Assembly: GCA_016218705.1 (NCBI GenBank)
Contig: JACRDC010000053.1
Coordinates: 1 to 64,000 of the forward strand
DNA from: Desulfarculus sp.
GTDB lineage: Bacteria > Desulfobacterota > Desulfarculia > Desulfarculales > Desulfarculaceae
Reading direction: 5' to 3'
Length of the DNA: 64,000 nucleotides
The translations under genes were made by a program, and so were the position numbers. The notes under the pieces were generated by a model. It saw only the letters and a list, made by a program, of their open reading frames with translations, was not told where the DNA came from and did no database searches. Positions 1-64,000 of the stretch are shown in pieces (position 1 is the first letter of the stretch; each line of letters opens with the position of its first letter).

Positions 1-60
1 AAAATGCGCCTCTAAAAACCGCATCTTCCGAACCTCCTGCAACAGCTCTGTCCGCCTCAT
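1..60 (-). CDS. IS transposase, N-terminal 20 codons only
   Basis: The partial coding sequence starts at an ATG (58-60 on the minus strand) preceded by GGAGG with a 7-nt spacer. The visible 20 residues begin MRRTELLQEVRKMRF. From memory of the family, this matches the start of ISNCY/IS1202-type transposases, which open with an LLQE-RKMRFEE-like helix before a helix-turn-helix and a DDE catalytic core. The catalytic part is outside the window, so whether the element is intact is unknown. Confidence 0.6.
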   Translation of the reverse strand, partial: MRRTELLQEVRKMRFLEAHF

Positions 61-140
61 CGGGGCACCTCCATGGACCCCAACTCAAACCGGACAACTC
101 ATGTGCTACAAGTCCGGACAGTTTATGTGTCAGCTACACA
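1..140 (-). mobile_element. End of an insertion sequence (ISNCY/IS1202-like), truncated by window edge
   Basis: Read on the minus strand, this is the upstream end of an IS. It contains a terminal sequence beginning TGTGTAGCTGACA at about position 140, two internal subrepeats (CCGGACAACTCATGTG and TCCGGACAGTTTATGTG at 100-127), then a Shine-Dalgarno and a transposase start. Subrepeats near the end are typical transposase-binding sites. The outer boundary near 140 is inferred from the terminal motif; the other end lies outside the window, so target duplication cannot be checked. Confidence 0.65.
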
Positions 141-192
141 CTCGACCCAGGGGTCTTGCCCCTTCAGGCGAATTGTTCTAAGCTGAGGGCCA

Positions 193-222
193 GGCCGCCG
201 GATTCGCGGCGGCCTCTTTTTT
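193..222 (+). terminator. Intrinsic terminator of an upstream gene
   Basis: An 8-bp perfect stem (GGCCGCCG 193-200 with CGGCGGCC 207-214) with a 6-nt loop is followed by TCTTTTTT. It sits between the IS end and the mla operon, so it probably terminates a gene to the left that the IS now separates from its tail. It insulates the mla operon from upstream transcription. Confidence 0.75.
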
Positions 223-251
223 GGGCCAGCCCGTAAGCATGAGGAGACACC

Positions 252-1442
252 TTGCACCTGACCAGGCCCGCCTGGCGCCGGCGGCTCTCCGGCCTGCACA
301 AAAAGGCCCCCAGCGCGGGCGGCTACAGCCTTTCCCTGACCGCCGAGCCCGGCGGCGGCGCCCGCCTGGTCCTGGCCGGGCGCCTGGACCTGGGGGGCCT
401 GGAGCAGATCGAGGGCGACCTGGGCGGGGTGTGGGAGCAGACCTCCCCCAAACGCCTGGTGGTGGACCTGAGCGGCGTGACCTACCTGGACAGCGCCGGG
501 GCCTTGGCCCTGGGCCAGTTGGAGCAGCAGGCCGCCGCCCGGGGGGTGGAGCTCGCCTACCAGGGCCTGGGGCCCGCGGCCCAGGGCATCAAGGGCCTGT
601 TGGACTGGCAGGGGCTGGCGCGGCAGCCCCTGATCCCGGCCCAGCGCTACGCCGGCCTGTTGGACCAACTGGGCGAGACCTGGCTGGCCGTGGTGCGCGA
701 CGTCTACCTGGTCATCGCCTTCCTGGGCGAGTTTTTGGCCGCCTGCGGCCGGGCGGCGGTCAATCCCAAGCTCCTGCGTGTTAGCGAGGTGCTCCTATAC
801 ATGGAGCAGGTGGGGGTCAACGGCCTGCCCATCGTGGGGCTCATCAGCTTTCTCTTGGGCCTCATCATGGCCTTCATGTCCTCGCTGCAACTAAAGCCCT
901 TCGGGGCCAACATCTACGTGGCCAACCTGGTGGCCTTGGCCATGGTCAAGGAGCTGGGACCCATCATGACCGCCGTGCTGGTGGCCGGCCGCTCGGGCTC
1001 GGCCTTCGCGGCGGAGATCGGCACCATGAAGGTCAACGAGGAGGTGGACGCCCTGGTGGTCATGGGCTATGATCCCCTGGTCTTCCTGGCCCTGCCCAAG
1101 GTGCTGGCCGCCGTGCTGACCGTGCCCATCCTGACCCTGTTCTCCGACCTCATGGCCATCACCGGCGGCCTGGTGGTGGGGGTGGCGGGCATGGGGCTCA
1201 CCGCCGGCTCCTACATTGACCAGACCATCAAGAGCCTCAACTCCGGCGACATCCTCACCGGCATGCTCAAGTCGGCGACCTTCGCCCTGCTCATCGCCGG
1301 CATCGGCTGCCAGCGGGGCTTCATGGTGCGCGGCGGGGCCCAGGCCGTGGGCACCGCCACCACCTCCGCGGTGGTTTCGGCCATGTTCCTGATAATCGTG
1401 GCCGACTCCATCTTCGCCGTGGTGCTGCACTATGCCGGCTGA
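252..1442 (+). CDS. mlaE: MlaE-family ABC transporter permease with fused N-terminal STAS domain
   Basis: Inner-membrane permease of an MCE/Mla phospholipid transport system. Residues about 20-110 form a STAS-like domain (VVDLSGVTYLDSAGA is the typical strand-helix signature), which in E. coli is the separate protein MlaB. Residues about 140-396 are the MlaE permease, with long hydrophobic helices and the conserved ELGPIMTAVLVAGRSGSAFAAE segment. The start is a TTG at 252 chosen because GAGGAG lies 5 nt upstream; 396 aa suits a STAS-MlaE fusion. It overlaps the ATPase gene by 11 nt, so the two are translationally coupled. The direction of lipid transport cannot be read from sequence. Confidence 0.92.
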   Translation: MHLTRPAWRRRLSGLHKKAPSAGGYSLSLTAEPGGGARLVLAGRLDLGGLEQIEGDLGGVWEQTSPKRLVVDLSGVTYLDSAGALALGQLEQQAAARGVELAYQGLGPAAQGIKGLLDWQGLARQPLIPAQRYAGLLDQLGETWLAVVRDVYLVIAFLGEFLAACGRAAVNPKLLRVSEVLLYMEQVGVNGLPIVGLISFLLGLIMAFMSSLQLKPFGANIYVANLVALAMVKELGPIMTAVLVAGRSGSAFAAEIGTMKVNEEVDALVVMGYDPLVFLALPKVLAAVLTVPILTLFSDLMAITGGLVVGVAGMGLTAGSYIDQTIKSLNSGDILTGMLKSATFALLIAGIGCQRGFMVRGGAQAVGTATTSAVVSAMFLIIVADSIFAVVLHYAG

Positions 1443-2247
1443 GCCCCTGCCCCCCCTGGCCCTGGCCGGCCCGCCGCCGCCGCCCTCCCCCGCCGCCGGC
1501 CATCCGGTCATCTCGGTGCGGGGGCTCACCGCCGGCTACGGCGGCCAGGTGATCCTGGACAACGTCAGCTTCAACGTGGCCCGGGGCGAGATACTGGTCA
1601 TCGTAGGCGGCAGCGGCTGTGGCAAGTCCACCCTGCTCAAACACATGATCGGCCTGCACCCCCTCATGGCCGGCCGGGTGGTCATCAACGGCGTGGACAT
1701 CGGCACGGCCCTGGACGCCGACCTGGCCCGCCTGCATCAGGGCATTGGGGTGCTCTTCCAGTCCGGGGCCTTGTTCGGCTCCATGACGCTTGTTGACAAC
1801 GTGGCCCTGCCGCTGTTGGATTTCACCCACCTGCCCAAGGCCCAGGCCCTGAAGCTGGCCCGGGTCAAGCTGGGCATGGTGGGCCTGGCCGGCTACGAGA
1901 ACCATCTGCCCTCGGAGATCAGCGGGGGCATGAAGAAGCGGGCCGGCCTGGCCCGGGCCATGGCCCTGGACCCCTCGGTGCTCTTCTTCGACGAGCCCTC
2001 GGCCGGCCTGGACCCCGTGACCTCGGCCGAGCTGGACCAGCTCATATTGCGCATCAACGCCGGCCTGGGCACCAGCATGGTAATCGTCAGCCACGAGCTG
2101 GCCTCCATCTTCAGCATCGCCCACCGGGTGGTGATGCTGGACAAGGCGGAGAAGGGCGTCATCGCCATGGGCGACCCCCGCGAGCTATTGGAGCGTAGCG
2201 AGGACCCCCGGGTGAGGGGCTTCTTCCTGCGCCAGCCGCCGGCGTGA
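1432..2247 (+). CDS. mlaF: MlaF-family ABC transporter ATP-binding protein
   Basis: Cytoplasmic ATPase energising the MlaE permease. Visible motifs are Walker A GGSGCGKST (about residue 57), the MlaF-type signature ISGGMKKRAGLARA, Walker B VLFFDEPSAGLDP and the switch histidine in IVSHE. It is 271 aa, normal for the family, with a Pro/Ala-rich N-terminal leader of about 25 residues before the ATPase fold. It starts inside the end of mlaE and is followed after 63 nt by the MCE-domain gene, giving the usual permease-ATPase-MCE order. Confidence 0.95.
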   Translation: MPAEPLPPLALAGPPPPPSPAAGHPVISVRGLTAGYGGQVILDNVSFNVARGEILVIVGGSGCGKSTLLKHMIGLHPLMAGRVVINGVDIGTALDADLARLHQGIGVLFQSGALFGSMTLVDNVALPLLDFTHLPKAQALKLARVKLGMVGLAGYENHLPSEISGGMKKRAGLARAMALDPSVLFFDEPSAGLDPVTSAELDQLILRINAGLGTSMVIVSHELASIFSIAHRVVMLDKAEKGVIAMGDPRELLERSEDPRVRGFFLRQPPA

Positions 2248-2252
2248 GCCAC

Positions 2253-2283
2253 GTCGCGGTCAAACAGGTAGTTTGATCGCCGC
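2253..2283. repeat. Degenerate hairpin related to the window's multi-hairpin element
   Basis: The mlaF-mlaD gap holds GTCGCGGTCAAAC / GTTTGATCGCCGC around AGGTA. This resembles the first hairpin of the 200-bp elements at 12763 and 13510 (arms containing GTTGCGATC with a loop containing GAGTAG). It may be a decayed remnant or an unrelated intra-operon hairpin that modulates expression. Confidence 0.35.
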
Positions 2284-2310
2284 TAAAACGAAAGGCAGTC
2301 CAAGCTAGCA

Positions 2311-3264
2311 ATGTCCAGACAGGCCTCCAAGTTCAAGGTGGGACTTTTTGTGCTGGCGGGCATCTTCACGATGCTGGTGGCCCTGGTCTGGCTGGGCGCC
2401 ACCCGCTATCTCAAGGGCACCTCCACTTATGTCACCTACTTCTCCGAATCGGTGCAGGGGTTGCAGGTGGATTCGGTGGTCAAGTACCGGGGCGTGGAGA
2501 TCGGCCGGGTCAAGGCCATCCAGGTGGCGCCGGACAACATCCTCATCGAGGTGGTGATGGGCATCCACTACGACGGCGCCGTGCCGCCGGACATCACCGC
2601 CACCCTCAAGATGGTGGGCATCACCGGCATCGCCTACATCGAGCTGGACCGCAAGCCTCCCGAGACGCCCGACCAGGCGCCCAAGCTGACCTTCGCCGCC
2701 CGCTACCCGGTGATCCCCTCCCGCCCCTCGGAGATAAGCCAGCTCTTCAGCCTGGTGGAGGAGGTGGTGCGCCAGATACGCTCCATCAACTTCAAGACCC
2801 TGGCCGACGACCTGCAAGGCGCCCTGGCGGCGGCCCGGGAGGTCCTGAGCGGGGTCAAGATCAACAAGACCGTGGAGTCGCTGGAAAAGGCCGCCGCCAA
2901 CCTGGAGAGCCTCACCGGCCGCGTGGACCGCTACCTGGCCCGGGGCGAGCTGGAGGCCACCGTGACCCAGGCCAAGAACGCGCTAGCCGAGGCCCAGGGC
3001 CTGATGGTGGACCTGCGCCAGGAGGTCAAGTCCCTGGATCTCTCCAGCACCCGGGAGCGCACCGACCAGGTGATCGAGCAGGTGCAGGACCGCGTGGCCC
3101 AGGTGGGTGGCGAGGCGCGGGTGACCGCCGACAACCTGCGCCGGGCCTCCGAGACCCTGGAGCGCCTGCTGAGCCGCCTGGAGAACAGCCCCTCCGACGT
3201 GCTCTTCAGCCAGCCGCCGGCGGCCCCGGGCGGCCGTCCCCTGCCCGCCGGCCGAGAAAGGTGA
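2311..3264 (+). CDS. mlaD: MlaD-family MCE-domain protein
   Basis: Substrate-binding component of the Mla system: an inner-membrane anchored periplasmic MCE protein. One N-terminal transmembrane helix (about residues 8-30, KVGLFVLAGIFTMLVALVWL) precedes the MCE domain (about 38-115, with VQGLQVDSVVKYRGVEIGRV). A long helical, coiled-coil-like C-terminal part follows, and the tail is Pro/Gly-rich. 317 aa is typical of MCE proteins in diderms other than enterics. Its stop lies 8 nt before the ATG of the lipoprotein gene. Confidence 0.93.
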   Translation: MSRQASKFKVGLFVLAGIFTMLVALVWLGATRYLKGTSTYVTYFSESVQGLQVDSVVKYRGVEIGRVKAIQVAPDNILIEVVMGIHYDGAVPPDITATLKMVGITGIAYIELDRKPPETPDQAPKLTFAARYPVIPSRPSEISQLFSLVEEVVRQIRSINFKTLADDLQGALAAAREVLSGVKINKTVESLEKAAANLESLTGRVDRYLARGELEATVTQAKNALAEAQGLMVDLRQEVKSLDLSSTRERTDQVIEQVQDRVAQVGGEARVTADNLRRASETLERLLSRLENSPSDVLFSQPPAAPGGRPLPAGRER

Positions 3265-3272
3265 GGACCACC

Positions 3273-3974
3273 ATGCCCCCAGCCTTCGCCGCCCCACGCC
3301 GCGCCCTGGCGCTGGCCTGCCTCCTGGCCCTGGCCCTGTCGTTGGCCGGCTGCCTGGGTGGCGCCGGCAAGCCCGCCGTGACCGTGGAGCAGTACACCCT
3401 GGAATACCCCCCACCGGCCCTGGGCGGCCTGGCGGCCCTGGAGCAGGGCCTGGTGGTGGAGCGCTTCAGCGTGGCCCAGGACCTCAATGGCCAGGCCATG
3501 GTCTACCGTCCCAGCGAGTATCAGCGCCAGGTCTATGCCCAGCACCGCTGGCGGGTCAACCCCGCCGACCTGTGCACCGATTACCTGCTGCGCGACCTGA
3601 GGGCCTCGGGCCTGTTCAAGGCCGTCTTCTCCTACCAGAGCCCGGGCGCGGCCCGCTTCCGCCTGGAGGGCGCGGTGCAGGAATTCCTGGAGAGCGACGA
3701 GCCCGCCGGCCCCCGGGCCGCCCTGTCCATCAACCTGACCCTGCTGGACCTGAGCTTCCCCGACCTGCCCCGGCGCCTGGTCTTCCAGCGCACCTACCAG
3801 GAAAGCGCGCCCATGCCCCGCGTGGGCGCCGCCGAGCTGGCCCAGGCCATGAGCCAGGCCTTCGCCCAGTTCAGCCAGAAGGCCATCACGGACGTGCACC
3901 AAGCCATCAAGGGCCGGCCCGGTGCCCGGACGGGCATGGACGGGTCGGGCGGGGTGCCCCCCGCTGGGCATTAG
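3273..3974 (+). CDS. ABC-type transport auxiliary lipoprotein (PqiC/YmbA-like)
   Basis: Predicted lipoprotein with a signal peptide and lipobox (LSLAGC). The body resembles the ABC-transport auxiliary component family (PqiC/YmbA type) that accompanies MCE operons and is thought to sit at the outer membrane as a partner of the MCE tunnel. The ATG at 3273 is preferred over the in-frame GTG at 3261, because GTGAGGA lies just upstream of the ATG and the GTG overlaps the mlaD stop. Last gene of the mla operon; a terminator-like hairpin follows at 4102. Confidence 0.8.
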   Translation: MPPAFAAPRRALALACLLALALSLAGCLGGAGKPAVTVEQYTLEYPPPALGGLAALEQGLVVERFSVAQDLNGQAMVYRPSEYQRQVYAQHRWRVNPADLCTDYLLRDLRASGLFKAVFSYQSPGAARFRLEGAVQEFLESDEPAGPRAALSINLTLLDLSFPDLPRRLVFQRTYQESAPMPRVGAAELAQAMSQAFAQFSQKAITDVHQAIKGRPGARTGMDGSGGVPPAGH

Positions 3975-4101
3975 CGGGTCGAGATGGGCTATCCGCTGGC
4001 CAGCCTGTCCGGCTCCCGCTGAAAGGCTATCGCCCCAACCGGGCGGGCGTGCCACCGTCCGCGCATCAAAGTATTTATATAATTAATCTTTATTAATGTT
4101 G

Positions 4102-4132
4102 GGGCGGGTCTTATCCCCGCCCTTCTTGTTTT
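4102..4132 (+). terminator. Probable intrinsic terminator of the mla operon
   Basis: The 7-bp stem GGGCGGG / CCCGCCC (4102-4108 with 4116-4122) is followed by TTCTTGTTTT. The same GGGCGGGG..CCCCGCCC hairpin type recurs at 9475 and 43065, suggesting a preferred terminator form in this genome. It lies in the 3975-4338 gap, which otherwise holds the short repeat and the sigma-54 promoter listed next. Confidence 0.6.
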
Positions 4133-4186
4133 GCCGGGACCACCTCACGGCGGGAGCCGCCGGCCCTCGGGCGGGGAAGGGCCTCA

Positions 4187-4232
4187 CCCGACCCGTTTAT
4201 GCCTGCCGCGGCTCGCGGCCCGACCCGTTTAT
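4187..4232. repeat. Short direct repeat, 32-bp period
   Basis: CCCGACCCGTTTAT occurs at 4187-4200 and again at 4219-4232, each followed by A/GCCTGC-type sequence. Similar words (CCGATCCGTATGTGCC near 43150, and the reverse complement near 42985) occur after glnB, so it may be a low-copy dispersed intergenic motif. Function unknown. Confidence 0.4.
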
Positions 4233-4252
4233 ACCTGCGGCGGCACTGGGCC

Positions 4253-4268
4253 TGGCACCTGATTTGCT
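4253..4268 (+). promoter_or_regulatory. Sigma-54 (-24/-12) promoter for the HDOD gene
   Basis: TGGCAC, five nucleotides, then TTGCT matches the RpoN consensus TGGCAC-N5-TTGCW with GG and GC elements at correct spacing. It lies 71 nt upstream of the HDOD start codon in the same orientation. This implies transcription dependent on RpoN and an enhancer-binding activator not present in the window. Confidence 0.75.
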
Positions 4269-4338
4269 TGGTTGGAGGGCATGGCTTGCCCCTGGAGAGA
4301 GGGGCGCCAGGGTGCCAACTGGACCAAGGGGGGTGAGC

Positions 4339-5223
4339 ATGGTGAATTATATTAATCTGGCCGCGGCCCCGAAGCGGCCCTTGATAAACCAGGAGCTCCT
4401 GCGCGACGCAGACAGCCTGCCGGTGCTGCCCTGGCTGTGGCAGCAGGTGTTGGGCTGCCTGGACAACCGCTGGAGCTCCCTGAGCGACTTGGAGGCCATC
4501 GTCCGCCAGGACCAGTCCCTGAGTTCGCGCATCATCGGCGCGGCCAACAGCTCCTTTTATGGCTCCGCCCGCCAGATAACCACCGTCTCCCGGGCCTCGG
4601 CCATGCTGGGCCTGGAGGAGGTGCGGCGGCTGTGCCTGGTGGCCGGCCTGGGCCAATTGCTGGACACCGGCGACGCCAGCCAGGTGCAGCAGAGCGAACA
4701 CCTGTGGCGTCACTGTCTGGAGGTGGGGCAGGTGGCGGCGCTCCTGGCCCGGGGCCGCCGGGGGCTGGACGGCGAAAGCGCCTTTACCGCCGGGGTGTTG
4801 CACGACCTGGGCCAGGTGCTCTTGGCCGCGCGCTTTCCCCGGGCCTACCGGGTGGTCAGCCAGTTGCAGGAGCGCCAGGGCATTGGCTGGGTGGAGGCCG
4901 AGGAGGCCCTGGGCCTGGACCACCAGGAGCTGGGCCTGTACCTGGCCGAGCACTGGAACCTGCCGCCCATGCTCACCGAGGTGATCGGACGCCACCACCA
5001 GCCCAACGCTGGCCTGGCCCATTTCCCCATGGTTGCCGTGGTGTATCTGGCCGACTGGGTGGCCCGCGAGGAGGAGGACCTGGAGGCTGGCCGGCCCTCG
5101 GCCCAGCCGGAGGAGGAGACCTGGGCCGCCTGCCTGGCGGCCGTGGGCCTGGATCAGCCCGGGCTGGAGTCCTGCCGCCGGCGTTACCAAGCCAACCGGC
5201 GCAGCCGCCAGCAGGCGGGCTGA
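4339..5223 (+). CDS. HDOD-domain signalling protein
   Basis: Cytoplasmic protein of 294 aa made almost entirely of an HDOD domain. This is the degenerate HD-type fold found in bacterial signalling proteins linked to motility, second messengers and stress. Visible family traits are LPVLPWLWQQVL, DQSLSSRIIGAANSSFYG, the later helix LHDLGQVLLA and IGRHHQP. The open frame extends upstream to 4096, but the ATG at 4339 has a strong G-rich ribosome binding site and lies downstream of the sigma-54 promoter at 4253, which settles the start. It is monocistronic, convergent with the first MCP gene. No catalytic output domain is attached, so it probably acts through protein contacts. Confidence 0.85.
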   Translation: MVNYINLAAAPKRPLINQELLRDADSLPVLPWLWQQVLGCLDNRWSSLSDLEAIVRQDQSLSSRIIGAANSSFYGSARQITTVSRASAMLGLEEVRRLCLVAGLGQLLDTGDASQVQQSEHLWRHCLEVGQVAALLARGRRGLDGESAFTAGVLHDLGQVLLAARFPRAYRVVSQLQERQGIGWVEAEEALGLDHQELGLYLAEHWNLPPMLTEVIGRHHQPNAGLAHFPMVAVVYLADWVAREEEDLEAGRPSAQPEEETWAACLAAVGLDQPGLESCRRRYQANRRSRQQAG

Positions 5224-5294
5224 GCAGGGGCACGCCCCCTGGCCGTTACCATCTCGTAACCCGGCCTTGGCGGGTGGTTACGATATCGTGGCGG

Positions 5295-5318
5295 GGTGTA
5301 TGCATCTAGCCATACACC
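5295..5318. other. Hairpin in the HDOD/MCP convergent gap
   Basis: GGTGTATG and CATACACC (8-bp perfect arms, 8-nt loop) lie 70 nt after the HDOD stop. Just upstream is a looser repeat pairing GTAACC and GGTTAC. It could be 3' mRNA structure for the HDOD transcript; there is no clear T-run. Confidence 0.35.
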
Positions 5319-5410
5319 AGTCTGGCTTTATTCTCCGCTAGAGCCACGCCCCGGCCTCCATGGCGGTCTGGCCCGAAAAAACCCACCAACCATGGGTTAC
5401 AGAAAATCAT

Positions 5411-5446
5411 CGGCCCCCTCTCCCAGCGACGGGAAAGAGGGGGCCG
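5411..5446 (-). terminator. Terminator of MCP 1
   Basis: The 11-bp stem CGGCCCCCTCT / AGAGGGGGCCG has a 14-nt loop and sits 24 nt beyond the MCP stop. On the minus strand it is followed by ATGATTTTCT. It may also stop read-through from the HDOD side. Confidence 0.6.
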
Positions 5447-5470
5447 AGGCGTATCATTGACCATGGGCGG

Positions 5471-7603
5471 CTAGAACTCCTCGAAGCCCTCCAGGTCGCC
5501 GGCCCCGAAGAAGTCGTCCTTGCCTCCCTGCTTGCCTGCCGGCTTGGCCGCCGGGGCGGCCGCCGCCTTGGTGGCCGTGGGCTTGGCCACCGGGCGGGCG
5601 CCCGGCCGCGCCGGCGGCTTGGCGGCCAGGCGAGCCGCCGGGCTGGGCGAGGGCAGGGAGCGCATGGCCTGGGCGCCACCCCGGGGCTTAAACTGGCGCA
5701 TCTGGGCGCTGAGTTCCTCGGCGGCGGCGGCCATGTTCTCGCTGGCGCTGGCCGCCTCCTCCACCAGGGCGGCGTTCTGCTGCACCGCCTCGTCCATCTG
5801 GCTGACGGCCTTGTTCACCTCCTCGATGCCCGAGGCCTGCTCCTGGCTGGCGGCGGTGATCTCGGCGATGGTGTCGGCCACGTGCTGCACGTTGGTGATG
5901 ATCTCGCCCAACAGCCGCCCGCTTTCGGCCACCAGCTCGTTGCCCTGGTCCACCTTGGCCACGCTGTCGGTGATAAGGGTCTGTATTTCCTTGGCGGCCT
6001 GGGAGGAGCGCCCGGCCAGGTTGCGCACCTCGCCGGCCACCACGGCAAACCCCCGGCCCGCCTCGCCCGCCCTGGCGGCCTCCACGGCGGCGTTAAGCGC
6101 CAGCAGGTTGGTCTGGAAGGCGATCTCGTTCACCACGTTGATGATCTCGCTTATCTTTCTGCTGGATTCGGTCACGGCCTGCATGGCCTGGATGGTGCGC
6201 TCCACGGCCTGCCCGCCCTCCTGGGCCATGCCGGCGGTGCGGCGGGCCAGGTCGTTGGCTTGGCTGGCGTTGTGGGCGTTCTGCTTGACCGAGCTGGTCA
6301 TCTCCTCCAGCGCGCTGGCCGTCTCCTCGATGGCCGAGGCCTGCTGCTGGGTGCGCTCGCTAAGGTCCTGGTTGCCCTGGCTGATCTCGCTGGAGCTGGT
6401 GGCCACGGTCATGGCCGCCACCGTGGACTCGGCCACGGTCACCGAAAGCGTGTCGGCCATCTTGTCCACGTCGCGGAGCATCTCGCCCAGCTCGTCGCCG
6501 CGCTCCAGCATGGTCTTGTCAATGCTGAAGGTGAAATCGCCCTGGGCGGCCTGTCCCACGCAACCCACGGTGGCCAGCACCGGCTTCATGATGCTCCTGG
6601 TGATGACCCAGGCGATGACCACGCCCAGGGCCAGGGCCACCAAAAGGCCGATGACCATCACCCACACCGAGAAGTTCAGCGAGCCTACGTTGCCCGTGGC
6701 CAGGGTCTGGGTCTGGGTCGTGCCGGTCTTGGCCACGGCCTGGCAGGCGTCCAGAATGGCGTTGGCCAGGGCCACGCGCTTCTTGTCGAACTCCTGCATG
6801 CCGTTGAAGGCGGCGACGAACTCCTCCATGAGCTTCTTGTAGTTTTGGGACAACTCCTGGATCTTCTTGAGCTGCTGCTGGTTGACCGCCACGTGCACCA
6901 TGGGGGTGAGCTCGGCGGCCAGCTTCTCCATGGTGCCGAACTGCTTCATGGTCTCCTGCATGAGCTTGACATCGCGCGTAAGCTGGCCCCTGACGTTGCC
7001 CACGCGGATATTGTGGTAGGTGTTCACCAGCTCGTTCATGAGGGTGGTCTTCCTGGCCCGCTCCAGGACCTTGTCGGCCGCCAGCCCCGCGCGTATCTCC
7101 TCGGCCAACTTCTTGTCCTGCATCTCCACGAAACTGGAGGAATTCTGGACCACCTCCCCGGACATGGCCACCATGCGGGCCAGCAGGTCCTGCATGTGCT
7201 CCACGCGGGTCACCGTCTCCCTGAGCATGGGCTCCCAGTCCTTGACCTTGCCCTCCAGTTGGGCCACGGCCTCCCTGAGCTTGACCAGCTCGGGGTACTT
7301 GGCCGCCAGGTCCCTGGCTTGGCCCAGGTACTTGACCACGTCCTTGTAGGAGTTGAAGCTCTGGTCGGCGAAGCGCTTTTCCTCGGTCCAGGTGTAGCCC
7401 CGGATGTGGTACATGACCTCGCGGGAGGCGCGCTCCAGGCCCACGGCAATGTCCACCTCGGGCACGTATTCCTCGGCCAGCTTGGCCGAGGCGCCGCTGG
7501 CCCGGGACATGTTCCAGATCGCCAGGCCACCCAATAGCACGGCGATGAGAATAAGCAGGCCGAAGGCGGCCCCTATCTTGGTGCCCAGTTTCAGGTTCTT
7601 CAT
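5471..7603 (-). CDS. Methyl-accepting chemotaxis protein with long helical periplasmic domain (MCP 1)
   Basis: Membrane chemoreceptor of 710 aa. TM1 (about residues 10-30) is followed by a long, all-helical periplasmic region of about 280 residues, consistent with a helical bimodular (HBM-type) ligand-binding domain. Then come TM2 ([20 protein letters not shown]), HAMP, and the MA signalling domain with the conserved hairpin [20 protein letters not shown]. The C-terminus is an Ala/Pro/Lys-rich linker ending GFEEF, which fits the xFxxF-type CheR/CheB tethering pentapeptide. The ATG at 7603 is chosen over longer frames because the receptor N-terminus [11 protein letters not shown] begins there with GAGG 9 nt upstream. 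The ligand cannot be inferred. Confidence 0.92.
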
Positions 7604-7799
7604 CGTCTCCATCCTCGCGGCCGGTGCGGGTGGCCGGCTGGTGCTGGGGGGTGCGCGAAACAGGGGCGCCGAAGACGCCCCCGCCAGGCGGAATCGCGAA
7701 ATATTGATTCTATTTTGCAGGAAAGGAACAGAGGGACAAACAGTTTTTTCACGCCGCCATGAACCCATGCCGGCCCCGGCGGTGCTTGGGGACGCGATT

Positions 7800-8345
7800 C
7801 TAGCGGCCGCGGCAGACCCTGACCCCCACCCGCTGGCCGGGCCGGGCCTGCTCGCCGGCCGGCGGTGTCTGGCAGGTCACCTTGCCCATGAGTTCGGGAC
7901 GCTCGCATCTTAGGCGTTTGGCCACGCTCATGCGCAGGCCCGCCGCCTTGAGCGCCGCCTGGGCCTGGGCCTCGTCCAGGCCCTGCAGGTTGGGCACCTC
8001 CACCCGCCGCCCGGCGGGCACCTGGGGGCACACGGCCACCTCCACCCAGGAGTTGGCCGGCAGGCCGGCCCCGGGCTCGGGGCGCTGGCGCACCACCAGC
8101 CCAGCGGCGGCCGGGTCCGCGCAGGGGGCCGGCTCCTGGTGCACACGTCCCCGCAGGCCGGTCCGGCTCAGCTCGGCCCGGGCGGCGGCCTCGGACAGGC
8201 CGCGCACCTCGGGCACCGGCACCTGGCCCAGGCCCAGGCGGCGGCTGTTGGCCCGAGGCCAGGCGTCGCCGGCCACGGCCCCCGTGGCCCATGAAAACAC
8301 CAACAAGAGCGCCAACCCCGTGCCCCAACCCCTCAGCGCGCCCAT
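7800..8345 (-). CDS. Secreted/periplasmic protein with two PASTA domains
   Basis: 181-aa exported protein. The signal peptide [23 protein letters not shown] is followed by two PASTA repeats ([20 protein letters not shown] and [20 protein letters not shown] cores). The mature part has five cysteines, suggesting periplasmic disulfides. The start at 8345 is set by GAGGAG 5-6 nt upstream. PASTA domains usually sit on PBPs or Ser/Thr kinases and bind peptidoglycan; here they are free-standing. It lies upstream of MCP 1 on the same strand with a 196-nt gap, so co-transcription is uncertain. Confidence 0.75.
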
Positions 8346-8548
8346 GACCACTCCTCGCCGGACCATGCAAGCCCCCCGGGCGACACCCCGGCCAGATCCA
8401 GGGATTGCCACCATGGCCTTAAATGATACCATGCCAGTCCAGGCCCCACGGCGGCCCAGTCCAGAGGGGGCGTGCCCCATGCCCCAAGGATCATGCTAAT
8501 ATTGATTAGATAATAGCAGTCCCGATCACCTCCGCAAGGAGCCAAGCG

Positions 8549-9082
8549 ATGAGCAAACATACGATCATGGGCCGCCTGGCCGGGGCCGGGCTGTGCGCCT
8601 GTCTGCTGGCCCTGGCCGGCGGCTGTGCCCTGTATTTGGAGCCCGGACCCAACCCGGCCCATCTGTTGGTCAGCGCCCAGGCCTCGGTGACCCCGGCCAT
8701 GGTGGAACAGGCCCTGGAGAGCCGATCCTACCTCAAGTTCCAGGTCTTCGGCGGAGGGGAGGAGGTCTCCGATCCCCTGTGGGACCTGCGGGCCTTTGTG
8801 CCCCGGGCCGATGGCGGCTACACTCCGCTGAAACCCCTGCGGCCGGTGGAAGACCTCGAGGGCTACCAAATGGCGGCCACGGCCGAGTTCCTGGCCCCGC
8901 CTGGTACCTACGAGGTCTTCATCCTGCTGGAGTGCTCGGTGCGCCACGTGGACTTGTCGGGGCCGGTGCCGGTGACGGAGTATGTGTACCTGATAACCTG
9001 GCGGCACACCCAGACCATGGAGTTTTGTCCGGGCTGCCGCCTGGAGATCAAGCCCTTCGAGGGCCGCCAGCCCAGGCACTGA
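8549..9082 (+). CDS. Predicted lipoprotein, family not recognised
   Basis: 177-aa protein with a lipoprotein signal ending LAGGC, so probably membrane anchored in the periplasm. The rest looks like a beta-rich small domain (YEVFILLECSVRHVDL, EYVYLITWRH) and has a CPGC pair near the C-terminus that could bind metal or form a disulfide. RBS AAGGAG lies upstream of the ATG. It is divergent from the PASTA gene and followed by the 99-bp tandem repeats. I do not recognise a family and assign no function. Confidence 0.65.
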   Translation: MSKHTIMGRLAGAGLCACLLALAGGCALYLEPGPNPAHLLVSAQASVTPAMVEQALESRSYLKFQVFGGGEEVSDPLWDLRAFVPRADGGYTPLKPLRPVEDLEGYQMAATAEFLAPPGTYEVFILLECSVRHVDLSGPVPVTEYVYLITWRHTQTMEFCPGCRLEIKPFEGRQPRH

Positions 9083-9180
9083 CCCGGGCCGGACAGCCGC
9101 CAAGGGGCAAGCCGCCGAAATATGGCGGGCCGGGCCGGGTGCCTCGGCAGCCAACCGTTTTGGTGGCGAATACTCACCGG

Positions 9181-9477
9181 CGGGGGTCGAGTGCCTCGAC
9201 TCCCAATGCGGGTCGGGGGACGCTCTCCCCTGACCAACCCCGTCGGCTCCCGTACAGACCTTGTTGAACATACAAGGGGCGGGGGTCGAGTGCCTCGACT
9301 CCCAATGCGGGTCGGGGGACGCTCTCCCCTGACCAACCCCGTCGGCTCCCGTACAGACCTTGTTGAACATACAAGGGGCGGAGGTCGAGTGCCTCGACTC
9401 CCAATGCGGGTCGGGAGACGCTCTACCCTGACCAACCCCGTCGGCTCCCGTACAGACCTTGTTGAACATACAAGGGG
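9181..9477. repeat. Three tandem copies of a 99-bp repeat
   Basis: Copies begin at 9181, 9280 and 9379, each opening CGGGGGTCGAGTGCCTCGAC (copy 3 has one G-to-A change there) and ending GTTGAACATACAAGGGG. The first two copies are identical by eye; the third has about three substitutions. Each copy carries a GTCGAG-TGC-CTCGAC hairpin. The period is a multiple of three, so open frames run through it on both strands, but codon content and lack of starts argue against coding. It lies between a lipoprotein gene and the 3' end of aacS. Confidence 0.9.
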
Positions 9478-9505
9478 CGGGGGTTATCCCCGCCCGTCTT
9501 GGTTC
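9475..9505 (+). terminator. GGGCGGGG/CCCCGCCC hairpin closing the tandem repeats
   Basis: The 8-bp stem at 9475-9482 and 9488-9495, loop GTTAT, is followed by GTCTTGGTT. It begins in the last nucleotides of the third repeat, so the repeat's GGGG end forms its left arm. It could terminate the lipoprotein transcript after the repeats. Confidence 0.5.
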
Positions 9506-9598
9506 AGGTTAAAACAACAACCTCCTGCTCACCGTTGCGAGGCTTGGCGCCAATGTCTTGTCCACCAGTGTAAGGCCCGGTCTATTGGCGGATAAGCT

Positions 9599-11548
<1,950 letters not shown>

Positions 11549-11627
11549 GGTCAAGACTCCTTCCCTTGCCTGGGTGCCCAGCGGAGGGGCTGGTGTACCG
11601 AGTTCACGGACATCATGATCGCCGGCC

Positions 11628-12467
11628 TTAATAGGTCAGCACCATGCCGCCATCGAAGAGCAAATCGCCGCCCACCAGGTAGCGGGCAAAGCGCGAGAAG
11701 CCGAACAAGAAGAGGTTGCCCACCTCCACGGGGTGCATCATGGTCTTGACCCGGGAGCGGCCCAGCATGACATCCGTGACCACCTCCTCCTGGCTGATGC
11801 CCCGCTGGGCGGCCTGGGCGGGTATCTGGCCCAGGGCCAGGGGGGTCTTGACGAAGCCGCTACTTACGCTGAAGGAGCGCACCAGGCCTCCGCCCTCGGC
11901 GCTGATGGACTGGCTTAGCGCGCGCAGGCCGAACTTGGTGATGTTGTACACCGGCTTGTTCATCGTGCAGATGTGGCCGTGCACGCTGCTCATGTTGCCG
12001 ATGACCCCCACGCCGCCGGCGCTTTTCTTCATGTGGGGGATGCACAGCTTGGCCAGGTAGAAGGGGGCGCGCAGCATGATGCGCTGCATGAGGTCGTATT
12101 TCTCCATGGGGAAGTTGTCCACGGAGTCAATATGCTGCAAGCCGGCGATGTTGGCCAGATATTTCACGCTGCCCAGCTTGGCGGCCTCGGCCACGGCGGC
12201 CTCTATGTCGTGGTCGCTGGTCAGGTCGCACTTGATGAAGACCATCTGCCCGCCCAGGTCGCGGGCCATATGCTGGGTCTTGTGCCCCTCGGCCTGGTTG
12301 ATGTCCAGGCCCACGGTCATCAGGCCGTTGGCCGCGGCCACCATGGCCGTGGCCCGGCCGATGCCGGTGGCCGCGCCACTGACAATGCACACGTTCTGGG
12401 CATTGAAGCTCGGGTCCTCCAGGAAGAGTATCTCCTGGCGGGTTATGACGGGTTCGTTGATATCCAT
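11628..12467 (-). CDS. SDR oxidoreductase, probable D-3-hydroxybutyrate dehydrogenase
   Basis: 279-aa classical short-chain dehydrogenase. It has the NAD-binding GAATGIG at residues 31-37, the NIAG motif (about 106-109), a catalytic serine in NMSS (160/161), Tyr174 and Lys178 in YNITK. Substrate assignment rests on the loop PLALGQIPAQAAQRGISQEE, which resembles the conserved substrate-lid segment of bacterial 3-hydroxybutyrate dehydrogenases, and on the adjacent acetoacetyl-CoA synthetase. The start at 12467 is set by GGAGG 5 nt upstream. It probably feeds hydroxybutyrate or PHB carbon into acetyl-CoA. Residues before the Rossmann fold are about 25 longer than in typical enzymes. Confidence 0.78.
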   Translation of the reverse strand: MDINEPVITRQEILFLEDPSFNAQNVCIVSGAATGIGRATAMVAAANGLMTVGLDINQAEGHKTQHMARDLGGQMVFIKCDLTSDHDIEAAVAEAAKLGSVKYLANIAGLQHIDSVDNFPMEKYDLMQRIMLRAPFYLAKLCIPHMKKSAGGVGVIGNMSSVHGHICTMNKPVYNITKFGLRALSQSISAEGGGLVRSFSVSSGFVKTPLALGQIPAQAAQRGISQEEVVTDVMLGRSRVKTMMHPVEVGNLFLFGFSRFARYLVGGDLLFDGGMVLTY

Positions 12468-12540
12468 GAGGCCCTCCGGGTTTGGCAATTGCTAACCGCA
12501 CGACCAGCAATATGCGGGCCAGCAGGGATGGCGGGGCATA

Positions 12541-12555
12541 TTTACTTTCAGTAAA
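12541..12555. promoter_or_regulatory. Candidate operator upstream of the hydroxybutyrate genes
   Basis: TTTACT-TTC-AGTAAA is a perfect 6-bp inverted repeat 74 nt upstream of the dehydrogenase start, in AT-richer DNA. Its size fits a dimeric TetR/FadR-type repressor site. No regulator gene is adjacent. Confidence 0.4.
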
Positions 12556-12596
12556 GCTAGTTAGCCGTAGAAGGCCAGGCCGGCCCGGGGGCCACA

Positions 12597-12636
12597 AATG
12601 TAGCAATACCGCCACATGTAGCATCACATCTACATT
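12597..12636. promoter_or_regulatory. Inverted repeat AATGTAG..CTACATT
   Basis: A perfect 7-bp inverted repeat has arms 12597-12603 and 12630-12636, with an additional ATGTAGCA copy between the arms. It lies about 130-170 nt upstream of the dehydrogenase gene. It could be a second operator or part of the neighbouring repeat element. Confidence 0.3.
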
Positions 12637-12637
12637 A

Positions 12638-12762
12638 TTACTATTTTAACAGCCATCATATAGTATTAGGTTGTTGGCTCTTGATCCGGGCATCCTCTGG
12701 CCGGCGGGTTTTGATTTTTGGCCGCCCAAGCCCCGTGTCCCGCTCTTGGCCCGGCCATTCTT
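12638..12762 (+). repeat. 125-bp repeat X, copy 1 (inverted partner at 24816-24942)
   Basis: This stretch is about 85-90% identical by eye to the reverse complement of 24816-24942, including long exact runs around TTGTTGGCTCTTGATCCGGG and GCCCAAGCCCCGTGTCCCGC. Both copies directly abut a sequence beginning ATACCAA (12763 here; the palindrome 24766-24815 there), so X and the hairpin element behave as a unit. No reading frame is apparent. Confidence 0.85.
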
Positions 12763-12964
12763 ATACCAAGTTGCGATCTAACGAGTAGTTTGATCGCAAC
12801 TTGGTATGCGGGCCAAGAACCACCCCAAAAAAGCCGCGCTTTTTTGGGGACCCCGGTGGATGGCCCGCCGGGCGCGAAAGCGCCCGGGAGGCCGGGCAAA
12901 AACACTCTTTTGCCCGGCCGGTCAGCAATCAAAGCCATGGATGGCTTTGATTGCATATTGGTAT
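12763..12964 (+). repeat. Multi-hairpin MITE-like element, copy A (202 bp)
   Basis: It starts ATACCAAGTTGCGATC and ends in the reverse complement of ATACCAATATGCAATC, so the termini are inverted repeats matching at 13 of 16 positions. Inside are four consecutive hairpins: a 16-bp perfect stem (12763-12778/12792-12807), CCCCAAAAAAG/CTTTTTTGGGG (12823-12849), GGGCGC-GAAA-GCGCCC, CCGGGCAAAA/TTTTGCCCGG, and a CAATCAAAGCCAT/ATGGCTTTGATTG stem. Copy B at 13510 is nearly identical. No coding capacity. TA flanks the ends, as in IS630/mariner-type MITEs. Confidence 0.85.
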
Positions 12965-13509
12965 TAGGGCACCGGCAGGGGGCTGCTATGATCCACCCGG
13001 GAAGGGATAGGGGCTCCCTGCGGCCCCTGCCCACGCCAGGGCGGAGAGTCCACCCCGCGCCGGCGCTCGCATCGGCAAAGCCAGTATGGCCGGGCGGCTC
13101 TAGCGGAACACAAAAAGAAACCGCTTAGGTTTTCTTGGGCCGCTGAAACGTTAAGGGTTGTACCCAGAGGAAATACGCCGAAAAACTATGCGTCTGATCT
13201 GAAATGCGTATAACAGGCACAAGCGGATTATGCGCATGGCGCTCCGCGGCGTTTGGTTTTCTGGTTTTGCTAAAGGCGCCAGGGCATGGAGTGCCCCTCG
13301 GCCTCTACTTTCGGTGCGCGTGGTTCGACCTGGGCCGTGGCAAGCAGCCCCCTGGCATTGCTGGCCGCCAGGGGCGCGGCCGTGCCAGCATGCGGGCTTG
13401 AGCTCCGGGGCCAAGTCCGCCGCAAGCCTTCGTTGGTATTCAGCCGGTTGCCGGATGGACCGCCGCCGTCCATGTAGAACATATGCTACACGGGTTGCGG
13501 CCGGGGCTT
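12965..13509. other. Intergenic stretch between element copies A and B, unexplained
   Basis: 545 bp with no convincing gene. Short open frames here lack ribosome binding sites. Local structure includes AGCGG..CCGCT (about 13097-13126) and GGCATGGAGTGCCCC. The composition is mixed, and part of it is AT-richer than surrounding genes. I could not match it to a known structured RNA by eye. Confidence 0.4.
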
Positions 13510-13710
13510 ATACCAAGTTGCGATCAAACGAGTAGTTGATCGCAACTTGGTATGCGGGCCAAGAACCACCCCAAAAAAGCCGCGCTTTTTTGGGGACCCC
13601 GGCGGATGGCCCGCCGGGTGCGAAAGCGCCCGGGAGACCGGGCAAAAACACTCTTTTGCCCGGCCGATCAGCAATCAAAGCCCTGGATGGCTTTGATTGC
13701 ATATTGGTAT
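13510..13710 (+). repeat. Multi-hairpin MITE-like element, copy B (201 bp)
   Basis: Same orientation as copy A and roughly 95% identical by eye, with differences mostly in hairpin loops and single bases (for example CCCTGG versus CATGG in the last stem). It is again flanked by TT on the left and TAG on the right, while the sequences further out differ from copy A. This defines the element ends as ATACCAAG and TTGGTAT. Confidence 0.85.
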
Positions 13711-13722
13711 TAGTGTGTGCCG

Positions 13723-13746
13723 GAGAAAGCCATCCATGGCTTTCTC
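13723..13746. repeat. Palindrome related to the last hairpin of the element
   Basis: GAGAAAGCCAT-CC-ATGGCTTTCTC has 11-bp arms and sits 12 nt after copy B. It shares the AAAGCCAT core with the element's terminal stem. Between here and the MCP 2 stop are more GC-rich inverted repeats, including GGGGCCTG/CAGGCCCC (13845-13877), whose last base is in the MCP stop codon. Confidence 0.6.
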
Positions 13747-13876
13747 TTCTTGGCGCTTGCCAAGGTTAAATTTTGGCAAGCTTGCGAAACCAAGGCAAAT
13801 TTTCATTTGGCCTGATTTCGGGCGGGCCGTCCGTGGCCCGCGTGGGGGCCTGTCTGCGTGTTACTCCGGCAGGCCC

Positions 13877-15418
13877 CTAGAAGTCCTGCTTCTGGCCCGG
13901 CTCCGGCGCGGGCAGGCGCCCAGGTGGCCGCCGGGCCGGGGCGGCCTGGGCCTGGTCGGTATGGAAGTGGGCGATCTCCTCGGCCAACTCCTGGGCCACG
14001 GCGGCGTGATTCTGGGTGACCTGGTCAATGTCGGCCATGGCCTTGTTGACCTGCTCGATGCCTTGGGCCTGCTCGTGGCTGGCCCGGGCGATCTCGCCCA
14101 CCAGCCCGGCCACCTCGCCCACCTTCACCGCCACCTCGCGGTACTGGCCGTCGGTGCTCTCCACCAGTTGGGAGCCCTGCTTGATCTTGAGCACGATGTC
14201 GCCGATCATGCTGTCGGTGTCCTGGGCGGCCTGGGCGGCGCGCAGCGCCAGGTTGCGCACCTCGTCGGCCACCACGGCAAAGCCGGCGCCAGCCTCGCCC
14301 GCCCGGGCCGCCTCCACGGCGGCGTTCAAGGCCAAGAGGTTGGTCTGGAAGGCCACCTCCTGGATGGTCTTGATGATCTTGCCCACGTTGTCGCTGGCCG
14401 CCGAGGTTTCGGCCATGAACCCGCTGAGCTGGCGCATGGCCTCGCGCGCCCGCTGCAACAGCTCGCTGGTATCGTCCATCAGGCCCTTGGCCCGCTGGGC
14501 GTGCTGGTCGTTGCGGTGGATCATGGAGGCCATCTCCTCCATGGAGGCCGCGGTCTGTTCCACCCCGGCGGCCTGGGCCCCGGCCCCCTCGGCCATGTGC
14601 TGGGACTTCTGCCCCACCAGCCCTATCACCTGGTTGAGGTTGCGCGAGACCTGGTCCATGGAGCGGGCCAACTCGCCCAGCTCATCCTTCTGGGCGATGT
14701 TCAGGGTCTGGGTCAGGTCGCCGCCGGAGAGCCCCGCGGCCAGGTTGACCAGCTTGTGCACCGGCCGGATGACCTGCATGGAGATGAGCAGGTAGATCAA
14801 GAAGATGGCCAACAGGCTGCCCGAAAGGCCGATGATGGTGCTGCGCAGGCGGATGGCGCTTTGCTGGTCCTGGTTCTTGGCGATGTCGCGGCGCACCAGC
14901 ACTCCGCCCAGGGTCTGGCGGCTCTGGCCGTGGCAGTGGTGGCAGCGGGGCTCGTTCATCATGGGCCGAAAGAGGGTCAGCACCGGCTTGCCGTCGGCCA
15001 GCTCGTCAAAGGCCTGGGTGGGCGCCTGGTTTTGGCCCACCAGGCGCTCCAGGGCCTCCAGGGCCTGGGGGTTGACAAGTATCTTGCCCAGGTCCTGGTG
15101 CAGGCGCGCGGGCTGGGAGGCATAGGTGATCTTCTTGTCGAAGCCGAAGATCAGCACCTCGCCGCCGGTCATGTTCTTGCGGAAGGACTCCATCTGCTGG
15201 TTGATGGTCTGGCTGTCGCCGATGCTCATGGGTTGCAGGATGCCGTTGTAGACCGCGTCGGCCAATAGGTTGGCCGTGGCCTGCAGCTCGTCGTGGCTGC
15301 TTATGGACATGTCGCGCAGGTTGATGAAGCTGATGGTGCCCATGACCAGGGTGAACATCACCGCCAGGCTGCCGATGACCTTGAACTGCAGGCTGTGCAG
15401 AAAGCGCTTGACCTCCAT
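13877..15418 (-). CDS. Methyl-accepting chemotaxis protein with periplasmic c-heme motif (MCP 2)
   Basis: 513-aa chemoreceptor. TM1 is about residues 13-33, and a periplasmic sensor domain spans about 35-185, carrying CHHCH at residues 159-163. TM2 (about 193-213), HAMP and a full MA signalling domain with [20 protein letters not shown] follow. CHHCH fits the CxxCH motif for covalent heme c; heme-containing periplasmic sensor domains on MCPs are known from Geobacter. Its ATG overlaps the stop of the tetraheme cytochrome gene by one base (TGATG), so the two are translationally coupled. It plausibly senses redox state, oxygen or a small ligand via heme. There is no clear C-terminal tethering pentapeptide. 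Confidence 0.9.
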
Positions 15419-15918
15419 CAGTGCGCCCCCCCGTAGATCATGGGCTTAAAGCGGAAGGCGCCCACCCGCTCGGCGTTGTGGCAGACCTCGCAGTCCTTGA
15501 TCTTGGGCCGGCGGATGATCTGCTTGGTGTCCTGGCTCTGGGCGTGCAGGCTGCCCGGGCCGTGGCAGACCTCGCAGCCGGCGTTCATCAATTGCGGGGT
15601 CTCGCCCTCGGAGCGGAAGCCGCCGGGGCGGTTGTAGCCCGTGGTGTGGCACTCAAAGCACTTGCGCGCCTCCTCCTCGGTGAGCCCCTTCCTCATTATT
15701 TTAATGCTGTTGTAGGAATGGGCCTTCTTGGAGTACTTCTGGAAGCGCTCGTACTGCTCCTCGTGACACTCCTGGCAGGCCTGGGCGCCCAGGTAGGTGG
15801 CCTGGCCGCTGGGCTCGGCCCAGGAGGGCCACACCGCCAGCAGGCTGGCCAGGGCCGCCAGCCCCAGGCAGTATCCCACCAAGTTCCCCGGCGATTTGCG
15901 CGATTGACCTTTGGACAT
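15418..15918 (-). CDS. Periplasmic tetraheme c-type cytochrome (cytochrome c554-like)
   Basis: 166-aa exported protein with signal peptide [21 protein letters not shown]. Four heme c sites are visible: CQECH, CFECH, CEVCH and CEVCH. Spacing and surrounding sequence ([12 protein letters not shown]) resemble the cytochrome c554/c-prime multiheme families of anaerobes. The start is ATG at 15918, with a TTG two codons upstream as alternative. The gene directly precedes and overlaps the heme-MCP gene, so it may deliver electrons to, or report redox state to, the receptor. A stand-alone role in respiration is also possible. Confidence 0.9.
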
Positions 15919-15993
15919 GGGCAAGCTTCCAAGGCAAAGGGTTGATACGCACGGGGGTTACTCTACGATAAATCCGCTGTGAATTACAAGGGT

Positions 15994-16050
15994 TAACTTG
16001 AGCGCTTCGCACAAAAACCGCACAAAATAAGGCAAAATATCCTCAAGTTA
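15994..16050. promoter_or_regulatory. Inverted repeat upstream of the cytochrome-MCP 2 operon
   Basis: A perfect 9-bp inverted repeat, TAACTTGAG (15994-16002) and CTCAAGTTA (16042-16050), has arm centres 48 bp apart and lies 76-132 nt upstream of the cytochrome start. The DNA between the arms is AT-rich and could hold the promoter. This layout suggests an operator pair bound cooperatively. Confidence 0.4.
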
Positions 16051-16133
16051 TCTCAATGCCCCGCCGCCGGTGGTGTATTGGCGCGATAGTGACTGAACCG
16101 CCCTCAGCTTTGCCCGGGCCGCTGGCGGCGGGG

Positions 16134-16177
16134 TGAAAAGCGCCGCGCGCCCGGCTGGGGACCGGGCGCGCGGCGCC
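16134..16177 (-). terminator. Intrinsic terminator of MCP 3
   Basis: A 15-bp perfect stem (16140-16154 with 16162-16176, sequence GCGCCGCGCGCCCGG) with a 7-nt loop is followed on the minus strand by CTTTTCACC. It sits 22 nt beyond the MCP 3 stop codon. It also shields the cytochrome operon from MCP 3 read-through. Confidence 0.8.
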
Positions 16178-16198
16178 AAGAGGCTGGCGGTGGGGGGG

Positions 16199-18181
16199 CT
16201 AGAAGTCCTTGAAGTCGGCGTCGTCCAGGGGGATGACATCTTCGGGACGCTTGCCGCGCTGGCCCGCCGGCTTGTCCTCGGCCTTGGCCGCGGGCGCCGC
16301 CTTGGCGGCCTTGGCCGTGGGCGCCGGGGTGGCGTGGCGGGCCGGCGGGGGCAGGGCCGGCGTGGCCTTGACGGCGGCCTTGGCCTTGCGCCGCAGGGAG
16401 AAGCCGCCGGCCGGCTTGGCCGGGTCGGCCAGGCCGGCGGCCCCGCCCACCACGTCCGTGAGATCGGCCACGAACTCCTTCATGTGCTTGGCCTGGCCGT
16501 TCATCTCCTCGGCGGCGCTGGCCGTCTCTTCGGCGGAGGCGGCGTTGCTCTGGGTCAGGCGGTCCATCTGGTTCATGGCCTGGTTGATCTGGCCGATGCC
16601 CTGGGCCTGCTCCTTGGAGGCGGCGGCGATCTCGCCCACCAGCTCGCCGATTTTTCTGGCGTTGGTGGCCACCTCCCCGAAATCGCGGTTGGTCTTGTCC
16701 ACCAGCTCGGCCCCGCCCTTGATCTTCTGCACCGTGCCCTCGATCAGCCCGGCGGTGTTCTTGGCCGCCTCTCCGGCGCGCATGGCCAGGTTGCGCACCT
16801 CGTCGGCCACCACGGCGAAACCGGCCCCGGCCTCTCCCGCCCGGGCCGCCTCCACGGCGGCGTTCAGCGCCAGCAGGTTGGTCTGGAAGGCGATCTCGTC
16901 AATGGTCTTGATGATCTTGCTGATCTCCTCGCTGGCCTGGGATATCTCGCCCATGCTCACGGTCAGTTGCTTCATGGACCTGTTGGCCTCGGCCATGGTC
17001 TGCCCCGCGGCCTTGGTGATGACGTCGGCCTCGCTGGCGTGGTCGGCGTTCTGGCGCACCATGGAGGCCATCTCCTCCAGGGAGGCCGAGGTTTCCTCCA
17101 GGGACGAGGCCTGTTGCGACGCCCCGTCGGCCAGGCTCTGGCTGGCCGAGGAGACCTCGGTGGCCGCCGAGGTCACCTGGTCCGCGGCCTCGTTGAGGCC
17201 CGAGACCACCCGCATGATGGGCCGGTTGATGCCGCGCACGAAGAAGACGATGGCCACCAGGGCCAAGGCCAGACAGATGGCGCCGATCAAGAGCATGCCG
17301 TTGCGGATGCCGCGCACCGGGGACAGGAACTCCTCCTCGTCCTGGGTGGCGCCCACCGACCAGCCGGTCAACTGCACCGGCGCGAAGCCGGCCTGCTTGG
17401 GCACCTCCTTGTACACATAGCGGGCCGTCCCGGTCTCGCCGGCGGTCATGCGGCGCGATATCTCCTCCATGCCCTTCAGGGTGGTGATGTTGAGATCCAG
17501 GAGCAGCTTGGGGTCGGGGTGGGCGATGAGGGAGCCGCTCTTGTCGGTCATGAAGGCGTAGCCGGTCTTGCCGAGCTTGGTGCCGGAGATCTTGTTGCTC
17601 AGGACCTCCAGCTTAAGAATGGTCATCATGATGCCCACGAAGCCGGTGTTGGAGGGTATGGGCGTGGCCAACACCACCACCGGGTTGCCGGTCTTCTTGG
17701 ACTTGACCGGCTGGCCCACGCTGGCCTGGCCGGCCTTGGCCGACTGGAAATAATCGCGGTCGGCGGTGTTGATGCCCTTGTTGGTGCCCCCCACGCTGTC
17801 GGCGATGACCTTGCCACTGGCGTCGGTGACCACGATGGCCTCGTAGTCCTGGCCGATGTCCTTCATGGCGCTGGTCAGCTTCTTGTCCAGGTCGGCGATG
17901 TCGGCGGCCGATGCCTCCAGGCCGTCCTTGGCCACCTTGGCCGCCACCCGGATGGGCGTGTTGCCGCTGGCCAGTTCCTTGACCAGCTTGATCTCCTCGG
18001 CCAGGAACACCTGGGCCAGGTCGGCCAGGCGCTGGGCGGTGTGATGGGCCTCCAGACGGGCCATGGTCTCCAGGGCGTCGCCGGCGCGGTACTGGGCCAG
18101 CAGGCCCACCAGCAACAGGGGGATGACCACCAGGGCCATGCCGCCCACGGTCAGCTTCTTGCCGAGACTTACTCGTGCCAC
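16199..18181 (-). CDS. Methyl-accepting chemotaxis protein with dCache-type sensor (MCP 3)
   Basis: 660-aa chemoreceptor. TM1 is about residues 10-30, followed by a roughly 250-residue periplasmic domain with double-Cache features ([48 protein letters not shown]). TM2 ([20 protein letters not shown]), HAMP and the MA domain follow. The Ala/Pro/Lys-rich C-terminal linker ends DFKDF, another xFxxF-type CheR/CheB tether. The GTG at 18181 is preferred as start because GGGAG is 6 nt upstream and [10 protein letters not shown] fits a receptor N-terminus; a TTG at 18199 is the alternative. dCache domains commonly bind amino or organic acids, but the ligand is unknown. Confidence 0.92.
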
Positions 18182-18332
18182 GCCTGTCTCCCTTCGCAAC
18201 GAATTTCTGATTGCTGCAACTTATGAATACCCAGGTGCAAAGGCTTCTCGCCGGCCCGGCCCGCCGTGTCACATCCGCCCTGGGGGGCGGGCGCGCGGCT
18301 GGGGCCGAAACCGCAGGAGAGTAGGCAACCAG

Positions 18333-18371
18333 TCACAACTCACTCTATTAGTGTAAGCCATGTAGTTGTGA
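18333..18371. promoter_or_regulatory. Inverted repeat between MCP 3 and the MBL gene
   Basis: TCACAACT (18333-18340) and AGTTGTGA (18364-18371) form a perfect 8-bp inverted repeat with arm centres 31 bp apart, about three helical turns. It sits in the 355-bp divergent gap 18182-18536. CTAATA lies between the arms on the minus strand and could be a -10 element for MCP 3. Nothing else stands out in this gap. Confidence 0.4.
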
Positions 18372-18536
18372 AAACACAACCCCTTGGCGGGAGGACCGCC
18401 ATCCTGCCCAGGGGCCAACCGGCCTGGGGACAAGGCTGGCCCGGCGCCGCCTGCGCGCCGGCGGGGCGGGGGGTATAATCATCCCGCGAGGCCCGCGCCC
18501 ATGGGCGGGCCACCAAACCCCAGCCAGGAGGGCGCC

Positions 18537-19475
18537 GTGATCGTGGACCGCACCGGCGAGGCCGTGCCCGGGTTTCACGTGCTGGGGGCCGCCGAGGCCC
18601 CGGTCTATCTGCTGGAAGCCCCCAGGCCGGTGCTCTTCGACGCCGGCTTCGCCTGCCTGGGCCCCAGCTACGCCGCCCACGCCCGCCAGGCGTTGGGCGA
18701 CACCCCGCCGGCCTGGCTGTGCCTGACCCACGTGCACTTCGATCACTGCGGCGCGGCGGCCCACCTGCTGGAGGCCTTTCCGGAACTCAAGGCCGCGGCC
18801 TCGGCCCAGGCGGCCCACATACTCTCGCGTCCCGGCGCCCTGGAGCTCATGGCCCGCCTCAACCGGCAGTCGGCCCAACTGGTGGCGGCCTGGCGCCCGG
18901 GCCTGGCCTCGCCGGTGGAGTTCAAGCCCTTTGAGGTGGGGCGCATATTGGAGGACGGCCAGGAACTGGACCTGGGCGGCGGCCTGAGCCTACAGGTGCT
19001 GGCCACTCCGGGGCACACCCGCGACTTCCTCAGCTATTACATCCCCCAGCGGGGCATCCTGGTCTGCTCGGAGGCCTCGGGCTGCGCCGCCAGCGGCGGC
19101 CACATCATCTGCGAGTTCCTGGTGGATTACGACGCCTATCTGGCCAATTTCGAGCGCTTCCTGGACTTGGGTGCCCGCGTGCTGTGCCAGGGGCACCGCT
19201 TGGTCTACCTGGGCCAGGACGAGGTGCGCGGCTTCCTGGAGCGCTCCCGCCAGGCCACGCGGGAGTTCCGCGCCTGGGTGGAGGAGTTGTTGGACCAGGA
19301 GCACGGCCAGGTGGAGGCGGTGGTGTCCCGGGTCAAGGCCCTGGAATACGACCCCCGTCCCCACCCCAAGCAGCCCGAGCCGGCCTACCTGCTCAACCTG
19401 CGGGCCAGGGTGGCCCACCTGGCCGGCCTGCGCCCCGTGGCCGCCGGACAGCCGGCCAAGGAGAAGAGATCATGA
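18537..19475 (+). CDS. MBL-fold metallo-hydrolase
   Basis: 312-aa metallo-beta-lactamase superfamily protein. The metal motif THVHFDH (HxHxDH) is followed by ATPGHTRD, a later acidic ligand region (VCSEASG) and the final histidine in LCQGHR. This is the full set expected for a dinuclear metal hydrolase. The start is GTG 18537, with AGGAGG 5 nt upstream; the upstream open frame to 18384 is Pro/Gly-rich non-coding sequence. The stop overlaps the next ATG (ATGA), so it is coupled to the small PASTA gene. Substrate unknown; glyoxalase II-like, lactonase-like and flavin-independent roles are all possible. Confidence 0.88.
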   Translation: MIVDRTGEAVPGFHVLGAAEAPVYLLEAPRPVLFDAGFACLGPSYAAHARQALGDTPPAWLCLTHVHFDHCGAAAHLLEAFPELKAAASAQAAHILSRPGALELMARLNRQSAQLVAAWRPGLASPVEFKPFEVGRILEDGQELDLGGGLSLQVLATPGHTRDFLSYYIPQRGILVCSEASGCAASGGHIICEFLVDYDAYLANFERFLDLGARVLCQGHRLVYLGQDEVRGFLERSRQATREFRAWVEELLDQEHGQVEAVVSRVKALEYDPRPHPKQPEPAYLLNLRARVAHLAGLRPVAAGQPAKEKRS

Positions 19476-19780
19476 GCCCCAAAACGCGGCCCCTGGCCCG
19501 TCTGCTCCTGGCCGCGGCCCTGGCCTTGACCCTGGCCTGGGCCGGGCAACCGGCTAGCGCCGCCTCGGGCCGGGCCACGGTGCCCGACGTCAAGGGCAAG
19601 CAGGTCAAGGTGGCCCTGCGCATGCTCAAGCAGGAAGGCTTCGACAACGTCAACGTCATCGGCGTGGACACCGACAAGCGGGGCCTGAACGGCGTGGTGC
19701 AGTCGCAGATACCGCCGGCCGGCGCCGAGGTTCACACCAACGCCACCGTCAAGCTGTCGGTTTACGAGTATTCGCCCTAG
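19472..19780 (+). CDS. Small exported single-PASTA-domain protein
   Basis: 102-aa protein with a signal peptide (LLLAAALALTLAWAGQPASA) and one PASTA domain (VPDVKGKQVKVALRMLKQEG, then QIPPAGAEVHTNATVKLSVY). It overlaps the MBL stop by 4 nt with GGAGAAGAG upstream, and its stop overlaps the end of the convergent hybrid kinase gene. It is the second free-standing exported PASTA protein in the window, probably binding the cell wall, but no kinase or PBP is attached. Confidence 0.8.
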   Translation: MSPKTRPLARLLLAAALALTLAWAGQPASAASGRATVPDVKGKQVKVALRMLKQEGFDNVNVIGVDTDKRGLNGVVQSQIPPAGAEVHTNATVKLSVYEYSP

Positions 19781-22137
19781 CCCTCGGGCGTTAGCGCCTG
19801 GCGCATCTTCTGGCGCAGCTCGCCCAGGCGGAAGGGCTTTTGCAGGAACCCGGCCAGGCCCTTGCCCGAGAAGCGGTTGGTGGCGTCCTGCTCGTTGTAG
19901 CCCGAGGCCAGGACGACCGGCACGCCGGGGTTGATGCGGCGCATCTCGCCGAAGGCCTGCTCGCCGTTCATGTGGGGCATGGTCATGTCCAGGATCACGG
20001 CCTTGAGCTCGGCGTGATGCTGGCGGAAAAGCTCCACGCCCTCCAGGCCGTCGCTGGCGGTGATGGCGGTAAAGCCCGAGCGCTCCAGCATCATCTTGGT
20101 CATCACCCGCACCGACTCCTCGTCGTCCACCACCAGCACCAGGCCGCCCAGGGCCGCCTCCGCGGCAGGGGCCATCGGCTCGGGGGCCTGGTCGCCGGGC
20201 TGCTCCTGGGCACAGGGCAAGAGCACCTTGAAGCTGGTGCCCTTGCCGGGCTCGCTGTAGACCTTGATGGCCCCCCGGTGGCCGCGCACGATGCCCAGCA
20301 CCGCCGAGAGCCCCAGGCCCCGGCCGGTGAACTTGGTGGTGAAGAAGGGATCGAAGATGCGCAACCTGGTTTCCTGGTCCATGCCGCAGCCGGTGTCGGA
20401 GATCTCCAGGTAGACGTAGATGCCCTCGGGCAGGTCGTCGTGCACGAAGGTCTCGCGCAGGTAGCGGGTGTCCACCTGGGTGACGCCGGTGCTGAGCGTC
20501 ACCACCCCGCTGCGCTGGCCTATGGCCTCCGAGGCGTTGATGATGAGGTTCATCACCACCTGCCTGAGCTGGGCCGGATCACCCTGCACCAGGGGCAGGT
20601 CGGGGTGGAAGTTGTATTTGAGCACCACGTTCTTGGCCAGGGAGACCCGGAGCAGGTGGGCCATATCGTCCACCAGCCGGTTGAGGTTCAGCGACTTGAC
20701 CAGAAAGTGGCCCTTGCCCGAATAGGCCAGCATCTGGCTGGAGAGCTCCGAGGCCCGGATGGCCGTGTCGCGCAAATCCACCAGGCGGGCGCGCACCGGC
20801 GACTCGGGCGGCAGGTCCAAGAGGGCCAGCTCGGCGTTGCCCAGCATGCTCACCAGAAGGTTGTTGAAGTCGTGGGCAATGCCCCCGGCCAGCACACCCA
20901 GGCTCTCCAGCTTCTGGGCGTGCTGTATCTGGGCCTCCAGGCTGCGGCGTTCCTTTTCCTCGCGGCGGCGGTCGGTGATGTCCTCGCCCGAGCTGAGCGC
21001 GCCTTGCAGGCGGCCCTGCTCGTCCAGGAAGTAGGCGTTGCGCCAGGCGACGAGCCGCTCCTCCCCTGACTTGGTCAGCACGGGGTTCTCGTATTGCTCC
21101 ACCAGTTCCAGGCCGCCGTCCACCAGCTTGCGGAAAACCTCCTTGACCTGCTCGCGCACCGCCACGGGCAGGAAGTTGTCGAACCAGTTTTGCCCCACGA
21201 TTTCCTTTTCGTCATAGCCCAGCACCTGGCAGCACTTGTTGTTGGCCAGGATCACGCGGCCGGCGGTGTCCAGGGCGACAATCATCACCCCGGCGATGTC
21301 CAGCAAGGTCTGCAAGCGGTCGCGCTGACTCTTGACCTCCGCCTGGGCGCGCACGGTGTCGCTGACGTCATGGAAGATCACCGCGAACTGGCCCTTTTGG
21401 GGGCTGTAGGCCTTCACCTCGAGGTACTTGCCCAGGTCCTGGTTGAAGCTGGTGAAGTGCTCCGGCGGGCCTCCCAGGGCCACCTGGCCGTAGCGCTCCA
21501 CCCACTCCGCCTCCAGGCCCGGCAGCACCTGGCGGGCCGTCCTGCCCAGGATTTGCTGGCGGCTCAGGCCCGTCAGGCGCTCGAAGGCGGGGTTGGCGTC
21601 CAGGAAGCGGTAGTCAACGGGCCGGCCCCGCTCATCGCAGACCACCTCGTGCAGGGCCATGCCGCTGTTCATCTCGTTGAACATATGGCGGTAGCGCTGG
21701 CCGGTCTCCCACAGGGCCTGCTCGGCCTGCCTGAGGTCGGTGACGTCGCGGGCCACGGCGAAGACCAGGCCCTCCTCCACCGAGGGGCTGGACACCCAGG
21801 AGAGCCAACGCCAGCCGCCGTCCTTGGTCTGGTAGCGGTTGCTGAACTGGATCACGCTCTTGCCCTGGCCCAGGCGATCCATCTGGGCCAGGGTGGCCGC
21901 GCGGTCCTCGGGATGCACGAAATCAATTAAAGGCCGGGCCAGGAGTTCCTGGGGGCTGTAGCTCAAAACGCGGGTGAAGGCCGGGTTGACTCGTCTGAAA
22001 TAGCCATCCAGGCCGGCCACGCACAAGAGGTCCTGGCTGAGGTCGAAGAAGCGGTCCAGGAGCGCCTGGGCCTGACCAGGCGGCGGGAGTTGGTCCTTGG
22101 CGGCCGTTGGGTCCTCCTGGCTGTCATGGTCTGGCAT
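19777..22137 (-). CDS. PAS-containing hybrid histidine kinase with receiver domain
   Basis: 786-aa cytoplasmic sensor (no transmembrane helices seen). There are three PAS domains in the first 400 residues, then HisKA with the phospho-accepting H in GGIAHDFNNLL, HATPase_c (N-box NLIINASEAI, ISDTGCGMD, FTTKFTGRGLGLSAV) and a C-terminal receiver (VLVVDDEESVRV, acceptor Asp in ILDMTMPHMNG, Lys in LQKPF). The start at 22137 has GGGAG 7 nt upstream; longer frames lack signals. The receiver may be the end of an internal phosphorelay, since no DNA-binding output is attached. It is monocistronic and convergent with the MBL-PASTA pair. Confidence 0.93.
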   Translation of the reverse strand: MPDHDSQEDPTAAKDQLPPPGQAQALLDRFFDLSQDLLCVAGLDGYFRRVNPAFTRVLSYSPQELLARPLIDFVHPEDRAATLAQMDRLGQGKSVIQFSNRYQTKDGGWRWLSWVSSPSVEEGLVFAVARDVTDLRQAEQALWETGQRYRHMFNEMNSGMALHEVVCDERGRPVDYRFLDANPAFERLTGLSRQQILGRTARQVLPGLEAEWVERYGQVALGGPPEHFTSFNQDLGKYLEVKAYSPQKGQFAVIFHDVSDTVRAQAEVKSQRDRLQTLLDIAGVMIVALDTAGRVILANNKCCQVLGYDEKEIVGQNWFDNFLPVAVREQVKEVFRKLVDGGLELVEQYENPVLTKSGEERLVAWRNAYFLDEQGRLQGALSSGEDITDRRREEKERRSLEAQIQHAQKLESLGVLAGGIAHDFNNLLVSMLGNAELALLDLPPESPVRARLVDLRDTAIRASELSSQMLAYSGKGHFLVKSLNLNRLVDDMAHLLRVSLAKNVVLKYNFHPDLPLVQGDPAQLRQVVMNLIINASEAIGQRSGVVTLSTGVTQVDTRYLRETFVHDDLPEGIYVYLEISDTGCGMDQETRLRIFDPFFTTKFTGRGLGLSAVLGIVRGHRGAIKVYSEPGKGTSFKVLLPCAQEQPGDQAPEPMAPAAEAALGGLVLVVDDEESVRVMTKMMLERSGFTAITASDGLEGVELFRQHHAELKAVILDMTMPHMNGEQAFGEMRRINPGVPVVLASGYNEQDATNRFSGKGLAGFLQKPFRLGELRQKMRQALTPEG

Positions 22138-22709
22138 GGCTGGCTCCCCTGGGCAGGCGAGGCTCAAGACAATTTAGCAGACCAGCACCGGGTATGAACA
22201 GACATATGACATGACCGGGCCAGCCGTCAAGCCAGACCCGGCGGAGGCGGGCACAAGGAGGCGCCGGCCCTGGCAGGGGGGAGTCTGCCAGGGCCGGGCC
22301 GGGGATGGGGGGTCCGGAGCGGTTGGGGGGTTGGGCGTCCGGGGCCTCCCGTGTTTGGGCTTCTTGTCCAGGCAATCAACGCCAGGGACGGCTTTGTTTG
22401 CCTCTGGTTTGGATGGCCAGCCCCGGCCGCCACGGCCGGTGGCCCCTGTCCAGCCGATGTTCAAGCAAGCTGTTCATCCCCTGGCTGGCGGGGCGGGCGG
22501 GGTCTATGCGGCCCCTACCCTGGCGCCCTGGTCCCTGGCGGACCGGGGCTGGCCTAGTTTTGGCGTCCACCGGCTGGTCAGTCCGGCAGGGAGGGCGGGG
22601 TCTTCCGGGGTGGACACCCTTGGGGCGCGGTACTGGGGCAGACAGACCGGACCCGGGGTAGACTGTGCCCTATGCCTGGCGGACGCCTTTTTTCCTCTGG
22701 TGCGCGGCC
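22138..22709. other. Gene-poor stretch downstream of the two small minus-strand genes
   Basis: 572 bp without a supportable gene. Open frames exist on both strands but have Pro/Gly/Arg-rich translations without starts or ribosome binding sites. The only structure noted is the degenerate hairpin at 22371-22405. Confidence 0.5.
22371..22405. repeat. Degenerate copy of the element's terminal hairpin
   Basis: CAATCAACGCCAGGGACGGCTTTG aligns, when read in two halves, with the CAATCAAAGCC / GGCTTTGATTG stem of the multi-hairpin elements, with several mismatches. It is likely a decayed solo remnant. Confidence 0.4.
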
Positions 22710-22796
22710 CTAGGGCCGGTAGAGCAGGCGGCCCAGCAACCAACCCACGGCGCCGCCCACCGAACAACCTCCGTAAACCATAATCAGGTCAAACAT
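22710..22796 (-). CDS. Candidate 28-residue membrane microprotein
   Basis: Minus-strand ATG at 22796 with GGAG and a 7-nt spacer. The 28-codon product begins MFDLIMVYGGCSVGGAVGW and ends LLGRLLYRP. It is hydrophobic with small residues in the middle and a basic end, as expected for a single-TM small protein. It starts 26 nt after the stop of the 67-aa gene on the same strand, suggesting a two-gene transcript. There is no known family, so it is supported only by signal plus composition. Confidence 0.5.
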   Translation of the reverse strand: MFDLIMVYGGCSVGGAVGWLLGRLLYRP

Positions 22797-22821
22797 GGTG
22801 TTTCTCCAGGCTGCAAGGGCC

Positions 22822-23025
22822 TCAGGCCGCTTTGTCCACACGGGCCGCCGGCTGGCTGGCCAGGCGGCGCAGACACCCCTGGCGCATCAACTCCACCACC
22901 GCCGCCACCACCGCCTCATCGTCCTGGGTGCGCTCCTGCAGGTAGCGGATGATCTGTTCCAGGGAGACCCGCACCCGCCGGCGGGATCCGGCTGAAGTCT
23001 CTTGGGTTGGGTGGGCCTGCGGCAT
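22822..23025 (-). CDS. Small helical protein, 67 aa, unknown function
   Basis: The ATG at 23025 is preceded by AGGAGA with a 7-8-nt spacer. After a polar N-terminus, the protein contains a well-formed amphipathic two-helix segment (SLEQIIRYLQERTQDDEAVV, then VVELMRQGCLRRL), unlike the low-complexity shadow frames around it. It could be a small regulatory or adaptor protein. It is followed by the 28-aa membrane microprotein gene. No family recognised. Confidence 0.55.
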   Translation of the reverse strand: MPQAHPTQETSAGSRRRVRVSLEQIIRYLQERTQDDEAVVAAVVELMRQGCLRRLASQPAARVDKAA

Positions 23026-23405
23026 GGTCGGCTCTCCTGGCGGCGGGGTTGCCCGCGTTCAATTCCTGACCTCCAATAAAGCAAGCGCCGTGCCATCAGC
23101 GGCCCACCAGGCCCCCGGGGAGAGCCGTCCGCCGCTTGTGCAATCAGCGCCTGGGCTTAGGCCCGGGCCGTCCCCGGGTGCCGTCCTCCTCCCGCTGGCG
23201 GCCCGCCCAAGTGGTGAGCTAGCGGTCTTGTGCCATAGGACAAGGGTACTATCCGGCATGACAGGCCGGCCACGGGGGCCTGACGCCCCCGGCGGGGCCA
23301 GGCAGGGGCGGCGGACCGCAAATTTTGTGACAAGCGGGGCGCGGCCGGGTTATAAAGGTAGCAATCCCCCGCTCGCGGCGGGGCCACTTCCAGCGGGAGT
23401 TCGCC
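23026..23405. other. Intergenic region between the 67-aa gene and the DUF3795 gene
   Basis: 380 bp, divergent. It should hold promoters for both directions. It is GC-rich with short inverted repeats such as CCCGGGCC..CCCCGGG near 23160-23180, but I see no confident promoter, operator or RNA. Confidence 0.4.
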
Positions 23406-23759
23406 GTGTCGGCCCGAATCGCCTTCTGCGGTCTGGACTGCGCCCTGTGCCCGGCCTTTCTGGCCACCAGCCGAAAGGACCAGGGCCTGCGGCGGAAAAC
23501 CGCCCAGGAATGGTCGCAGATATACGACAGCACCATCGAGGCCAGCCAGATCAACTGCCTGGGCTGCCAGCAGTGCCAGGGTCCGCGCTTCTTCATCTGC
23601 CAGCACTGCACCATCCGCTCCTGCGGCCTGGGCCGCGGCCTGCCCACCTGCGCCGACTGCCCGGACTATCCCTGCCCCCAACTCCAGCGGCTGTTGGACC
23701 TGGCCCCCACGGCCCGGGACAACCTGGAGGCCTTAAGGCGGCGGGAAGGCCGGGGCTAA
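23406..23759 (+). CDS. DUF3795-type cysteine-rich protein
   Basis: 117-aa cytoplasmic protein with the N-terminal FCGLDCALCPAF signature and further cysteine pairs (CLGCQQC, CQHC, CADCPDYPC). About twelve cysteines suggest a bound Zn or Fe-S centre. The pattern fits the DUF3795 family of unknown function that is frequent in anaerobic bacteria and archaea. Start GTG with GGGAG 6 nt upstream. A second family member lies at 43217-43633. Confidence 0.8.
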   Translation: MSARIAFCGLDCALCPAFLATSRKDQGLRRKTAQEWSQIYDSTIEASQINCLGCQQCQGPRFFICQHCTIRSCGLGRGLPTCADCPDYPCPQLQRLLDLAPTARDNLEALRRREGRG

Positions 23760-23796
23760 ACGGCGGTGCCGGGCGTTCAACACGGGCCGGGCGGGG

Positions 23797-24654
23797 ATGC
23801 CGAACAGGCCTAGCCGCCAGGCTCCCGCCGGAGCAGGCTGGATCATTAAAGGGGCGCTCTTGATGTCCCTGTTCACCGCCGGCTGTCAAGGCTTCCTGGA
23901 GAGCCAGATATTCTTTCCCCAGCGGGAGCTGGAGGCCACCCCGGCCAGCGTGGGCCTGGGCTACGAGAATCTACGCATCAAGACCAGCGACGGCCTGGTG
24001 CTGCACGCCTGGCTGGTGCCCAGCCTGGAAGCCCGCCACCTGGTGGTGCTCTGCCACGGCAACGCCGGCAACGTCTCCCACCGCGTGGACCTGTTGCGCC
24101 GCCTGCACGCCCTGGGCGTGAGCCTGCTCATCTTTGATTACCGGGGCTATGGCCAGAGCCAAGGCCAGCCCAGCGAGCGGGGCTTTTTCCTGGACGCCGA
24201 GGCGGTGATGGAGCGCGCCCGGGAGTTGGCCGGGCGCGGCGGCCTGCGCCTGGTCATCCACGGCCACTCCCTGGGGGGCATCGCCGCCGCGCACATGGCC
24301 TCCCTGCCCCCGCCCCCCCGCAAGGCCGCCGTCGCCGGTCTGGTGCTGGAGTCGGCCTTTCCCCACCTGGGGGCCATCGGCAGCGCCCACTTCCCCCTGC
24401 CCCTGCTCAAGCTGGCGCTGAAGTCCCACTTCGACGCCCTGAGCCGCATCGAGCGCGTGGCCTGCCCCATCCTTGGCTTGCACGGCGACCGCGACGACAT
24501 CGTGCCCCTGGCCCTGGGGCGCGAGCTGTTCGCCGCCGCGCCGGAGCCCAAGCGCTTCATAACCCTGAAGGGCGCCGGACACAACGACACCTACCTGGCC
24601 GCCGAGGAGGCCTACTTCCAGGCATGGCGGGAGTTCTTGGCGGGAATTGAGTGA
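23797..24654 (+). CDS. Alpha/beta hydrolase, putative lipoprotein (BEM46/ABHD-like)
   Basis: 285-aa serine hydrolase. The oxyanion region is VVLCHGNAGN, the nucleophile elbow GHSLGG, then acid in GDRDDIVP and His in GAGHNDTY. This is the catalytic triad layout of the YfhR/BEM46 group. The N-terminus has a short hydrophobic stretch ending FTAGC, a possible lipobox, so it may be an outer- or inner-membrane-anchored periplasmic enzyme. The ATG at 23797 has only a G-rich upstream region; an internal ATG at 23863 would leave too short a signal. Substrate unknown. Confidence 0.82.
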   Translation: MPNRPSRQAPAGAGWIIKGALLMSLFTAGCQGFLESQIFFPQRELEATPASVGLGYENLRIKTSDGLVLHAWLVPSLEARHLVVLCHGNAGNVSHRVDLLRRLHALGVSLLIFDYRGYGQSQGQPSERGFFLDAEAVMERARELAGRGGLRLVIHGHSLGGIAAAHMASLPPPPRKAAVAGLVLESAFPHLGAIGSAHFPLPLLKLALKSHFDALSRIERVACPILGLHGDRDDIVPLALGRELFAAAPEPKRFITLKGAGHNDTYLAAEEAYFQAWREFLAGIE

Positions 24655-24765
24655 TTATATAGCTAATATTATAGATTAATTGGTTTTGTTTTTCGTGGCA
24701 ACCGTGTTGCTTGTCAAGTTCTGGTGTTTGTTGTTTTCTAATTTTGCCATGTAGTGTTGCCCCTG

Positions 24766-24815
24766 ATACCAATATGCAATCAAAGCCATGGATGGCTTTG
24801 ATTGCATATTGGTAT
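24766..24815. repeat. 50-bp near-perfect palindrome (solo form of the element end)
   Basis: Two 24-bp perfect arms are separated by GG. The arm begins ATACCAATATGCAATC, the same as the reverse-complemented right end of copies A and B. Here the arm folds directly back on itself, lacking the roughly 150 bp of internal hairpins, and is immediately followed by the inverted X repeat. It lies 112 nt after the hydrolase stop; the DNA on its left is AT-rich with nothing else recognisable. Confidence 0.9.
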
Positions 24816-24942
24816 AAGAATGGCCGGGCTAAGAGCGGGACACGGGGCTTGGGCGGCCAGAAAACCAAAGCTCGCCGGTCAGAGGATGCCCGGATCAAGA
24901 GCCAACAACCTAAATACTATATGATGGTTGTTGAAATAGTAT
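24816..24942 (-). repeat. Repeat X, copy 2, inverted relative to 12638-12762
   Basis: The reverse complement matches 12638-12762 over its full length with a few substitutions and one or two single-base indels. Together with the palindrome it forms a 177-bp unit. The remaining gap to 25078 shows no gene. Confidence 0.85.
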
Positions 24943-25078
24943 CACTCCATACGGGGCTGGCCTTGATCCGCTGGTCTTCCCCTTCCCCTCTCTCCACAGC
25001 CACCCCAGGCCCTGCCCCATCACCTACCAGGGCCACCTGCGCCGGCCGCGCCGGCCGCGGTAAATCCCCCCCCTCCCC

Positions 25079-27308
<2,230 letters not shown>

Positions 27309-27712
27309 GGCCACCAACCAAATGGTCCGGCCACATTCGTCACAGTTGTGAATATTATTAGCGTTTAGCTGTGCTAATCAATATGCTTCGATGATGGCCG
27401 CCCTGGCGATGGCGTTCCGCCTTTAATTGGCAGCTTATGGGGACGGCAATCCCTTGACGTCAGCCTGCCGCGCATGGTCTATTATGCCCGACAACTTTTC
27501 ACTGGCCCTGCCGATACCCTCCCAAACAAGCCACAAAAACCGCCCAACTTCATTAGGACCGCAAAATGGTCCGGCCAAATTTATTGAATAATGTGAAAGC
27601 GTTTCAGCGCAGTTAGGCCTTGACCCCGATCAAAAATGGCGGTATTTAATCTCGCTACCACGCTGGCTATCAATAATAGCTCCCATAATTCCTACTTAAG
27701 AGTGGTTTCTAT
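27309..27712. promoter_or_regulatory. AT-richer intergenic region with a 13-bp direct repeat
   Basis: 404 bp between hemB and the GTPase gene. AATGGTCCGGCCA occurs exactly at 27321-27333 and 27565-27577, each followed within a few bases by AT-rich DNA. The region could carry paired sites for one regulator and the promoter of the downstream gene. No open frame with a start signal is present. Confidence 0.4.
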
Positions 27713-28735
27713 ATGAGATTGGCTCTCTGTGGCCTGCCAGGCGCGGGCAAATCCACCCTCTTCGCGGCCCTGGCCGGGCGCAAGCTGGCGGGCGACAAGG
27801 GCCGCGACCAGGCCGGCACGGCCATCCTGCCGGTGCCCGACCAGCGGGTGGACAAGCTCTCGGCCCTGTTCAACCCCAAGAAGACCACCCACGCCCAGAT
27901 CACCTACCTGGACCCGGCCCCGGCCCTGGCCAAGCCCGAGGACCCCACCACCCGGCTACCGCCCGAGCTACGCCAGTGCGAGGGGCTCATCGAGGTGGTG
28001 CGCAACTTCGACGCCGGCCTGGGCGCGCCCAACCCCCAGGGCGACCACCAGGCCTTTGGCGACGAGCTATTGTTGAACGACCTCATCACCGTGGAGCGGC
28101 GCCTGGAGCGCATGGCCGGCGAGCGCCAGAGGGGACGCAAGGTGGACCAGGAGGAGTTGGACCTATGCCAGCGGGCCAAGGCCATCCTGGAAGACAACCA
28201 GCCCCTGCGCGGCGAGCCGGTCTTCATGCACCACCCCAAGCTCAAGGGCTTTGGCTTGCTCACCGCCCGGCCCCTGATCGTGGTGGCCAACAACGCCGAG
28301 GACGACCCCACGCCCCCGGACCTGGGCACGCCAGAGCCGCCGGTGGTGGTGCGCGCGGCCATCGAGGCCGACCTGGCCCAGATGGAAGAAGATGAGCGCG
28401 CCGAGTTCATGGCCGACCTGGGGCTGACTGAAAGCACCCTGGACCGGCTCATCAAGGCCAGCTACGCGGCGGTCAACCTCATCAGCTTTTTCACCGTGGG
28501 GCCCGACGAGGTGCGGGCCTGGACGGTGCGCGCCGGCGCGCCGGCCGACGAGGCCGCCGGGGTCATCCACAGCGACCTGCAAAAGGGCTTCATCCGCGCC
28601 GAGGTGATGCGCTACGAGGACATCACCTCCCATGGCTCCGAGGCGGCGGTCAAGAAGGCCGGCCTCATGAAGCTCTGCGGCCGGGACTACCTGGTGCAGG
28701 ACGGCGACATCCTGCACGTGCGCTTCAACCTCTAG
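27713..28735 (+). CDS. Divergent YchF/OBG-family GTPase-like protein with DUF933 tail
   Basis: 340-aa P-loop protein. It has G1 GLPGAGKS instead of the usual GLPNVGKS, a weak G3 region (YLDPAPALAKPE where YchF has a DxAGLV motif), a G4-like VVANNAED, and a C-terminal TGS-like DUF933 domain (GVIHSDLQKGFIRAEVMRYED, ending VQDGDILHVRFNL). Canonical YchF is about 363 aa and ribosome-associated; this is shorter and likely a paralogous subfamily. A 3' fragment of it recurs at 30859-30954. The predicted switch residues are too degraded to be sure it hydrolyses nucleotide. Confidence 0.75.
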   Translation: MRLALCGLPGAGKSTLFAALAGRKLAGDKGRDQAGTAILPVPDQRVDKLSALFNPKKTTHAQITYLDPAPALAKPEDPTTRLPPELRQCEGLIEVVRNFDAGLGAPNPQGDHQAFGDELLLNDLITVERRLERMAGERQRGRKVDQEELDLCQRAKAILEDNQPLRGEPVFMHHPKLKGFGLLTARPLIVVANNAEDDPTPPDLGTPEPPVVVRAAIEADLAQMEEDERAEFMADLGLTESTLDRLIKASYAAVNLISFFTVGPDEVRAWTVRAGAPADEAAGVIHSDLQKGFIRAEVMRYEDITSHGSEAAVKKAGLMKLCGRDYLVQDGDILHVRFNL

Positions 28736-28780
28736 TATAGACATTAACGTAATAATCATAAGTATAGTATAAATACTCCA
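28736..28780 (+). promoter_or_regulatory. AT-rich candidate promoter for kinase 1
   Basis: In otherwise GC-rich DNA, TAGACA (28738-28743) is followed after 19 nt by TATAGT (28763-28768), which overlaps an AGTAT..ATACT inverted repeat. A sigma-70-type promoter is plausible, but the spacing is long. Confidence 0.35.
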
Positions 28781-28852
28781 ACAAGTCCCCCGGCTTGGCA
28801 TCCGCGCTACCGCCCCCGCCGGCCCGGCGCGAACGGTGCGAGATTATTCGAT

Positions 28853-30751
28853 ATGTACGTAGATTATTTGTTTTTGGTTTCCTCGGGACCCACCCTGGTG
28901 GCCGCGGTGGCCTATTCCATGGCCGTGGCCCAGTTCTGGTTTTTCCTCAAGAAAAAGCGGTCCGTTTGGCTGGGCTGGGGAGCGGCGGCCTGCCTGGCGG
29001 CCGCGATATACAACACTATAATTTTCCTAAACTTCCAGACCAATAATATCGCTACTCTGGCGGTGCTGCACCGCGCCCTGCACAGCGTGATCCTTCTCAT
29101 GCTCTACGCGGTGGCCAATTTCATTTATTCTTTTCTGGCCAAGGGTTCGCGGCTTAGGCACCACCTCTTTCTGCTCTCTCTCCTGTTCTGGCTGGCCATG
29201 ATTTGGTTCAGTCCCTACATCATCGTGGACCACCTGGTCAGCCGGGCCAGCCTGTGGGTGGGCGGTTATTACCCCAGACCCACCATGCGTCCGCTGGGCC
29301 TGGTCATGCAGGCCTACATTGGGGCCGTCATCTGCCACTTAATTTTTATTTGGCCCTGGCGGACCCGCAGCCGCCTGCCGCATTTTCCCTACCTGGCCTC
29401 GGGCATGATATTTTGGGCTGTCCTGGCCCTGCACGACATCCTGGTGTCCATGGGCATGCACGCCAGGCTATTCCTGGCCGAATACGGAGTCCTGGGCTTT
29501 TGCTTCTCCCTGGCCGGGTTTTCCATCACCAACTACCTGTCCATGGAGCAGTCGCTGCGCCGGTCCCAGAAGCTCCAGGCCATGGCCACCCTGGCCGCCG
29601 GCGTGGCCCACGACTTCAACAACCTGCTGCAGGTCATCTCCGCCAACACCGAGAGGCTGCTGCAAACCCATACCCCCGCCCCGGTGCTACATGAATGCCT
29701 GACACGCATCGCCGAGGCGGCCCAGCGCGGCTCCGAGCTGGTGCGCGGCCTGCTCTCCCTGGGCCGCCAAGGCCCCGCCCAACTCACCCTACTCAACCTT
29801 AACCAGGAGATACGCCGCATCACCGGCATGCTGGCCACCGCCCTGCCCAGCCAGATCACCCTGACCACCGACCTGGCGCCCAACCTGCCCCTGATTTTGG
29901 GCAACCCAACCCAGATAGAGCAGGCGCTCCTCAACCTGGCCCTGAACGCCCGCGACGCCATGCCCCAGGGAGGCAACCTGGTGCTAGCCACCCGTGAGTT
30001 GAAACTTAATGGCCGCCATGCCAAGGCCCACCCCCTACCACGGCCGGGAGAATACGTGCTGCTCACCGTGGCCGACACCGGCCAGGGCATGGACCAAGAA
30101 ATCCTGGCGCGGGCCTTTGACCCCTTCTTCAGCACCAAATCCGCCGGCCAGGGCAGCGGGCTGGGCCTGGCCACCGTGCAGGGCATCATGGAGGCCCATG
30201 GCGGGGCCATCGCCTGCCAGAGCGGCCCAGGCCAGGGCACGCGATTCTCTCTTTATTGGCCCGCCGGCCCCCAACCCCTGCCCGCGCCGCCGCCGCTCCC
30301 CCTGGGACATAGCCCGGCACCCGCCCGCGGCCGCTCCCTGCTTTTGGTGGATGACGAGGTCGCGGTGCTGGACAGCCTGGGCGAGCTCTTGAGCCTGCGC
30401 GGCTACCGGGTCCTCAAGGCCCAGGGCGGCCAGGAGGCGCTGGCGGTCTTCCGCGCCCAGCCGGTGGGGCTGGTCATCATGGACCTGCACATGCCGGGCA
30501 TGGCCGCGCCGGATTTGCTCGGCCGTCTGCTCGGCATCAACCCCCAGGTCAAGGTCATCGTGGTCAGCGGCGACCTGGCCGAGGCCCAGGAGACCCTGCC
30601 CACCGGCCCCCACGTGCTGGCGCACCTGGGCAAGCCGGTGCGCGTCCACCAATTACAGGCCCTCATCGAGGGAGCGCTCCAGGGGCGGTCAAGTCCCCGC
30701 CCCGGTGCCGCCACCGGCGCTTGTGGCCCGCCGCCCACTCGGGTATCATGA
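28853..30751 (+). CDS. Membrane hybrid histidine kinase with receiver domain (kinase 1 of a duplicated pair)
   Basis: 632 aa. The N-terminal ~220 residues form about six to seven transmembrane helices of an unrecognised sensor. HisKA follows, with His253 in GVAHDFNNLL, then HATPase_c (LNLALNARDAMPQGG, DTGQGMD, GSGLGLATVQG) and a receiver (LLLVDDEVAVLDSL, Asp544 in VIMDLHMPG). It is closely similar to kinase 2 (31012-32850) throughout. Its last ~20 residues (after LQGR) read through DNA homologous to the non-coding region after kinase 2, because the stop codon there has been lost here. No output domain. The weak ribosome binding site makes the exact start less certain. Confidence 0.9.
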   Translation: MYVDYLFLVSSGPTLVAAVAYSMAVAQFWFFLKKKRSVWLGWGAAACLAAAIYNTIIFLNFQTNNIATLAVLHRALHSVILLMLYAVANFIYSFLAKGSRLRHHLFLLSLLFWLAMIWFSPYIIVDHLVSRASLWVGGYYPRPTMRPLGLVMQAYIGAVICHLIFIWPWRTRSRLPHFPYLASGMIFWAVLALHDILVSMGMHARLFLAEYGVLGFCFSLAGFSITNYLSMEQSLRRSQKLQAMATLAAGVAHDFNNLLQVISANTERLLQTHTPAPVLHECLTRIAEAAQRGSELVRGLLSLGRQGPAQLTLLNLNQEIRRITGMLATALPSQITLTTDLAPNLPLILGNPTQIEQALLNLALNARDAMPQGGNLVLATRELKLNGRHAKAHPLPRPGEYVLLTVADTGQGMDQEILARAFDPFFSTKSAGQGSGLGLATVQGIMEAHGGAIACQSGPGQGTRFSLYWPAGPQPLPAPPPLPLGHSPAPARGRSLLLVDDEVAVLDSLGELLSLRGYRVLKAQGGQEALAVFRAQPVGLVIMDLHMPGMAAPDLLGRLLGINPQVKVIVVSGDLAEAQETLPTGPHVLAHLGKPVRVHQLQALIEGALQGRSSPRPGAATGACGPPPTRVS

Positions 30752-30805
30752 CGCATTCGGCCTGACTGGGGCCGCTTGGCCGCCCGGGATAAGGGGACGC
30801 AAGAA

Positions 30806-30871
30806 ATGCGCGAGAAGATATGCGTGATGGTGGGCTCGCGGGCCAATCCCCGGGTTTTGAGGCGGCGGTGA
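30806..30871 (+). pseudogene. 5' fragment of the 2-epimerase gene (neuC remnant)
   Basis: ATG with a GGGGACGC-type upstream sequence, then codons for MREKICVMVGSRAN, matching the start MRKICVVVGSRAN of the intact epimerase at 32975 with one inserted codon. After the AAT codon the homology ends abruptly and the frame runs to a TGA at 30869-30871. The upstream DNA also matches that upstream of neuC. It is the right-hand end of the first duplicated block; it could still be translated as a 21-residue peptide but is not a functional enzyme. Confidence 0.85.
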
Positions 30872-30954
30872 AGAAGGCCGGCCTTATGACGCTCCGCCGC
30901 CGAGATAACTTGGTGCAAGACGGCGGCATCCCGCACGTGCGGTTCAATGTCTGA
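30859..30954 (+). pseudogene. 3' fragment of the YchF-like gene
   Basis: 32 codons including a TGA stop align without gaps to the last 31 residues of the GTPase ending at 28735 (EAAVKKAGLM.. to ..HVRFN), with 24 of 31 identical. It lies in a different frame from the overlapping neuC fragment and has no start. It is the left-hand end of the second duplicated block. The 7 amino-acid changes indicate decay since the duplication. Confidence 0.88.
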
Positions 30955-31011
30955 TCCCGCCCGGCCTTATAATCGTCCGGCCTCAGCCGCGAGCCCCTGG
31001 TAGGTAATTCC

Positions 31012-32850
31012 ATGCTCAAAGAGTGCGTGGAGATACCCTCTCTGGGGCCGCTGCTGGTCGGCGCCATCGCCTTTTCCCTGGCGGTTTTTCAAGGCTGGTT
31101 CTTCCTCAGACAAAGACAACAGGCCTGGGTGGGCTGGGGCACCCTGGTTTCCCTGGCGGCGGCCTTCTATGGCGTGACTAAATTCATTAATTACAACGCC
31201 ATCCACGCGCCCTTGCTCTTCTTCAACGAGCGGCTGCAATACACGGCGGTAATTTTCATCATCCACACCCTGGCCCGGATGGTGTACAGCCTTTTCGGGC
31301 GCCACTCCCCGCTGGCCAACCGTCTGTTTCTCTTGATCCACTTAGGCTGGCTGGCCATTATTTGGCTCACCGACCTGGTGGTGGCCCAGCACCTGATCGC
31401 CCGCCCGATGCTCTGGCTGGCCCAGCCCTACGTCGAGCCCGCCCTGGGTCCCCTGGGCCCTGTTCTGTTCCTGTACTGCTTTGGCACCTTGGTGCTGTTG
31501 TATTGGGCCTGGTGGCGCAACCGTCACCGCCATATTCTGGGTCTCAACTACGTGGTGAGCGGGTTCAGTTTCTGGGCGGTGTTGGTGGCCCATGACATAT
31601 GGGGGGGCCTGGGGCACCAAGTGGGCGCCTTTCTGATGGAATACGGCTTCCTGGGCTTCTGCTTCGCCATCGCCGGGGTCTCCATCAAGAGCTATTTCGT
31701 CATGGAAAAGAGCCTGCGCCAGGCCCAGAAGATAGAGGTCCTGGGCAGGATGGCCGTGGGGGTGGCCCATGATTTCAACAACCTGCTGACCGTCATCTCG
31801 GTCAACTCCAGGTTGATGCTGGCCCGCCCGGATGCCAGCCCCCAGGACCGCCAGGGGTTGGAGCGCATCTCCGAGGCTTCCAAGCGCGGTGGCGACTTGG
31901 TGCGCGGCCTCTTGTCCCTGGGGCGCCAAGGACCCGCCCAAAGCGTCCCCCTGGACCTCAACCAGGAAATCCAAAGGGTGGCCGGCATCCTGGCCTCCAC
32001 CCTGCCCCCGGCCATGGCCCTGGAGCTGGACCTGGCCCCCGGTCTCCCCGCCATCCAGGGAGACCCGGCGCAGATCGAGCAGGTGCTGCTCAACCTGGGC
32101 TTCAACGCCAAGGACGCCATGCCCCAGGGGGGCCGCCTGGTCTTCGCCACCAGTGACTTGAGGTTCACTCCCCAGGACGCCAAATCCTCCAAACAACTCA
32201 AGGCGGGGCGCTACGTGCTGCTCACGGTGACCGACACCGGCCTGGGCATGGACCAGGACACCCTGGGCAGGGCCTTTGACCCCTTCTTCACCACCAAGCC
32301 CGCCGGCCAGGGCAGCGGCCTGGGCCTGGCCACGGCCCAGGGCATCATGGAGGCCCACGGCGGGGCCATCGCCTGCCAGAGCAGGCCGGGCCAGGGCACG
32401 CGCTTCTCGCTCTACTGGCCGGCCAGTCCCCAGCCCCTGCCGGCGCGGCCTCTGGCCAGGCCAGGGGAAAGCCCTGGCCTGGCCAGAGGCCGCTCCCTGC
32501 TGTTGGTGGATGACGATATTGCCGTGTTGGATAGCCTAAGCGAGCTCCTGAGCCTGCACGGCTACCGGGTCCTCAAGGCCCAGGGCGGCCAGGAGGCGCT
32601 GGCGGTCTTCCGCGCCCATTCGGTGGAGTTGGTCATCATGGACCTGCACATGCCGGGCATGGCCGCCCCGGAATGCTTAAGGCGCCTGCGTGGGATCAAC
32701 CCCCAGGTCAAGGTCATCGTGCTCAGCGGCGACCTGGCCCAGGCCCAGGAGACCCTGCCCGCCGGCCCCAACGTGCTGGGCCACCTGGGCAAGCCGGCGC
32801 GCTTCAAGCAATTGCAGGCCCTCATCGAGGGAGCGCTCCAGGGACGGTAG
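31012..32850 (+). CDS. Membrane hybrid histidine kinase with receiver domain (kinase 2 of a duplicated pair)
   Basis: 612 aa with the same plan as kinase 1: an N-terminal multi-helix membrane sensor (~220 residues), HisKA with His253 in GVAHDFNNLL, HATPase_c (NLGFNAKDAMPQGG, DTGLGMD, GSGLGLATAQG) and receiver Asp544 in VIMDLHMPG. Catalytic and receiver regions are almost identical to kinase 1, while the membrane sensor has diverged most, consistent with a paralogue acquiring a new signal. It ends properly with TAG after LQGR, 124 nt before the epimerase gene, and could share its transcript. Confidence 0.9.
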   Translation: MLKECVEIPSLGPLLVGAIAFSLAVFQGWFFLRQRQQAWVGWGTLVSLAAAFYGVTKFINYNAIHAPLLFFNERLQYTAVIFIIHTLARMVYSLFGRHSPLANRLFLLIHLGWLAIIWLTDLVVAQHLIARPMLWLAQPYVEPALGPLGPVLFLYCFGTLVLLYWAWWRNRHRHILGLNYVVSGFSFWAVLVAHDIWGGLGHQVGAFLMEYGFLGFCFAIAGVSIKSYFVMEKSLRQAQKIEVLGRMAVGVAHDFNNLLTVISVNSRLMLARPDASPQDRQGLERISEASKRGGDLVRGLLSLGRQGPAQSVPLDLNQEIQRVAGILASTLPPAMALELDLAPGLPAIQGDPAQIEQVLLNLGFNAKDAMPQGGRLVFATSDLRFTPQDAKSSKQLKAGRYVLLTVTDTGLGMDQDTLGRAFDPFFTTKPAGQGSGLGLATAQGIMEAHGGAIACQSRPGQGTRFSLYWPASPQPLPARPLARPGESPGLARGRSLLLVDDDIAVLDSLSELLSLHGYRVLKAQGGQEALAVFRAHSVELVIMDLHMPGMAAPECLRRLRGINPQVKVIVLSGDLAQAQETLPAGPNVLGHLGKPARFKQLQALIEGALQGR

Positions 32851-32974
32851 GTCCCCCGCCCCGGTGCCGCCACCGCCGCCACCGGCGCTTGTGGCCCGCC
32901 GTTCCCTCCGGTATCATGGCATATTCTGCCTTGTCAGGGCCGGCTGGCCGGCCGTTGGAAAGAGGACGCAAGAT

Positions 32975-34132
32975 ATGCGCAAGATATGCGTGGTGGTGGG
33001 CTCGCGGGCCAATTACAGCAGCATCAAGAGCGTGATGCGCGCCGTGCAAGCCCACCCTGACCTGGAGCTTCAGTTGGTGGTGGGCGCCTCGGCGCTCTTG
33101 GACCGCTTCGGCTCGGTGGTGGACGTCATCGAGGCCGACGGCTTCACGGCCAACGCCAAGGTGCACATGATCATCGAGGGCGAGAACCCGGTGACCATGG
33201 CCAAATCCACCGGCCTGGGCTTGATGGAGCTGCCCACCATCTTCGACAACCTGAAGCCCGAGGTGGTCATCACCGTGGGCGACCGCTTCGAGACCATGGC
33301 CACGGCCATCGCCGCTTCCTACATGAACATCCCCCTGGCCCACACCATGGGCGGCGAGGTAACCGGCACCATAGATGAATCGGTGCGCCACGCCGTGACC
33401 AAGCTGGCGCACATCCACTTCCCGGCCAACCAAGAAGCTGGCCAGCGCATCATCAAGATGGGCGAGGACCCGGCATCCGTGCACGTGGTGGGCTGCCCGC
33501 GCATTGACCTGGTGGCCGAGATAGTGCGTAACGACGGCAAGAACCTGGACAAGGACCTCCTGTTCAAGGAGGGCGTGGGCGGCCATCTGGACCCGGACCT
33601 GCCCTTCCTCTTGGTTAGCCAGCACCCGGTGACCACCGAGTTCGGCCAGAGCGAGCGCCAGGTGCACGAGACGCTGATGGCCCTGGCCGAGCTGCGCATG
33701 CCCACGGTCATGCTGTGGCCCAACGTGGACGCCGGCAGTGACGACCTGAGCCGGGGCATCCGCAAGTTCCGCGAGCGCCAAAAGCACGACCACATCCGCT
33801 TCTACAAGAACTTCCCGGTGGAGACCTTCGTGCGCCTGATGCTGCGCTGCGCCTGCATGATCGGCAATAGCAGCGCCATGGTGCGCGAGGGGGCCTTCCT
33901 GGGGGTGCCCTCGGTGAACGTGGGCTCCCGCCAGGACGGCCGCGAGCGCGGGGCCAACGTGATAGACGTGCCCCACGGCCGCGGCGAGATATTGGACGCC
34001 GTGCGCCGCCAACTGGTGCACGGCCGCTACCCCAGCCAGCCCATCTATGGCGACGGCACCGCCGGCTGGCGCATCGCCGACATCCTGGCCCGCCTGGACC
34101 ACGTCAAGGTGCAAAAGCAGATCGCCTACTAG
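32975..34132 (+). CDS. neuC: UDP-N-acetylglucosamine 2-epimerase (hydrolysing type)
   Basis: 385-aa GT-B-fold enzyme of the WecB/NeuC family. It has an N-terminal VVVGSRANYSSIKS, PEVVITVGDRFETMA, the histidine/acid region HTMGGEVTGTIDESVRHAVTK, and the C-terminal IGNSSAMVREGAFLGVPSVN. The hydrolysing branch releases UDP and ManNAc-type sugars for nonulosonate synthesis. ATG 32975 is supported by GAGG 9 nt upstream and by the duplicated fragment at 30806, which starts at the same codon. It probably heads the sugar cluster together with the CMP-sugar synthetase downstream. Non-hydrolysing epimerisation cannot be excluded from sequence. Confidence 0.85.
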   Translation: MRKICVVVGSRANYSSIKSVMRAVQAHPDLELQLVVGASALLDRFGSVVDVIEADGFTANAKVHMIIEGENPVTMAKSTGLGLMELPTIFDNLKPEVVITVGDRFETMATAIAASYMNIPLAHTMGGEVTGTIDESVRHAVTKLAHIHFPANQEAGQRIIKMGEDPASVHVVGCPRIDLVAEIVRNDGKNLDKDLLFKEGVGGHLDPDLPFLLVSQHPVTTEFGQSERQVHETLMALAELRMPTVMLWPNVDAGSDDLSRGIRKFRERQKHDHIRFYKNFPVETFVRLMLRCACMIGNSSAMVREGAFLGVPSVNVGSRQDGRERGANVIDVPHGRGEILDAVRRQLVHGRYPSQPIYGDGTAGWRIADILARLDHVKVQKQIAY

Positions 34133-34147
34133 GCAGGGCCAACCATC

Positions 34148-34286
34148 AGAAATAGCTGTCATTGCGAGGAGCCTTGGCGACGAAGCAATCTCCCTTTTCG
34201 CCTTCCGCTCTTGGTTCGCCCCTCCAATCAACCAAGGAGCGAAATGGAAGATTGCCGCGCGTTCGCTCGCAATGACAGCTATTTCT
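34148..34286. repeat. Palindromic intergenic repeat (TCATTGCGAG type), copy 1
   Basis: 21-bp perfect terminal arms (34148-34168 and 34266-34286, core TGTCATTGCGAG) enclose about 97 bp with inner GAAGCAATCTCCC / GGAAGATTGCC pairing. This resembles widely distributed palindromic repeats with TCATTGCGAG and GAAGCAATCT cores seen in many bacterial genomes. Non-coding; it fills most of the 275-bp gap before the CMP-sugar synthetase. Confidence 0.85.
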
Positions 34287-34407
34287 ATTTGTTATAGTAT
34301 GCAGGGCCAAGGCGTGCCCCAGGCCGCCACCAGTGGCGTTGCCTGGGGGTAAAGAGATTTCCCGAGGTCCTTTGACCGCGGCAATCGGCGGGAGGCGACC
34401 TTAAGTC

Positions 34408-35115
34408 ATGCCTGAGTCCATGAACATCCTGGGGCTGATACCGGCCCGGGGCGGGTCCAAGGGCATACCGGGCAAAAACCTGGCGCCCCTGGCGGGCAAG
34501 CCGCTCTTGGCGCACACCGTGGAGGCGGGGCTGAAGAGCCGCCGCCTGACCCGCCTGGTGCTCAGCACCGACGACCCTGCCATCGCCCAGGCCGGGCGTG
34601 GGCTGGGGGCCGAGGTGCCCTTCATGCGCCCGGCCGAGCTGGCCCAGGACGGCACCCCGGCCCTGCCGGTGATCCAGCACGCGGTGGGCTGGCTGGAGGA
34701 CCAGGGCTGGCGGCCCGAGGTCATCGTCTATTTGCAACCCACCTCGCCCCTGCGCCGGGCCGAGCACATTGACGCCGCCGTGGACCTCTTGCTCGGGGAA
34801 CGGGCCGACACCGTGGTCAGCGTGCTGCCGGTGCCCCACCAGTTCAACCCGGCCTCGGTGATGCTTCTCAAGGACGGCTGCCTCAAGCCCTTCCTGCCCG
34901 AGCTGGCCCAACTCTTGCGCCGCCAGGACAAGCCCGAGGTCTTCGCCCGCAACGGCCCGGCGGTGCTGGCCTGCGCCCGCGCTGTGGTCATGGATGAGGG
35001 CCGGCTCTACGGTAGCCGCACCCTGCCGCTCATCATGGCCCCCGAGGATTCATTCGACATAGACACGCCCTTTGACCTGGAGTTGGTGGAATGGCTCCTG
35101 GGGCGGCGCGGCTAG
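34408..35115 (+). CDS. CMP-sugar synthetase (acylneuraminate cytidylyltransferase family)
   Basis: 235-aa nucleotidyltransferase. It has the nucleotide-binding loop LIPARGGSKGIPGKNL, the substrate region VIVYLQPTSPLR, and the C-terminal EDSFDIDTPFDLELVE with the metal/sugar-binding acid residues of the NeuA/LegF/PseF group. It activates a nonulosonic acid such as sialic, legionaminic or pseudaminic acid as its CMP derivative; which one cannot be told. The start is 34408 or the in-frame ATG at 34420. It follows the epimerase gene after the palindromic repeat and is followed by a glycosyltransferase 9 nt later. Confidence 0.85.
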   Translation: MPESMNILGLIPARGGSKGIPGKNLAPLAGKPLLAHTVEAGLKSRRLTRLVLSTDDPAIAQAGRGLGAEVPFMRPAELAQDGTPALPVIQHAVGWLEDQGWRPEVIVYLQPTSPLRRAEHIDAAVDLLLGERADTVVSVLPVPHQFNPASVMLLKDGCLKPFLPELAQLLRRQDKPEVFARNGPAVLACARAVVMDEGRLYGSRTLPLIMAPEDSFDIDTPFDLELVEWLLGRRG

Positions 35116-35124
35116 GATGACGGC

Positions 35125-36288
35125 ATGGGCATAATCCACGCCCCGGCCATCTGCTGCGGCACGGGGCTCACCGGCCTGGGGCAGGCGCGGCTGTATCTGT
35201 TCCTCAGCCTGGGCTCAGCCCTGGCCGACTGGCGGACCATGGGCACCCTGGAACGCGAGACGGCCATCTACCGCGCCCTCTTGCGCCACCTGGCCGGCGT
35301 CAGCCTGGTCAGCTACGGCCGCCACGACCGCGCCCTGGCCCCGGAGCTGGGGGGCCTCACCGTGCTGGACAACCGCCTGGGCCTGCCCGGGCGCCTGTAC
35401 CGCCTGCTGCTCTCCACCGGCCTGACCATCCGGCAAAAAGGGCCGGCGGTGGTCAAGACCAACCAGATGCAGGGCGCCGACCTGGCGCTAAGGGCCGCCC
35501 GGCGGGCCGGGCACGCCTTCGTGGCCCGCTGCGGCTACCTGCCCTCCAACATCGCCATCTGGCGGGAGGGCGAGGACTCCACCGAGGCCCAGCGCTGGTT
35601 CCGCCTGGAGGCCCGGGTGCTGAACGCCGCCGATTGCGCCGTGGTCACCACCCCGGCCATGGCCGCCACCCTGGCCTTTCGCTACGGCCTGGACCCGGCG
35701 CGCATCCGGGTCATCCCCAACTACGTGGACACCGATCTCTTCACTCCCGGCGGCCCCGAGCCCAAGCGCGGCGACGTGGTGCTCTACGTGGGACGTCTGC
35801 ACGTGGAGAAAAACCTGGAGCCCCTGCTGCTGGCCATGGAAGGGCTGAACGCCGAGCTGTGGCTGGTGGGCGAAGGTCCCCTGCGTCCGGCCCTGGAGGC
35901 CCTGGCCAGGGAGCGCGGCCTGGCCGTGCGCTTCCTGGGGCGGGTGGACAACCAGCAATTGCCGGCGCTCATGCGCCGGGCCACGGTCTGCGCGCTGCCC
36001 TCCAAGGGCGAGCACCACCCCAAGGCCCTGATCGAGGCCATGGCCTGCGGGGCGGCGGTGCTGGGCAGCGACGCCCCGGGCATTCGCGAGATCATCGCCC
36101 CAGAGGTCAGCGGCCTCCTGTGCGGCCTGGAGGCGGGGGACATACACCAGGCCTTGCGCCGGCTCCTGGGCGACGAGGCCCTGCGCGCCCGCCTGGGCGC
36201 CGCCGCGCGCCAGCAGATGGTGGCTGACTACAGCTTCGCGCGGGTTTTGGATTTGGAACTCTGCATGCTCTCCGAGATCATAGGATAA
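35125..36288 (+). CDS. Glycosyltransferase, GT4 family
   Basis: 387-aa GT-B glycosyltransferase. The Glycos_transf_1 domain lies in the C-terminal half (VVLYVGRLHVEKNLEPLLLA, WLVGEGPLR, and the nucleotide-sugar EX7E region in PSKGEHHPKALIEAMACG). The N-terminal half probably binds the acceptor. AGGATG is located 8 nt upstream of the ATG. It lies between the CMP-sugar synthetase and asnB with short gaps, so it is part of one surface-glycan operon. Donor and acceptor unknown. Confidence 0.88.
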   Translation: MGIIHAPAICCGTGLTGLGQARLYLFLSLGSALADWRTMGTLERETAIYRALLRHLAGVSLVSYGRHDRALAPELGGLTVLDNRLGLPGRLYRLLLSTGLTIRQKGPAVVKTNQMQGADLALRAARRAGHAFVARCGYLPSNIAIWREGEDSTEAQRWFRLEARVLNAADCAVVTTPAMAATLAFRYGLDPARIRVIPNYVDTDLFTPGGPEPKRGDVVLYVGRLHVEKNLEPLLLAMEGLNAELWLVGEGPLRPALEALARERGLAVRFLGRVDNQQLPALMRRATVCALPSKGEHHPKALIEAMACGAAVLGSDAPGIREIIAPEVSGLLCGLEAGDIHQALRRLLGDEALRARLGAAARQQMVADYSFARVLDLELCMLSEIIG

Positions 36289-36297
36289 GCCCAGGAC

Positions 36298-38268
36298 ATG
36301 TGCGGCATCTGCGGATTTCTGGATAGCGACGCCCGCCAGGCCGAGCCCGAGATGCTGGAGCGGGTGGCGGCCATGGCTTTAGCCATCGCCCACCGTGGCC
36401 CCGACGACGCCGGGGCCTGGGCCGACGCCCCGGCGGGCCTGGCCCTGGGGCATCGCCGGCTGTCCATCCTGGACCTGTCGCCCATGGGCCACCAGCCCAT
36501 GTTCAGCCACGACGGCCGCTGGGCCATGGTCTTCAACGGCGAGGTGTACAACTTCCAGGAACTGCGCGCGGCCCTGGAGAAGGACTTTGGGGCCATCGCC
36601 TGGCGGGGGCACTCGGACAGCGAGGTGGTCCTGGAGGGCCTGGCCCGCTGGGGCGTGGAGGCATGCGCCCGGCGCCTCAACGGCATGCTGGCCATCGCCC
36701 TGTGGGACCGGACCGAGCGCCGGCTGCACCTCATCCGCGACCGCCTGGGCAAGAAACCCCTGTACTACGGCTGGATGGGCGGGGTGTTTCTCTTCGGCTC
36801 GGAGCTGAAGACGCTCACGGCCCACCCGGCCTTTGCCGGCCGCGTGGACCGGGACGCCCTGGCTCTGTATCTCCGCCACAACTACCTGCCCGGCCCCTAT
36901 TGCATCTACCAGGGCCTGCGCAAGCTGCCCCCGGGGACCATCCTCAGCCTGGGCGCCGCTGATCGCGGCCTGCTGCCCGCGCCCCGGCCCTATTGGTCGG
37001 CCCGCCACATGGCCGAGGCCGGCCAGGCCTCGCCCCTGACCCAGGACCCCGTGGAGGCCGCCGCCCGCCTGGAAGAGCTTCTGCTGGACGCGGTCAAGAT
37101 ACGCATGGTGGCCGACGTGCCCCTGGGGGCCTTCCTCTCCGGCGGCGTGGACTCCTCGCTGATCGTGGCCTTGATGCAGGCCCAGTCCTCCCAGCCGGTG
37201 CGCACCTTCACCATCGGCTTCCCAGAGGCGGGCTATGACGAGGCCCCCCAGGCCCGGGCCGTGGCCGCCCACCTGGGCACCCGGCACACCGAGCTGTACG
37301 TGTCCTGGCAGGATGCCCTGGATGTGGTGCCACGCCTGGCGGCCATGTACGACGAGCCCTTTGCCGACTCCTCACAGATACCCACCTATCTGGTCAGCCA
37401 CATGGCCCGCCAGCACGTCACCGTGGCGCTCTCCGGCGACGCTGGCGACGAACTCTTCGGCGGCTATGACCGTTACTTTTTGGCCGACCGCGTCTGGCAA
37501 AGGGCCGGCGGCCTGCCCGCGCCCCTCAAGGCCCTGGCCGGCGGGGTGATCCGCGCCGCCTCGCCCCAGGCCTGGGACCGGCTCTTCGGCGCCTGCCGCT
37601 GGCTCCTGCCCAGCCGCATGCACTTCAAGCACCCCGGCGACCATCTGCACGAGCTGGCCCAGATGCTCGGCGCCGGCACGCCCGAGGCTTTTTACCGGGG
37701 CCTGGTGTCGCTGTGGAAGGACCCCGCGGCCCTGGTGCCCGGGACGGCGGAGCCACCCACCGCCCTCTCCGACCCCGGCCAGTGGCCGGCCCTGCCCGAC
37801 TTCCGCCAGCGCATGATGTACCTGGACCTGGTTTCCTACCTGCCCGACGACATCCTGGTCAAGGTGGACCGGGCCAGCATGGCCGTGGCCCTGGAGGCCC
37901 GCGCCCCCCTGCTGGACTACCGGGTGGTGGAGCTGGCCTGGCGCCTGCCGCTGGGCATGAAGATGCGGGGCGACGTCGGCAAGTGGCTCCCGCGCCAGGT
38001 GCTGTACAAATACGTGCCCCGGGAGCTTATCGAGCGGCCCAAGATGGGCTTCGGCCTGCCCATTGACGCCTGGCTCAAGGGCCCCATGCGCGCTTGGGCC
38101 GAGGAGCTTTTGGACGAGGGCCGCCTCAGGCGCGAGGGCTTTTTTGATCCCGCCCCCATCCGCCGGGCCTGGGCCGAACACCAGGCCGGCGGCAAGGCCT
38201 GGCACTACTACCTGTGGCCCATCCTGATGTTCCAGCTTTGGCTGGAAGAGTACCCCGGAGCGGCCTGA
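36298..38268 (+). CDS. asnB: Asparagine synthase (glutamine-hydrolysing), glycan-cluster type
   Basis: 656-aa class II amidotransferase. The N-terminal nucleophile Cys2 (MCGICGF) fixes the start. The glutaminase part carries the FNGEVYNFQELR motif, and the synthetase domain carries the PP-loop SGGVDSS at about residue 280, then SGDAGDELFGGYDRY and KVDRASMAVALEARAPLLD. Length and the surrounding glycosyltransferases match AsnB-like enzymes of polysaccharide clusters, which may amidate uronic or nonulosonic acid carboxyls rather than make free asparagine. The stop overlaps the next ATG by one base. Confidence 0.9.
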   Translation: MCGICGFLDSDARQAEPEMLERVAAMALAIAHRGPDDAGAWADAPAGLALGHRRLSILDLSPMGHQPMFSHDGRWAMVFNGEVYNFQELRAALEKDFGAIAWRGHSDSEVVLEGLARWGVEACARRLNGMLAIALWDRTERRLHLIRDRLGKKPLYYGWMGGVFLFGSELKTLTAHPAFAGRVDRDALALYLRHNYLPGPYCIYQGLRKLPPGTILSLGAADRGLLPAPRPYWSARHMAEAGQASPLTQDPVEAAARLEELLLDAVKIRMVADVPLGAFLSGGVDSSLIVALMQAQSSQPVRTFTIGFPEAGYDEAPQARAVAAHLGTRHTELYVSWQDALDVVPRLAAMYDEPFADSSQIPTYLVSHMARQHVTVALSGDAGDELFGGYDRYFLADRVWQRAGGLPAPLKALAGGVIRAASPQAWDRLFGACRWLLPSRMHFKHPGDHLHELAQMLGAGTPEAFYRGLVSLWKDPAALVPGTAEPPTALSDPGQWPALPDFRQRMMYLDLVSYLPDDILVKVDRASMAVALEARAPLLDYRVVELAWRLPLGMKMRGDVGKWLPRQVLYKYVPRELIERPKMGFGLPIDAWLKGPMRAWAEELLDEGRLRREGFFDPAPIRRAWAEHQAGGKAWHYYLWPILMFQLWLEEYPGAA

Positions 38269-39395
38269 TGAACATCGCCCTGCTCATACGCTCCCTGGAG
38301 CTGGGCGGGGCCGAGCGCCAGCTCAGCCTGCTGGCCCGGGGTCTCTTGGAGCGCGGGCACCAGGTGCGCGTGCTGGTCTTTTACGGCGGCGGCCCCCTGG
38401 AGGCCGACCTGTCCAGCGCCGGGGTGCCGGTGGTGGATTTGGCCAAGGCCGGCCGCTGGGACCTGGCGGGCGTGGCCATGAGGTTGCGCGCCTGGCTCAG
38501 GCGGGAGCGGCCCCAGGTGCTCTACAGTTTCCTGGACACACCCAACCTGCTGGCGGCCTGGCTCAGGCCCCTGTGCCCGGGGCTCCAGGTGGTCTGGGGG
38601 GTGCGGGCCAGCGACATGGACCTTAGCCGCTACGACTGGTTCGCCCGCCTGAGCCACGGCCTCTTGGGGCTGTCGGCCCGGGGCGCGGCGGCCATCATCG
38701 CCAATTCCCGGAGCGGGGCGGCCATCCTGGAGCGCCAGGGCTGGCCCGCCGGCAAGCTCAGGGTGATACCCAACGGCATTGACGTGGCCCATTTCCACCC
38801 AGACCCCCAGGCCGGGGCGCGGGTGCGCGCCCAATGGGGCGTAGCCCCCGCCGCCCCCCTCCTGGGCCTGGTGGCTCGCCTGGACCCCATGAAGGACCAC
38901 CTCACCTTCCTGAAAGCGGCGGCCCTGGTGCTCAAGGAGCAGCCCCAGGCCCGCTTCGTCTGCGTGGGCGGTGGGCCGCGACCCTACACCTTGGCCCTGG
39001 CGGAACAGGCCCGCGCCCTGGGCCTGGGCCAGGCCCTGGTCTGGGCCGGCTCCCGCCAGGACATGCCGGCGGTGTATAACGCCCTGGAAATATGCGTGCT
39101 CTCCTCGGCCTTTGGCGAGGGCCTGCCCAACGCCGTGGCCGAGGCCATGGCCACGGCCAAGCCCTGTGTGGTCACGGCGGTGGGCGACGCCCCCTGGCTC
39201 TTGGGCCGGCCCGAACTGGTGGCGCCCATTGGCGACGCCGCCGGCCTGGCTGGGCGCTGCCTGGAGCTCCTGGCCCTGCCCCCGGCTGACCTGGCCCGCC
39301 TGGGCCAGGAAATGCGCCAGCGGGTGCGGGACGAATTCTCCCTGGAGCGCATGGTGGAGTTGACCGAGGGGGTGCTCATGGAGGTGGGGGGTTAG
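38268..39395 (+). CDS. Glycosyltransferase, GT4 family
   Basis: 375-aa GT-B enzyme with the N-terminal sugar-nucleotide loop LELGGAERQLSLLARGL and C-terminal Glycos_transf_1 motifs (LLGLVARLDPMKDHLTFLKA, and EX7E in SSAFGEGLPNAVAEAMA). The start is set by the TGATG overlap with asnB at 38268, so the two are translationally coupled. It is the last gene of the sugar cluster, followed by a second palindromic repeat. It is similar in type to the GT4 at 35125 but not a close copy. Confidence 0.9.
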   Translation: MNIALLIRSLELGGAERQLSLLARGLLERGHQVRVLVFYGGGPLEADLSSAGVPVVDLAKAGRWDLAGVAMRLRAWLRRERPQVLYSFLDTPNLLAAWLRPLCPGLQVVWGVRASDMDLSRYDWFARLSHGLLGLSARGAAAIIANSRSGAAILERQGWPAGKLRVIPNGIDVAHFHPDPQAGARVRAQWGVAPAAPLLGLVARLDPMKDHLTFLKAAALVLKEQPQARFVCVGGGPRPYTLALAEQARALGLGQALVWAGSRQDMPAVYNALEICVLSSAFGEGLPNAVAEAMATAKPCVVTAVGDAPWLLGRPELVAPIGDAAGLAGRCLELLALPPADLARLGQEMRQRVRDEFSLERMVELTEGVLMEVGG

Positions 39396-39464
39396 GCAAC
39401 AGGGCCAACGCGGTCAATTACCACGCCTACCGGGGATGGCCCTGCTCTTGCCATCATCAAAAAA

Positions 39465-39605
39465 GATAGCTGTCATTGCGAACGCAGTGAAGCAATCTTC
39501 CGCTTCGCGCCTTTTCTGGTTGGGCTATTGTTAAGGACGAAAGGGAAGATCGCCACGTCGCATCCCTCCAGGGATGCTCCTCGCGACGACAGCCATTGCT
39601 AGCTT
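39465..39605. repeat. Palindromic intergenic repeat (TCATTGCGA type), copy 2
   Basis: The left end GATAGCTGTCATTGCGA and the interior GAAGCAATCTTCCGC match copy 1 at 34148; the right end is more diverged (CGACGACAGCCATTGC). It occupies the gap between the glycosyltransferase and the CoA-transferase gene. The two copies bracket the CMP-sugar synthetase to glycosyltransferase block. Confidence 0.8.
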
Positions 39606-39688
39606 TTGGCAACACCAAGTCCTGTCGGGTGTATTGCATGGCTGGTCTGCCCCTGACACCCTCTCCCATCGAGCGAAAGGACAGCCCC

Positions 39689-40852
39689 ATGCCCGCCGCC
39701 CTCTCCGGCCTTAAGGTGCTGGACCTGTCCATGAACCTGCCCGGTCCCTTTCTCACCTGGCTGTTGGCCTGCCTGGGGGCCGAGGTGCTCAAGCTGGAGA
39801 ACCCCGTGGGCGGCGACTACGCCCGGGGCATCGGCGGCGGCCTGGGGCCGGCCTTCTTCGCCACCCTCAACCGAGGCAAGAAGAGCCTGGCGCTCAACCT
39901 CAAGCACGCCAAAGGGCGGGAAATCTGCCTCAAGCTCCTGGAGGAATACGACATCCTGGTGGAGGGCTTCCGCCCCGGCACGTGCGAGCGCCTGGGCCTG
40001 GGCTTTGAGGAGCTGAGCGCCCGCTTCCCCCGCCTGATCCAGGTCTCCATCACCGGCTACGGCCAGGAGGGCGACTACAGCCAGAAGGCCGGCCACGACA
40101 TCAACTACCTGGCCCAGGCCGGGGTGCTGGGCATGACCGGCACCCGCGAGGGCCAGTTGGCCCTGCCCGGGGTGCAGATGGCCGACCTGGCCGGCGGCTC
40201 CTGGCCGGCCCTGGCGGGGCTGCTGGCGGCGGTGATCCAGCGGGGCAGCACCGGGCGCGGCCAGATGGTGGACGCGGCCATGTACGACGGCTCCCTGTCC
40301 ATGGCCACCATGGTCTTCGCCGGGGTGGCCGCCGGATTGTCCGAGGACGGACCGGCGCGCATGCTCCTGAATGGCGGCGCGCCCTGCTACGGCCTGTACC
40401 GCACGGCGGACGGCGGGCACATGTCCCTGGGCGCCCTGGAGCCCAAGTTCTGGCACAACTTCTGCCAGGCCGTGGGCCGCCCCGACCTGGTGGCGCGCCA
40501 GTTCGGCGGGCCGGAGACCATCGCCGAGGTGGCGGCCATCTTCGCCAGCCGCGGCCTGGCCCAGTGGGTGGACCTGCTGGGGCCGGCCGACTGCTGCGCC
40601 GAGCCGGTGCTGAGCCTCAAGGAGGCCGCCGCCGCTCCCCTGACCCTTGAGCGGGGCATGCTGGAGCAAGACCAGCAGGGACGCAGCCACCTGGCCTGCC
40701 CGCTCAAGCTCTCGGGCTCGCCCACCCCGGTCCTGGCCCCGGCCCCCGGCCTGGGCCAGCATAGCCGGGAGGTGCTGGAGGGCCTGGGCTATGGCCCCCG
40801 GGAGGTGGATGAACTGCGGGGCCAGGGAGTGATCGGCTGGCCCGCGCCTTAA
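39689..40852 (+). CDS. CoA-transferase family III (CaiB/BaiF) protein
   Basis: 387-aa cytoplasmic enzyme. It has the N-terminal GLKVLDLSMNLPGPFLTWLLACLGAEV (family signature), then EGFRPGTCERLGLG and the catalytic aspartate in GHDINYLAQAGVLG. These are shared by formyl-CoA transferase, carnitine CoA-transferase and alpha-methylacyl-CoA racemase; the last is the closest in feel but unproven. ATG 39689 with AAAGGA 8 nt upstream; the frame upstream runs through the palindromic repeat and is not coding. It is likely monocistronic. Confidence 0.85.
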   Translation: MPAALSGLKVLDLSMNLPGPFLTWLLACLGAEVLKLENPVGGDYARGIGGGLGPAFFATLNRGKKSLALNLKHAKGREICLKLLEEYDILVEGFRPGTCERLGLGFEELSARFPRLIQVSITGYGQEGDYSQKAGHDINYLAQAGVLGMTGTREGQLALPGVQMADLAGGSWPALAGLLAAVIQRGSTGRGQMVDAAMYDGSLSMATMVFAGVAAGLSEDGPARMLLNGGAPCYGLYRTADGGHMSLGALEPKFWHNFCQAVGRPDLVARQFGGPETIAEVAAIFASRGLAQWVDLLGPADCCAEPVLSLKEAAAAPLTLERGMLEQDQQGRSHLACPLKLSGSPTPVLAPAPGLGQHSREVLEGLGYGPREVDELRGQGVIGWPAP

Positions 40853-41300
40853 AACCCTACCAACCCGTGGCCAGGGCCCGCGCGGGCAGGCATTGGCTAC
40901 ATTTTCGTGGGTTGACTATTTTGTCGCACCTGTGCGTAGGTTTTTTCCGCCCAGGTTAGACGCAGCCCCCGCGCCGGGCCTGAGCAGCCCATACACGCGA
41001 ATAATCCCCCCATTCTGGCCTTGGTTATTGCCCAGGCGGTCCCGCCGGGCCACCTTCCTGGCCCCAAAAGGCACCGCCGCGTCCCAGCCTCTGCCCAGCA
41101 TACTACCGCCAGGTAGGTTCAATGGCCGTGCGTCGTCAAAATTGTCAATATAACTTGCCAACATTATTGTAAGTAATCGCCGCTTTCCCCCGTCTGGCAC
41201 GATACCTGCTCAAGCTGCCCCCGTAGCCTTGGCCCCGTGGCCTAAGCCCGGTGGCCCGCCAATCGGCGCCCCACGCATCTTTAGTAAGGAGAACTCACCG
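40853..41300. other. Intergenic region upstream of amt
   Basis: 448 bp without a gene. The right part carries the sigma-54 promoter at 41195. The left part is mixed in composition with TTGACT near 40913, which could be a -35 element, though no good -10 follows. No structured RNA was recognised. Confidence 0.45.
41195..41210 (+). promoter_or_regulatory. Sigma-54 (-24/-12) promoter for amt-glnB
   Basis: TGGCACG-ATAC-CTGCT matches the RpoN consensus with one mismatch (CTGC for TTGC) and correct GG/GC spacing, 91 nt upstream of the amt start. Nitrogen-regulated sigma-54 control of amt-glnK operons is well established in proteobacteria. Confidence 0.7.
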
Positions 41301-42527
41301 ATGCCCCCCGCCATCAACGCCGGCGACACCGCCTGGGTGCTGGTCTGCTGCTCCCTGGTGCTCTTGATGACCCCGGCCCTGGCCTTTTTCTACGGCGGCA
41401 TGGTCCGCAAAAAGAACCTGCTCTCCACCCTGACCCTGAGCTACGTCTTCATGGCCCTTATCGGGGTGCAGTGGATCCTCTTCGGCTACAGCCTGTCCTT
41501 TGGCAAGAGCATCGGCGGCTTCATCGGCGGGCTGAACTTCCTGGGCTTCATGGGCGTGGGCGCCGCCCCCAGCCCCGACTACGGCACCACCATCCCCCAG
41601 ACGGTCTTCGCCGCCTTCCAGATGATGTTCGCGGTCATCACCCCGGCGCTCATCACCGGCGCCTTCGTGGAGCGGGTGCGCTTCAAGACCTTTTTGCTCT
41701 TCGCCCTGTTGTGGGCCACCCTGGTCTATGACCCCCTGTGCCACTGGGTGTGGGGCAAGGGCGGCTGGCTGGCCGAGATGGGCGTCTTGGACTTCGCCGG
41801 GGGCACGGTGGTGCACATTGCCGCCGGCTTCAGCGCCCTGGCCTTCGCCATGGCCATCGGCCCGCGCAAAGGTTATGGGTCCTTCCCCATGGAGCCCACC
41901 AACATCCCCTACACCGTCCTGGGCGCCGGGCTGTTGTGGGTGGGCTGGTTCGGCTTCAACGCCGGCTCGGCGCTCACCGCCTCGGGCGTGGCCGGCAACG
42001 CGCTGTTGACCACCAACACCTCCGGCGCCACCGCCGGCCTGGTGTGGATGGTGCTCTCCTGGCTGGATGGCCGTCCCTCCACCCTGGGCCTGGCCACGGG
42101 CATGGTGGTGGGCCTGGCCGCCGTCACCCCGGCCTCGGGCTACGTCACCCCGCTGGCGGCCATGGTCATCGGCGCGGTGGCCGCTCCCCTTAGCTACTAC
42201 GCCATCCGCATGCGCCAGAACCGGGGCCTGGACGAGTCCCTGGACGTGTGGGCCTGCCACGGCATGGCCAGCACCTGGGGCACCTTGGCCACCGGCCTGT
42301 TCGCCACCGTTGAGGTCAACGCCTCGGGCGGCAACGGCCTGTTCTACGGCAACCCCGGCCAGTTCGGCGTGCAGCTTTTGGCCGCCATCGTGACCATGGT
42401 CTTCGCCTTCGTGGTCACCTACGTGCTGGCCAAATTGCTGGACTGGTCCATCGGCCTGCGCGTCAACCACATGGAAGAGGAAGTGGGCCTGGACATCAGC
42501 TCCCATGGTGAGAGAGCATATTCCTAG
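41301..42527 (+). CDS. amt: Ammonium transporter
   Basis: 408-aa Amt/Rh-family channel with about eleven transmembrane helices. Conserved segments are LMTPALAFFYGGMVRKKN, FAFQ-like FAAFQMMFAVITPALI, a pore-His region in FAGGTVVHIAAGFSALAFA, and the second conserved His in VWACHGMASTWGTLATG. ATG 41301 has AAGGAG 9 nt upstream. It is followed after 35 nt by a PII gene, the standard pair in which the PII trimer plugs the Amt pore when nitrogen is sufficient. Confidence 0.95.
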   Translation: MPPAINAGDTAWVLVCCSLVLLMTPALAFFYGGMVRKKNLLSTLTLSYVFMALIGVQWILFGYSLSFGKSIGGFIGGLNFLGFMGVGAAPSPDYGTTIPQTVFAAFQMMFAVITPALITGAFVERVRFKTFLLFALLWATLVYDPLCHWVWGKGGWLAEMGVLDFAGGTVVHIAAGFSALAFAMAIGPRKGYGSFPMEPTNIPYTVLGAGLLWVGWFGFNAGSALTASGVAGNALLTTNTSGATAGLVWMVLSWLDGRPSTLGLATGMVVGLAAVTPASGYVTPLAAMVIGAVAAPLSYYAIRMRQNRGLDESLDVWACHGMASTWGTLATGLFATVEVNASGGNGLFYGNPGQFGVQLLAAIVTMVFAFVVTYVLAKLLDWSIGLRVNHMEEEVGLDISSHGERAYS

Positions 42528-42562
42528 GACCGCCAGCACCCAATCAGAAGGGAGACAGCGTC

Positions 42563-42967
42563 ATGCTGAAGAAGATAGAGGCCATCATCCGCGAGGACAA
42601 GGTCAACGACGTGCGCGAGGCCTTGAAGCAGGTGGGCATCCTGGGCATGAACATCTTCGAGATTCGCGGCCGGGGCCGCCAGGGGGGCATCGTGCTCTCG
42701 GGGCGCTCGGGCTCCTACGTGGTGGACATGCTGCCCAAGATGCAGCTCAACATCGTGCTCAGCGAGCACAACCTGGATGCCACCATCCAGGCCATCGTCA
42801 AGGCCGCCAAGACCGGCGACGACGGCGAGGCCGGCGATGGCCTGATCTTCGTGCTGCCGGTGGAGGAGGTGGTGCGCATCCGCACCGGCGAGCGCGGCCA
42901 CGACGCGGTGATGTATCCCGGCGACATTGACGAGCGCTCGGGCCGGGGCAAGGCCAAGCGCGAATAG
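42563..42967 (+). CDS. glnK: Nitrogen regulatory protein PII (variant)
   Basis: 134-aa PII signal protein. It begins MLKKIEAIIREDKVNDVREAL, and the T-loop ends with SYVVDMLPK, keeping the tyrosine at the uridylylation position. The T-loop centre reads GGIVLSGRSG instead of the usual KGHTELYRG. The B-loop region has a short insertion (AAKTGDDGEAGDGLIF), and the C-terminus extends about 20 residues past the RTGE motif, compared with 112 aa in E. coli. Linkage to amt indicates a GlnK role in gating ammonium uptake. Confidence 0.92.
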   Translation: MLKKIEAIIREDKVNDVREALKQVGILGMNIFEIRGRGRQGGIVLSGRSGSYVVDMLPKMQLNIVLSEHNLDATIQAIVKAAKTGDDGEAGDGLIFVLPVEEVVRIRTGERGHDAVMYPGDIDERSGRGKAKRE

Positions 42968-43064
42968 CGGCAGCGCCCGCCGCGGGGGGCATACACGGGC
43001 CGGGCGGGGTTGCGGCCCTGGCCAGCCCTGACGGCCCCCGCAGCAAGGCTGCCAGGACGAGAAC

Positions 43065-43088
43065 CGGGCGGGGGTAACCCCCCGCCCG
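43065..43088. terminator. GC hairpin after glnK
   Basis: A 10-bp stem pairs CGGGCGGGGG (43065-43074) with CCCCCGCCCG (43079-43088), loop TAAC. It is the same hairpin type as at 4102 and 9475, here with only a short T-run. It lies in the convergent gap between glnK and the minus-strand DUF3795 gene and may act in both directions. Confidence 0.45.
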
Positions 43089-43216
43089 TTAACAGTGCGG
43101 CGACCTCCCAACGGGGGCCGCCAGCCCCAGCCAACGCCACAGCCTTACCCGATCCGTATGTGCCCGCCACGGCACCTGGCCCAAGCCATTAGTGTTGTCC
43201 GGCCGGGAGTCCCCGG

Positions 43217-43633
43217 CTAAAGCACCAGCTTGCCCTTGAAATAGTTCTGGCGCACGCTCAGGGCCTTTTGCTCGGCCCAGGCCGCCACGCCCAGCTTGCG
43301 TATCTGGCAGAGGTTGAAAATCTTGGTGTTGTGGGGGCGCTCGCCGGCCAGGTCGGCGTAGGGGTGCAGGTGGTCGCAGGGAAAATCGCCGCACTCGGCG
43401 CAGAGCAGATAACCGCGCGCCTCCGTGCAGCGCCACACCTTGCAGGGCCCCTGCATGCCCAGGAAGGCGATGGTGCCACCTTGGGCGCGGCAGCCGGGGC
43501 AAGCGCAGGCCTCCTCGGGCCGGCCGGTCTTCTTGGCGATGGCCTGGCGCAGGCCCGGGTCCTCCTGGGCCAGGTACAGGCCGCAGTTCCAGCAGTCCAG
43601 GCCGCAGGGCGCGGTAAGCTCCAGATAATCCAT
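43217..43633 (-). CDS. DUF3795-type cysteine-rich protein (second copy)
   Basis: 138-aa cytoplasmic protein starting MDYLELTAPCGLDCWNCGLY. It has further cysteines in CACPGC, GPCKVWRC, LLCAECGDFPC and LCQIRK, a pattern typical of DUF3795 and suggesting metal or Fe-S binding. The start at 43633 is chosen because GGGAGG lies just upstream. It is related to, but longer than, the protein at 23406. Function unknown; divergent from the DUF169 gene. Confidence 0.8.
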   Translation of the reverse strand: MDYLELTAPCGLDCWNCGLYLAQEDPGLRQAIAKKTGRPEEACACPGCRAQGGTIAFLGMQGPCKVWRCTEARGYLLCAECGDFPCDHLHPYADLAGERPHNTKIFNLCQIRKLGVAAWAEQKALSVRQNYFKGKLVL

Positions 43634-43723
43634 TTCTCCTCCCAATCCCCATTTGCCGCCGCCATGGGCAACCATGGTGCGGTATCATGACCGCACAATA
43701 GCCTATCATCTTGGGAGCCGGCC

Positions 43724-44548
43724 ATGCCAGCACAACCTGCGCCCGAACTCAGCGGACTCTTGGCGGCCCTGGGCCTGGGCGAGATGCCCCTGGGCCTGTT
43801 CTACAGCGACACCCCGCCGGCCCAGGGGCTGCGGCCCGAGCCCTTGGAGCGCCCCACCCGGGAGCGAGAGATGGCCGGGCAGATCAACTGGGGCGCGGTC
43901 TTCGGCGGCTTCTCCTGCGCCATGGGGCACATCTGGCGGGCGCGCCGCAAGCACACCGCCGCCTGGTTCAGCGCCGATCATTACGGCTGCGCCGGCGCGG
44001 CCTTCTGGCTGGGCTTCATCAAGCCCCAGACCGAGACCATCGTGCACTACGTCTCCAGCGGCATACCCGGCCACCTGGAGGGCGAGCATTACCTGGCCAC
44101 CCCCAGCCAGTGCCGGGGCCTGTTCGAGCTGGCCGACCCCCGGCCCGCCGCCCGGCCCTACCTGGTGCTAAAGCCCCTGGACCTGCTGGAACCCGGCGAG
44201 GAACCGGAGCTGGTGACCTTCTTCACGCGGCCCGAGAGCCTTACCGGCCTATTCACCCTGGCCACCTACGTCACCGGCCGGGCCGAGGCGGTGCGCGCGC
44301 CCTTCAGCGCCGCCTGCGGGGCCTTGGCCGCCTGGCCCCTGCACTACCTGGCCCAGGGCCATGACCGGGTGGCCGTGCTGGGGGGCCTGGACCCCTCGGC
44401 CCGCCAGTTCTTCCGCGCCGACGAATTATCCTTCACGGTGTCCCGCGATCTCTACGACCAGATGCTGGAGGCCTGGCCCAGGTCCTTCCTGGCCCGCAAG
44501 ACCTGGCGGGTGGTCAAGAAAAAGGCCGTTAGCCGGGAAGCCCGCTAG
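43724..44548 (+). CDS. DUF169-family protein
   Basis: 274-aa cytoplasmic protein matching the DUF169 pattern of anaerobes: an early MPLGLFYSD segment, a conserved ADHYGCAGAAFWLG cysteine/glycine motif and LAQGHDRVAVLGGLDPSAR towards the end. Start ATG with GGGAG 6 nt upstream. DUF169 proteins have no established biochemical role; conserved cysteines hint at metal or cofactor binding. It is divergently transcribed from the DUF3795 gene, a pairing worth checking in other genomes. Confidence 0.75.
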   Translation: MPAQPAPELSGLLAALGLGEMPLGLFYSDTPPAQGLRPEPLERPTREREMAGQINWGAVFGGFSCAMGHIWRARRKHTAAWFSADHYGCAGAAFWLGFIKPQTETIVHYVSSGIPGHLEGEHYLATPSQCRGLFELADPRPAARPYLVLKPLDLLEPGEEPELVTFFTRPESLTGLFTLATYVTGRAEAVRAPFSAACGALAAWPLHYLAQGHDRVAVLGGLDPSARQFFRADELSFTVSRDLYDQMLEAWPRSFLARKTWRVVKKKAVSREAR

Positions 44549-44712
44549 AAGGACCTCCCCGGCCCAACGGCCGGCCGTCCACAATCAGCCAGCCGGGGCT
44601 TGCCCAAAGGGCCGGGGGATGTTAATCCTTTGGCATTAAACGTCTTGCCGGCTCCCGGGGTGCGACCACGCCGGGGCCGGTCCTAGCTAGCCTTGGGGGG
44701 AAGGGTTCAGCC

Positions 44713-46011
44713 ATGGATCAAGGTCTGCGCGTGGGCTCGGGTGTGGGCCAGTTGGACCATCTGCTGGGCGGGCTCTACATTGGCGACAACGTGGTCTGGC
44801 ATGATGACGCCGGCTCCCTGGCCGCGCCCTTTTGCCTGAGTTTCGTGCGCGCCAGCCAGGAGCAGGGCCGGCCCATCATCTACGTCAGCTTCGACCGCTC
44901 GCCTACCAACCTGCTGGACAAACTGGGTCCCCTGGCCAAGAGTCCGCTGTTGACCATCCTGGACTGCTTCACCCATGGCAAGGGGCAGGGCAACGAGGTC
45001 TTCCGGCGCTTCTACAGCCGGCCCCCCAACGGCCTGGCCTGCCAGGTCACGCCGGTGGCCGAGCCGCGTAGCATGCAGGCGGTGATGGACGCCTTCTACG
45101 GCGTGCACGGCACCATGACCGGTGACGTGCGCTTTGTCTTCGAAAGCCTCACGGGCATGCAGGAGCTGTGGGGCGGCGAGGAAGCCATCATCAACTTCTA
45201 CTCCCACTCCTGCCCGCGCCTCTACGAGCTGAAGACCATCGCCTATTGGATCATGGAGAAACAGGCCCACTCCAGCCGGCTGCGCGCCCAGATCGCCCAG
45301 ATCGCCCAGGTGGTCATTGACCTGGCGGTCAAGCGCGGCACCACCTCCCTGACCATCATCAAGGCCGAGAAGCGCGACCTGGATTCCCTGCATCAGCCGC
45401 ACAACTACTGGACCAAGGACCTGGAAGTCACCTTCAACGACCAGCACCGGGCCGGCGGGGTCCTGGACCTGGGCTACCGCCTGAAGGACCTGCGGGCGCG
45501 CAAGGGGCTTTCGCAGACCGAGCTGGCCCGCCTGGTGGGGGTGACCCCCAGCACCATCAGCCAGGTGGAGTCCAACCTGATATTCCCCTCCCTGCCAGCC
45601 CTGGTCAAAATGGCCGAGGTGCTCTCGGTGGAGATCAGCTCCTTCTTCTCCGAGCGGGGCCAGGAGGAGAACCCGGTGGTCTTCCCCGCCGCCCTGGCCG
45701 AGCCAGCCCAGTTGGCCGACCTGCCCGAGGAGGCCGTGACGGCCCTGCGGCTCATTCCCGAGACCTTCAAGACCAAGGCCCAGCCCTATATCATCGAGGT
45801 GCCGCCCAAGCGCAGCCTGCCGGCCCACTTTTTCGTGCACAAAGGCGAGGAACTGGGCTACGTGCTGGCCGGGCGCCTGCAACTCAAGGTGAACAAGGCC
45901 GTCTACACGGCCAGGGCCGGCGAGGTCATCTACCTGACCAGCGAGATGCCCACCCAGTGGAGCAACCCCGGCCGCGCCCCGGCCCGGCTGTTGTGGGTCA
46001 AGATCGGCTGA
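44713..46011 (+). CDS. Transcriptional regulator: KaiC-like domain, XRE helix-turn-helix, cupin
   Basis: 432-aa three-part protein. Residues about 1-235 have a RecA/KaiC (RAD55)-like fold (VGSGVGQLDHLLGGLYIGDNV at the start), but the Walker A position reads WHDDAGSLAAP, so it lacks a GKT/S P-loop. Residues about 256-312 are an XRE/Cro-type HTH (LSQTELARLVGVTPSTISQVE). Residues about 352-430 are a C-terminal cupin (HFFVHKGEELGYVLAGRLQL, ARAGEVIYL). XRE-cupin regulators bind small effectors; the first domain may bind nucleotide without hydrolysis or serve in oligomerisation. It precedes the glutamate-synthase-like gene, whose upstream region holds matching inverted repeats. Start ATG with GGAAGGG upstream. 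Confidence 0.85.
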   Translation: MDQGLRVGSGVGQLDHLLGGLYIGDNVVWHDDAGSLAAPFCLSFVRASQEQGRPIIYVSFDRSPTNLLDKLGPLAKSPLLTILDCFTHGKGQGNEVFRRFYSRPPNGLACQVTPVAEPRSMQAVMDAFYGVHGTMTGDVRFVFESLTGMQELWGGEEAIINFYSHSCPRLYELKTIAYWIMEKQAHSSRLRAQIAQIAQVVIDLAVKRGTTSLTIIKAEKRDLDSLHQPHNYWTKDLEVTFNDQHRAGGVLDLGYRLKDLRARKGLSQTELARLVGVTPSTISQVESNLIFPSLPALVKMAEVLSVEISSFFSERGQEENPVVFPAALAEPAQLADLPEEAVTALRLIPETFKTKAQPYIIEVPPKRSLPAHFFVHKGEELGYVLAGRLQLKVNKAVYTARAGEVIYLTSEMPTQWSNPGRAPARLLWVKIG

Positions 46012-46166
46012 GCCTCTCGCCAGCCCCCACGGCTGGCCGCGCCGGCCCCCTGGGCCGCTGTGCTGGCGGCGCCAGGGGACCATCCGCGCTAATTTTTATA
46101 ATAACTAACACCCAGCCCGACAGCCAGAGACGGCCGCCGCCACGCCGATTTAGCCAAAATAATTTT

Positions 46167-46186
46167 TTGCCGTAGTTTTGCGGCAA
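46167..46186. promoter_or_regulatory. Candidate operator 1 (TTGCCG-N8-CGGCAA)
   Basis: A perfect 6-bp inverted repeat TTGCCG / CGGCAA separated by 8 bp lies in the 507-bp gap 46012-46518 between the regulator and the glutamate-synthase-like gene. The same hexamers recur at 46245-46268 in opposite order. Besides these sites the gap shows only a possible -35 TTGACA at 46384; no gene is seen. Confidence 0.5.
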
Positions 46187-46244
46187 TCTTGCCTTCCGGG
46201 ACCGGCCTGGACCGCTGCCGTAGGCCCTGGTAGTCCCTTCAGGC

Positions 46245-46268
46245 ATATGCGGCAAAATTGCCGTATAT
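46245..46268. promoter_or_regulatory. Candidate operator 2 (ATATGCGGCAA..TTGCCGTATAT)
   Basis: Near-perfect inverted repeat with 11-bp arms (one mismatch) around AA. It contains CGGCAA and TTGCCG like operator 1, whose centre lies 80 bp upstream. Paired operators before a metabolic gene and after an XRE-cupin regulator gene suggest autoregulation or control of the downstream gene by looping. Confidence 0.55.
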
Positions 46269-46518
46269 AGCCGGTTGGTTGCCTTGGGCTGTACCCCAAG
46301 CCAAGCTTGATGCCTTGCCGCCCCCGGCCCTGTTTTCCCGGCATATGAACAGGTTAACCAATTAGCTAAGCTTAAATTAGCGGTTGACAGCCCGGAGAGT
46401 GCCATGAAAAATGGCAAAGGTTGCCTATCAGTTCAGCTTACATGGGGCAGGCAAGGCTCGTCAGGCCTCGCCAGCCCGGCATTAAGCGCCAGCACATCTT
46501 TCGCCATAGGAGAGAGCC

Positions 46519-48108
46519 ATGAACCTGCACCGCCCCAACTCCAACGAGGCCCTGCAAACCAAGAACCGCTCCCGCAACGTGGCCCCCCAGTCGGGTATCT
46601 GCTCCCGCTGCCTGGACGGCTGCAAGGGCAACTGCGATCTGTTCAGCGCCAGCTTCCGGGGCCGCGAGCTTCTGTACCCCAGCCCCTTCGGCGAGTTGAC
46701 CGCCGGCGCCGACAAGGACTATCCCGTTGATTACTCCCACCTCAACATCATGGGCTACGCCCTGGGCGCCGAGGGCGTGACGGCTGACCCCGATCACGCC
46801 ACCTTCCCGGCCGTGAGCACCGAGACCAGCTTCGGCGTCACCGACAAGGTGAAGATGAAGATACCCATGTTCACCGGCGCCCTGGGCTCCACCGAAATCG
46901 CGCGCAAGAACTGGGAGCACTTCGCGGTGGGCGCGGCCATCACCGGCATCACCCTGGTCTGCGGCGAGAACGTCTGCGGCATAGACCCCAAGCTGCAACT
47001 GGACAAGAAGGGCAAGATCAAGGAGGCGCCGGACATGCGCCGCCGGGTGGAGGAGTACCGCCGCTACCACCAGGGCTACGGCGACATCCTGGTGCAGATG
47101 AACGTGGAGGACACCCGCCTGGGCGTGGCCGAGTACGTGGTGGACAAGCTGGGGGTGGAGACCATCGAGCTGAAATGGGGCCAGGGCGCCAAGTGCATCG
47201 GTGGCGAGATCAAGGTCCACTCCCTGGAGCGCGCCCTGGAACTCAAGAAGCGCGGCTACATCGTCACCCCCGACCCCGAGTCCAAGGCCGTGCAGGCCGC
47301 CTTCAAGGACGGGGCCATCAAGGAGTTCGAGCGCCACTCCCGCCTGGGCTTCGTGGACCAGGAGGGCTTCATGAAGGAGGTGGAGCGCCTGCGCAAGCTT
47401 GGCTTCAAGCGCGTGACGCTCAAGACCGGCGCCTACCCCATGCGCGAGCTGGCCATGGCCATCCGCTGGTCGGCCGACGCCAAGCTGGACCTACTCACCA
47501 TTGACGGCGCCCCCGGCGGCACCGGCATGAGCCCCTGGCGCATGATGGCCGAGTGGGGCGTGCCCAGCCTGTACTTGCACTCCATGGCCTACGAGCTGTG
47601 CGGCCGCCTGGCCGAGCGCGGGGCCTGGGTGCCCGACATCGCCTTTGCCGGCGGCTTCTCCAGCGAGGACCACATCTTCAAGGCCCTGGCCCTGGGCGCC
47701 CCCTACTGCAAGGCCGTGTGCATGGGCCGCGCGTTGATGATCCCCGGCATGGTGGGCAAGAACATCGGCCGTTGGCTTAGTGGCGAGGACGGCGGCCTGC
47801 CCAGCACCGTGAGCAAGTACGGCGCCACCAAGGAAGAGATCTTCGTGTGCTACGAGGAGCTCAAGGCCCAGTACGGCAAGGAGGCGGCCAAGTTCCCCCT
47901 GGGCGCCGTGGGCATCTACACCGCCGGCGAGAAGATGCGCGTGGGCCTGCAGCAGCTCATGGCCGGCGCCCGCAAGTGGAAGGTGGAATACATGAGCCGC
48001 GACGACTTGGCCAGCCTCACCGAGGAGTGCGCCATGGTCACCGGCATCCCCTACATCATGGACGCCTACCGCGACGAGGCCCTGGCCATCATTGACGCCG
48101 TGAAGTAG
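46519..48108 (+). CDS. FMN-binding glutamate-synthase-like protein
   Basis: 529-aa protein of the glutamate synthase central/FMN family. The N-terminal cysteine cluster CSRCLDGCKGNC is probably an Fe-S or metal site. The TIM-barrel core has IELKWGQGAKCIGGEIK, LLTIDGAPGGTGMSPWRMM (flavin-phosphate loop) and IAFAGGFSSEDHIFKALALGA. There is no glutaminase domain, so it resembles the archaeal-type GltB2 core, which needs partner subunits or uses ammonia. Start ATG with AGGAGAG 6 nt upstream. A role in glutamate synthesis is inferred; related enzymes also act on methylated amino acids or other substrates. The next gene on this strand is far away, so it is monocistronic. Confidence 0.82.
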   Translation: MNLHRPNSNEALQTKNRSRNVAPQSGICSRCLDGCKGNCDLFSASFRGRELLYPSPFGELTAGADKDYPVDYSHLNIMGYALGAEGVTADPDHATFPAVSTETSFGVTDKVKMKIPMFTGALGSTEIARKNWEHFAVGAAITGITLVCGENVCGIDPKLQLDKKGKIKEAPDMRRRVEEYRRYHQGYGDILVQMNVEDTRLGVAEYVVDKLGVETIELKWGQGAKCIGGEIKVHSLERALELKKRGYIVTPDPESKAVQAAFKDGAIKEFERHSRLGFVDQEGFMKEVERLRKLGFKRVTLKTGAYPMRELAMAIRWSADAKLDLLTIDGAPGGTGMSPWRMMAEWGVPSLYLHSMAYELCGRLAERGAWVPDIAFAGGFSSEDHIFKALALGAPYCKAVCMGRALMIPGMVGKNIGRWLSGEDGGLPSTVSKYGATKEEIFVCYEELKAQYGKEAAKFPLGAVGIYTAGEKMRVGLQQLMAGARKWKVEYMSRDDLASLTEECAMVTGIPYIMDAYRDEALAIIDAVK

Positions 48109-48145
48109 GCCTCCGGGCCGGGGCGCGCCCCGTACTGCTAAGCAA

Positions 48146-48182
48146 CCGCCGCCGGTCCTCGTCCGAGGGCCGGCGGCCTTGC
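48146..48182 (+). terminator. Terminator of the glutamate-synthase-like gene
   Basis: GC-rich hairpin: CCGCCGG (48149-48155) pairs with CCGGCGG (48170-48176), with a short inner CTCG/CGAG pairing, followed by CCTTGCGTT. It lies 38 nt after the stop codon. Confidence 0.6.
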
Positions 48183-48183
48183 G

Positions 48184-48200
48184 TTAGCCAAACTGAATAT
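48184..48200. promoter_or_regulatory. Conserved 17-bp box, copy 1
   Basis: TTAGCCAAACTGAATAT matches 48977-48993 (TTAGCCAAACTAAATAT) with one mismatch. The two copies bracket the lipoprotein-PAS gene pair, and copy 2 is in the probable promoter of the PAS gene. It may be a regulator binding site. Confidence 0.4.
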
Positions 48201-48221
48201 AGGCGACAGATCCGCCTGATG

Positions 48222-48530
48222 CTAGCGGGGCACCGGCGCCGATAGCGTAACCATGATGACCCGTCCGCCCAGCAGGGTGACGATGAGGGCGCTGTCCGGC
48301 GAGCCCAGCCAGTTCTGGCCGTGGTAGGTCCAGACGCCGGCCAGGCCGGCGGCCTCCTCCAACTTATCGGGCTCGCCCAGAAGCTCCTTGACCTGCTCCT
48401 GGGTCCAGCCGATCCGCACCTTGCGGAAGTTGTCCAGGTTCTTGGGGCCTTTTTGGCAGCCGGCCGCCAGCAATACCAGGGCCAGCAGCAGGGTCAGGGC
48501 CGCCAGGCCGTGTTTGGCGCTTTTGTGCAT
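48222..48530 (-). CDS. Small lipoprotein with SmpA/BamE-like domain
   Basis: 102-aa predicted lipoprotein (signal LTLLLALVLLAAGC) with a compact domain. KVRIGWTQEQVKELLGEPDK is the hallmark helix of SmpA/OmlA/BamE-like proteins, followed by a beta sheet (WTYHGQN, ALIVTLLGGRVIMV). The family often scaffolds outer-membrane or envelope proteins, but BamE itself is one of many members. Start 48530 with GGAGG 7 nt upstream. It is 74 nt downstream of the PAS-protein gene on the same strand, possibly one operon. Confidence 0.75.
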   Translation of the reverse strand: MHKSAKHGLAALTLLLALVLLAAGCQKGPKNLDNFRKVRIGWTQEQVKELLGEPDKLEEAAGLAGVWTYHGQNWLGSPDSALIVTLLGGRVIMVTLSAPVPR

Positions 48531-48604
48531 GCCGCCGCCTCCCACCTAGGGTGTGAGGACATGGTAGCACAGCGGCCGGCCAAGGAGGTACGGCTGGGCC
48601 GGCC

Positions 48605-48940
48605 CTACTCGGCGTAGACGTTGACCGTCAGGGCCACCAGGCGGCCCGAGCGCAGGCAGGGCACGCCCTCCAGCACGGCCTCCACGGTGCTGCCGTCGGC
48701 CTTTTGCAGGGTGTGCGACCAGGCCTTCTCGCAGTCGCCGCCCAGCCAGCGCTTCAGTTGCCGGGAGGCCTCCCGGCGCTCCCCGGGCACCATCAGGTCC
48801 ACGAAGGACAGGCCCTGGGGCAACTCCTGGGGCTGGTAGCCCAAAAAACGCAGGGCGTGGAAGTTGTAGGAGGGCACCCGGCCCTTGTCGTCCACCTCGA
48901 AGGCGGTATGGGGCACGCTCTCGAACATGCTCTGGGACAT
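48605..48940 (-). CDS. Single PAS-domain protein
   Basis: 111-aa protein that is essentially one PAS domain (VPSYNFHALRFLGYQPQELP, FVDLMVPGERREASRQLKRW, KADGSTVEAVLEGVPCL). There is no output domain, so it probably acts as an adaptor or sensor for another protein by heterodimerisation. GGAGG lies 8 nt upstream of the ATG. The upstream region holds AT-rich inverted repeats (48973-49016). Confidence 0.8.
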   Translation of the reverse strand: MSQSMFESVPHTAFEVDDKGRVPSYNFHALRFLGYQPQELPQGLSFVDLMVPGERREASRQLKRWLGGDCEKAWSHTLQKADGSTVEAVLEGVPCLRSGRLVALTVNVYAE

Positions 48941-48972
48941 GGTCCAAGCCTCCCTGGGGCCGCCCGGCCCGC

Positions 48973-49016
48973 TTATTTAGCCAAACTAAATATTGGTTTG
49001 ATTTAAGCAGAACTAA
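48973..49016. promoter_or_regulatory. AT-rich inverted repeats upstream of the PAS gene
   Basis: TTATTTAG-CCAAA-CTAAATA is an inverted repeat, followed 21 bp later by a third half-site CTAAATA. The first part contains the 17-bp box shared with 48184-48200. Located 33-76 nt upstream of the PAS start, it is a good candidate operator overlapping a promoter. Confidence 0.45.
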
Positions 49017-49198
49017 ATAAAGGAAGGCAAGCGAAATCGCGCGCAAACGAGCGGTGCCCCGCCCGCGCCTCCACCGCCGTCTTAGTTTTGGTTAATTTAT
49101 ACCGCGCCCCAGGCCAGTAGGGGTGTCAGGTAATCGCTAGGTGGGCCGGAGGATTGGCGCCGTGGCCCGGCTTCTCGCCCGGCCACGGCGCCGGGTGG

Positions 49199-50410
49199 TC
49201 ACATCGGTAGCTCGAAGAGTTGGACCGGCATGGGGGTCAGGACCGTGGGCGGCCCCTGGGGGTTGACCAGCACCGTGTCCTCCAGGCCCACCGGCCCCTG
49301 CTCCAGCACGATCTTCAGTTCCAGGGCATAGGCCTCGCCGGCCCGCACCCTCTCCCGCGAGCCGCGCCGCACATAGGGCGGGGTGCCCAGCTCCAGGCCC
49401 ACGCCATGGGCCACGAAGCCTATGCGCTGCTCGGGCCGGCCCAAGAAAACCTCGGCCATGCCCATCCCGGCGGCTGTCTCCACCGCCAGGTCAAAAAGCT
49501 CGCCGCTGACCGCGCCGGGGCGCAGGTTGTCCAAGAGGGCCTGGCGCACCGCCTCCAGGGCGGCGTGGGCCTTCTTGACGGCATGGGGCGCCGCGCCCAG
49601 GCAGTAGGTGCGGGTCTGGTCGGTCTGGTAGCCGTCCAGGCAGGTGCCGAAGTCCACGATCACCGGCTCGTGGGGGCGGATGAGCTTATGGCTGGCCCCC
49701 TGGGGAAAGGCCGGCGAAAGCCCGTAACCGCCAAAGGGGGCGTCCACGGCGCTGGGCAGGGCGCCCTCGGGACCGCTGACCACATGCCAGGTGTACACGC
49801 CCATGTAGGCCCCCCGGGTGCGCAGAAGGTCCACGTGCCCGCCGGCCATGGCCAGGGCCTGGAGTTGGCCGGCCAGCCAGGCCTCGCGCACCCCGGGCCT
49901 GAGCAAACCGGGGATGGCCCCGTAGACCTGGGCCGCCAATTGGCCGGCCCGGGTCATGGCCTCTACCTCAAAGGCGTCCTTGACCCCCATCTGCTCCAGC
50001 AGGGCGTCGCTCACATCCTCCAGGCGCACCCCGGGCAGGCGCTGCTGCCAGGCCAGGTACTCCCGGGCCGGCAGCACGTCCAGGCACAGGCCGATGCGCG
50101 CGCCCTTGGAAGCCACCTCCGCCAGGGCCAGGCCCACCTGGGACAGCCCCTTGACCGGCTCCACGGCCAGGGGGCTCTCGGCGGCGGCCCGGCCGGCGTG
50201 GCGGCGGGCGAAGTAGCGCCCCGCGCCCGAGGGCTCCACCAGCACCACGCCCTGCTGCATGCTGCCGCTCAGATAGTAGACATCCACCGCCGAGGTGAGC
50301 AGGATGCCGGCCAGGCGCCGCTCCCGGCAGGCCTGGGCCAGGCGCTCCAGGCGGGCCGCCAATATCCCGTGGGGCACCAGGTGGTAGGTGTCGGGGAAGC
50401 TCCAGTTCAT
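49199..50410 (-). CDS. M24-family metallopeptidase (Xaa-Pro aminopeptidase-like)
   Basis: 403-aa pita-bread-fold peptidase. The N-terminal creatinase-like domain has GILLTSAVDVYYLSGS. The catalytic half carries metal ligands in VIVDFGTCLDGYQTDQTRTY (first Asp pair), FVAHGVGLELGTPPYV (His), AYALELKIVLEQGPVGLEDT (Glu pair). The first metal Asp is in DFGT and the second in DQTRT. It overlaps the M42 gene by 4 nt (ATGA), so the start at 50410 is secure. Together the two probably degrade peptides in the cytosol. Confidence 0.88.
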   Translation of the reverse strand: MNWSFPDTYHLVPHGILAARLERLAQACRERRLAGILLTSAVDVYYLSGSMQQGVVLVEPSGAGRYFARRHAGRAAAESPLAVEPVKGLSQVGLALAEVASKGARIGLCLDVLPAREYLAWQQRLPGVRLEDVSDALLEQMGVKDAFEVEAMTRAGQLAAQVYGAIPGLLRPGVREAWLAGQLQALAMAGGHVDLLRTRGAYMGVYTWHVVSGPEGALPSAVDAPFGGYGLSPAFPQGASHKLIRPHEPVIVDFGTCLDGYQTDQTRTYCLGAAPHAVKKAHAALEAVRQALLDNLRPGAVSGELFDLAVETAAGMGMAEVFLGRPEQRIGFVAHGVGLELGTPPYVRRGSRERVRAGEAYALELKIVLEQGPVGLEDTVLVNPQGPPTVLTPMPVQLFELPM

Positions 50411-51465
50411 GGCCGGGGCTCGCACAGCGCGGCGGCCCGGGGCAGCCAGGCCAGGGCTATTTGCAGCATGGCCTCAAGGTCGGCCAGGTTGAGCAAGGAC
50501 ACCGGGGTGTGGATGTAGCGGGCCGGCACGCTAAGGACCGCCGTGGGCACCCCCCCCCGGCTCTGGTGGATGGCGCCGGCGTCGGTGCCGCCATAGGGCG
50601 GCAGCTTGCGCTGGCAGGGCACCCCGGCCTGGGCCGCGGCCTGCTCCAGGGATTCCACCAGGCGCCAGGGCACCACGATGCGCCCGTCTGCCACGGTGAC
50701 GGCCGGACCCTGCCCCAGGATCGAGGGATGCCGGGCGGGCTCCACGCCGGGGGTGTCGCCCACCGTGGCCTCCAGCACCAGGGCCAGGTCCGGGGCGATG
50801 TGAAAGGCCGCCGCCGTGGCGCCCCGCAGCCCCACCTCCTCGGCCACCGCGAAGTTGCAGCACACCCCAAAGGGGGGCGGGTCGCTGGCCAGGCGCTGCA
50901 AGAGGGCCACCAGCACCGCGCAGCCGGCGCGGTCGTCCAGGTTGCGGGCCTGGTAGCAACCCTCGCCCAGGGGGCCGTGGCCGGCCTCCACCACCCCAGG
51001 GGTGCCGACCTCCGCCCCGGCGGCCCGCGCCGCCGCCGCCCCGGCCAGGCCCAGGTCCACGTACAGCCTGTCCCAGGGCAAGGCCTTGTCGGCCTCGGCG
51101 GCCTTTTCCACGTGGGGCGGCACCAGGCCCACCACCCCGGGCACATGCACCCCCGGCCGGGGCTGCAATATCACCCGCGAGCCGGGCAGCACCCGGGGGT
51201 CGGGTCCGCCCAGGCTGGCGATGCGCAAAAAGCCATTCTCCTCCACCCGCTGCACCACCAGGCCCACCTCGTCCATGTGGGCGTCCAGCATGATCCGCGG
51301 CCGGGAATCGGGATTAAGCCAGGCTTGCAGGTTGCCCAGGGCGTCCACCGTCACCCGGTGGGCATGGGGGGCCACCAACTGGCGGACCACCTCGCGCACC
51401 TCGTCCTCGCGCCCCGGCGGACCCACGGGGACCACCAGCCGGTCCAGCAACTCGAGCAGATTCAT
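50407..51465 (-). CDS. M42-family aminopeptidase
   Basis: 352-aa cobalt/zinc aminopeptidase of the M42 (tetrahedral aminopeptidase) family. Its features are MLDAHMDEVGLVVQRVEENGFLRI, the catalytic/metal segments NLDDRAGCAVLV and AEEVGLRGA, and the C-terminal metal His in RYIHTPVSLLNLADLE. The ATG at 51465 begins the family-typical MNLLELLDRLVVPVGPPGRE and is chosen over the much longer upstream frame; its ribosome binding site (AGGG) is weak. Operon with the M24 gene. Confidence 0.9.
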   Translation of the reverse strand: MNLLELLDRLVVPVGPPGREDEVREVVRQLVAPHAHRVTVDALGNLQAWLNPDSRPRIMLDAHMDEVGLVVQRVEENGFLRIASLGGPDPRVLPGSRVILQPRPGVHVPGVVGLVPPHVEKAAEADKALPWDRLYVDLGLAGAAAARAAGAEVGTPGVVEAGHGPLGEGCYQARNLDDRAGCAVLVALLQRLASDPPPFGVCCNFAVAEEVGLRGATAAAFHIAPDLALVLEATVGDTPGVEPARHPSILGQGPAVTVADGRIVVPWRLVESLEQAAAQAGVPCQRKLPPYGGTDAGAIHQSRGGVPTAVLSVPARYIHTPVSLLNLADLEAMLQIALAWLPRAAALCEPRP

Positions 51466-51541
51466 GTCGTTTGCCCTGCTTTTTTTCTTGGCTTTCGTGG
51501 GGAAGGGGGTTGTCCCCTCCCGCCTTGCGTTCATCCGGACT

Positions 51542-52687
51542 TCAGTGATGGGTCGGCCCCGGGGCGGACGGGCCGGCGAAATAGGCCCGCAGGTTGTAGA
51601 AGGCCTGGGGCGCCGACTCGCTACGCACGGGGATGGCCCGCAGGCGCCCCTGGTGGGCCAGCATCTCGTAGAGGTCGTTGACAATGGTGCCGTAGAGCTC
51701 CAGGTCCGAAGGCGACTGATAGTAGGAGGCCAAGAGGGCCTTGAAGTCGCTACCCAGATCGAAGTGGCTCAAAACCTCCAAGAGGTGCACCTCGTCGCCG
51801 GTGCCCACGTAGACCAGGTGGGGGCAGCCCGAGAGCTTTTCCACCTTGACCCCCAGGCGCAGGCTGATGAGGGCCGCGCAGTAGGGGCACTGGGCGGCGA
51901 TGACGTGGCCGCCGTGGGGGTCCACGGGGGCGTGCAGGGCCAGGTCGGCCTCGCCCAGGCCCAGCAAGGGCAGCCAGCGCTCCAACAGCCCCAGGTCGGG
52001 CCGGGCGCCGCTGACCGCCCCCACCCAACGCCGCCAGGCCTCCACCAGCACGGCGGGGGCCAGGCGCTCATCCACCCCGGCCAGGCCGGGGCCGGCGACC
52101 AGCCACAGGCGTAAAGCGTGGTCGCTGCCGAGGTCATGGGCCAGGGCCTCTTCCAGCACCTGGCCGGCCAGGGCGGCCAGGCGGGGGTCGGGCTGGTCCG
52201 GGTCCTGGCCGGCGGCCTTGAGCGCCCGGCGGCCGATGGTCTCCATCTCCTCGGCGGCGGCCTGGCGCAGGTCCAGCCCCTCGCCCAGGGCCTGGGTCAG
52301 GAAGTCCTCGGCCAACTCGAAGTCGTCGGGGTTGACCTGGCCCTGGGCCACGGCGGGCAGGGAGAAGAGCACGCGGTGGAACAACAAGGGCCGGTCGTGG
52401 CGCAGGCTGACCAGCACCTGGGCCAGCACCGGCCGGGGGTCGTCCATGGCCCACAGCCAGGCCAGGGGCGAACGGCCCTCCACCAGCTCGGGATAGATGG
52501 TCTGGCAGGTCAGGGCCGCGCGCAAGAACAGGTCCTGCATCTCGTCCTGCTCCAGGCCCAAGAGGGCGGGCTGGCCGCAGCAGAAGGCCAGCCAGTCGTG
52601 CTGGTGCAGGGGCGAGAAGAAGGCCCCCTCCAAGATGCCGTCCACCAGGGCCAGGCGGGCTTCCAGGCTTTCGGGGGTCGGGGCCAT
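51542..52687 (-). CDS. Uncharacterised 381-aa protein with CPYC motif
   Basis: Start ATG 52687 with GGAGG 6 nt upstream. The first two thirds are helical and acidic, with no known motif. The C-terminal third has AAQCPYCAALISLRLGV and LSGCPHLVYV, three cysteines that could bind a metal, and ends in a Pro-rich tail. I do not recognise the family. It is 76 nt upstream of the M42 gene and divergent (172-bp gap) from the PEP-synthase/LamG gene, so it may share regulation with the latter. Confidence 0.7.
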   Translation of the reverse strand: MAPTPESLEARLALVDGILEGAFFSPLHQHDWLAFCCGQPALLGLEQDEMQDLFLRAALTCQTIYPELVEGRSPLAWLWAMDDPRPVLAQVLVSLRHDRPLLFHRVLFSLPAVAQGQVNPDDFELAEDFLTQALGEGLDLRQAAAEEMETIGRRALKAAGQDPDQPDPRLAALAGQVLEEALAHDLGSDHALRLWLVAGPGLAGVDERLAPAVLVEAWRRWVGAVSGARPDLGLLERWLPLLGLGEADLALHAPVDPHGGHVIAAQCPYCAALISLRLGVKVEKLSGCPHLVYVGTGDEVHLLEVLSHFDLGSDFKALLASYYQSPSDLELYGTIVNDLYEMLAHQGRLRAIPVRSESAPQAFYNLRAYFAGPSAPGPTHH

Positions 52688-52859
52688 GGCGGTCCTCCGT
52701 GGCAATTGGGGCCTGCGTGCCGTTTTCTGGATGATACCACCATCGCCCGGGTGGTACACCCAGGCAGTGGCGGCCCCGCCGCCGCGATTTATGATGACTC
52801 TGCTCCCGGCCTGACCCAGAATATGGTCAACGGACCCCACAGCACCAGGAGGCCCGGCC

Positions 52860-55800
52860 ATGTCGCCCTGGCGTGACATCTTCGCCCGCAAGACCGAGTG
52901 CGTCTACCTGGCGGCCCTGCAAGGCCCCCAGGCCGAGCTCTACCGCCGCTTCAGAAACTTCCTGCGCCACAACCAGGGGGCCTTGTCGGCCATCGCCGAA
53001 CTGGAGCAGCTCTACCACGGCGGCCAGCCCTTCACCCTGGCCCGGGCCCGCGCCCTCTACGGCCGCCTGCTGGAGTCGGCTTACGGGGTGGCCTTTGCCC
53101 TGGAGGCCATGACCGGCGAGGACGCCGCGCCCTTGACGGCCCTGGTGGACAGGCTGGACCAGGCCATCTGGACCGAGTTGAACCCGGTCCTGAACCCGGC
53201 CTCCGGGGAGCTGGTCATCCCCTTCTCCCGGCTTACGGCCCAAGAGCGCGGCCTGGTGGGCGCCAAGGCCGCCAACCTGGCGGCCATGAGCAACGACCTG
53301 GGCCTGCCGGCGCCCGGCGGCTTCGCCATCACCGCGGCGGCCTTCCAACTCTTTATGGAGCACAACGGCCTGACCCAGTTGGTGGACCGGGAACTGGCCA
53401 GCCTCTCGGCCGAGGCCGGCGGCGGCCTGGAGGCGGCCAGCGGGCGCATTGCCGAGCGCATCCGGTTGCACAGCCAGGTGCCCCCCCGGTTGGCGGAGGC
53501 CATCCAGACGGCCTACGCCGAGTTGGAGGCCAGCAGCGGGCCGGGCGTGCGGGTGGCCATGCGCAGCAGCGCCATCGGCGAGGACACCGAGGCCTCCTTC
53601 GCCGGCCAGTACAGCACCGAGCTCAACGTGACCGGCGAGAACCTGCTGGCCGCCTACCAGGCGGTGCTGGCCAGCAAGTACTCGCCCCGGGCCTTGGCCT
53701 ACCGCCTGCACCGGGGCCTGGACGACCGCGAGACCCCCATGAGCGTGGCCTGCGTGGTCATGGTGGATTCCCTGGCCAGCGGGGTGATGTACACCGTGGA
53801 CCCCGCCGACCCCGCCGCCGGGGTGCTCAAGATCAACGCCATCTGGGGCCTGGGCGAGCACCTGGTGGACGGCAGCGCCTCGCCGGACGTGTTTTTGGTC
53901 TCCCGCGAGGGCGGCCAGGTGGTGGCCAGGCAGGTCAGCCGCAAGGCCACCCGGCTGGTCAACCTGCCCGGCGGCGGCATCGGCCCGGAGGCGGTGCCCC
54001 TTGGCCAGCAGGACGAGCCGGCCATCGGCGACGAGCTGGTGCTGCGGTTGGCCCGGCACGGCCTGGCCCTGGAGCGCCACTTCGGCGGCCCCCAGGACGT
54101 GGAGTGGGCCTTGGACCAACAGGGCCGGCCGCTGCTCCTGCAATGCCGGCCCCTGGAGGTGGCGGCCAAGGCCCTGGAGGAAGGCGGCCTGCCCCGCCAG
54201 TACCCCGGCCACGCCGTGCTGCTGGAGGGTGGCCGGGCGGCCTCCCAGGGGGTGGCCGTGGGGCCGGTATTCGTGGCCCAGGGCGGCGCCGGCCTGGACC
54301 AGGTGCCCAAGGGCGCCATCCTGGTGGTGCCCACGGCCTCGCCGGCCTACGCGCGCCTCATGGGGCACATCGCCGGCCTGATAAGCGCCGTGGGCAGCAC
54401 CACCAGCCACCTGGCCTCGGTGGCCCGCGAGTTCGGGGTGCCGGCCCTGGTGGACGTGGGCCCCGCCAGCGCCGGCCTGGCCGCCGGCCAGATGGTCACC
54501 CTGTGGGCCAGCGCCGGCCTGGTCTACGAGGGGGCGGTGGAGGAGCTGGTCCAGCGGGCGCGGGCGGCCAGGAACCTCATGGTGGAAAGCCCGGTGCACC
54601 GGCGGCTGCGCCGGGTGCTGGACCAGGTCTCGCCCCTGACCCTGACCGACCCCCAGGCGCCGGGCTTCAACCCCGCCGGCTGCCGCACCCTGCACGACGT
54701 GGTGCGCTACACCCACGAGCAGGCCATGCGGGGCATGTTCGGCCTGGCTCGCCTGGCCGGCGCCGGGCCGGCCACGGTGAGGCTCACCACCACGGTGCCC
54801 ATGGTGGTGGAGCTTATTGACGTGGGCGGCGGCCTGCGCCAGGGCCTGACCACCTGCGACACCATCACCGCCGGCGACCTGGAGTCCACGCCCCTGCGGG
54901 CCGTCTGGCGGGGACTGAGCCACCCCGGCATCAACTGGACCAGTACCGTGGCCCTAAGCCTGGGCAACATGCTCTCTCTCATGGCCGGCGGCGCGGCGGC
55001 CAGCGCCGATCAGGCACTGGGCACCGCCAGCTACGCGGTCATCTCCCGCGACTACCTCAACCTCAGTGCCCGCTTTGGCTACCACTTCGCCACCCTGGAC
55101 TGCCTGTGCGGCGACGACCCCGACCAGAACTACCTGTCGCTGCAGTTCGCCGGCGGTGCCGGCGACTTCCGGGGCCGCGCCCTGCGCATCCAGTTCCTGG
55201 CCAACGTCCTGGGGCGCCTGGGCCTGAGCGTTTCCCTCAAGGGCGACCTCCTGGAGGCCGGCCTGGTGGGCCAGGCCCGCCCGGCCCTGGAGGATATCCT
55301 GGACCAGGTGGGCCGGCTCCTGGGGTGCAGCCGCCTCTTGGACGTGGGCCTGGCCAACGGCGGCGACCTGGAGCGGCTGTGCCAGTCCTTCTTCCAGGGC
55401 GAGTATGACTTCCTCTCCGCCCCGCGCGGCCAGGGGCTCAAGGACTTCTACGTGCGCGTGGGCGACTGGAGTCTGGCCCAGGAGGACGGGGCGCCCTGCT
55501 ACCAACAGGACGGCAGCCGCTGGGTCACGGGGCTCTCGCGGGGGCTGGCCGGCCTGGCCACCAGGTTCGTGGGCGAGAAATACTACGAGTACCTGGACAA
55601 CGTCGAGGCCTATTTCTACTTCCCCATGATGATCCGCAAGGACAGCCGCCTGGCCAGCGGCCGGGCGGAAGTGGAGGTCAAGGCCCTGGGCGGCAGCATT
55701 GACCGGGCGGGGGGCCTGGTCTTCGGCCTCCGGGACGTGGGCAACTTCTGGGTGCTCAGGCTCAACGCCCTGGAGAACAACCTCATTCTCTTTGAATTCG

Positions 55801-56042
55801 TCAACGCCAAGCGCCATCAGCGGGCCGCCGTAAAGCTCCAGGTCAATAGCAATCAGTGGTACAAACTGGGCGTGGAGGTGCGGGGCCGTGAGATCACGGG
55901 CTTTCTAGACGGCCAACCCTGCCTGGAGTACCAGGCCCCCCAGGCCGTGGCCGGCCTCTTGGGCCTGTGGACCAAGGCCGATTCACTCACCTGCTTCCGG
56001 GGACTGACCTGGCAGGCCCTGGAGGAAGGCGGGGCGTCCTGA
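52860..56042 (+). CDS. PEP-synthase/PPDK-like protein with C-terminal LamG/concanavalin-like domain
   Basis: 1060 aa. Residues about 110-440 resemble the pyruvate/PEP-binding ATP-grasp domain of PEP synthase and PPDK (GLVGAKAANLAAM, LPAPGGFAITAAAF, MRSSAIGEDTEASFAGQYST, QDVEWALDQQGRPLLLQCRP). Residues about 470-580 match the PEP-utilising swivelling domain with His517 in GSTTSHLASVAREFGVPAL, the phospho-histidine position. Residues 600-860 are not recognised. Residues about 865-1055 form a beta-rich jelly-roll-like region (AEVEVKALGGSIDRAGGLVF, FWVLRLNALENN, WYKLGVEVRGREITGFLDGQ) like DUF1080/LamG folds. There is no C-terminal PEP-synthase barrel and no signal peptide. Start with AGGAGG 7 nt upstream. 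Confidence 0.82.
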   Translation: MSPWRDIFARKTECVYLAALQGPQAELYRRFRNFLRHNQGALSAIAELEQLYHGGQPFTLARARALYGRLLESAYGVAFALEAMTGEDAAPLTALVDRLDQAIWTELNPVLNPASGELVIPFSRLTAQERGLVGAKAANLAAMSNDLGLPAPGGFAITAAAFQLFMEHNGLTQLVDRELASLSAEAGGGLEAASGRIAERIRLHSQVPPRLAEAIQTAYAELEASSGPGVRVAMRSSAIGEDTEASFAGQYSTELNVTGENLLAAYQAVLASKYSPRALAYRLHRGLDDRETPMSVACVVMVDSLASGVMYTVDPADPAAGVLKINAIWGLGEHLVDGSASPDVFLVSREGGQVVARQVSRKATRLVNLPGGGIGPEAVPLGQQDEPAIGDELVLRLARHGLALERHFGGPQDVEWALDQQGRPLLLQCRPLEVAAKALEEGGLPRQYPGHAVLLEGGRAASQGVAVGPVFVAQGGAGLDQVPKGAILVVPTASPAYARLMGHIAGLISAVGSTTSHLASVAREFGVPALVDVGPASAGLAAGQMVTLWASAGLVYEGAVEELVQRARAARNLMVESPVHRRLRRVLDQVSPLTLTDPQAPGFNPAGCRTLHDVVRYTHEQAMRGMFGLARLAGAGPATVRLTTTVPMVVELIDVGGGLRQGLTTCDTITAGDLESTPLRAVWRGLSHPGINWTSTVALSLGNMLSLMAGGAAASADQALGTASYAVISRDYLNLSARFGYHFATLDCLCGDDPDQNYLSLQFAGGAGDFRGRALRIQFLANVLGRLGLSVSLKGDLLEAGLVGQARPALEDILDQVGRLLGCSRLLDVGLANGGDLERLCQSFFQGEYDFLSAPRGQGLKDFYVRVGDWSLAQEDGAPCYQQDGSRWVTGLSRGLAGLATRFVGEKYYEYLDNVEAYFYFPMMIRKDSRLASGRAEVEVKALGGSIDRAGGLVFGLRDVGNFWVLRLNALENNLILFEFVNAKRHQRAAVKLQVNSNQWYKLGVEVRGREITGFLDGQPCLEYQAPQAVAGLLGLWTKADSLTCFRGLTWQALEEGGAS

Positions 56043-56071
56043 CGCCGCCCGGCTCGGGCGTGGGGTTGGGG

Positions 56072-58651
56072 TTATTGTCCGGCTTGTCCGGCGGGGATAC
56101 GCCGGGTCCAGTCCGAGTCGGGGAAGCGCCGCCTTAGCTCGTTCCACAGGGCCTGGGCGTCCTCCTGGCCGCCGGTGTGCTGGTGGGCCAGGGCCAGGTG
56201 GTAGATGGTCTCGGGAATCAGCACCGAGTCGGGAAAGCGCTCCCTCAAGCCCTGCAACAGCTCGGCGGCCCGCGCCCATTGCTCCTCCTGCTGGTAGGTC
56301 AGGGCCAGGTCGAACCAGGTGTAGTCGCTGGCCACGCCCTGGGGAAAGCGCCGCAGGCCCTCCTCGTAGGCCCGGCGGGCCTCGGCCAGCCGGCCCTGCT
56401 CGGCCAGCCGCCGGCCCCGGTCGCGCAGGGTGGAGCCGTCGTCGTGCGCCTGCCACAGTCCGGCCCCCAGGCCCAGCCCCACCAACCCCCAGGCCATCCA
56501 CCACCAGAACCGGTGGGGCGCGGGCGGGTTGGCCGGCGCGGCCCCGGCCAGCCAGGCCCGCCAGCTTGGCCGCCACCAGAACACCAGCAGCCCGGCCAGG
56601 CCCAAGAGGGTGGCGGCCAGGCCCAGCCAGTGGGGCCAGGCCCAGCCGAAGACCAGCGTGACCCTCTCGCTGGCCGGGAAGAGCAGCATGAAGGCCGGCG
56701 AGACCCGGTAGATCCTCTCGCCGCCCAGGCTGCGCCAGGCCGGATGATAGCTCACCCTGACCAGGAGCGGCTGGCCGGGCTCCAGGCCCTCCACCTCGAT
56801 GCGCTCGTTGGCCAGGGCCTCGGCCCGGGGCGGGGCCGCGCCTAGCGGCTGGCGGGGCAGGCGGTCCTGGCGCAGGGCCTCCAGCAGGGGTTCGTCCGGG
56901 CCGCCGCCGTCGTTCAGCGTGGCGGCGAAGAGGGCGGGGTCAATCCCTTCCAGGCTGTCCACGAAAACCAGGGGCACGCCGAGGTCGCTGAAGCGGAACC
57001 ACAGGTAGGCCAGCTCCTGGGGCCTCTGGGTCAGCACCAGGACCGGCCTGTGGGCCGGCACCACGGCGTAACGGTCCTGGTTGCCCATGACCCGGTAGAC
57101 CGAGTAGGGGCCGAAGCGGCGCTGCAAGACCAGGCCCGGCTGGTGATCGGCCTGGCGCTTGGTGGCCGCCTCCACGGCCACGTACTGGCCCACGTTGAAC
57201 AGCCGCAGGTGCTCAATACCCCGCGCCAGGTCGAAGCGGCCATAGACGTAGCCCGGCAGGGGCGTGGAGGAGCGCTGGCAGGTCTCGGATTGCAGGTAGA
57301 AGATGAAGGGAGCGCTGGGGCTGGCCTGTAGATAGGACACCTCCAGGGTGGCCCGCCCCGACCACAGGGGCAGGGTTTCCAGCGCCCGCACCGAGCCGGC
57401 GGCCTGATGAAGCATGGAGTGCTCGTAAACCACCCGGGGATCGCCGAAGTCGCCGCGCAGGAAATCGTTGACCGCCCGGAACTCCGGCCACAGGAGCTTG
57501 GTCTCGCTGCCGCTGTTGTTCCAGTGCAGCCAGCGGGGCGTCTGTTCCAGGCCCAGTCCGGACCAAAGCACCGCCGCCCCCAGAACCAGCAGGGCGGCCG
57601 CTGGCTTGGCCGCCAAGGGCCGGCACAGCCAAGCCAGGAACAGCGCGGCCAGCAGCACCACGGCCAGATAGGCAAAAGGCAGGAAGCGCACGGTTATGGT
57701 GTTCATCATGGGCGAAATTAGAAAAAGCAGGGCCGAGCACACTATCCAAAAGACCAGGAAGCCGGCCGGCTGACGCTGGCCGGTCCGGCCGGAGGCCAGG
57801 CCCAGGACCAGGCCAGCCGCCCCCAAGACAATAACCGGCAGCAGGGAGGGAGGGAAAAATTCTCGCCAGGACTCGATGACCCAGATGAAGTTGAATTTCT
57901 CGGTGTAGGGTGAATACAGGAGCATGGGCACCAGCCAATGCCCCCACAGCAGAAAGGTCAGGCCGTAAAGCATGAGCAGCCGGCGGGCGGCCAGCGTCCA
58001 TGGACGCTGGAGCAGCAGGAAATAAAGCCCCGCCACCAGGCAAAAGAGCATGGCATATGGATGGGACAGCCCGATGAGCCACAGCAGGCAGGCCTTGGCC
58101 CCCACCCCCTGGCCACGCTCAAGCCAGCGGGGCAGCAGCCCGAGATAAAGCAGGGCCAGGCAGATTCCATAGGATTGGCCGAATACGCCGATGAGCAGGG
58201 AGTTGACGCTGCCGCCCCAGATATAGCCCTGCTCCCTCAGAAGAAAGCATAGCACCAGGGATGCCGCCATGGCCGGACCGGGGAAGTCAATCTCCAGGCG
58301 GCGGGCGCACCAATAGGCGCAAAACGGCATGGCCAAGGCCGGCAGCAGGGCCACGAGCTTGAAGGCCACCGCCGGGTGCAGGACCAGGCTCATTAGGCTC
58401 ATGAGCAAAAAAGGTAGCGGAAAATAGAACTGGAAGAACGGGTACCCCGCCAAATTACCCAGGTTCCAGCCCCACAGCCGCCCCAGGGGCAGCACCTGCT
58501 CGCGCAGGAAAACGAAGGACCAGTATTGGGTGACCGTATCCCCGCCGGTGGGCGTGGTGGAGGAAAAAATCAGCCGCCAGGGCAATAGCCAGGCCACCAT
58601 GGCGGTGGCCCCGGCCACCACCGCAAGGTCTGTCAAATCCTGCCTGGTCAT
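56072..58651 (-). CDS. Polytopic membrane protein (PTPS-related/GT-C-like) with C-terminal TPR
   Basis: 859 aa. About ten or more transmembrane helices in the first 370 residues, with acidic/aromatic loops such as TPTGGDTVTQYWSFVFLREQ, resemble the 6-pyruvoyl-tetrahydropterin-synthase-related membrane family, which is close to lipid-linked GT-C glycosyltransferases. A soluble extracytoplasmic part (about 380-660) is followed by two more helices and then TPR-like repeats (about 735-855, LAEARRAYEEGLRRFPQG). Its ATG overlaps the upstream gene's stop by 4 nt. Being last in the surface operon, it may glycosylate or assemble an exported product; this role is inference. Confidence 0.75.
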   Translation of the reverse strand: MTRQDLTDLAVVAGATAMVAWLLPWRLIFSSTTPTGGDTVTQYWSFVFLREQVLPLGRLWGWNLGNLAGYPFFQFYFPLPFLLMSLMSLVLHPAVAFKLVALLPALAMPFCAYWCARRLEIDFPGPAMAASLVLCFLLREQGYIWGGSVNSLLIGVFGQSYGICLALLYLGLLPRWLERGQGVGAKACLLWLIGLSHPYAMLFCLVAGLYFLLLQRPWTLAARRLLMLYGLTFLLWGHWLVPMLLYSPYTEKFNFIWVIESWREFFPPSLLPVIVLGAAGLVLGLASGRTGQRQPAGFLVFWIVCSALLFLISPMMNTITVRFLPFAYLAVVLLAALFLAWLCRPLAAKPAAALLVLGAAVLWSGLGLEQTPRWLHWNNSGSETKLLWPEFRAVNDFLRGDFGDPRVVYEHSMLHQAAGSVRALETLPLWSGRATLEVSYLQASPSAPFIFYLQSETCQRSSTPLPGYVYGRFDLARGIEHLRLFNVGQYVAVEAATKRQADHQPGLVLQRRFGPYSVYRVMGNQDRYAVVPAHRPVLVLTQRPQELAYLWFRFSDLGVPLVFVDSLEGIDPALFAATLNDGGGPDEPLLEALRQDRLPRQPLGAAPPRAEALANERIEVEGLEPGQPLLVRVSYHPAWRSLGGERIYRVSPAFMLLFPASERVTLVFGWAWPHWLGLAATLLGLAGLLVFWWRPSWRAWLAGAAPANPPAPHRFWWWMAWGLVGLGLGAGLWQAHDDGSTLRDRGRRLAEQGRLAEARRAYEEGLRRFPQGVASDYTWFDLALTYQQEEQWARAAELLQGLRERFPDSVLIPETIYHLALAHQHTGGQEDAQALWNELRRRFPDSDWTRRIPAGQAGQ

Positions 58652-59466
58652 CTACGGCGGCGCCACCTAATCTGGTTATAGGCCACCCAGGCCGCCAGGG
58701 CCGCCAGCCCGGCCAGCCACCAAGGCATGGTTCTTTGGAAGACGTTATCCTGGGCGGCCAAGGTCACCTTTACCTCGGTCACCTTTTCGGTGTGCAGGCC
58801 ATCCAACTCGTAGGCCGCCAAGACCAAAACCGGGTACACCGCGTTGTCCTGTCCGGTTAGTTTGGCGATGCCCACCGACAGGTCCCGCGATTGTTGGGCT
58901 GGGATGCGCACCGTCAAGGGGCCTTGGTCCCCCCGCAGCTCCCTGGGATAAAAGACCCTCACCACCGCCTCTATGTCTTTCTGCTCGGTGTTGGTCATGA
59001 GCAGGTCCAGTTGGCCCGCGCCCTCCAGTTTGAAAGGTTGCGCCTGTACCACCAGCGGACTGGCCCAATCGCGCCCAAGATAGTAATAGGCATATCCCAT
59101 GGCCGACAAGGGGAACTGGTTGAGGTCCTGCAATTCCAGGCGCACGATGGCCGCGTAGCGGCCGGGACTCGCCTGGGCCGCCGGGGCAGTGGCGGCCAAC
59201 TCTATGCTCTGGCCGTCGGGCAAGACCTCATGGGTATGCGAGGGAATCGCTCCAGGCAGGTTGAGGACCACCGCTTGCAGATTGGTGGCCGGTTCGTCGC
59301 CCCGGTTGGTGGCCTTGGTCTTGACTTCCAGGGACCCATCTCCCCGAAGCTGGGTTTGACAGGCCATTTCCATCACCAGGCGTCCGGCCCATGAACATGG
59401 CGTCCCGGCCAGTATCCCCGCCAGGCACCCCATGATAAGCAAGACTGTTTTCGGGAATTGTTTCAT
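58648..59466 (-). CDS. Exported single-TM protein of unknown function
   Basis: 272 aa with a signal peptide (TVLLIMGCLAGILAGTPCSWA) and a beta-rich extracytoplasmic region. Phrases such as TKATNRGDEPATNLQAVVLN and LDLLMTNTEQKDIEAVVRVF suggest Ig-like/BatD- or CARDB-like folds. It ends with a transmembrane helix (WWLAGLAALAAWVAYNQI) and RWRRRR, so it is anchored with the bulk in the periplasm. It lies between the FecR-like gene and the membrane protein gene, overlapping the latter, as a middle component of the operon. Confidence 0.7.
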   Translation of the reverse strand: MKQFPKTVLLIMGCLAGILAGTPCSWAGRLVMEMACQTQLRGDGSLEVKTKATNRGDEPATNLQAVVLNLPGAIPSHTHEVLPDGQSIELAATAPAAQASPGRYAAIVRLELQDLNQFPLSAMGYAYYYLGRDWASPLVVQAQPFKLEGAGQLDLLMTNTEQKDIEAVVRVFYPRELRGDQGPLTVRIPAQQSRDLSVGIAKLTGQDNAVYPVLVLAAYELDGLHTEKVTEVKVTLAAQDNVFQRTMPWWLAGLAALAAWVAYNQIRWRRRR

Positions 59467-59517
59467 GCGCTTTTTCGGAATTGCCGGCCGGCACGTCCGC
59501 CATGCGGTAGGCCCAGC

Positions 59518-60477
59518 CTAGATTGACGTGGAGGTACTGGTGGTGGTGGTCGTCGTCGTGGTGGTCGGGTGGGTGGTCGGGTGGGTGGTCGTGGTGGTGG
59601 ATGGGGTTGGGGCGGGCCTGGCTGTAGTGGTGGTGGTGGTTGTGGTGGTCGTGGTGGTGGTAGTGGTGGTCGTGGTGGGCTTGGCCGTGGTGCTGGTGGT
59701 GGTGCTGGTGGTGGTGGTCGTGGTGGTGGTGGCCTCGCCGGGGCGCCCCTGCTGGCCCAGGGAGCGCAGCTCACCCAAGGGGGCCAGGCCCGGCGGCAGC
59801 ACCACGCCCAGCTTGAAAAGGTCGCGCAGGAACTGCTCTTCCTGGGGCGTGGGCGGACGCGGCGTGGTGGGCGGCTCGCCCAGCACCACATAGGTCAGGT
59901 TGTTGCTGCCCACGACGACCTGCAGCCCCAAATCTTGCAGGTTGGCCACCCACACCGGGTTGTCCAGGCCCAGAACCAAGGACTGCTCGGGCGAGAGCAC
60001 CACCACCAACAGATTGGTGCCGCGCACGCCGGCCACGGCCGTGGGGGTGCGGATCTGCACGCCACCCTTGTAGTCCAACAGGTCGTTTATCATCAGCTTC
60101 ACCTTGCCCGCGGGCAGGTGCAGCTTCACCTGGCGCTCCTTGTCCTCTTCGGAGTAGGAGCACTGGTCAATCTCCAGGGTGGAGTCCTCGCCCACCCGCG
60201 CCAGGGAATCATCGCTGAGCACCAGCTTGGCCTGGCTGCCGGGGCCGGTGACGATCTGGTCGCCGGCCAGCAGGACCATATCCTTGCTGGCGGCCAGGTC
60301 GCGCTTGAGGGCCGGGTTGATAACCCGCACCTGGCCCGAAAGATCAAAGATGCGCCCCGCCGGCTGGGCCTGTTGGGCATGGCCCCAGCCCGGCCAGGCC
60401 AAGAGGACCCAGGCCAGCAGGAAGGCAACCAAGAGGTTCGGCGTAAGGCGTATGCCTCGTGGCGTGGTGGCGGCCAT
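59518..60477 (-). CDS. FecR-domain protein with long poly-threonine C-terminal tail
   Basis: 319 aa. After a signal peptide (LLVAFLLAWVLLAWPGWGHA) comes a FecR-type periplasmic domain (AGDQIVTGPGSQAKLVLSDD, KLHLPAGKVKLMI, VQIRTPTAVAGVRGTN). This is followed by a Pro-rich linker and a tail of about 70 residues made mostly of threonine with Ser, Pro, His and Ala (from about residue 248). No FecI sigma factor is adjacent; FecR domains of this stand-alone, exported kind occur in surface and adhesin-linked proteins. Start 60477 with GGAG 8 nt upstream and only 1 nt after the barrel gene's stop. The tail may be O-glycosylated or act as a flexible surface spacer. Confidence 0.82.
   Translation of the reverse strand: MAATTPRGIRLTPNLLVAFLLAWVLLAWPGWGHAQQAQPAGRIFDLSGQVRVINPALKRDLAASKDMVLLAGDQIVTGPGSQAKLVLSDDSLARVGEDSTLEIDQCSYSEEDKERQVKLHLPAGKVKLMINDLLDYKGGVQIRTPTAVAGVRGTNLLVVVLSPEQSLVLGLDNPVWVANLQDLGLQVVVGSNNLTYVVLGEPPTTPRPPTPQEEQFLRDLFKLGVVLPPGLAPLGELRSLGQQGRPGEATTTTTTTTSTTTSTTAKPTTTTTTTTTTTTTTTTTTARPAPTPSTTTTTHPTTHPTTTTTTTTTSTSTSI
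59521..59735. repeat. ACC/GGT trinucleotide low-complexity tract
   Basis: This is the coding DNA for the poly-threonine tail: dozens of ACC/ACG codons in runs interrupted by Ser, Pro and His codons. Length change by slippage would be in steps of three and stay in frame. The antisense reading gives a spurious poly-valine frame. Confidence 0.9.
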
Positions 60478-60478
60478 G

Positions 60479-62074
60479 CTAAAAACTCCACACCAGCATG
60501 AGCATCACGGTGTTCTTCTTGAAGTCATAGGGGTCGAAGCCGGTGCCGTCCTGCACGTTGGAGTCGTTGAAGGTATGGAAATATCCCAGCACCACCTGCC
60601 ATTGCTCGGCGGGGCGGTAGAACAGTTGCACGGCGGCCTGGTACTGGTGGTCGCGCCGGTCCACCAGACTGCCACCCCGGCCCACCAGGTAGGGGTCCAC
60701 CCGCCGGTCGAAGGCATAGCGCAGATAGGTGCCCGATACGTCCAGGCTCAGGCCCTTGGCCAGGGGCACGGCCCCGCCCAGGGTCACCTCCCAGTTGAAA
60801 TAGCCGCTGACCTCGTCGCTGGCCAGGTCCTGGCTGAGGGCGTAGCCCAGGCGCAGGTGGGGCAGCAGGCGGGGGTCGCGGGAGAGGAAATGGGTCAGCG
60901 CCAGGCGCCAACGCCAGTAGTCCGGCTCGCCATTTGGTAGATAGTGCCGGTGCTGCACCAGGCCATGGGCCTCGCTGCGCAGTTGAGGTGTGTGCTGCCA
61001 GCGGAAACTGGGGGCTATGGCGTTGTTTTGCACCTTGCGGGACAGGTTGGCCTGGGCCCAGTAGTAGCTGAAGTCATAGGGCAGGCGCAGGCCCCAGCCC
61101 TGGCCCGACAGGTCCAGGTAGCCGCCCAGGGACCAGGCGGCGTAGCTGGCGTCGCGCAGGCTGGAGTAGCCCAGGTACTGGGCCTGGCCGCGCAGGCCCC
61201 AGGTCAGGCCCTCGCGCCGGCCCAGCTCGTATTGCAGGTCCTGCCTCAGGTAGTAGGACATGTCGCCGCGCTTGCGGGTGGGTTGTGCCCCGGGGTAGCT
61301 TTGCAGGGGGTCGCGGAAGACGTTGTCCTCGTACTGGGTAAAGAACGTGGTGTAGGCCCGCCAGGGCCGGGCCGCCCGTTGGGCCCCGGCCACCGCCTTG
61401 CGCAGGGATTCGATGTCCTGGGCCTCCAGGGGCGTGGGGTGGGCCATGAGAGCCTTTTTCAGGGCCTCCTGGGCGGCGGGGTATTCCTTATTGAGGAACA
61501 GGGCCTGGCCCATCAGGTACCAGGTGCCGGCTGACTGCTGGTCCAGGCGGCGGAAGGCGGTCAGGGCCTGCTCGGGCTGCTTCATCATCAGGTAGGTGTT
61601 GCCCTGCTCGCGGATGGCCCGCTGGCGGTCCACCTTCTCGGCGTGGCGGAAGTGCACCAGGGCCTTGTCGTACTGCTTCTCCTGCACCCTGATGTAGCCG
61701 GCCTCGAAGCGCAGATAGGCAAAGGCCCCGGCGTCCCTGGCCCACAGGGAGCGCAGGTACTCCAGGGCCTTTTCACCGCCTTGGCCTTGGCGCAGGGCCT
61801 GCACCTTCATTTGGACAAGCTCGTGGTTGTCGGGCTGGAGGGCCAGGGCCTGGTTCAAGAGTTCCAGGGCGGCCGGGTAGTCGTCGTCCAGCAGGGCGAA
61901 GCGGGCCTGGGTGCGCAACTCGGCCAGGCCGGGGCCGGCCGCCGGGGCTGGAGGGGCCAGGGAGCACAGGACGGCCAGGCAGAGCACCAAAGCGGCCCAG
62001 CGCCACCAGTGGCGCCATGCCCGGAGCGCCGGCTGGGGCTGGCCGGCTTGGCGTGATATTTTTCGGCAGCCCAT
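60479..62074 (-). CDS. TPR-containing outer-membrane beta-barrel protein
   Basis: 531 aa. After a signal peptide (WAALVLCLAVLCSLAPPAPA) are several TPR motifs (about 50-260, e.g. YPAALELLNQALALQPDNHE, QYDKALVHFRHAEKVDRQRA). A region of alternating aromatic strands then follows (about 270-531) and ends in a C-terminal phenylalanine (MLMLVWSF), the classic outer-membrane barrel signal. The arrangement resembles surface lipoprotein assembly modifier (Slam)/DUF560-like proteins, which export surface proteins, but similarity to those is only architectural. The ATG at 62074 is chosen (GGGGA upstream); 62092 is an alternative. First gene of the surface operon, 1 nt before the FecR gene. Confidence 0.78.
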   Translation of the reverse strand: MGCRKISRQAGQPQPALRAWRHWWRWAALVLCLAVLCSLAPPAPAAGPGLAELRTQARFALLDDDYPAALELLNQALALQPDNHELVQMKVQALRQGQGGEKALEYLRSLWARDAGAFAYLRFEAGYIRVQEKQYDKALVHFRHAEKVDRQRAIREQGNTYLMMKQPEQALTAFRRLDQQSAGTWYLMGQALFLNKEYPAAQEALKKALMAHPTPLEAQDIESLRKAVAGAQRAARPWRAYTTFFTQYEDNVFRDPLQSYPGAQPTRKRGDMSYYLRQDLQYELGRREGLTWGLRGQAQYLGYSSLRDASYAAWSLGGYLDLSGQGWGLRLPYDFSYYWAQANLSRKVQNNAIAPSFRWQHTPQLRSEAHGLVQHRHYLPNGEPDYWRWRLALTHFLSRDPRLLPHLRLGYALSQDLASDEVSGYFNWEVTLGGAVPLAKGLSLDVSGTYLRYAFDRRVDPYLVGRGGSLVDRRDHQYQAAVQLFYRPAEQWQVVLGYFHTFNDSNVQDGTGFDPYDFKKNTVMLMLVWSF

Positions 62075-62234
62075 GGGCGCGGTCCCCGCCATAAGCCGTG
62101 GCCAAGGCAAATCATCCACCCCCGCTGTGGTTATTAGCACAGATCAGTGGCCGGGCGCCATTAATTTTGACGGTGGCTGTGGCGGGACCCCACCCCGCAA
62201 AGCTAGCGCTTTGTGGGGACCTCGGTTTTTGCAC

Positions 62235-62346
62235 GGCCTCCCGGGCGTTTGCGCGCCCGGCGGCCCATCTAACGGGGATACCCAAGAAAACGCAGCTTTT
62301 TTGGGGTGGTTCATGGCCCGCAAATAGTTTGATCGCGACTTGGTAT
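62235..62346 (-). repeat. Multi-hairpin element, truncated and diverged copy D
   Basis: The reverse orientation matches the central and left part of copies A/B: CCTCCCGGGCG..CGCGCCCGGCGG, then AGCTTTTTTGGGGTGGTTC, GGCCCGC and the terminal GTTTGATCGCGACTTGGTAT. The left arm of the first hairpin is missing, and the DNA left of 62235 carries an unrelated CCCCGCAAAGC/GCTTTGTGGGG hairpin. The terminal T lies inside the TAA stop of the next gene. Confidence 0.75.
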
Positions 62347-62606
62347 TATTCCCCGTGGCCATGGTCCTTGAGGAACAAGGCGTGGTACTCCTCCTCGTTC
62401 AGGTGCTGGCGCAGCAGGCCACTGAGCAGGTCGAAGAGGGCGTCCATCTGCTCCTGCCGCATGCGGGGCAGCAGGCGGGCCAAGCAGTCGTCGTCGCTGA
62501 ATTTCTGGAGATAGACCTGCAGGGTGGCCTGATCGGTGGGACGGTCCAGGCCGTAGCCCACCAGGCCGGTGTAGGTTTCCACGAAGTCGTGCTTGTGCTG
62601 GGTCAT
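62346..62606 (-). CDS. Small cytoplasmic protein, 86 aa, unknown function
   Basis: Well-supported start (AGGAG with 5-nt spacer) and an all-helical, charged product beginning MTQHKHDFVETYTGLVGYGL, with DALFDLLSGLLRQHLNEEEY towards the end. The last residues are His-rich (KDHGHGE) and the TAA stop is formed at the junction with repeat copy D, so the natural C-terminus may have been trimmed. I do not recognise a family. It lies downstream of the Gate-domain pair on the same strand. Confidence 0.65.
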   Translation of the reverse strand: MTQHKHDFVETYTGLVGYGLDRPTDQATLQVYLQKFSDDDCLARLLPRMRQEQMDALFDLLSGLLRQHLNEEEYHALFLKDHGHGE

Positions 62607-62647
62607 GGGGGCTCCTCGCGGGCCTGGGGGCGCCCGCCGTCATGTGG

Positions 62648-63097
62648 TCAGCTCCGGCGGCGGCGGGCCAGCCAGGCAGTGAGGCCCACGGCCAGGATCA
62701 CCCTTGGCCCCAACATGGCCAGGGCCGAGCCGCCCAGGAGCATGAACAGGGCGGTGTCCTCCACCACGGCGTGGCAGGTGACCAAAAACACCGCCAGGGC
62801 CAGGCGTTCCTGGCGGGGCAGGTCCTGCTCGTCACTCAGGGAGAGCAGGATGCCGGCGCCGTAGACCAGGCCCAAAAACAGCCCGGCCAACAGCGGCATC
62901 AGGGCGCCCGGCCCCAGGCCCAGGCGGGCCAGCAGGGGCTTGAGCCGGGGCCAAGGCCTCTCGAAGATGCCGTAGGCCGCGGCCAACTCGTAGCCAAATA
63001 GCAGCGGCACCACCACCAGGGCGATCTCCAGGCACAGGATCAGGCCGCCTTGCAGGCCTTGCCACAGGGTGGCGGGCAGGGCGGCCAGGGTTTCCAT
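62648..63097 (-). CDS. Gate-domain (nucleoside-recognition) membrane protein B
   Basis: 149-aa integral membrane protein with four to five helices and the Gate/nucleoside-recognition pattern (LEIALVVVPLLFGYEL, LMPLLAGLFLGLVYGAGIL, TCHAVVEDTALFMLLGG). It starts 1 nt after the stop of a second Gate protein, so the two likely assemble as a heteromer, as SpmA/SpmB do. Substrate unknown. Confidence 0.75.
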   Translation of the reverse strand: METLAALPATLWQGLQGGLILCLEIALVVVPLLFGYELAAAYGIFERPWPRLKPLLARLGLGPGALMPLLAGLFLGLVYGAGILLSLSDEQDLPRQERLALAVFLVTCHAVVEDTALFMLLGGSALAMLGPRVILAVGLTAWLARRRRS

Positions 63098-63098
63098 G

Positions 63099-63551
63099 TC
63101 AGATTATCACCAGGGCCAGCAGCCAGCCGGCGGCCAGGCCCAGGCCCACGCGCAGCACGGTGAGCATCTTGTAGCTGGGGGTGAGCCCGCGCACCACGGC
63201 GGTCTCCACCAGCAGGCTGTGGGCGATACCCAATATCAGGCCCAGCACCGAGACCTGCTGCCAGGATAGCCCCAGGGGCGCGGCCACCGCCGCGGCGGCG
63301 TAGAGGTTGATGAACAGGCCGGCGCACAGGGCCGCCGCCGCCTCGCCGGGCAGGCCCCACCAGCCCATCAGCGGGGCCAGGTAGCCGGCCAGCCAGGCCA
63401 ATAGCCCGCTGGCCTTGAGCACCTCGGTGGCCAGGTACAGGGGCAGCAGGGTTTTCAGCAAAAACCAGACAAAGGCCCGGCTGCGGGCAGCGCCCTTTTG
63501 CAGCGCGCCGCGCCAAGGTTGCGGGCTGGGGGTGAAGGGCCTTGCTTCCAT
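63099..63551 (-). CDS. Gate-domain (nucleoside-recognition) membrane protein A
   Basis: 150-aa membrane protein. After a basic N-terminus it has helices with the paired Gate pattern (FLLKTLLPLYLATEVLKASG, LCAGLFINLYAAAAVAAPLG, LGIAHSLLVETAVVRG). The ATG at 63551 is used; a TTG at 63587 is the alternative start and no strong ribosome binding site is seen for either. It is the upstream half of the Gate pair. Proteins of this kind are half-length relatives of nucleoside transporters and FeoB membrane cores. Confidence 0.72.
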   Translation of the reverse strand: MEARPFTPSPQPWRGALQKGAARSRAFVWFLLKTLLPLYLATEVLKASGLLAWLAGYLAPLMGWWGLPGEAAAALCAGLFINLYAAAAVAAPLGLSWQQVSVLGLILGIAHSLLVETAVVRGLTPSYKMLTVLRVGLGLAAGWLLALVII

Positions 63552-63658
63552 GGGGCCAAGGGTACGCGCCTGCCAAATCTTGGTCAACCCGCGTCTTTAG
63601 GAGACAGACCCGCCCCGGCGGCCGCCGGAGCGGGTCTGGTCAGATCGCCAGCGGTTGG

Positions 63659-64000
63659 CTAGGGCAGGCGGCAGTGCTCCGGGCCGCGCACCGAGAGCAC
63701 CGGGCAGGGGGCGCGGCGGAAGACCTTCTCGGCGGTGGTGCCGAACAGGGCGCCGGCCAGGTTGCCGCGTCCCTTGGTGCCCATGACGATCAGGTCTATG
63801 GCCTCTTCCTTGGCCGCCTTGACGATCTCGTCGTAGGGCAGGCCCACCTTGAAGACCAGGTGCACCTTGACCCCCTCGGCCCGGGGGACGAACTCCCGCT
63901 GGAAGATGCCCTTGCGGTCGGCCGTCACCGTCTCCACGTAGCGCTCGCGGCTGACGGCGTAGCCCTCGGCGGCCAGCTTGTCCAGGGCGTCCAGGCCCCG
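63659..64000 (-). CDS. Universal stress protein (UspA family), 5' end beyond the window
   Basis: 113 visible residues. The frame is open to the window edge, so the N-terminus is missing; the GTG near 63937 is internal, since coding similarity ([20 protein letters not shown]) continues upstream. The C-terminal ATP-binding signature [35 protein letters not shown] has the G-x2-G-x9-G-S/T spacing of nucleotide-binding Usp proteins. The product is cytoplasmic, with a role in stress or energy status. A short hairpin-like GGCGGCCGCC lies just downstream. Confidence 0.9.

Follow-up and report, generated by a model that had tools for sequence, protein, structure and literature searches.

The gene at positions 52860 to 56042 of the window (the whole 64,000-nucleotide stretch of Desulfarculus sp. 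DNA that was analyzed) encodes a 1060-residue protein in which PPDK-type kinase modules are joined to a new middle domain and to a lectin-like domain. We give about even credence to its being an active phosphotransferase of PPDK type whose acceptor domain is new and which has a role in oxyanion (chromate-type) stress or transport. The fusion of a dikinase with a lectin domain related to chromate-operon proteins suggests an uncharacterized phosphorylation step in the handling of toxic oxyanions, and it connects two sets of genes that have so far been unexplained: the PPDK-like proteins without a barrel in sulfate reducers, including one tied to nitrate sensitivity, and the lectin-like accessory genes of chr operons.

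Domain organization and kinase half

The gene and its parts, together with the divergent neighbor that shares its 170-bp upstream intergenic region, are as follows.

52860 to 56042, + strand: whole gene, ATG start, 1060-aa PPDK-type phosphotransferase (predicted) with ConA-like domain
52847 to 52852, + strand: AGGAGG ribosome-binding site, 7 bases 5' of the ATG (direct reading of the sequence)
52926 to 53180, + strand: N-terminal helical domain, residues 23-107 (AlphaFold secondary structure)
53214 to 54170, + strand: ATP-grasp nucleotide-binding domain, residues 119-437 (Pfam PF01326, alignment with 2ols, Foldseek)
54222 to 54539, + strand: swivelling phosphohistidine domain, residues 455-560 (Pfam PF00391, alignment with PEP synthase)
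54408 to 54410, + strand: codon of His517, the predicted phosphate-carrying histidine (aligned with the PEP synthase phosphohistidine)
54567 to 55409, + strand: new middle alpha/beta domain, residues 570-850 (AlphaFold)
55431 to 56024, + strand: C-terminal ConA-like beta-sandwich, residues 858-1055 (fold and homology to chr-operon proteins)
51542 to 52690, - strand: divergent 382-aa protein, no Pfam match

A Pfam scan assigned residues 132-439 to PPDK_N (E 2e-84) and residues 483-553 to PEP-utilizers (E 2e-16), whereas the PEP-utilizers_C barrel had no match in the protein. Residues K136, R235, E415, Q428, R430, and His517 are invariant across 75 homologues, E241 also being listed among the invariant ATP-grasp residues. 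The former six align with catalytic residues of solved PEP synthases, whose roles in PPDK and PEP synthase we take to be those commonly assigned. In an AlphaFold model of the whole protein built from 75 sequences (pLDDT 86, pTM 0.77), the front half matched PEP synthase and rifampin phosphotransferase by Foldseek. As shown by this conservation, the apparatus for phosphate transfer from ATP to His517 is intact. Thus, the ATP-binding and swivelling-histidine modules that had been recognized from the sequence alone are confirmed by Pfam and by invariance among the homologues, and so is the absence of a PEP/pyruvate barrel, given the missing PEP-utilizers_C match and a middle-domain model that is not a barrel.

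Because the barrel is absent, the protein is not a PEP synthase proper. PpsA-type enzymes (e.g. Neisseria meningitidis 2ols) share the order of ATP-grasp followed by swivelling phosphohistidine domain, at ~30% identity and with the catalytic residues retained; however, the window protein has an unrelated conserved domain replacing the PEP/pyruvate barrel, as well as additional N-terminal helical and C-terminal ConA-like domains. The helical domain is common to the whole family, whose members align from residue 28. Near the hydrophilic N-terminus, the highest hydropathy over 19 residues is 0.31, which bears out the earlier statement that a signal peptide is lacking.

A middle domain in the place of the barrel

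The middle region, which the sequence-only reading had left unassigned, is a conserved alpha/beta domain. Modelled alone with AlphaFold from 74 sequences (pLDDT 86.6), residues 570-850 did not form the PEP-synthase barrel that had been named beforehand as a possible refutation. No sequence-profile match was found in Pfam or PDB, and a Foldseek search with the model gave no PDB fold match at E<=0.001; the best value, E 0.034 with query TM-scores of ~0.2, was treated as noise. Seven residues (H612, D613, H619, H742, R776, D796, and D828) are invariant across the 74 sequences.

This previously undescribed domain occupies the place of the PEP-making barrel. Since it follows the histidine domain, just as the acceptor barrel does in PEP synthase, and carries invariant polar residues, we infer for it the role of acceptor domain, and it is the likely substrate site for the entire enzyme family. 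We know of no enzyme activity for any protein with this domain, nor did our literature search yield a report of one. A conserved and well-modelled domain without a solved counterpart makes the question of the substrate directly testable.

A C-terminal domain related to chromate-operon proteins

As a single sequence, the C-terminus matched 3keto-disac_hyd below threshold (E 0.0006, 20.3 bits versus a cut-off of 26.8). A profile of 10 members of the C-terminal domain found the CBM66 of Bacillus subtilis levanase (4azz, E 1.6e-6), all 10 matched PF06439 weakly to moderately, and the best solved match of the modelled C-terminus in Foldseek was CBM66 4b1m (TM 0.85). Since profile and model both point to a CBM66-type fold, the beta-sandwich of DUF1080/LamG type proposed from the sequence was correct. 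Activity as a 3-keto-disaccharide hydrolase (PF06439) or other glycosidase, being below the curated cut-off, is without support. Fructan specificity is likewise unsupported because, although the sandwich resembles that of the levanase module (4b1m), the residues at the aligned positions differ and are not conserved in the family. Invariant in the family are instead R967, N969, E972, N974, W1037, K1039, D1041, and S1042, and the sandwich contains a helical insert of 30 residues (889-919).

By itself, the C-terminal domain exists in many genomes as an exported protein of ~200-280 aa. The best plasmid matches of the window domain lie in or beside chr operons or, in a single instance, next to a chrL-type DUF1259 gene. 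In Cupriavidus metallidurans, the exported lectin-like gene follows chrB, chrA, SOD, chrE, and a gene for a ChrB-domain protein; further chr-operon relatives are found on plasmids of Cupriavidus USMAA2-4, Sphingopyxis, Methylobacterium, Burkholderia vietnamiensis, and Pedobacter, and a Nocardia relative adjoins a DUF1259 gene (LppY/LpqO, called chrL in Arthrobacter; PMC2751784). The window domain and the C. metallidurans copy are 36% identical over 135 aa (pairwise E 3e-24), and an alignment with the exported chr-operon homologues retains 18 invariant residues, including the shared motifs R-x-N-x-L-E-x-N and W-x-K-x-D-S. From this homology, the C-terminal domain appears to descend from an exported lectin-like protein of chr operons.

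In the literature found, such a gene is recorded only as cep, encoding an exported ConA-like protein in the chr operon of Cupriavidus STM 6070 (PMC7060636). In strain CH34, chrO to chrZ are enigmatic chromate-induced genes directly downstream of chrF (PMC2864759), and its position suggests that the lectin-like C. metallidurans gene is chrO. The ChrO/cep-type protein and the window domain are homologous, with the same invariant residues, but the former is short, exported, and located in a chrB/chrA operon, whereas the latter is part of a cytoplasmic kinase whose N-terminus is hydrophilic, and its gene lies outside such an operon, unlike 8 of 23 fused relatives.

A second exported type, associated with an ABC ATPase and an ABC-2 permease, occurs near the C. 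metallidurans chr operon and at L159, L160, L163, and L177; it is the closest relative of the fused domain and shares the helical insert. The cassette, made up of genes for an ABC ATPase, an ABC-2 (GldF-like) permease, and the exported lectin-like protein (L195:2793-5603, L159:3213-6095, L160:507-3492, L163:7512-10402, and L177), is conserved and is located close to chr operons both in C. metallidurans and in Desulfobacterota. To our knowledge, it has not been described as a unit.

Family and single origin of the fusion

Residues 28-850 define a large family of lectin-less proteins, mostly from Desulfobacterota with some from Acidobacteriota and other groups, and the genome of the window itself encodes two lectin-less paralogues of ~870 aa. 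The helical, ATP-grasp, histidine, and middle domains are all shared, with 32-39% identity over ~820 residues between the window protein and the lectin-less homologues, including both paralogues. A search of representative genomes returned 184 relatives, and ~10 of the 80 that were fetched carry the lectin, 3 of them in Nitrospirota; a phylum sample provided about a dozen further fused genes.

In a tree of 90 sequences, from which the lectin columns were absent because columns were kept only if filled in 30% of rows, the 24 fused sequences formed one clade with a support of 100, spanning Desulfobacterota and Nitrospirota and having the lectin-less L043, L044, and L112 as its sister. A recent chance fusion or assembly artefact is ruled out by this single clade across two phyla, and the simplest reading of the tree is that the fusion would have arisen once and then been kept. 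Two or even three members of the lectin-less 870-aa family frequently lie together, in tandem or inverted (L074, L104, L055, L050, L086, and L062), which hints at hetero-oligomers.

Genomic context of fused and lectin-less genes

We compared the neighborhoods of the two forms in draft genomes. A TauE/SafE permease gene lies near 41 of 71 lectin-less loci, which also have histidine kinases and response regulators, versus none of 23 fused loci (Fisher p 2e-7), whereas chrA and/or chrB is found near 8 of 23 fused and 2 of 71 lectin-less loci (Fisher p 1.4e-4); both tests treat the loci as independent, which is true only in part. The eight chr-linked fused loci (L036, L037, L040, L148, L149, L150, L156, and L159) come from 6 of 21 genomes, three of them from a single genome (G177). 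About two thirds of the fused loci have no chr gene within the available flanks, which are short. As ChrB is present in only 23 of the 297 genomes of the phylum sample, a chance neighborhood would be expected at ~0.0004 per locus.

Pfam confirmed ChrA, ChrB_N/C, MFS, multihaem cytochrome, DUF1259 (LppY/LpqO), and ABC-2 permeases at these loci. The gene order at L156 is chrB, chrB-C, MFS, multihaem cytochrome, porin-like, fused gene, chrA, and at L159 it is chrB, chrB-C, MFS, ABC ATPase, ABC-2 permease, exported lectin, fused gene. At L037:3375-3920, a second lectin domain of the stand-alone type is located between the fused gene and chrA.

Phosphatase genes are further neighbors. A PP2C gene adjoins the fused gene at L036 and L040 and lies 3 kb away at L154, a dual-specificity phosphatase (DSP) gene adjoins it at L038 (overlapping its start), L146, and L147, and both kinds adjoin the sister genes L043 and L044. 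An LMW phosphatase/ArsC-like gene adjoining L035 was excluded from the count, as phosphatase and arsenate reductase are ambiguous here. Beside the window gene, there are no chr, tauE, or phosphatase genes; in its own genome, chrB and chrA are located on other contigs.

A nitrate cluster of Desulfovibrio contains DVU0246/Dde_0604, annotated with both PPDK modules, next to TauE, a PtxB-like binding protein, a histidine kinase, a response regulator, and a dual-specificity phosphatase, and transposon mutants of this cluster, one of them in DVU0246, grow at inhibitory nitrate concentrations (PMC4001038). Its annotation and gene context suggest that DVU0246 belongs to the lectin-less type, whose TauE, histidine kinase, and response regulator neighbors it shares; in contrast, the fused relatives carry the lectin and, where chr genes are nearby, have a chr context in place of TauE.

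Possible functions

We propose that the protein is a cytoplasmic enzyme in which the ATP-grasp domain would place a phosphate on His517 of the swivelling domain, from which it would pass to an acceptor held by the middle domain. The C-terminal domain is most likely a ligand-binding or docking module, because of the 18 invariant residues common to the exported homologues: it would probably bind the ligand of these relatives or dock the enzyme on a partner. The enzyme would probably help the cell to respond to or transport chromate-, sulfate-, or nitrate-type oxyanions. Its product would be either a phosphorylated regulatory protein (VadK-like) or a phosphorylated small molecule; judging from the neighboring genes, the partner phosphatases encoded beside fused genes probably reverse this phosphorylation.

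The sequence-only reading had favored phosphorylation of a cytoplasmic carbohydrate or glycan precursor, for which we found no specific support: the kinase core and middle domain mostly occur without the lectin, beside TauE and two-component systems. The nearest kin of the lectin domain are exported chromate-operon proteins, not sugar enzymes. Plant glucan, water dikinase (GWD) likewise joins a CBM to a PPDK-type kinase, and one can imagine an analogue in which the lectin-like domain would hold a glycan or polymer, the kinase would phosphorylate it, and a DSP would reverse the reaction as SEX4 or laforin does. The CBM66/ConA-like fold and the DSP genes adjoining L038, L146, L147, L043, and L044 fit such a scheme, and the trio of CBM, PPDK-type kinase, and dual-specificity phosphatase is a suggestive parallel. 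We nevertheless consider it very unlikely, as most family members keep the acceptor domain but lack the lectin, the CBM66 residues differ at aligned positions, PP2C rather than DSP is the partner at other loci, and genes for making or breaking down glycans did not recur among the neighbors of the fused gene.

Other PPDK descendants have also lost PEP synthesis, namely rifampin phosphotransferase (RPH), HpeHI, and VadK, but they have other substrate domains and no lectin. HpeHI and RPH, barrel-less relatives, use small molecules as phosphate acceptors (PMC12167813, PMC4844700), and the invariant polar cluster of the middle domain would fit a small pocket, so the window protein could be a small-molecule dikinase that detoxifies or activates a cytoplasmic compound bound by that domain. 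This reading is unlikely in our view: neither sequence nor fold searches relate the middle domain to the RIF-binding domain, the domain order of RPH differs, and the neighboring genes encode regulators, transporters, and protein phosphatases, not the steps of a catabolic pathway. Membership of the rifampin-phosphotransferase family itself is ruled out by the domain order and the missing substrate domain; the Pfam scan places the histidine domain directly after the ATP-grasp domain, with no RIF-binding-like domain between them, and the protein scores 231 against a cut-off of 999 with the NCBIfam model. VadK of Mycobacterium tuberculosis, a PPDK descendant turned regulatory kinase that does not synthesize PEP, autophosphorylates and binds enzymes (PMC13400623). 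By this precedent, and given the histidine kinases and response regulators adjoining lectin-less relatives, the protein might be regulatory only, autophosphorylating on His517 and signaling by interaction with no separate chemical product, but the strongly conserved His/Asp/Arg set of the middle domain suggests an acceptor site over a docking surface and makes this quite unlikely.

Against the oxyanion role that we prefer stand the lack of chr neighbors at the window gene and, within the available flanks, at about two thirds of the fused loci, as well as the origin of three of the eight chr-linked loci in one genome; the chr genes may also be the sign of a stress island of general kind and not point to the substrate. 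In a more specific and tentative version of the oxyanion role, fused proteins would be the kinase half of a novel type of phosphorylation switch in oxyanion stress, in which the ChrO-like domain would tether or gate the PPDK-derived kinase with its new acceptor domain and a component of a chromate/sulfate-type transport system would be phosphorylated, reversibly by a cognate PP2C or DSP.

Other genes in the window

The window neighbors were discarded as candidate partners in function: the divergent gene lacks any Pfam match and is conserved in the sister genome only. Its 382-aa product (51542-52690, -) contains paired cysteines (CPYC). PADLOC gave no match for anti-phage defence. By eye, the gene at 59518-62140 (-) encodes a secreted, FecR-like protein that has a long tail of low complexity, rich in Thr; it adjoins genes for a TPR/outer-membrane-type protein and a large TPR membrane protein (56072-58651), a group with the look of a cell-surface cluster. 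A DUF169-like protein, assigned to this family by eye, is encoded at 43724-44548 (+) and also found at L060; a DUF169 gene, Dde_0597, is part of the nitrate cluster of Desulfovibrio alaskensis.
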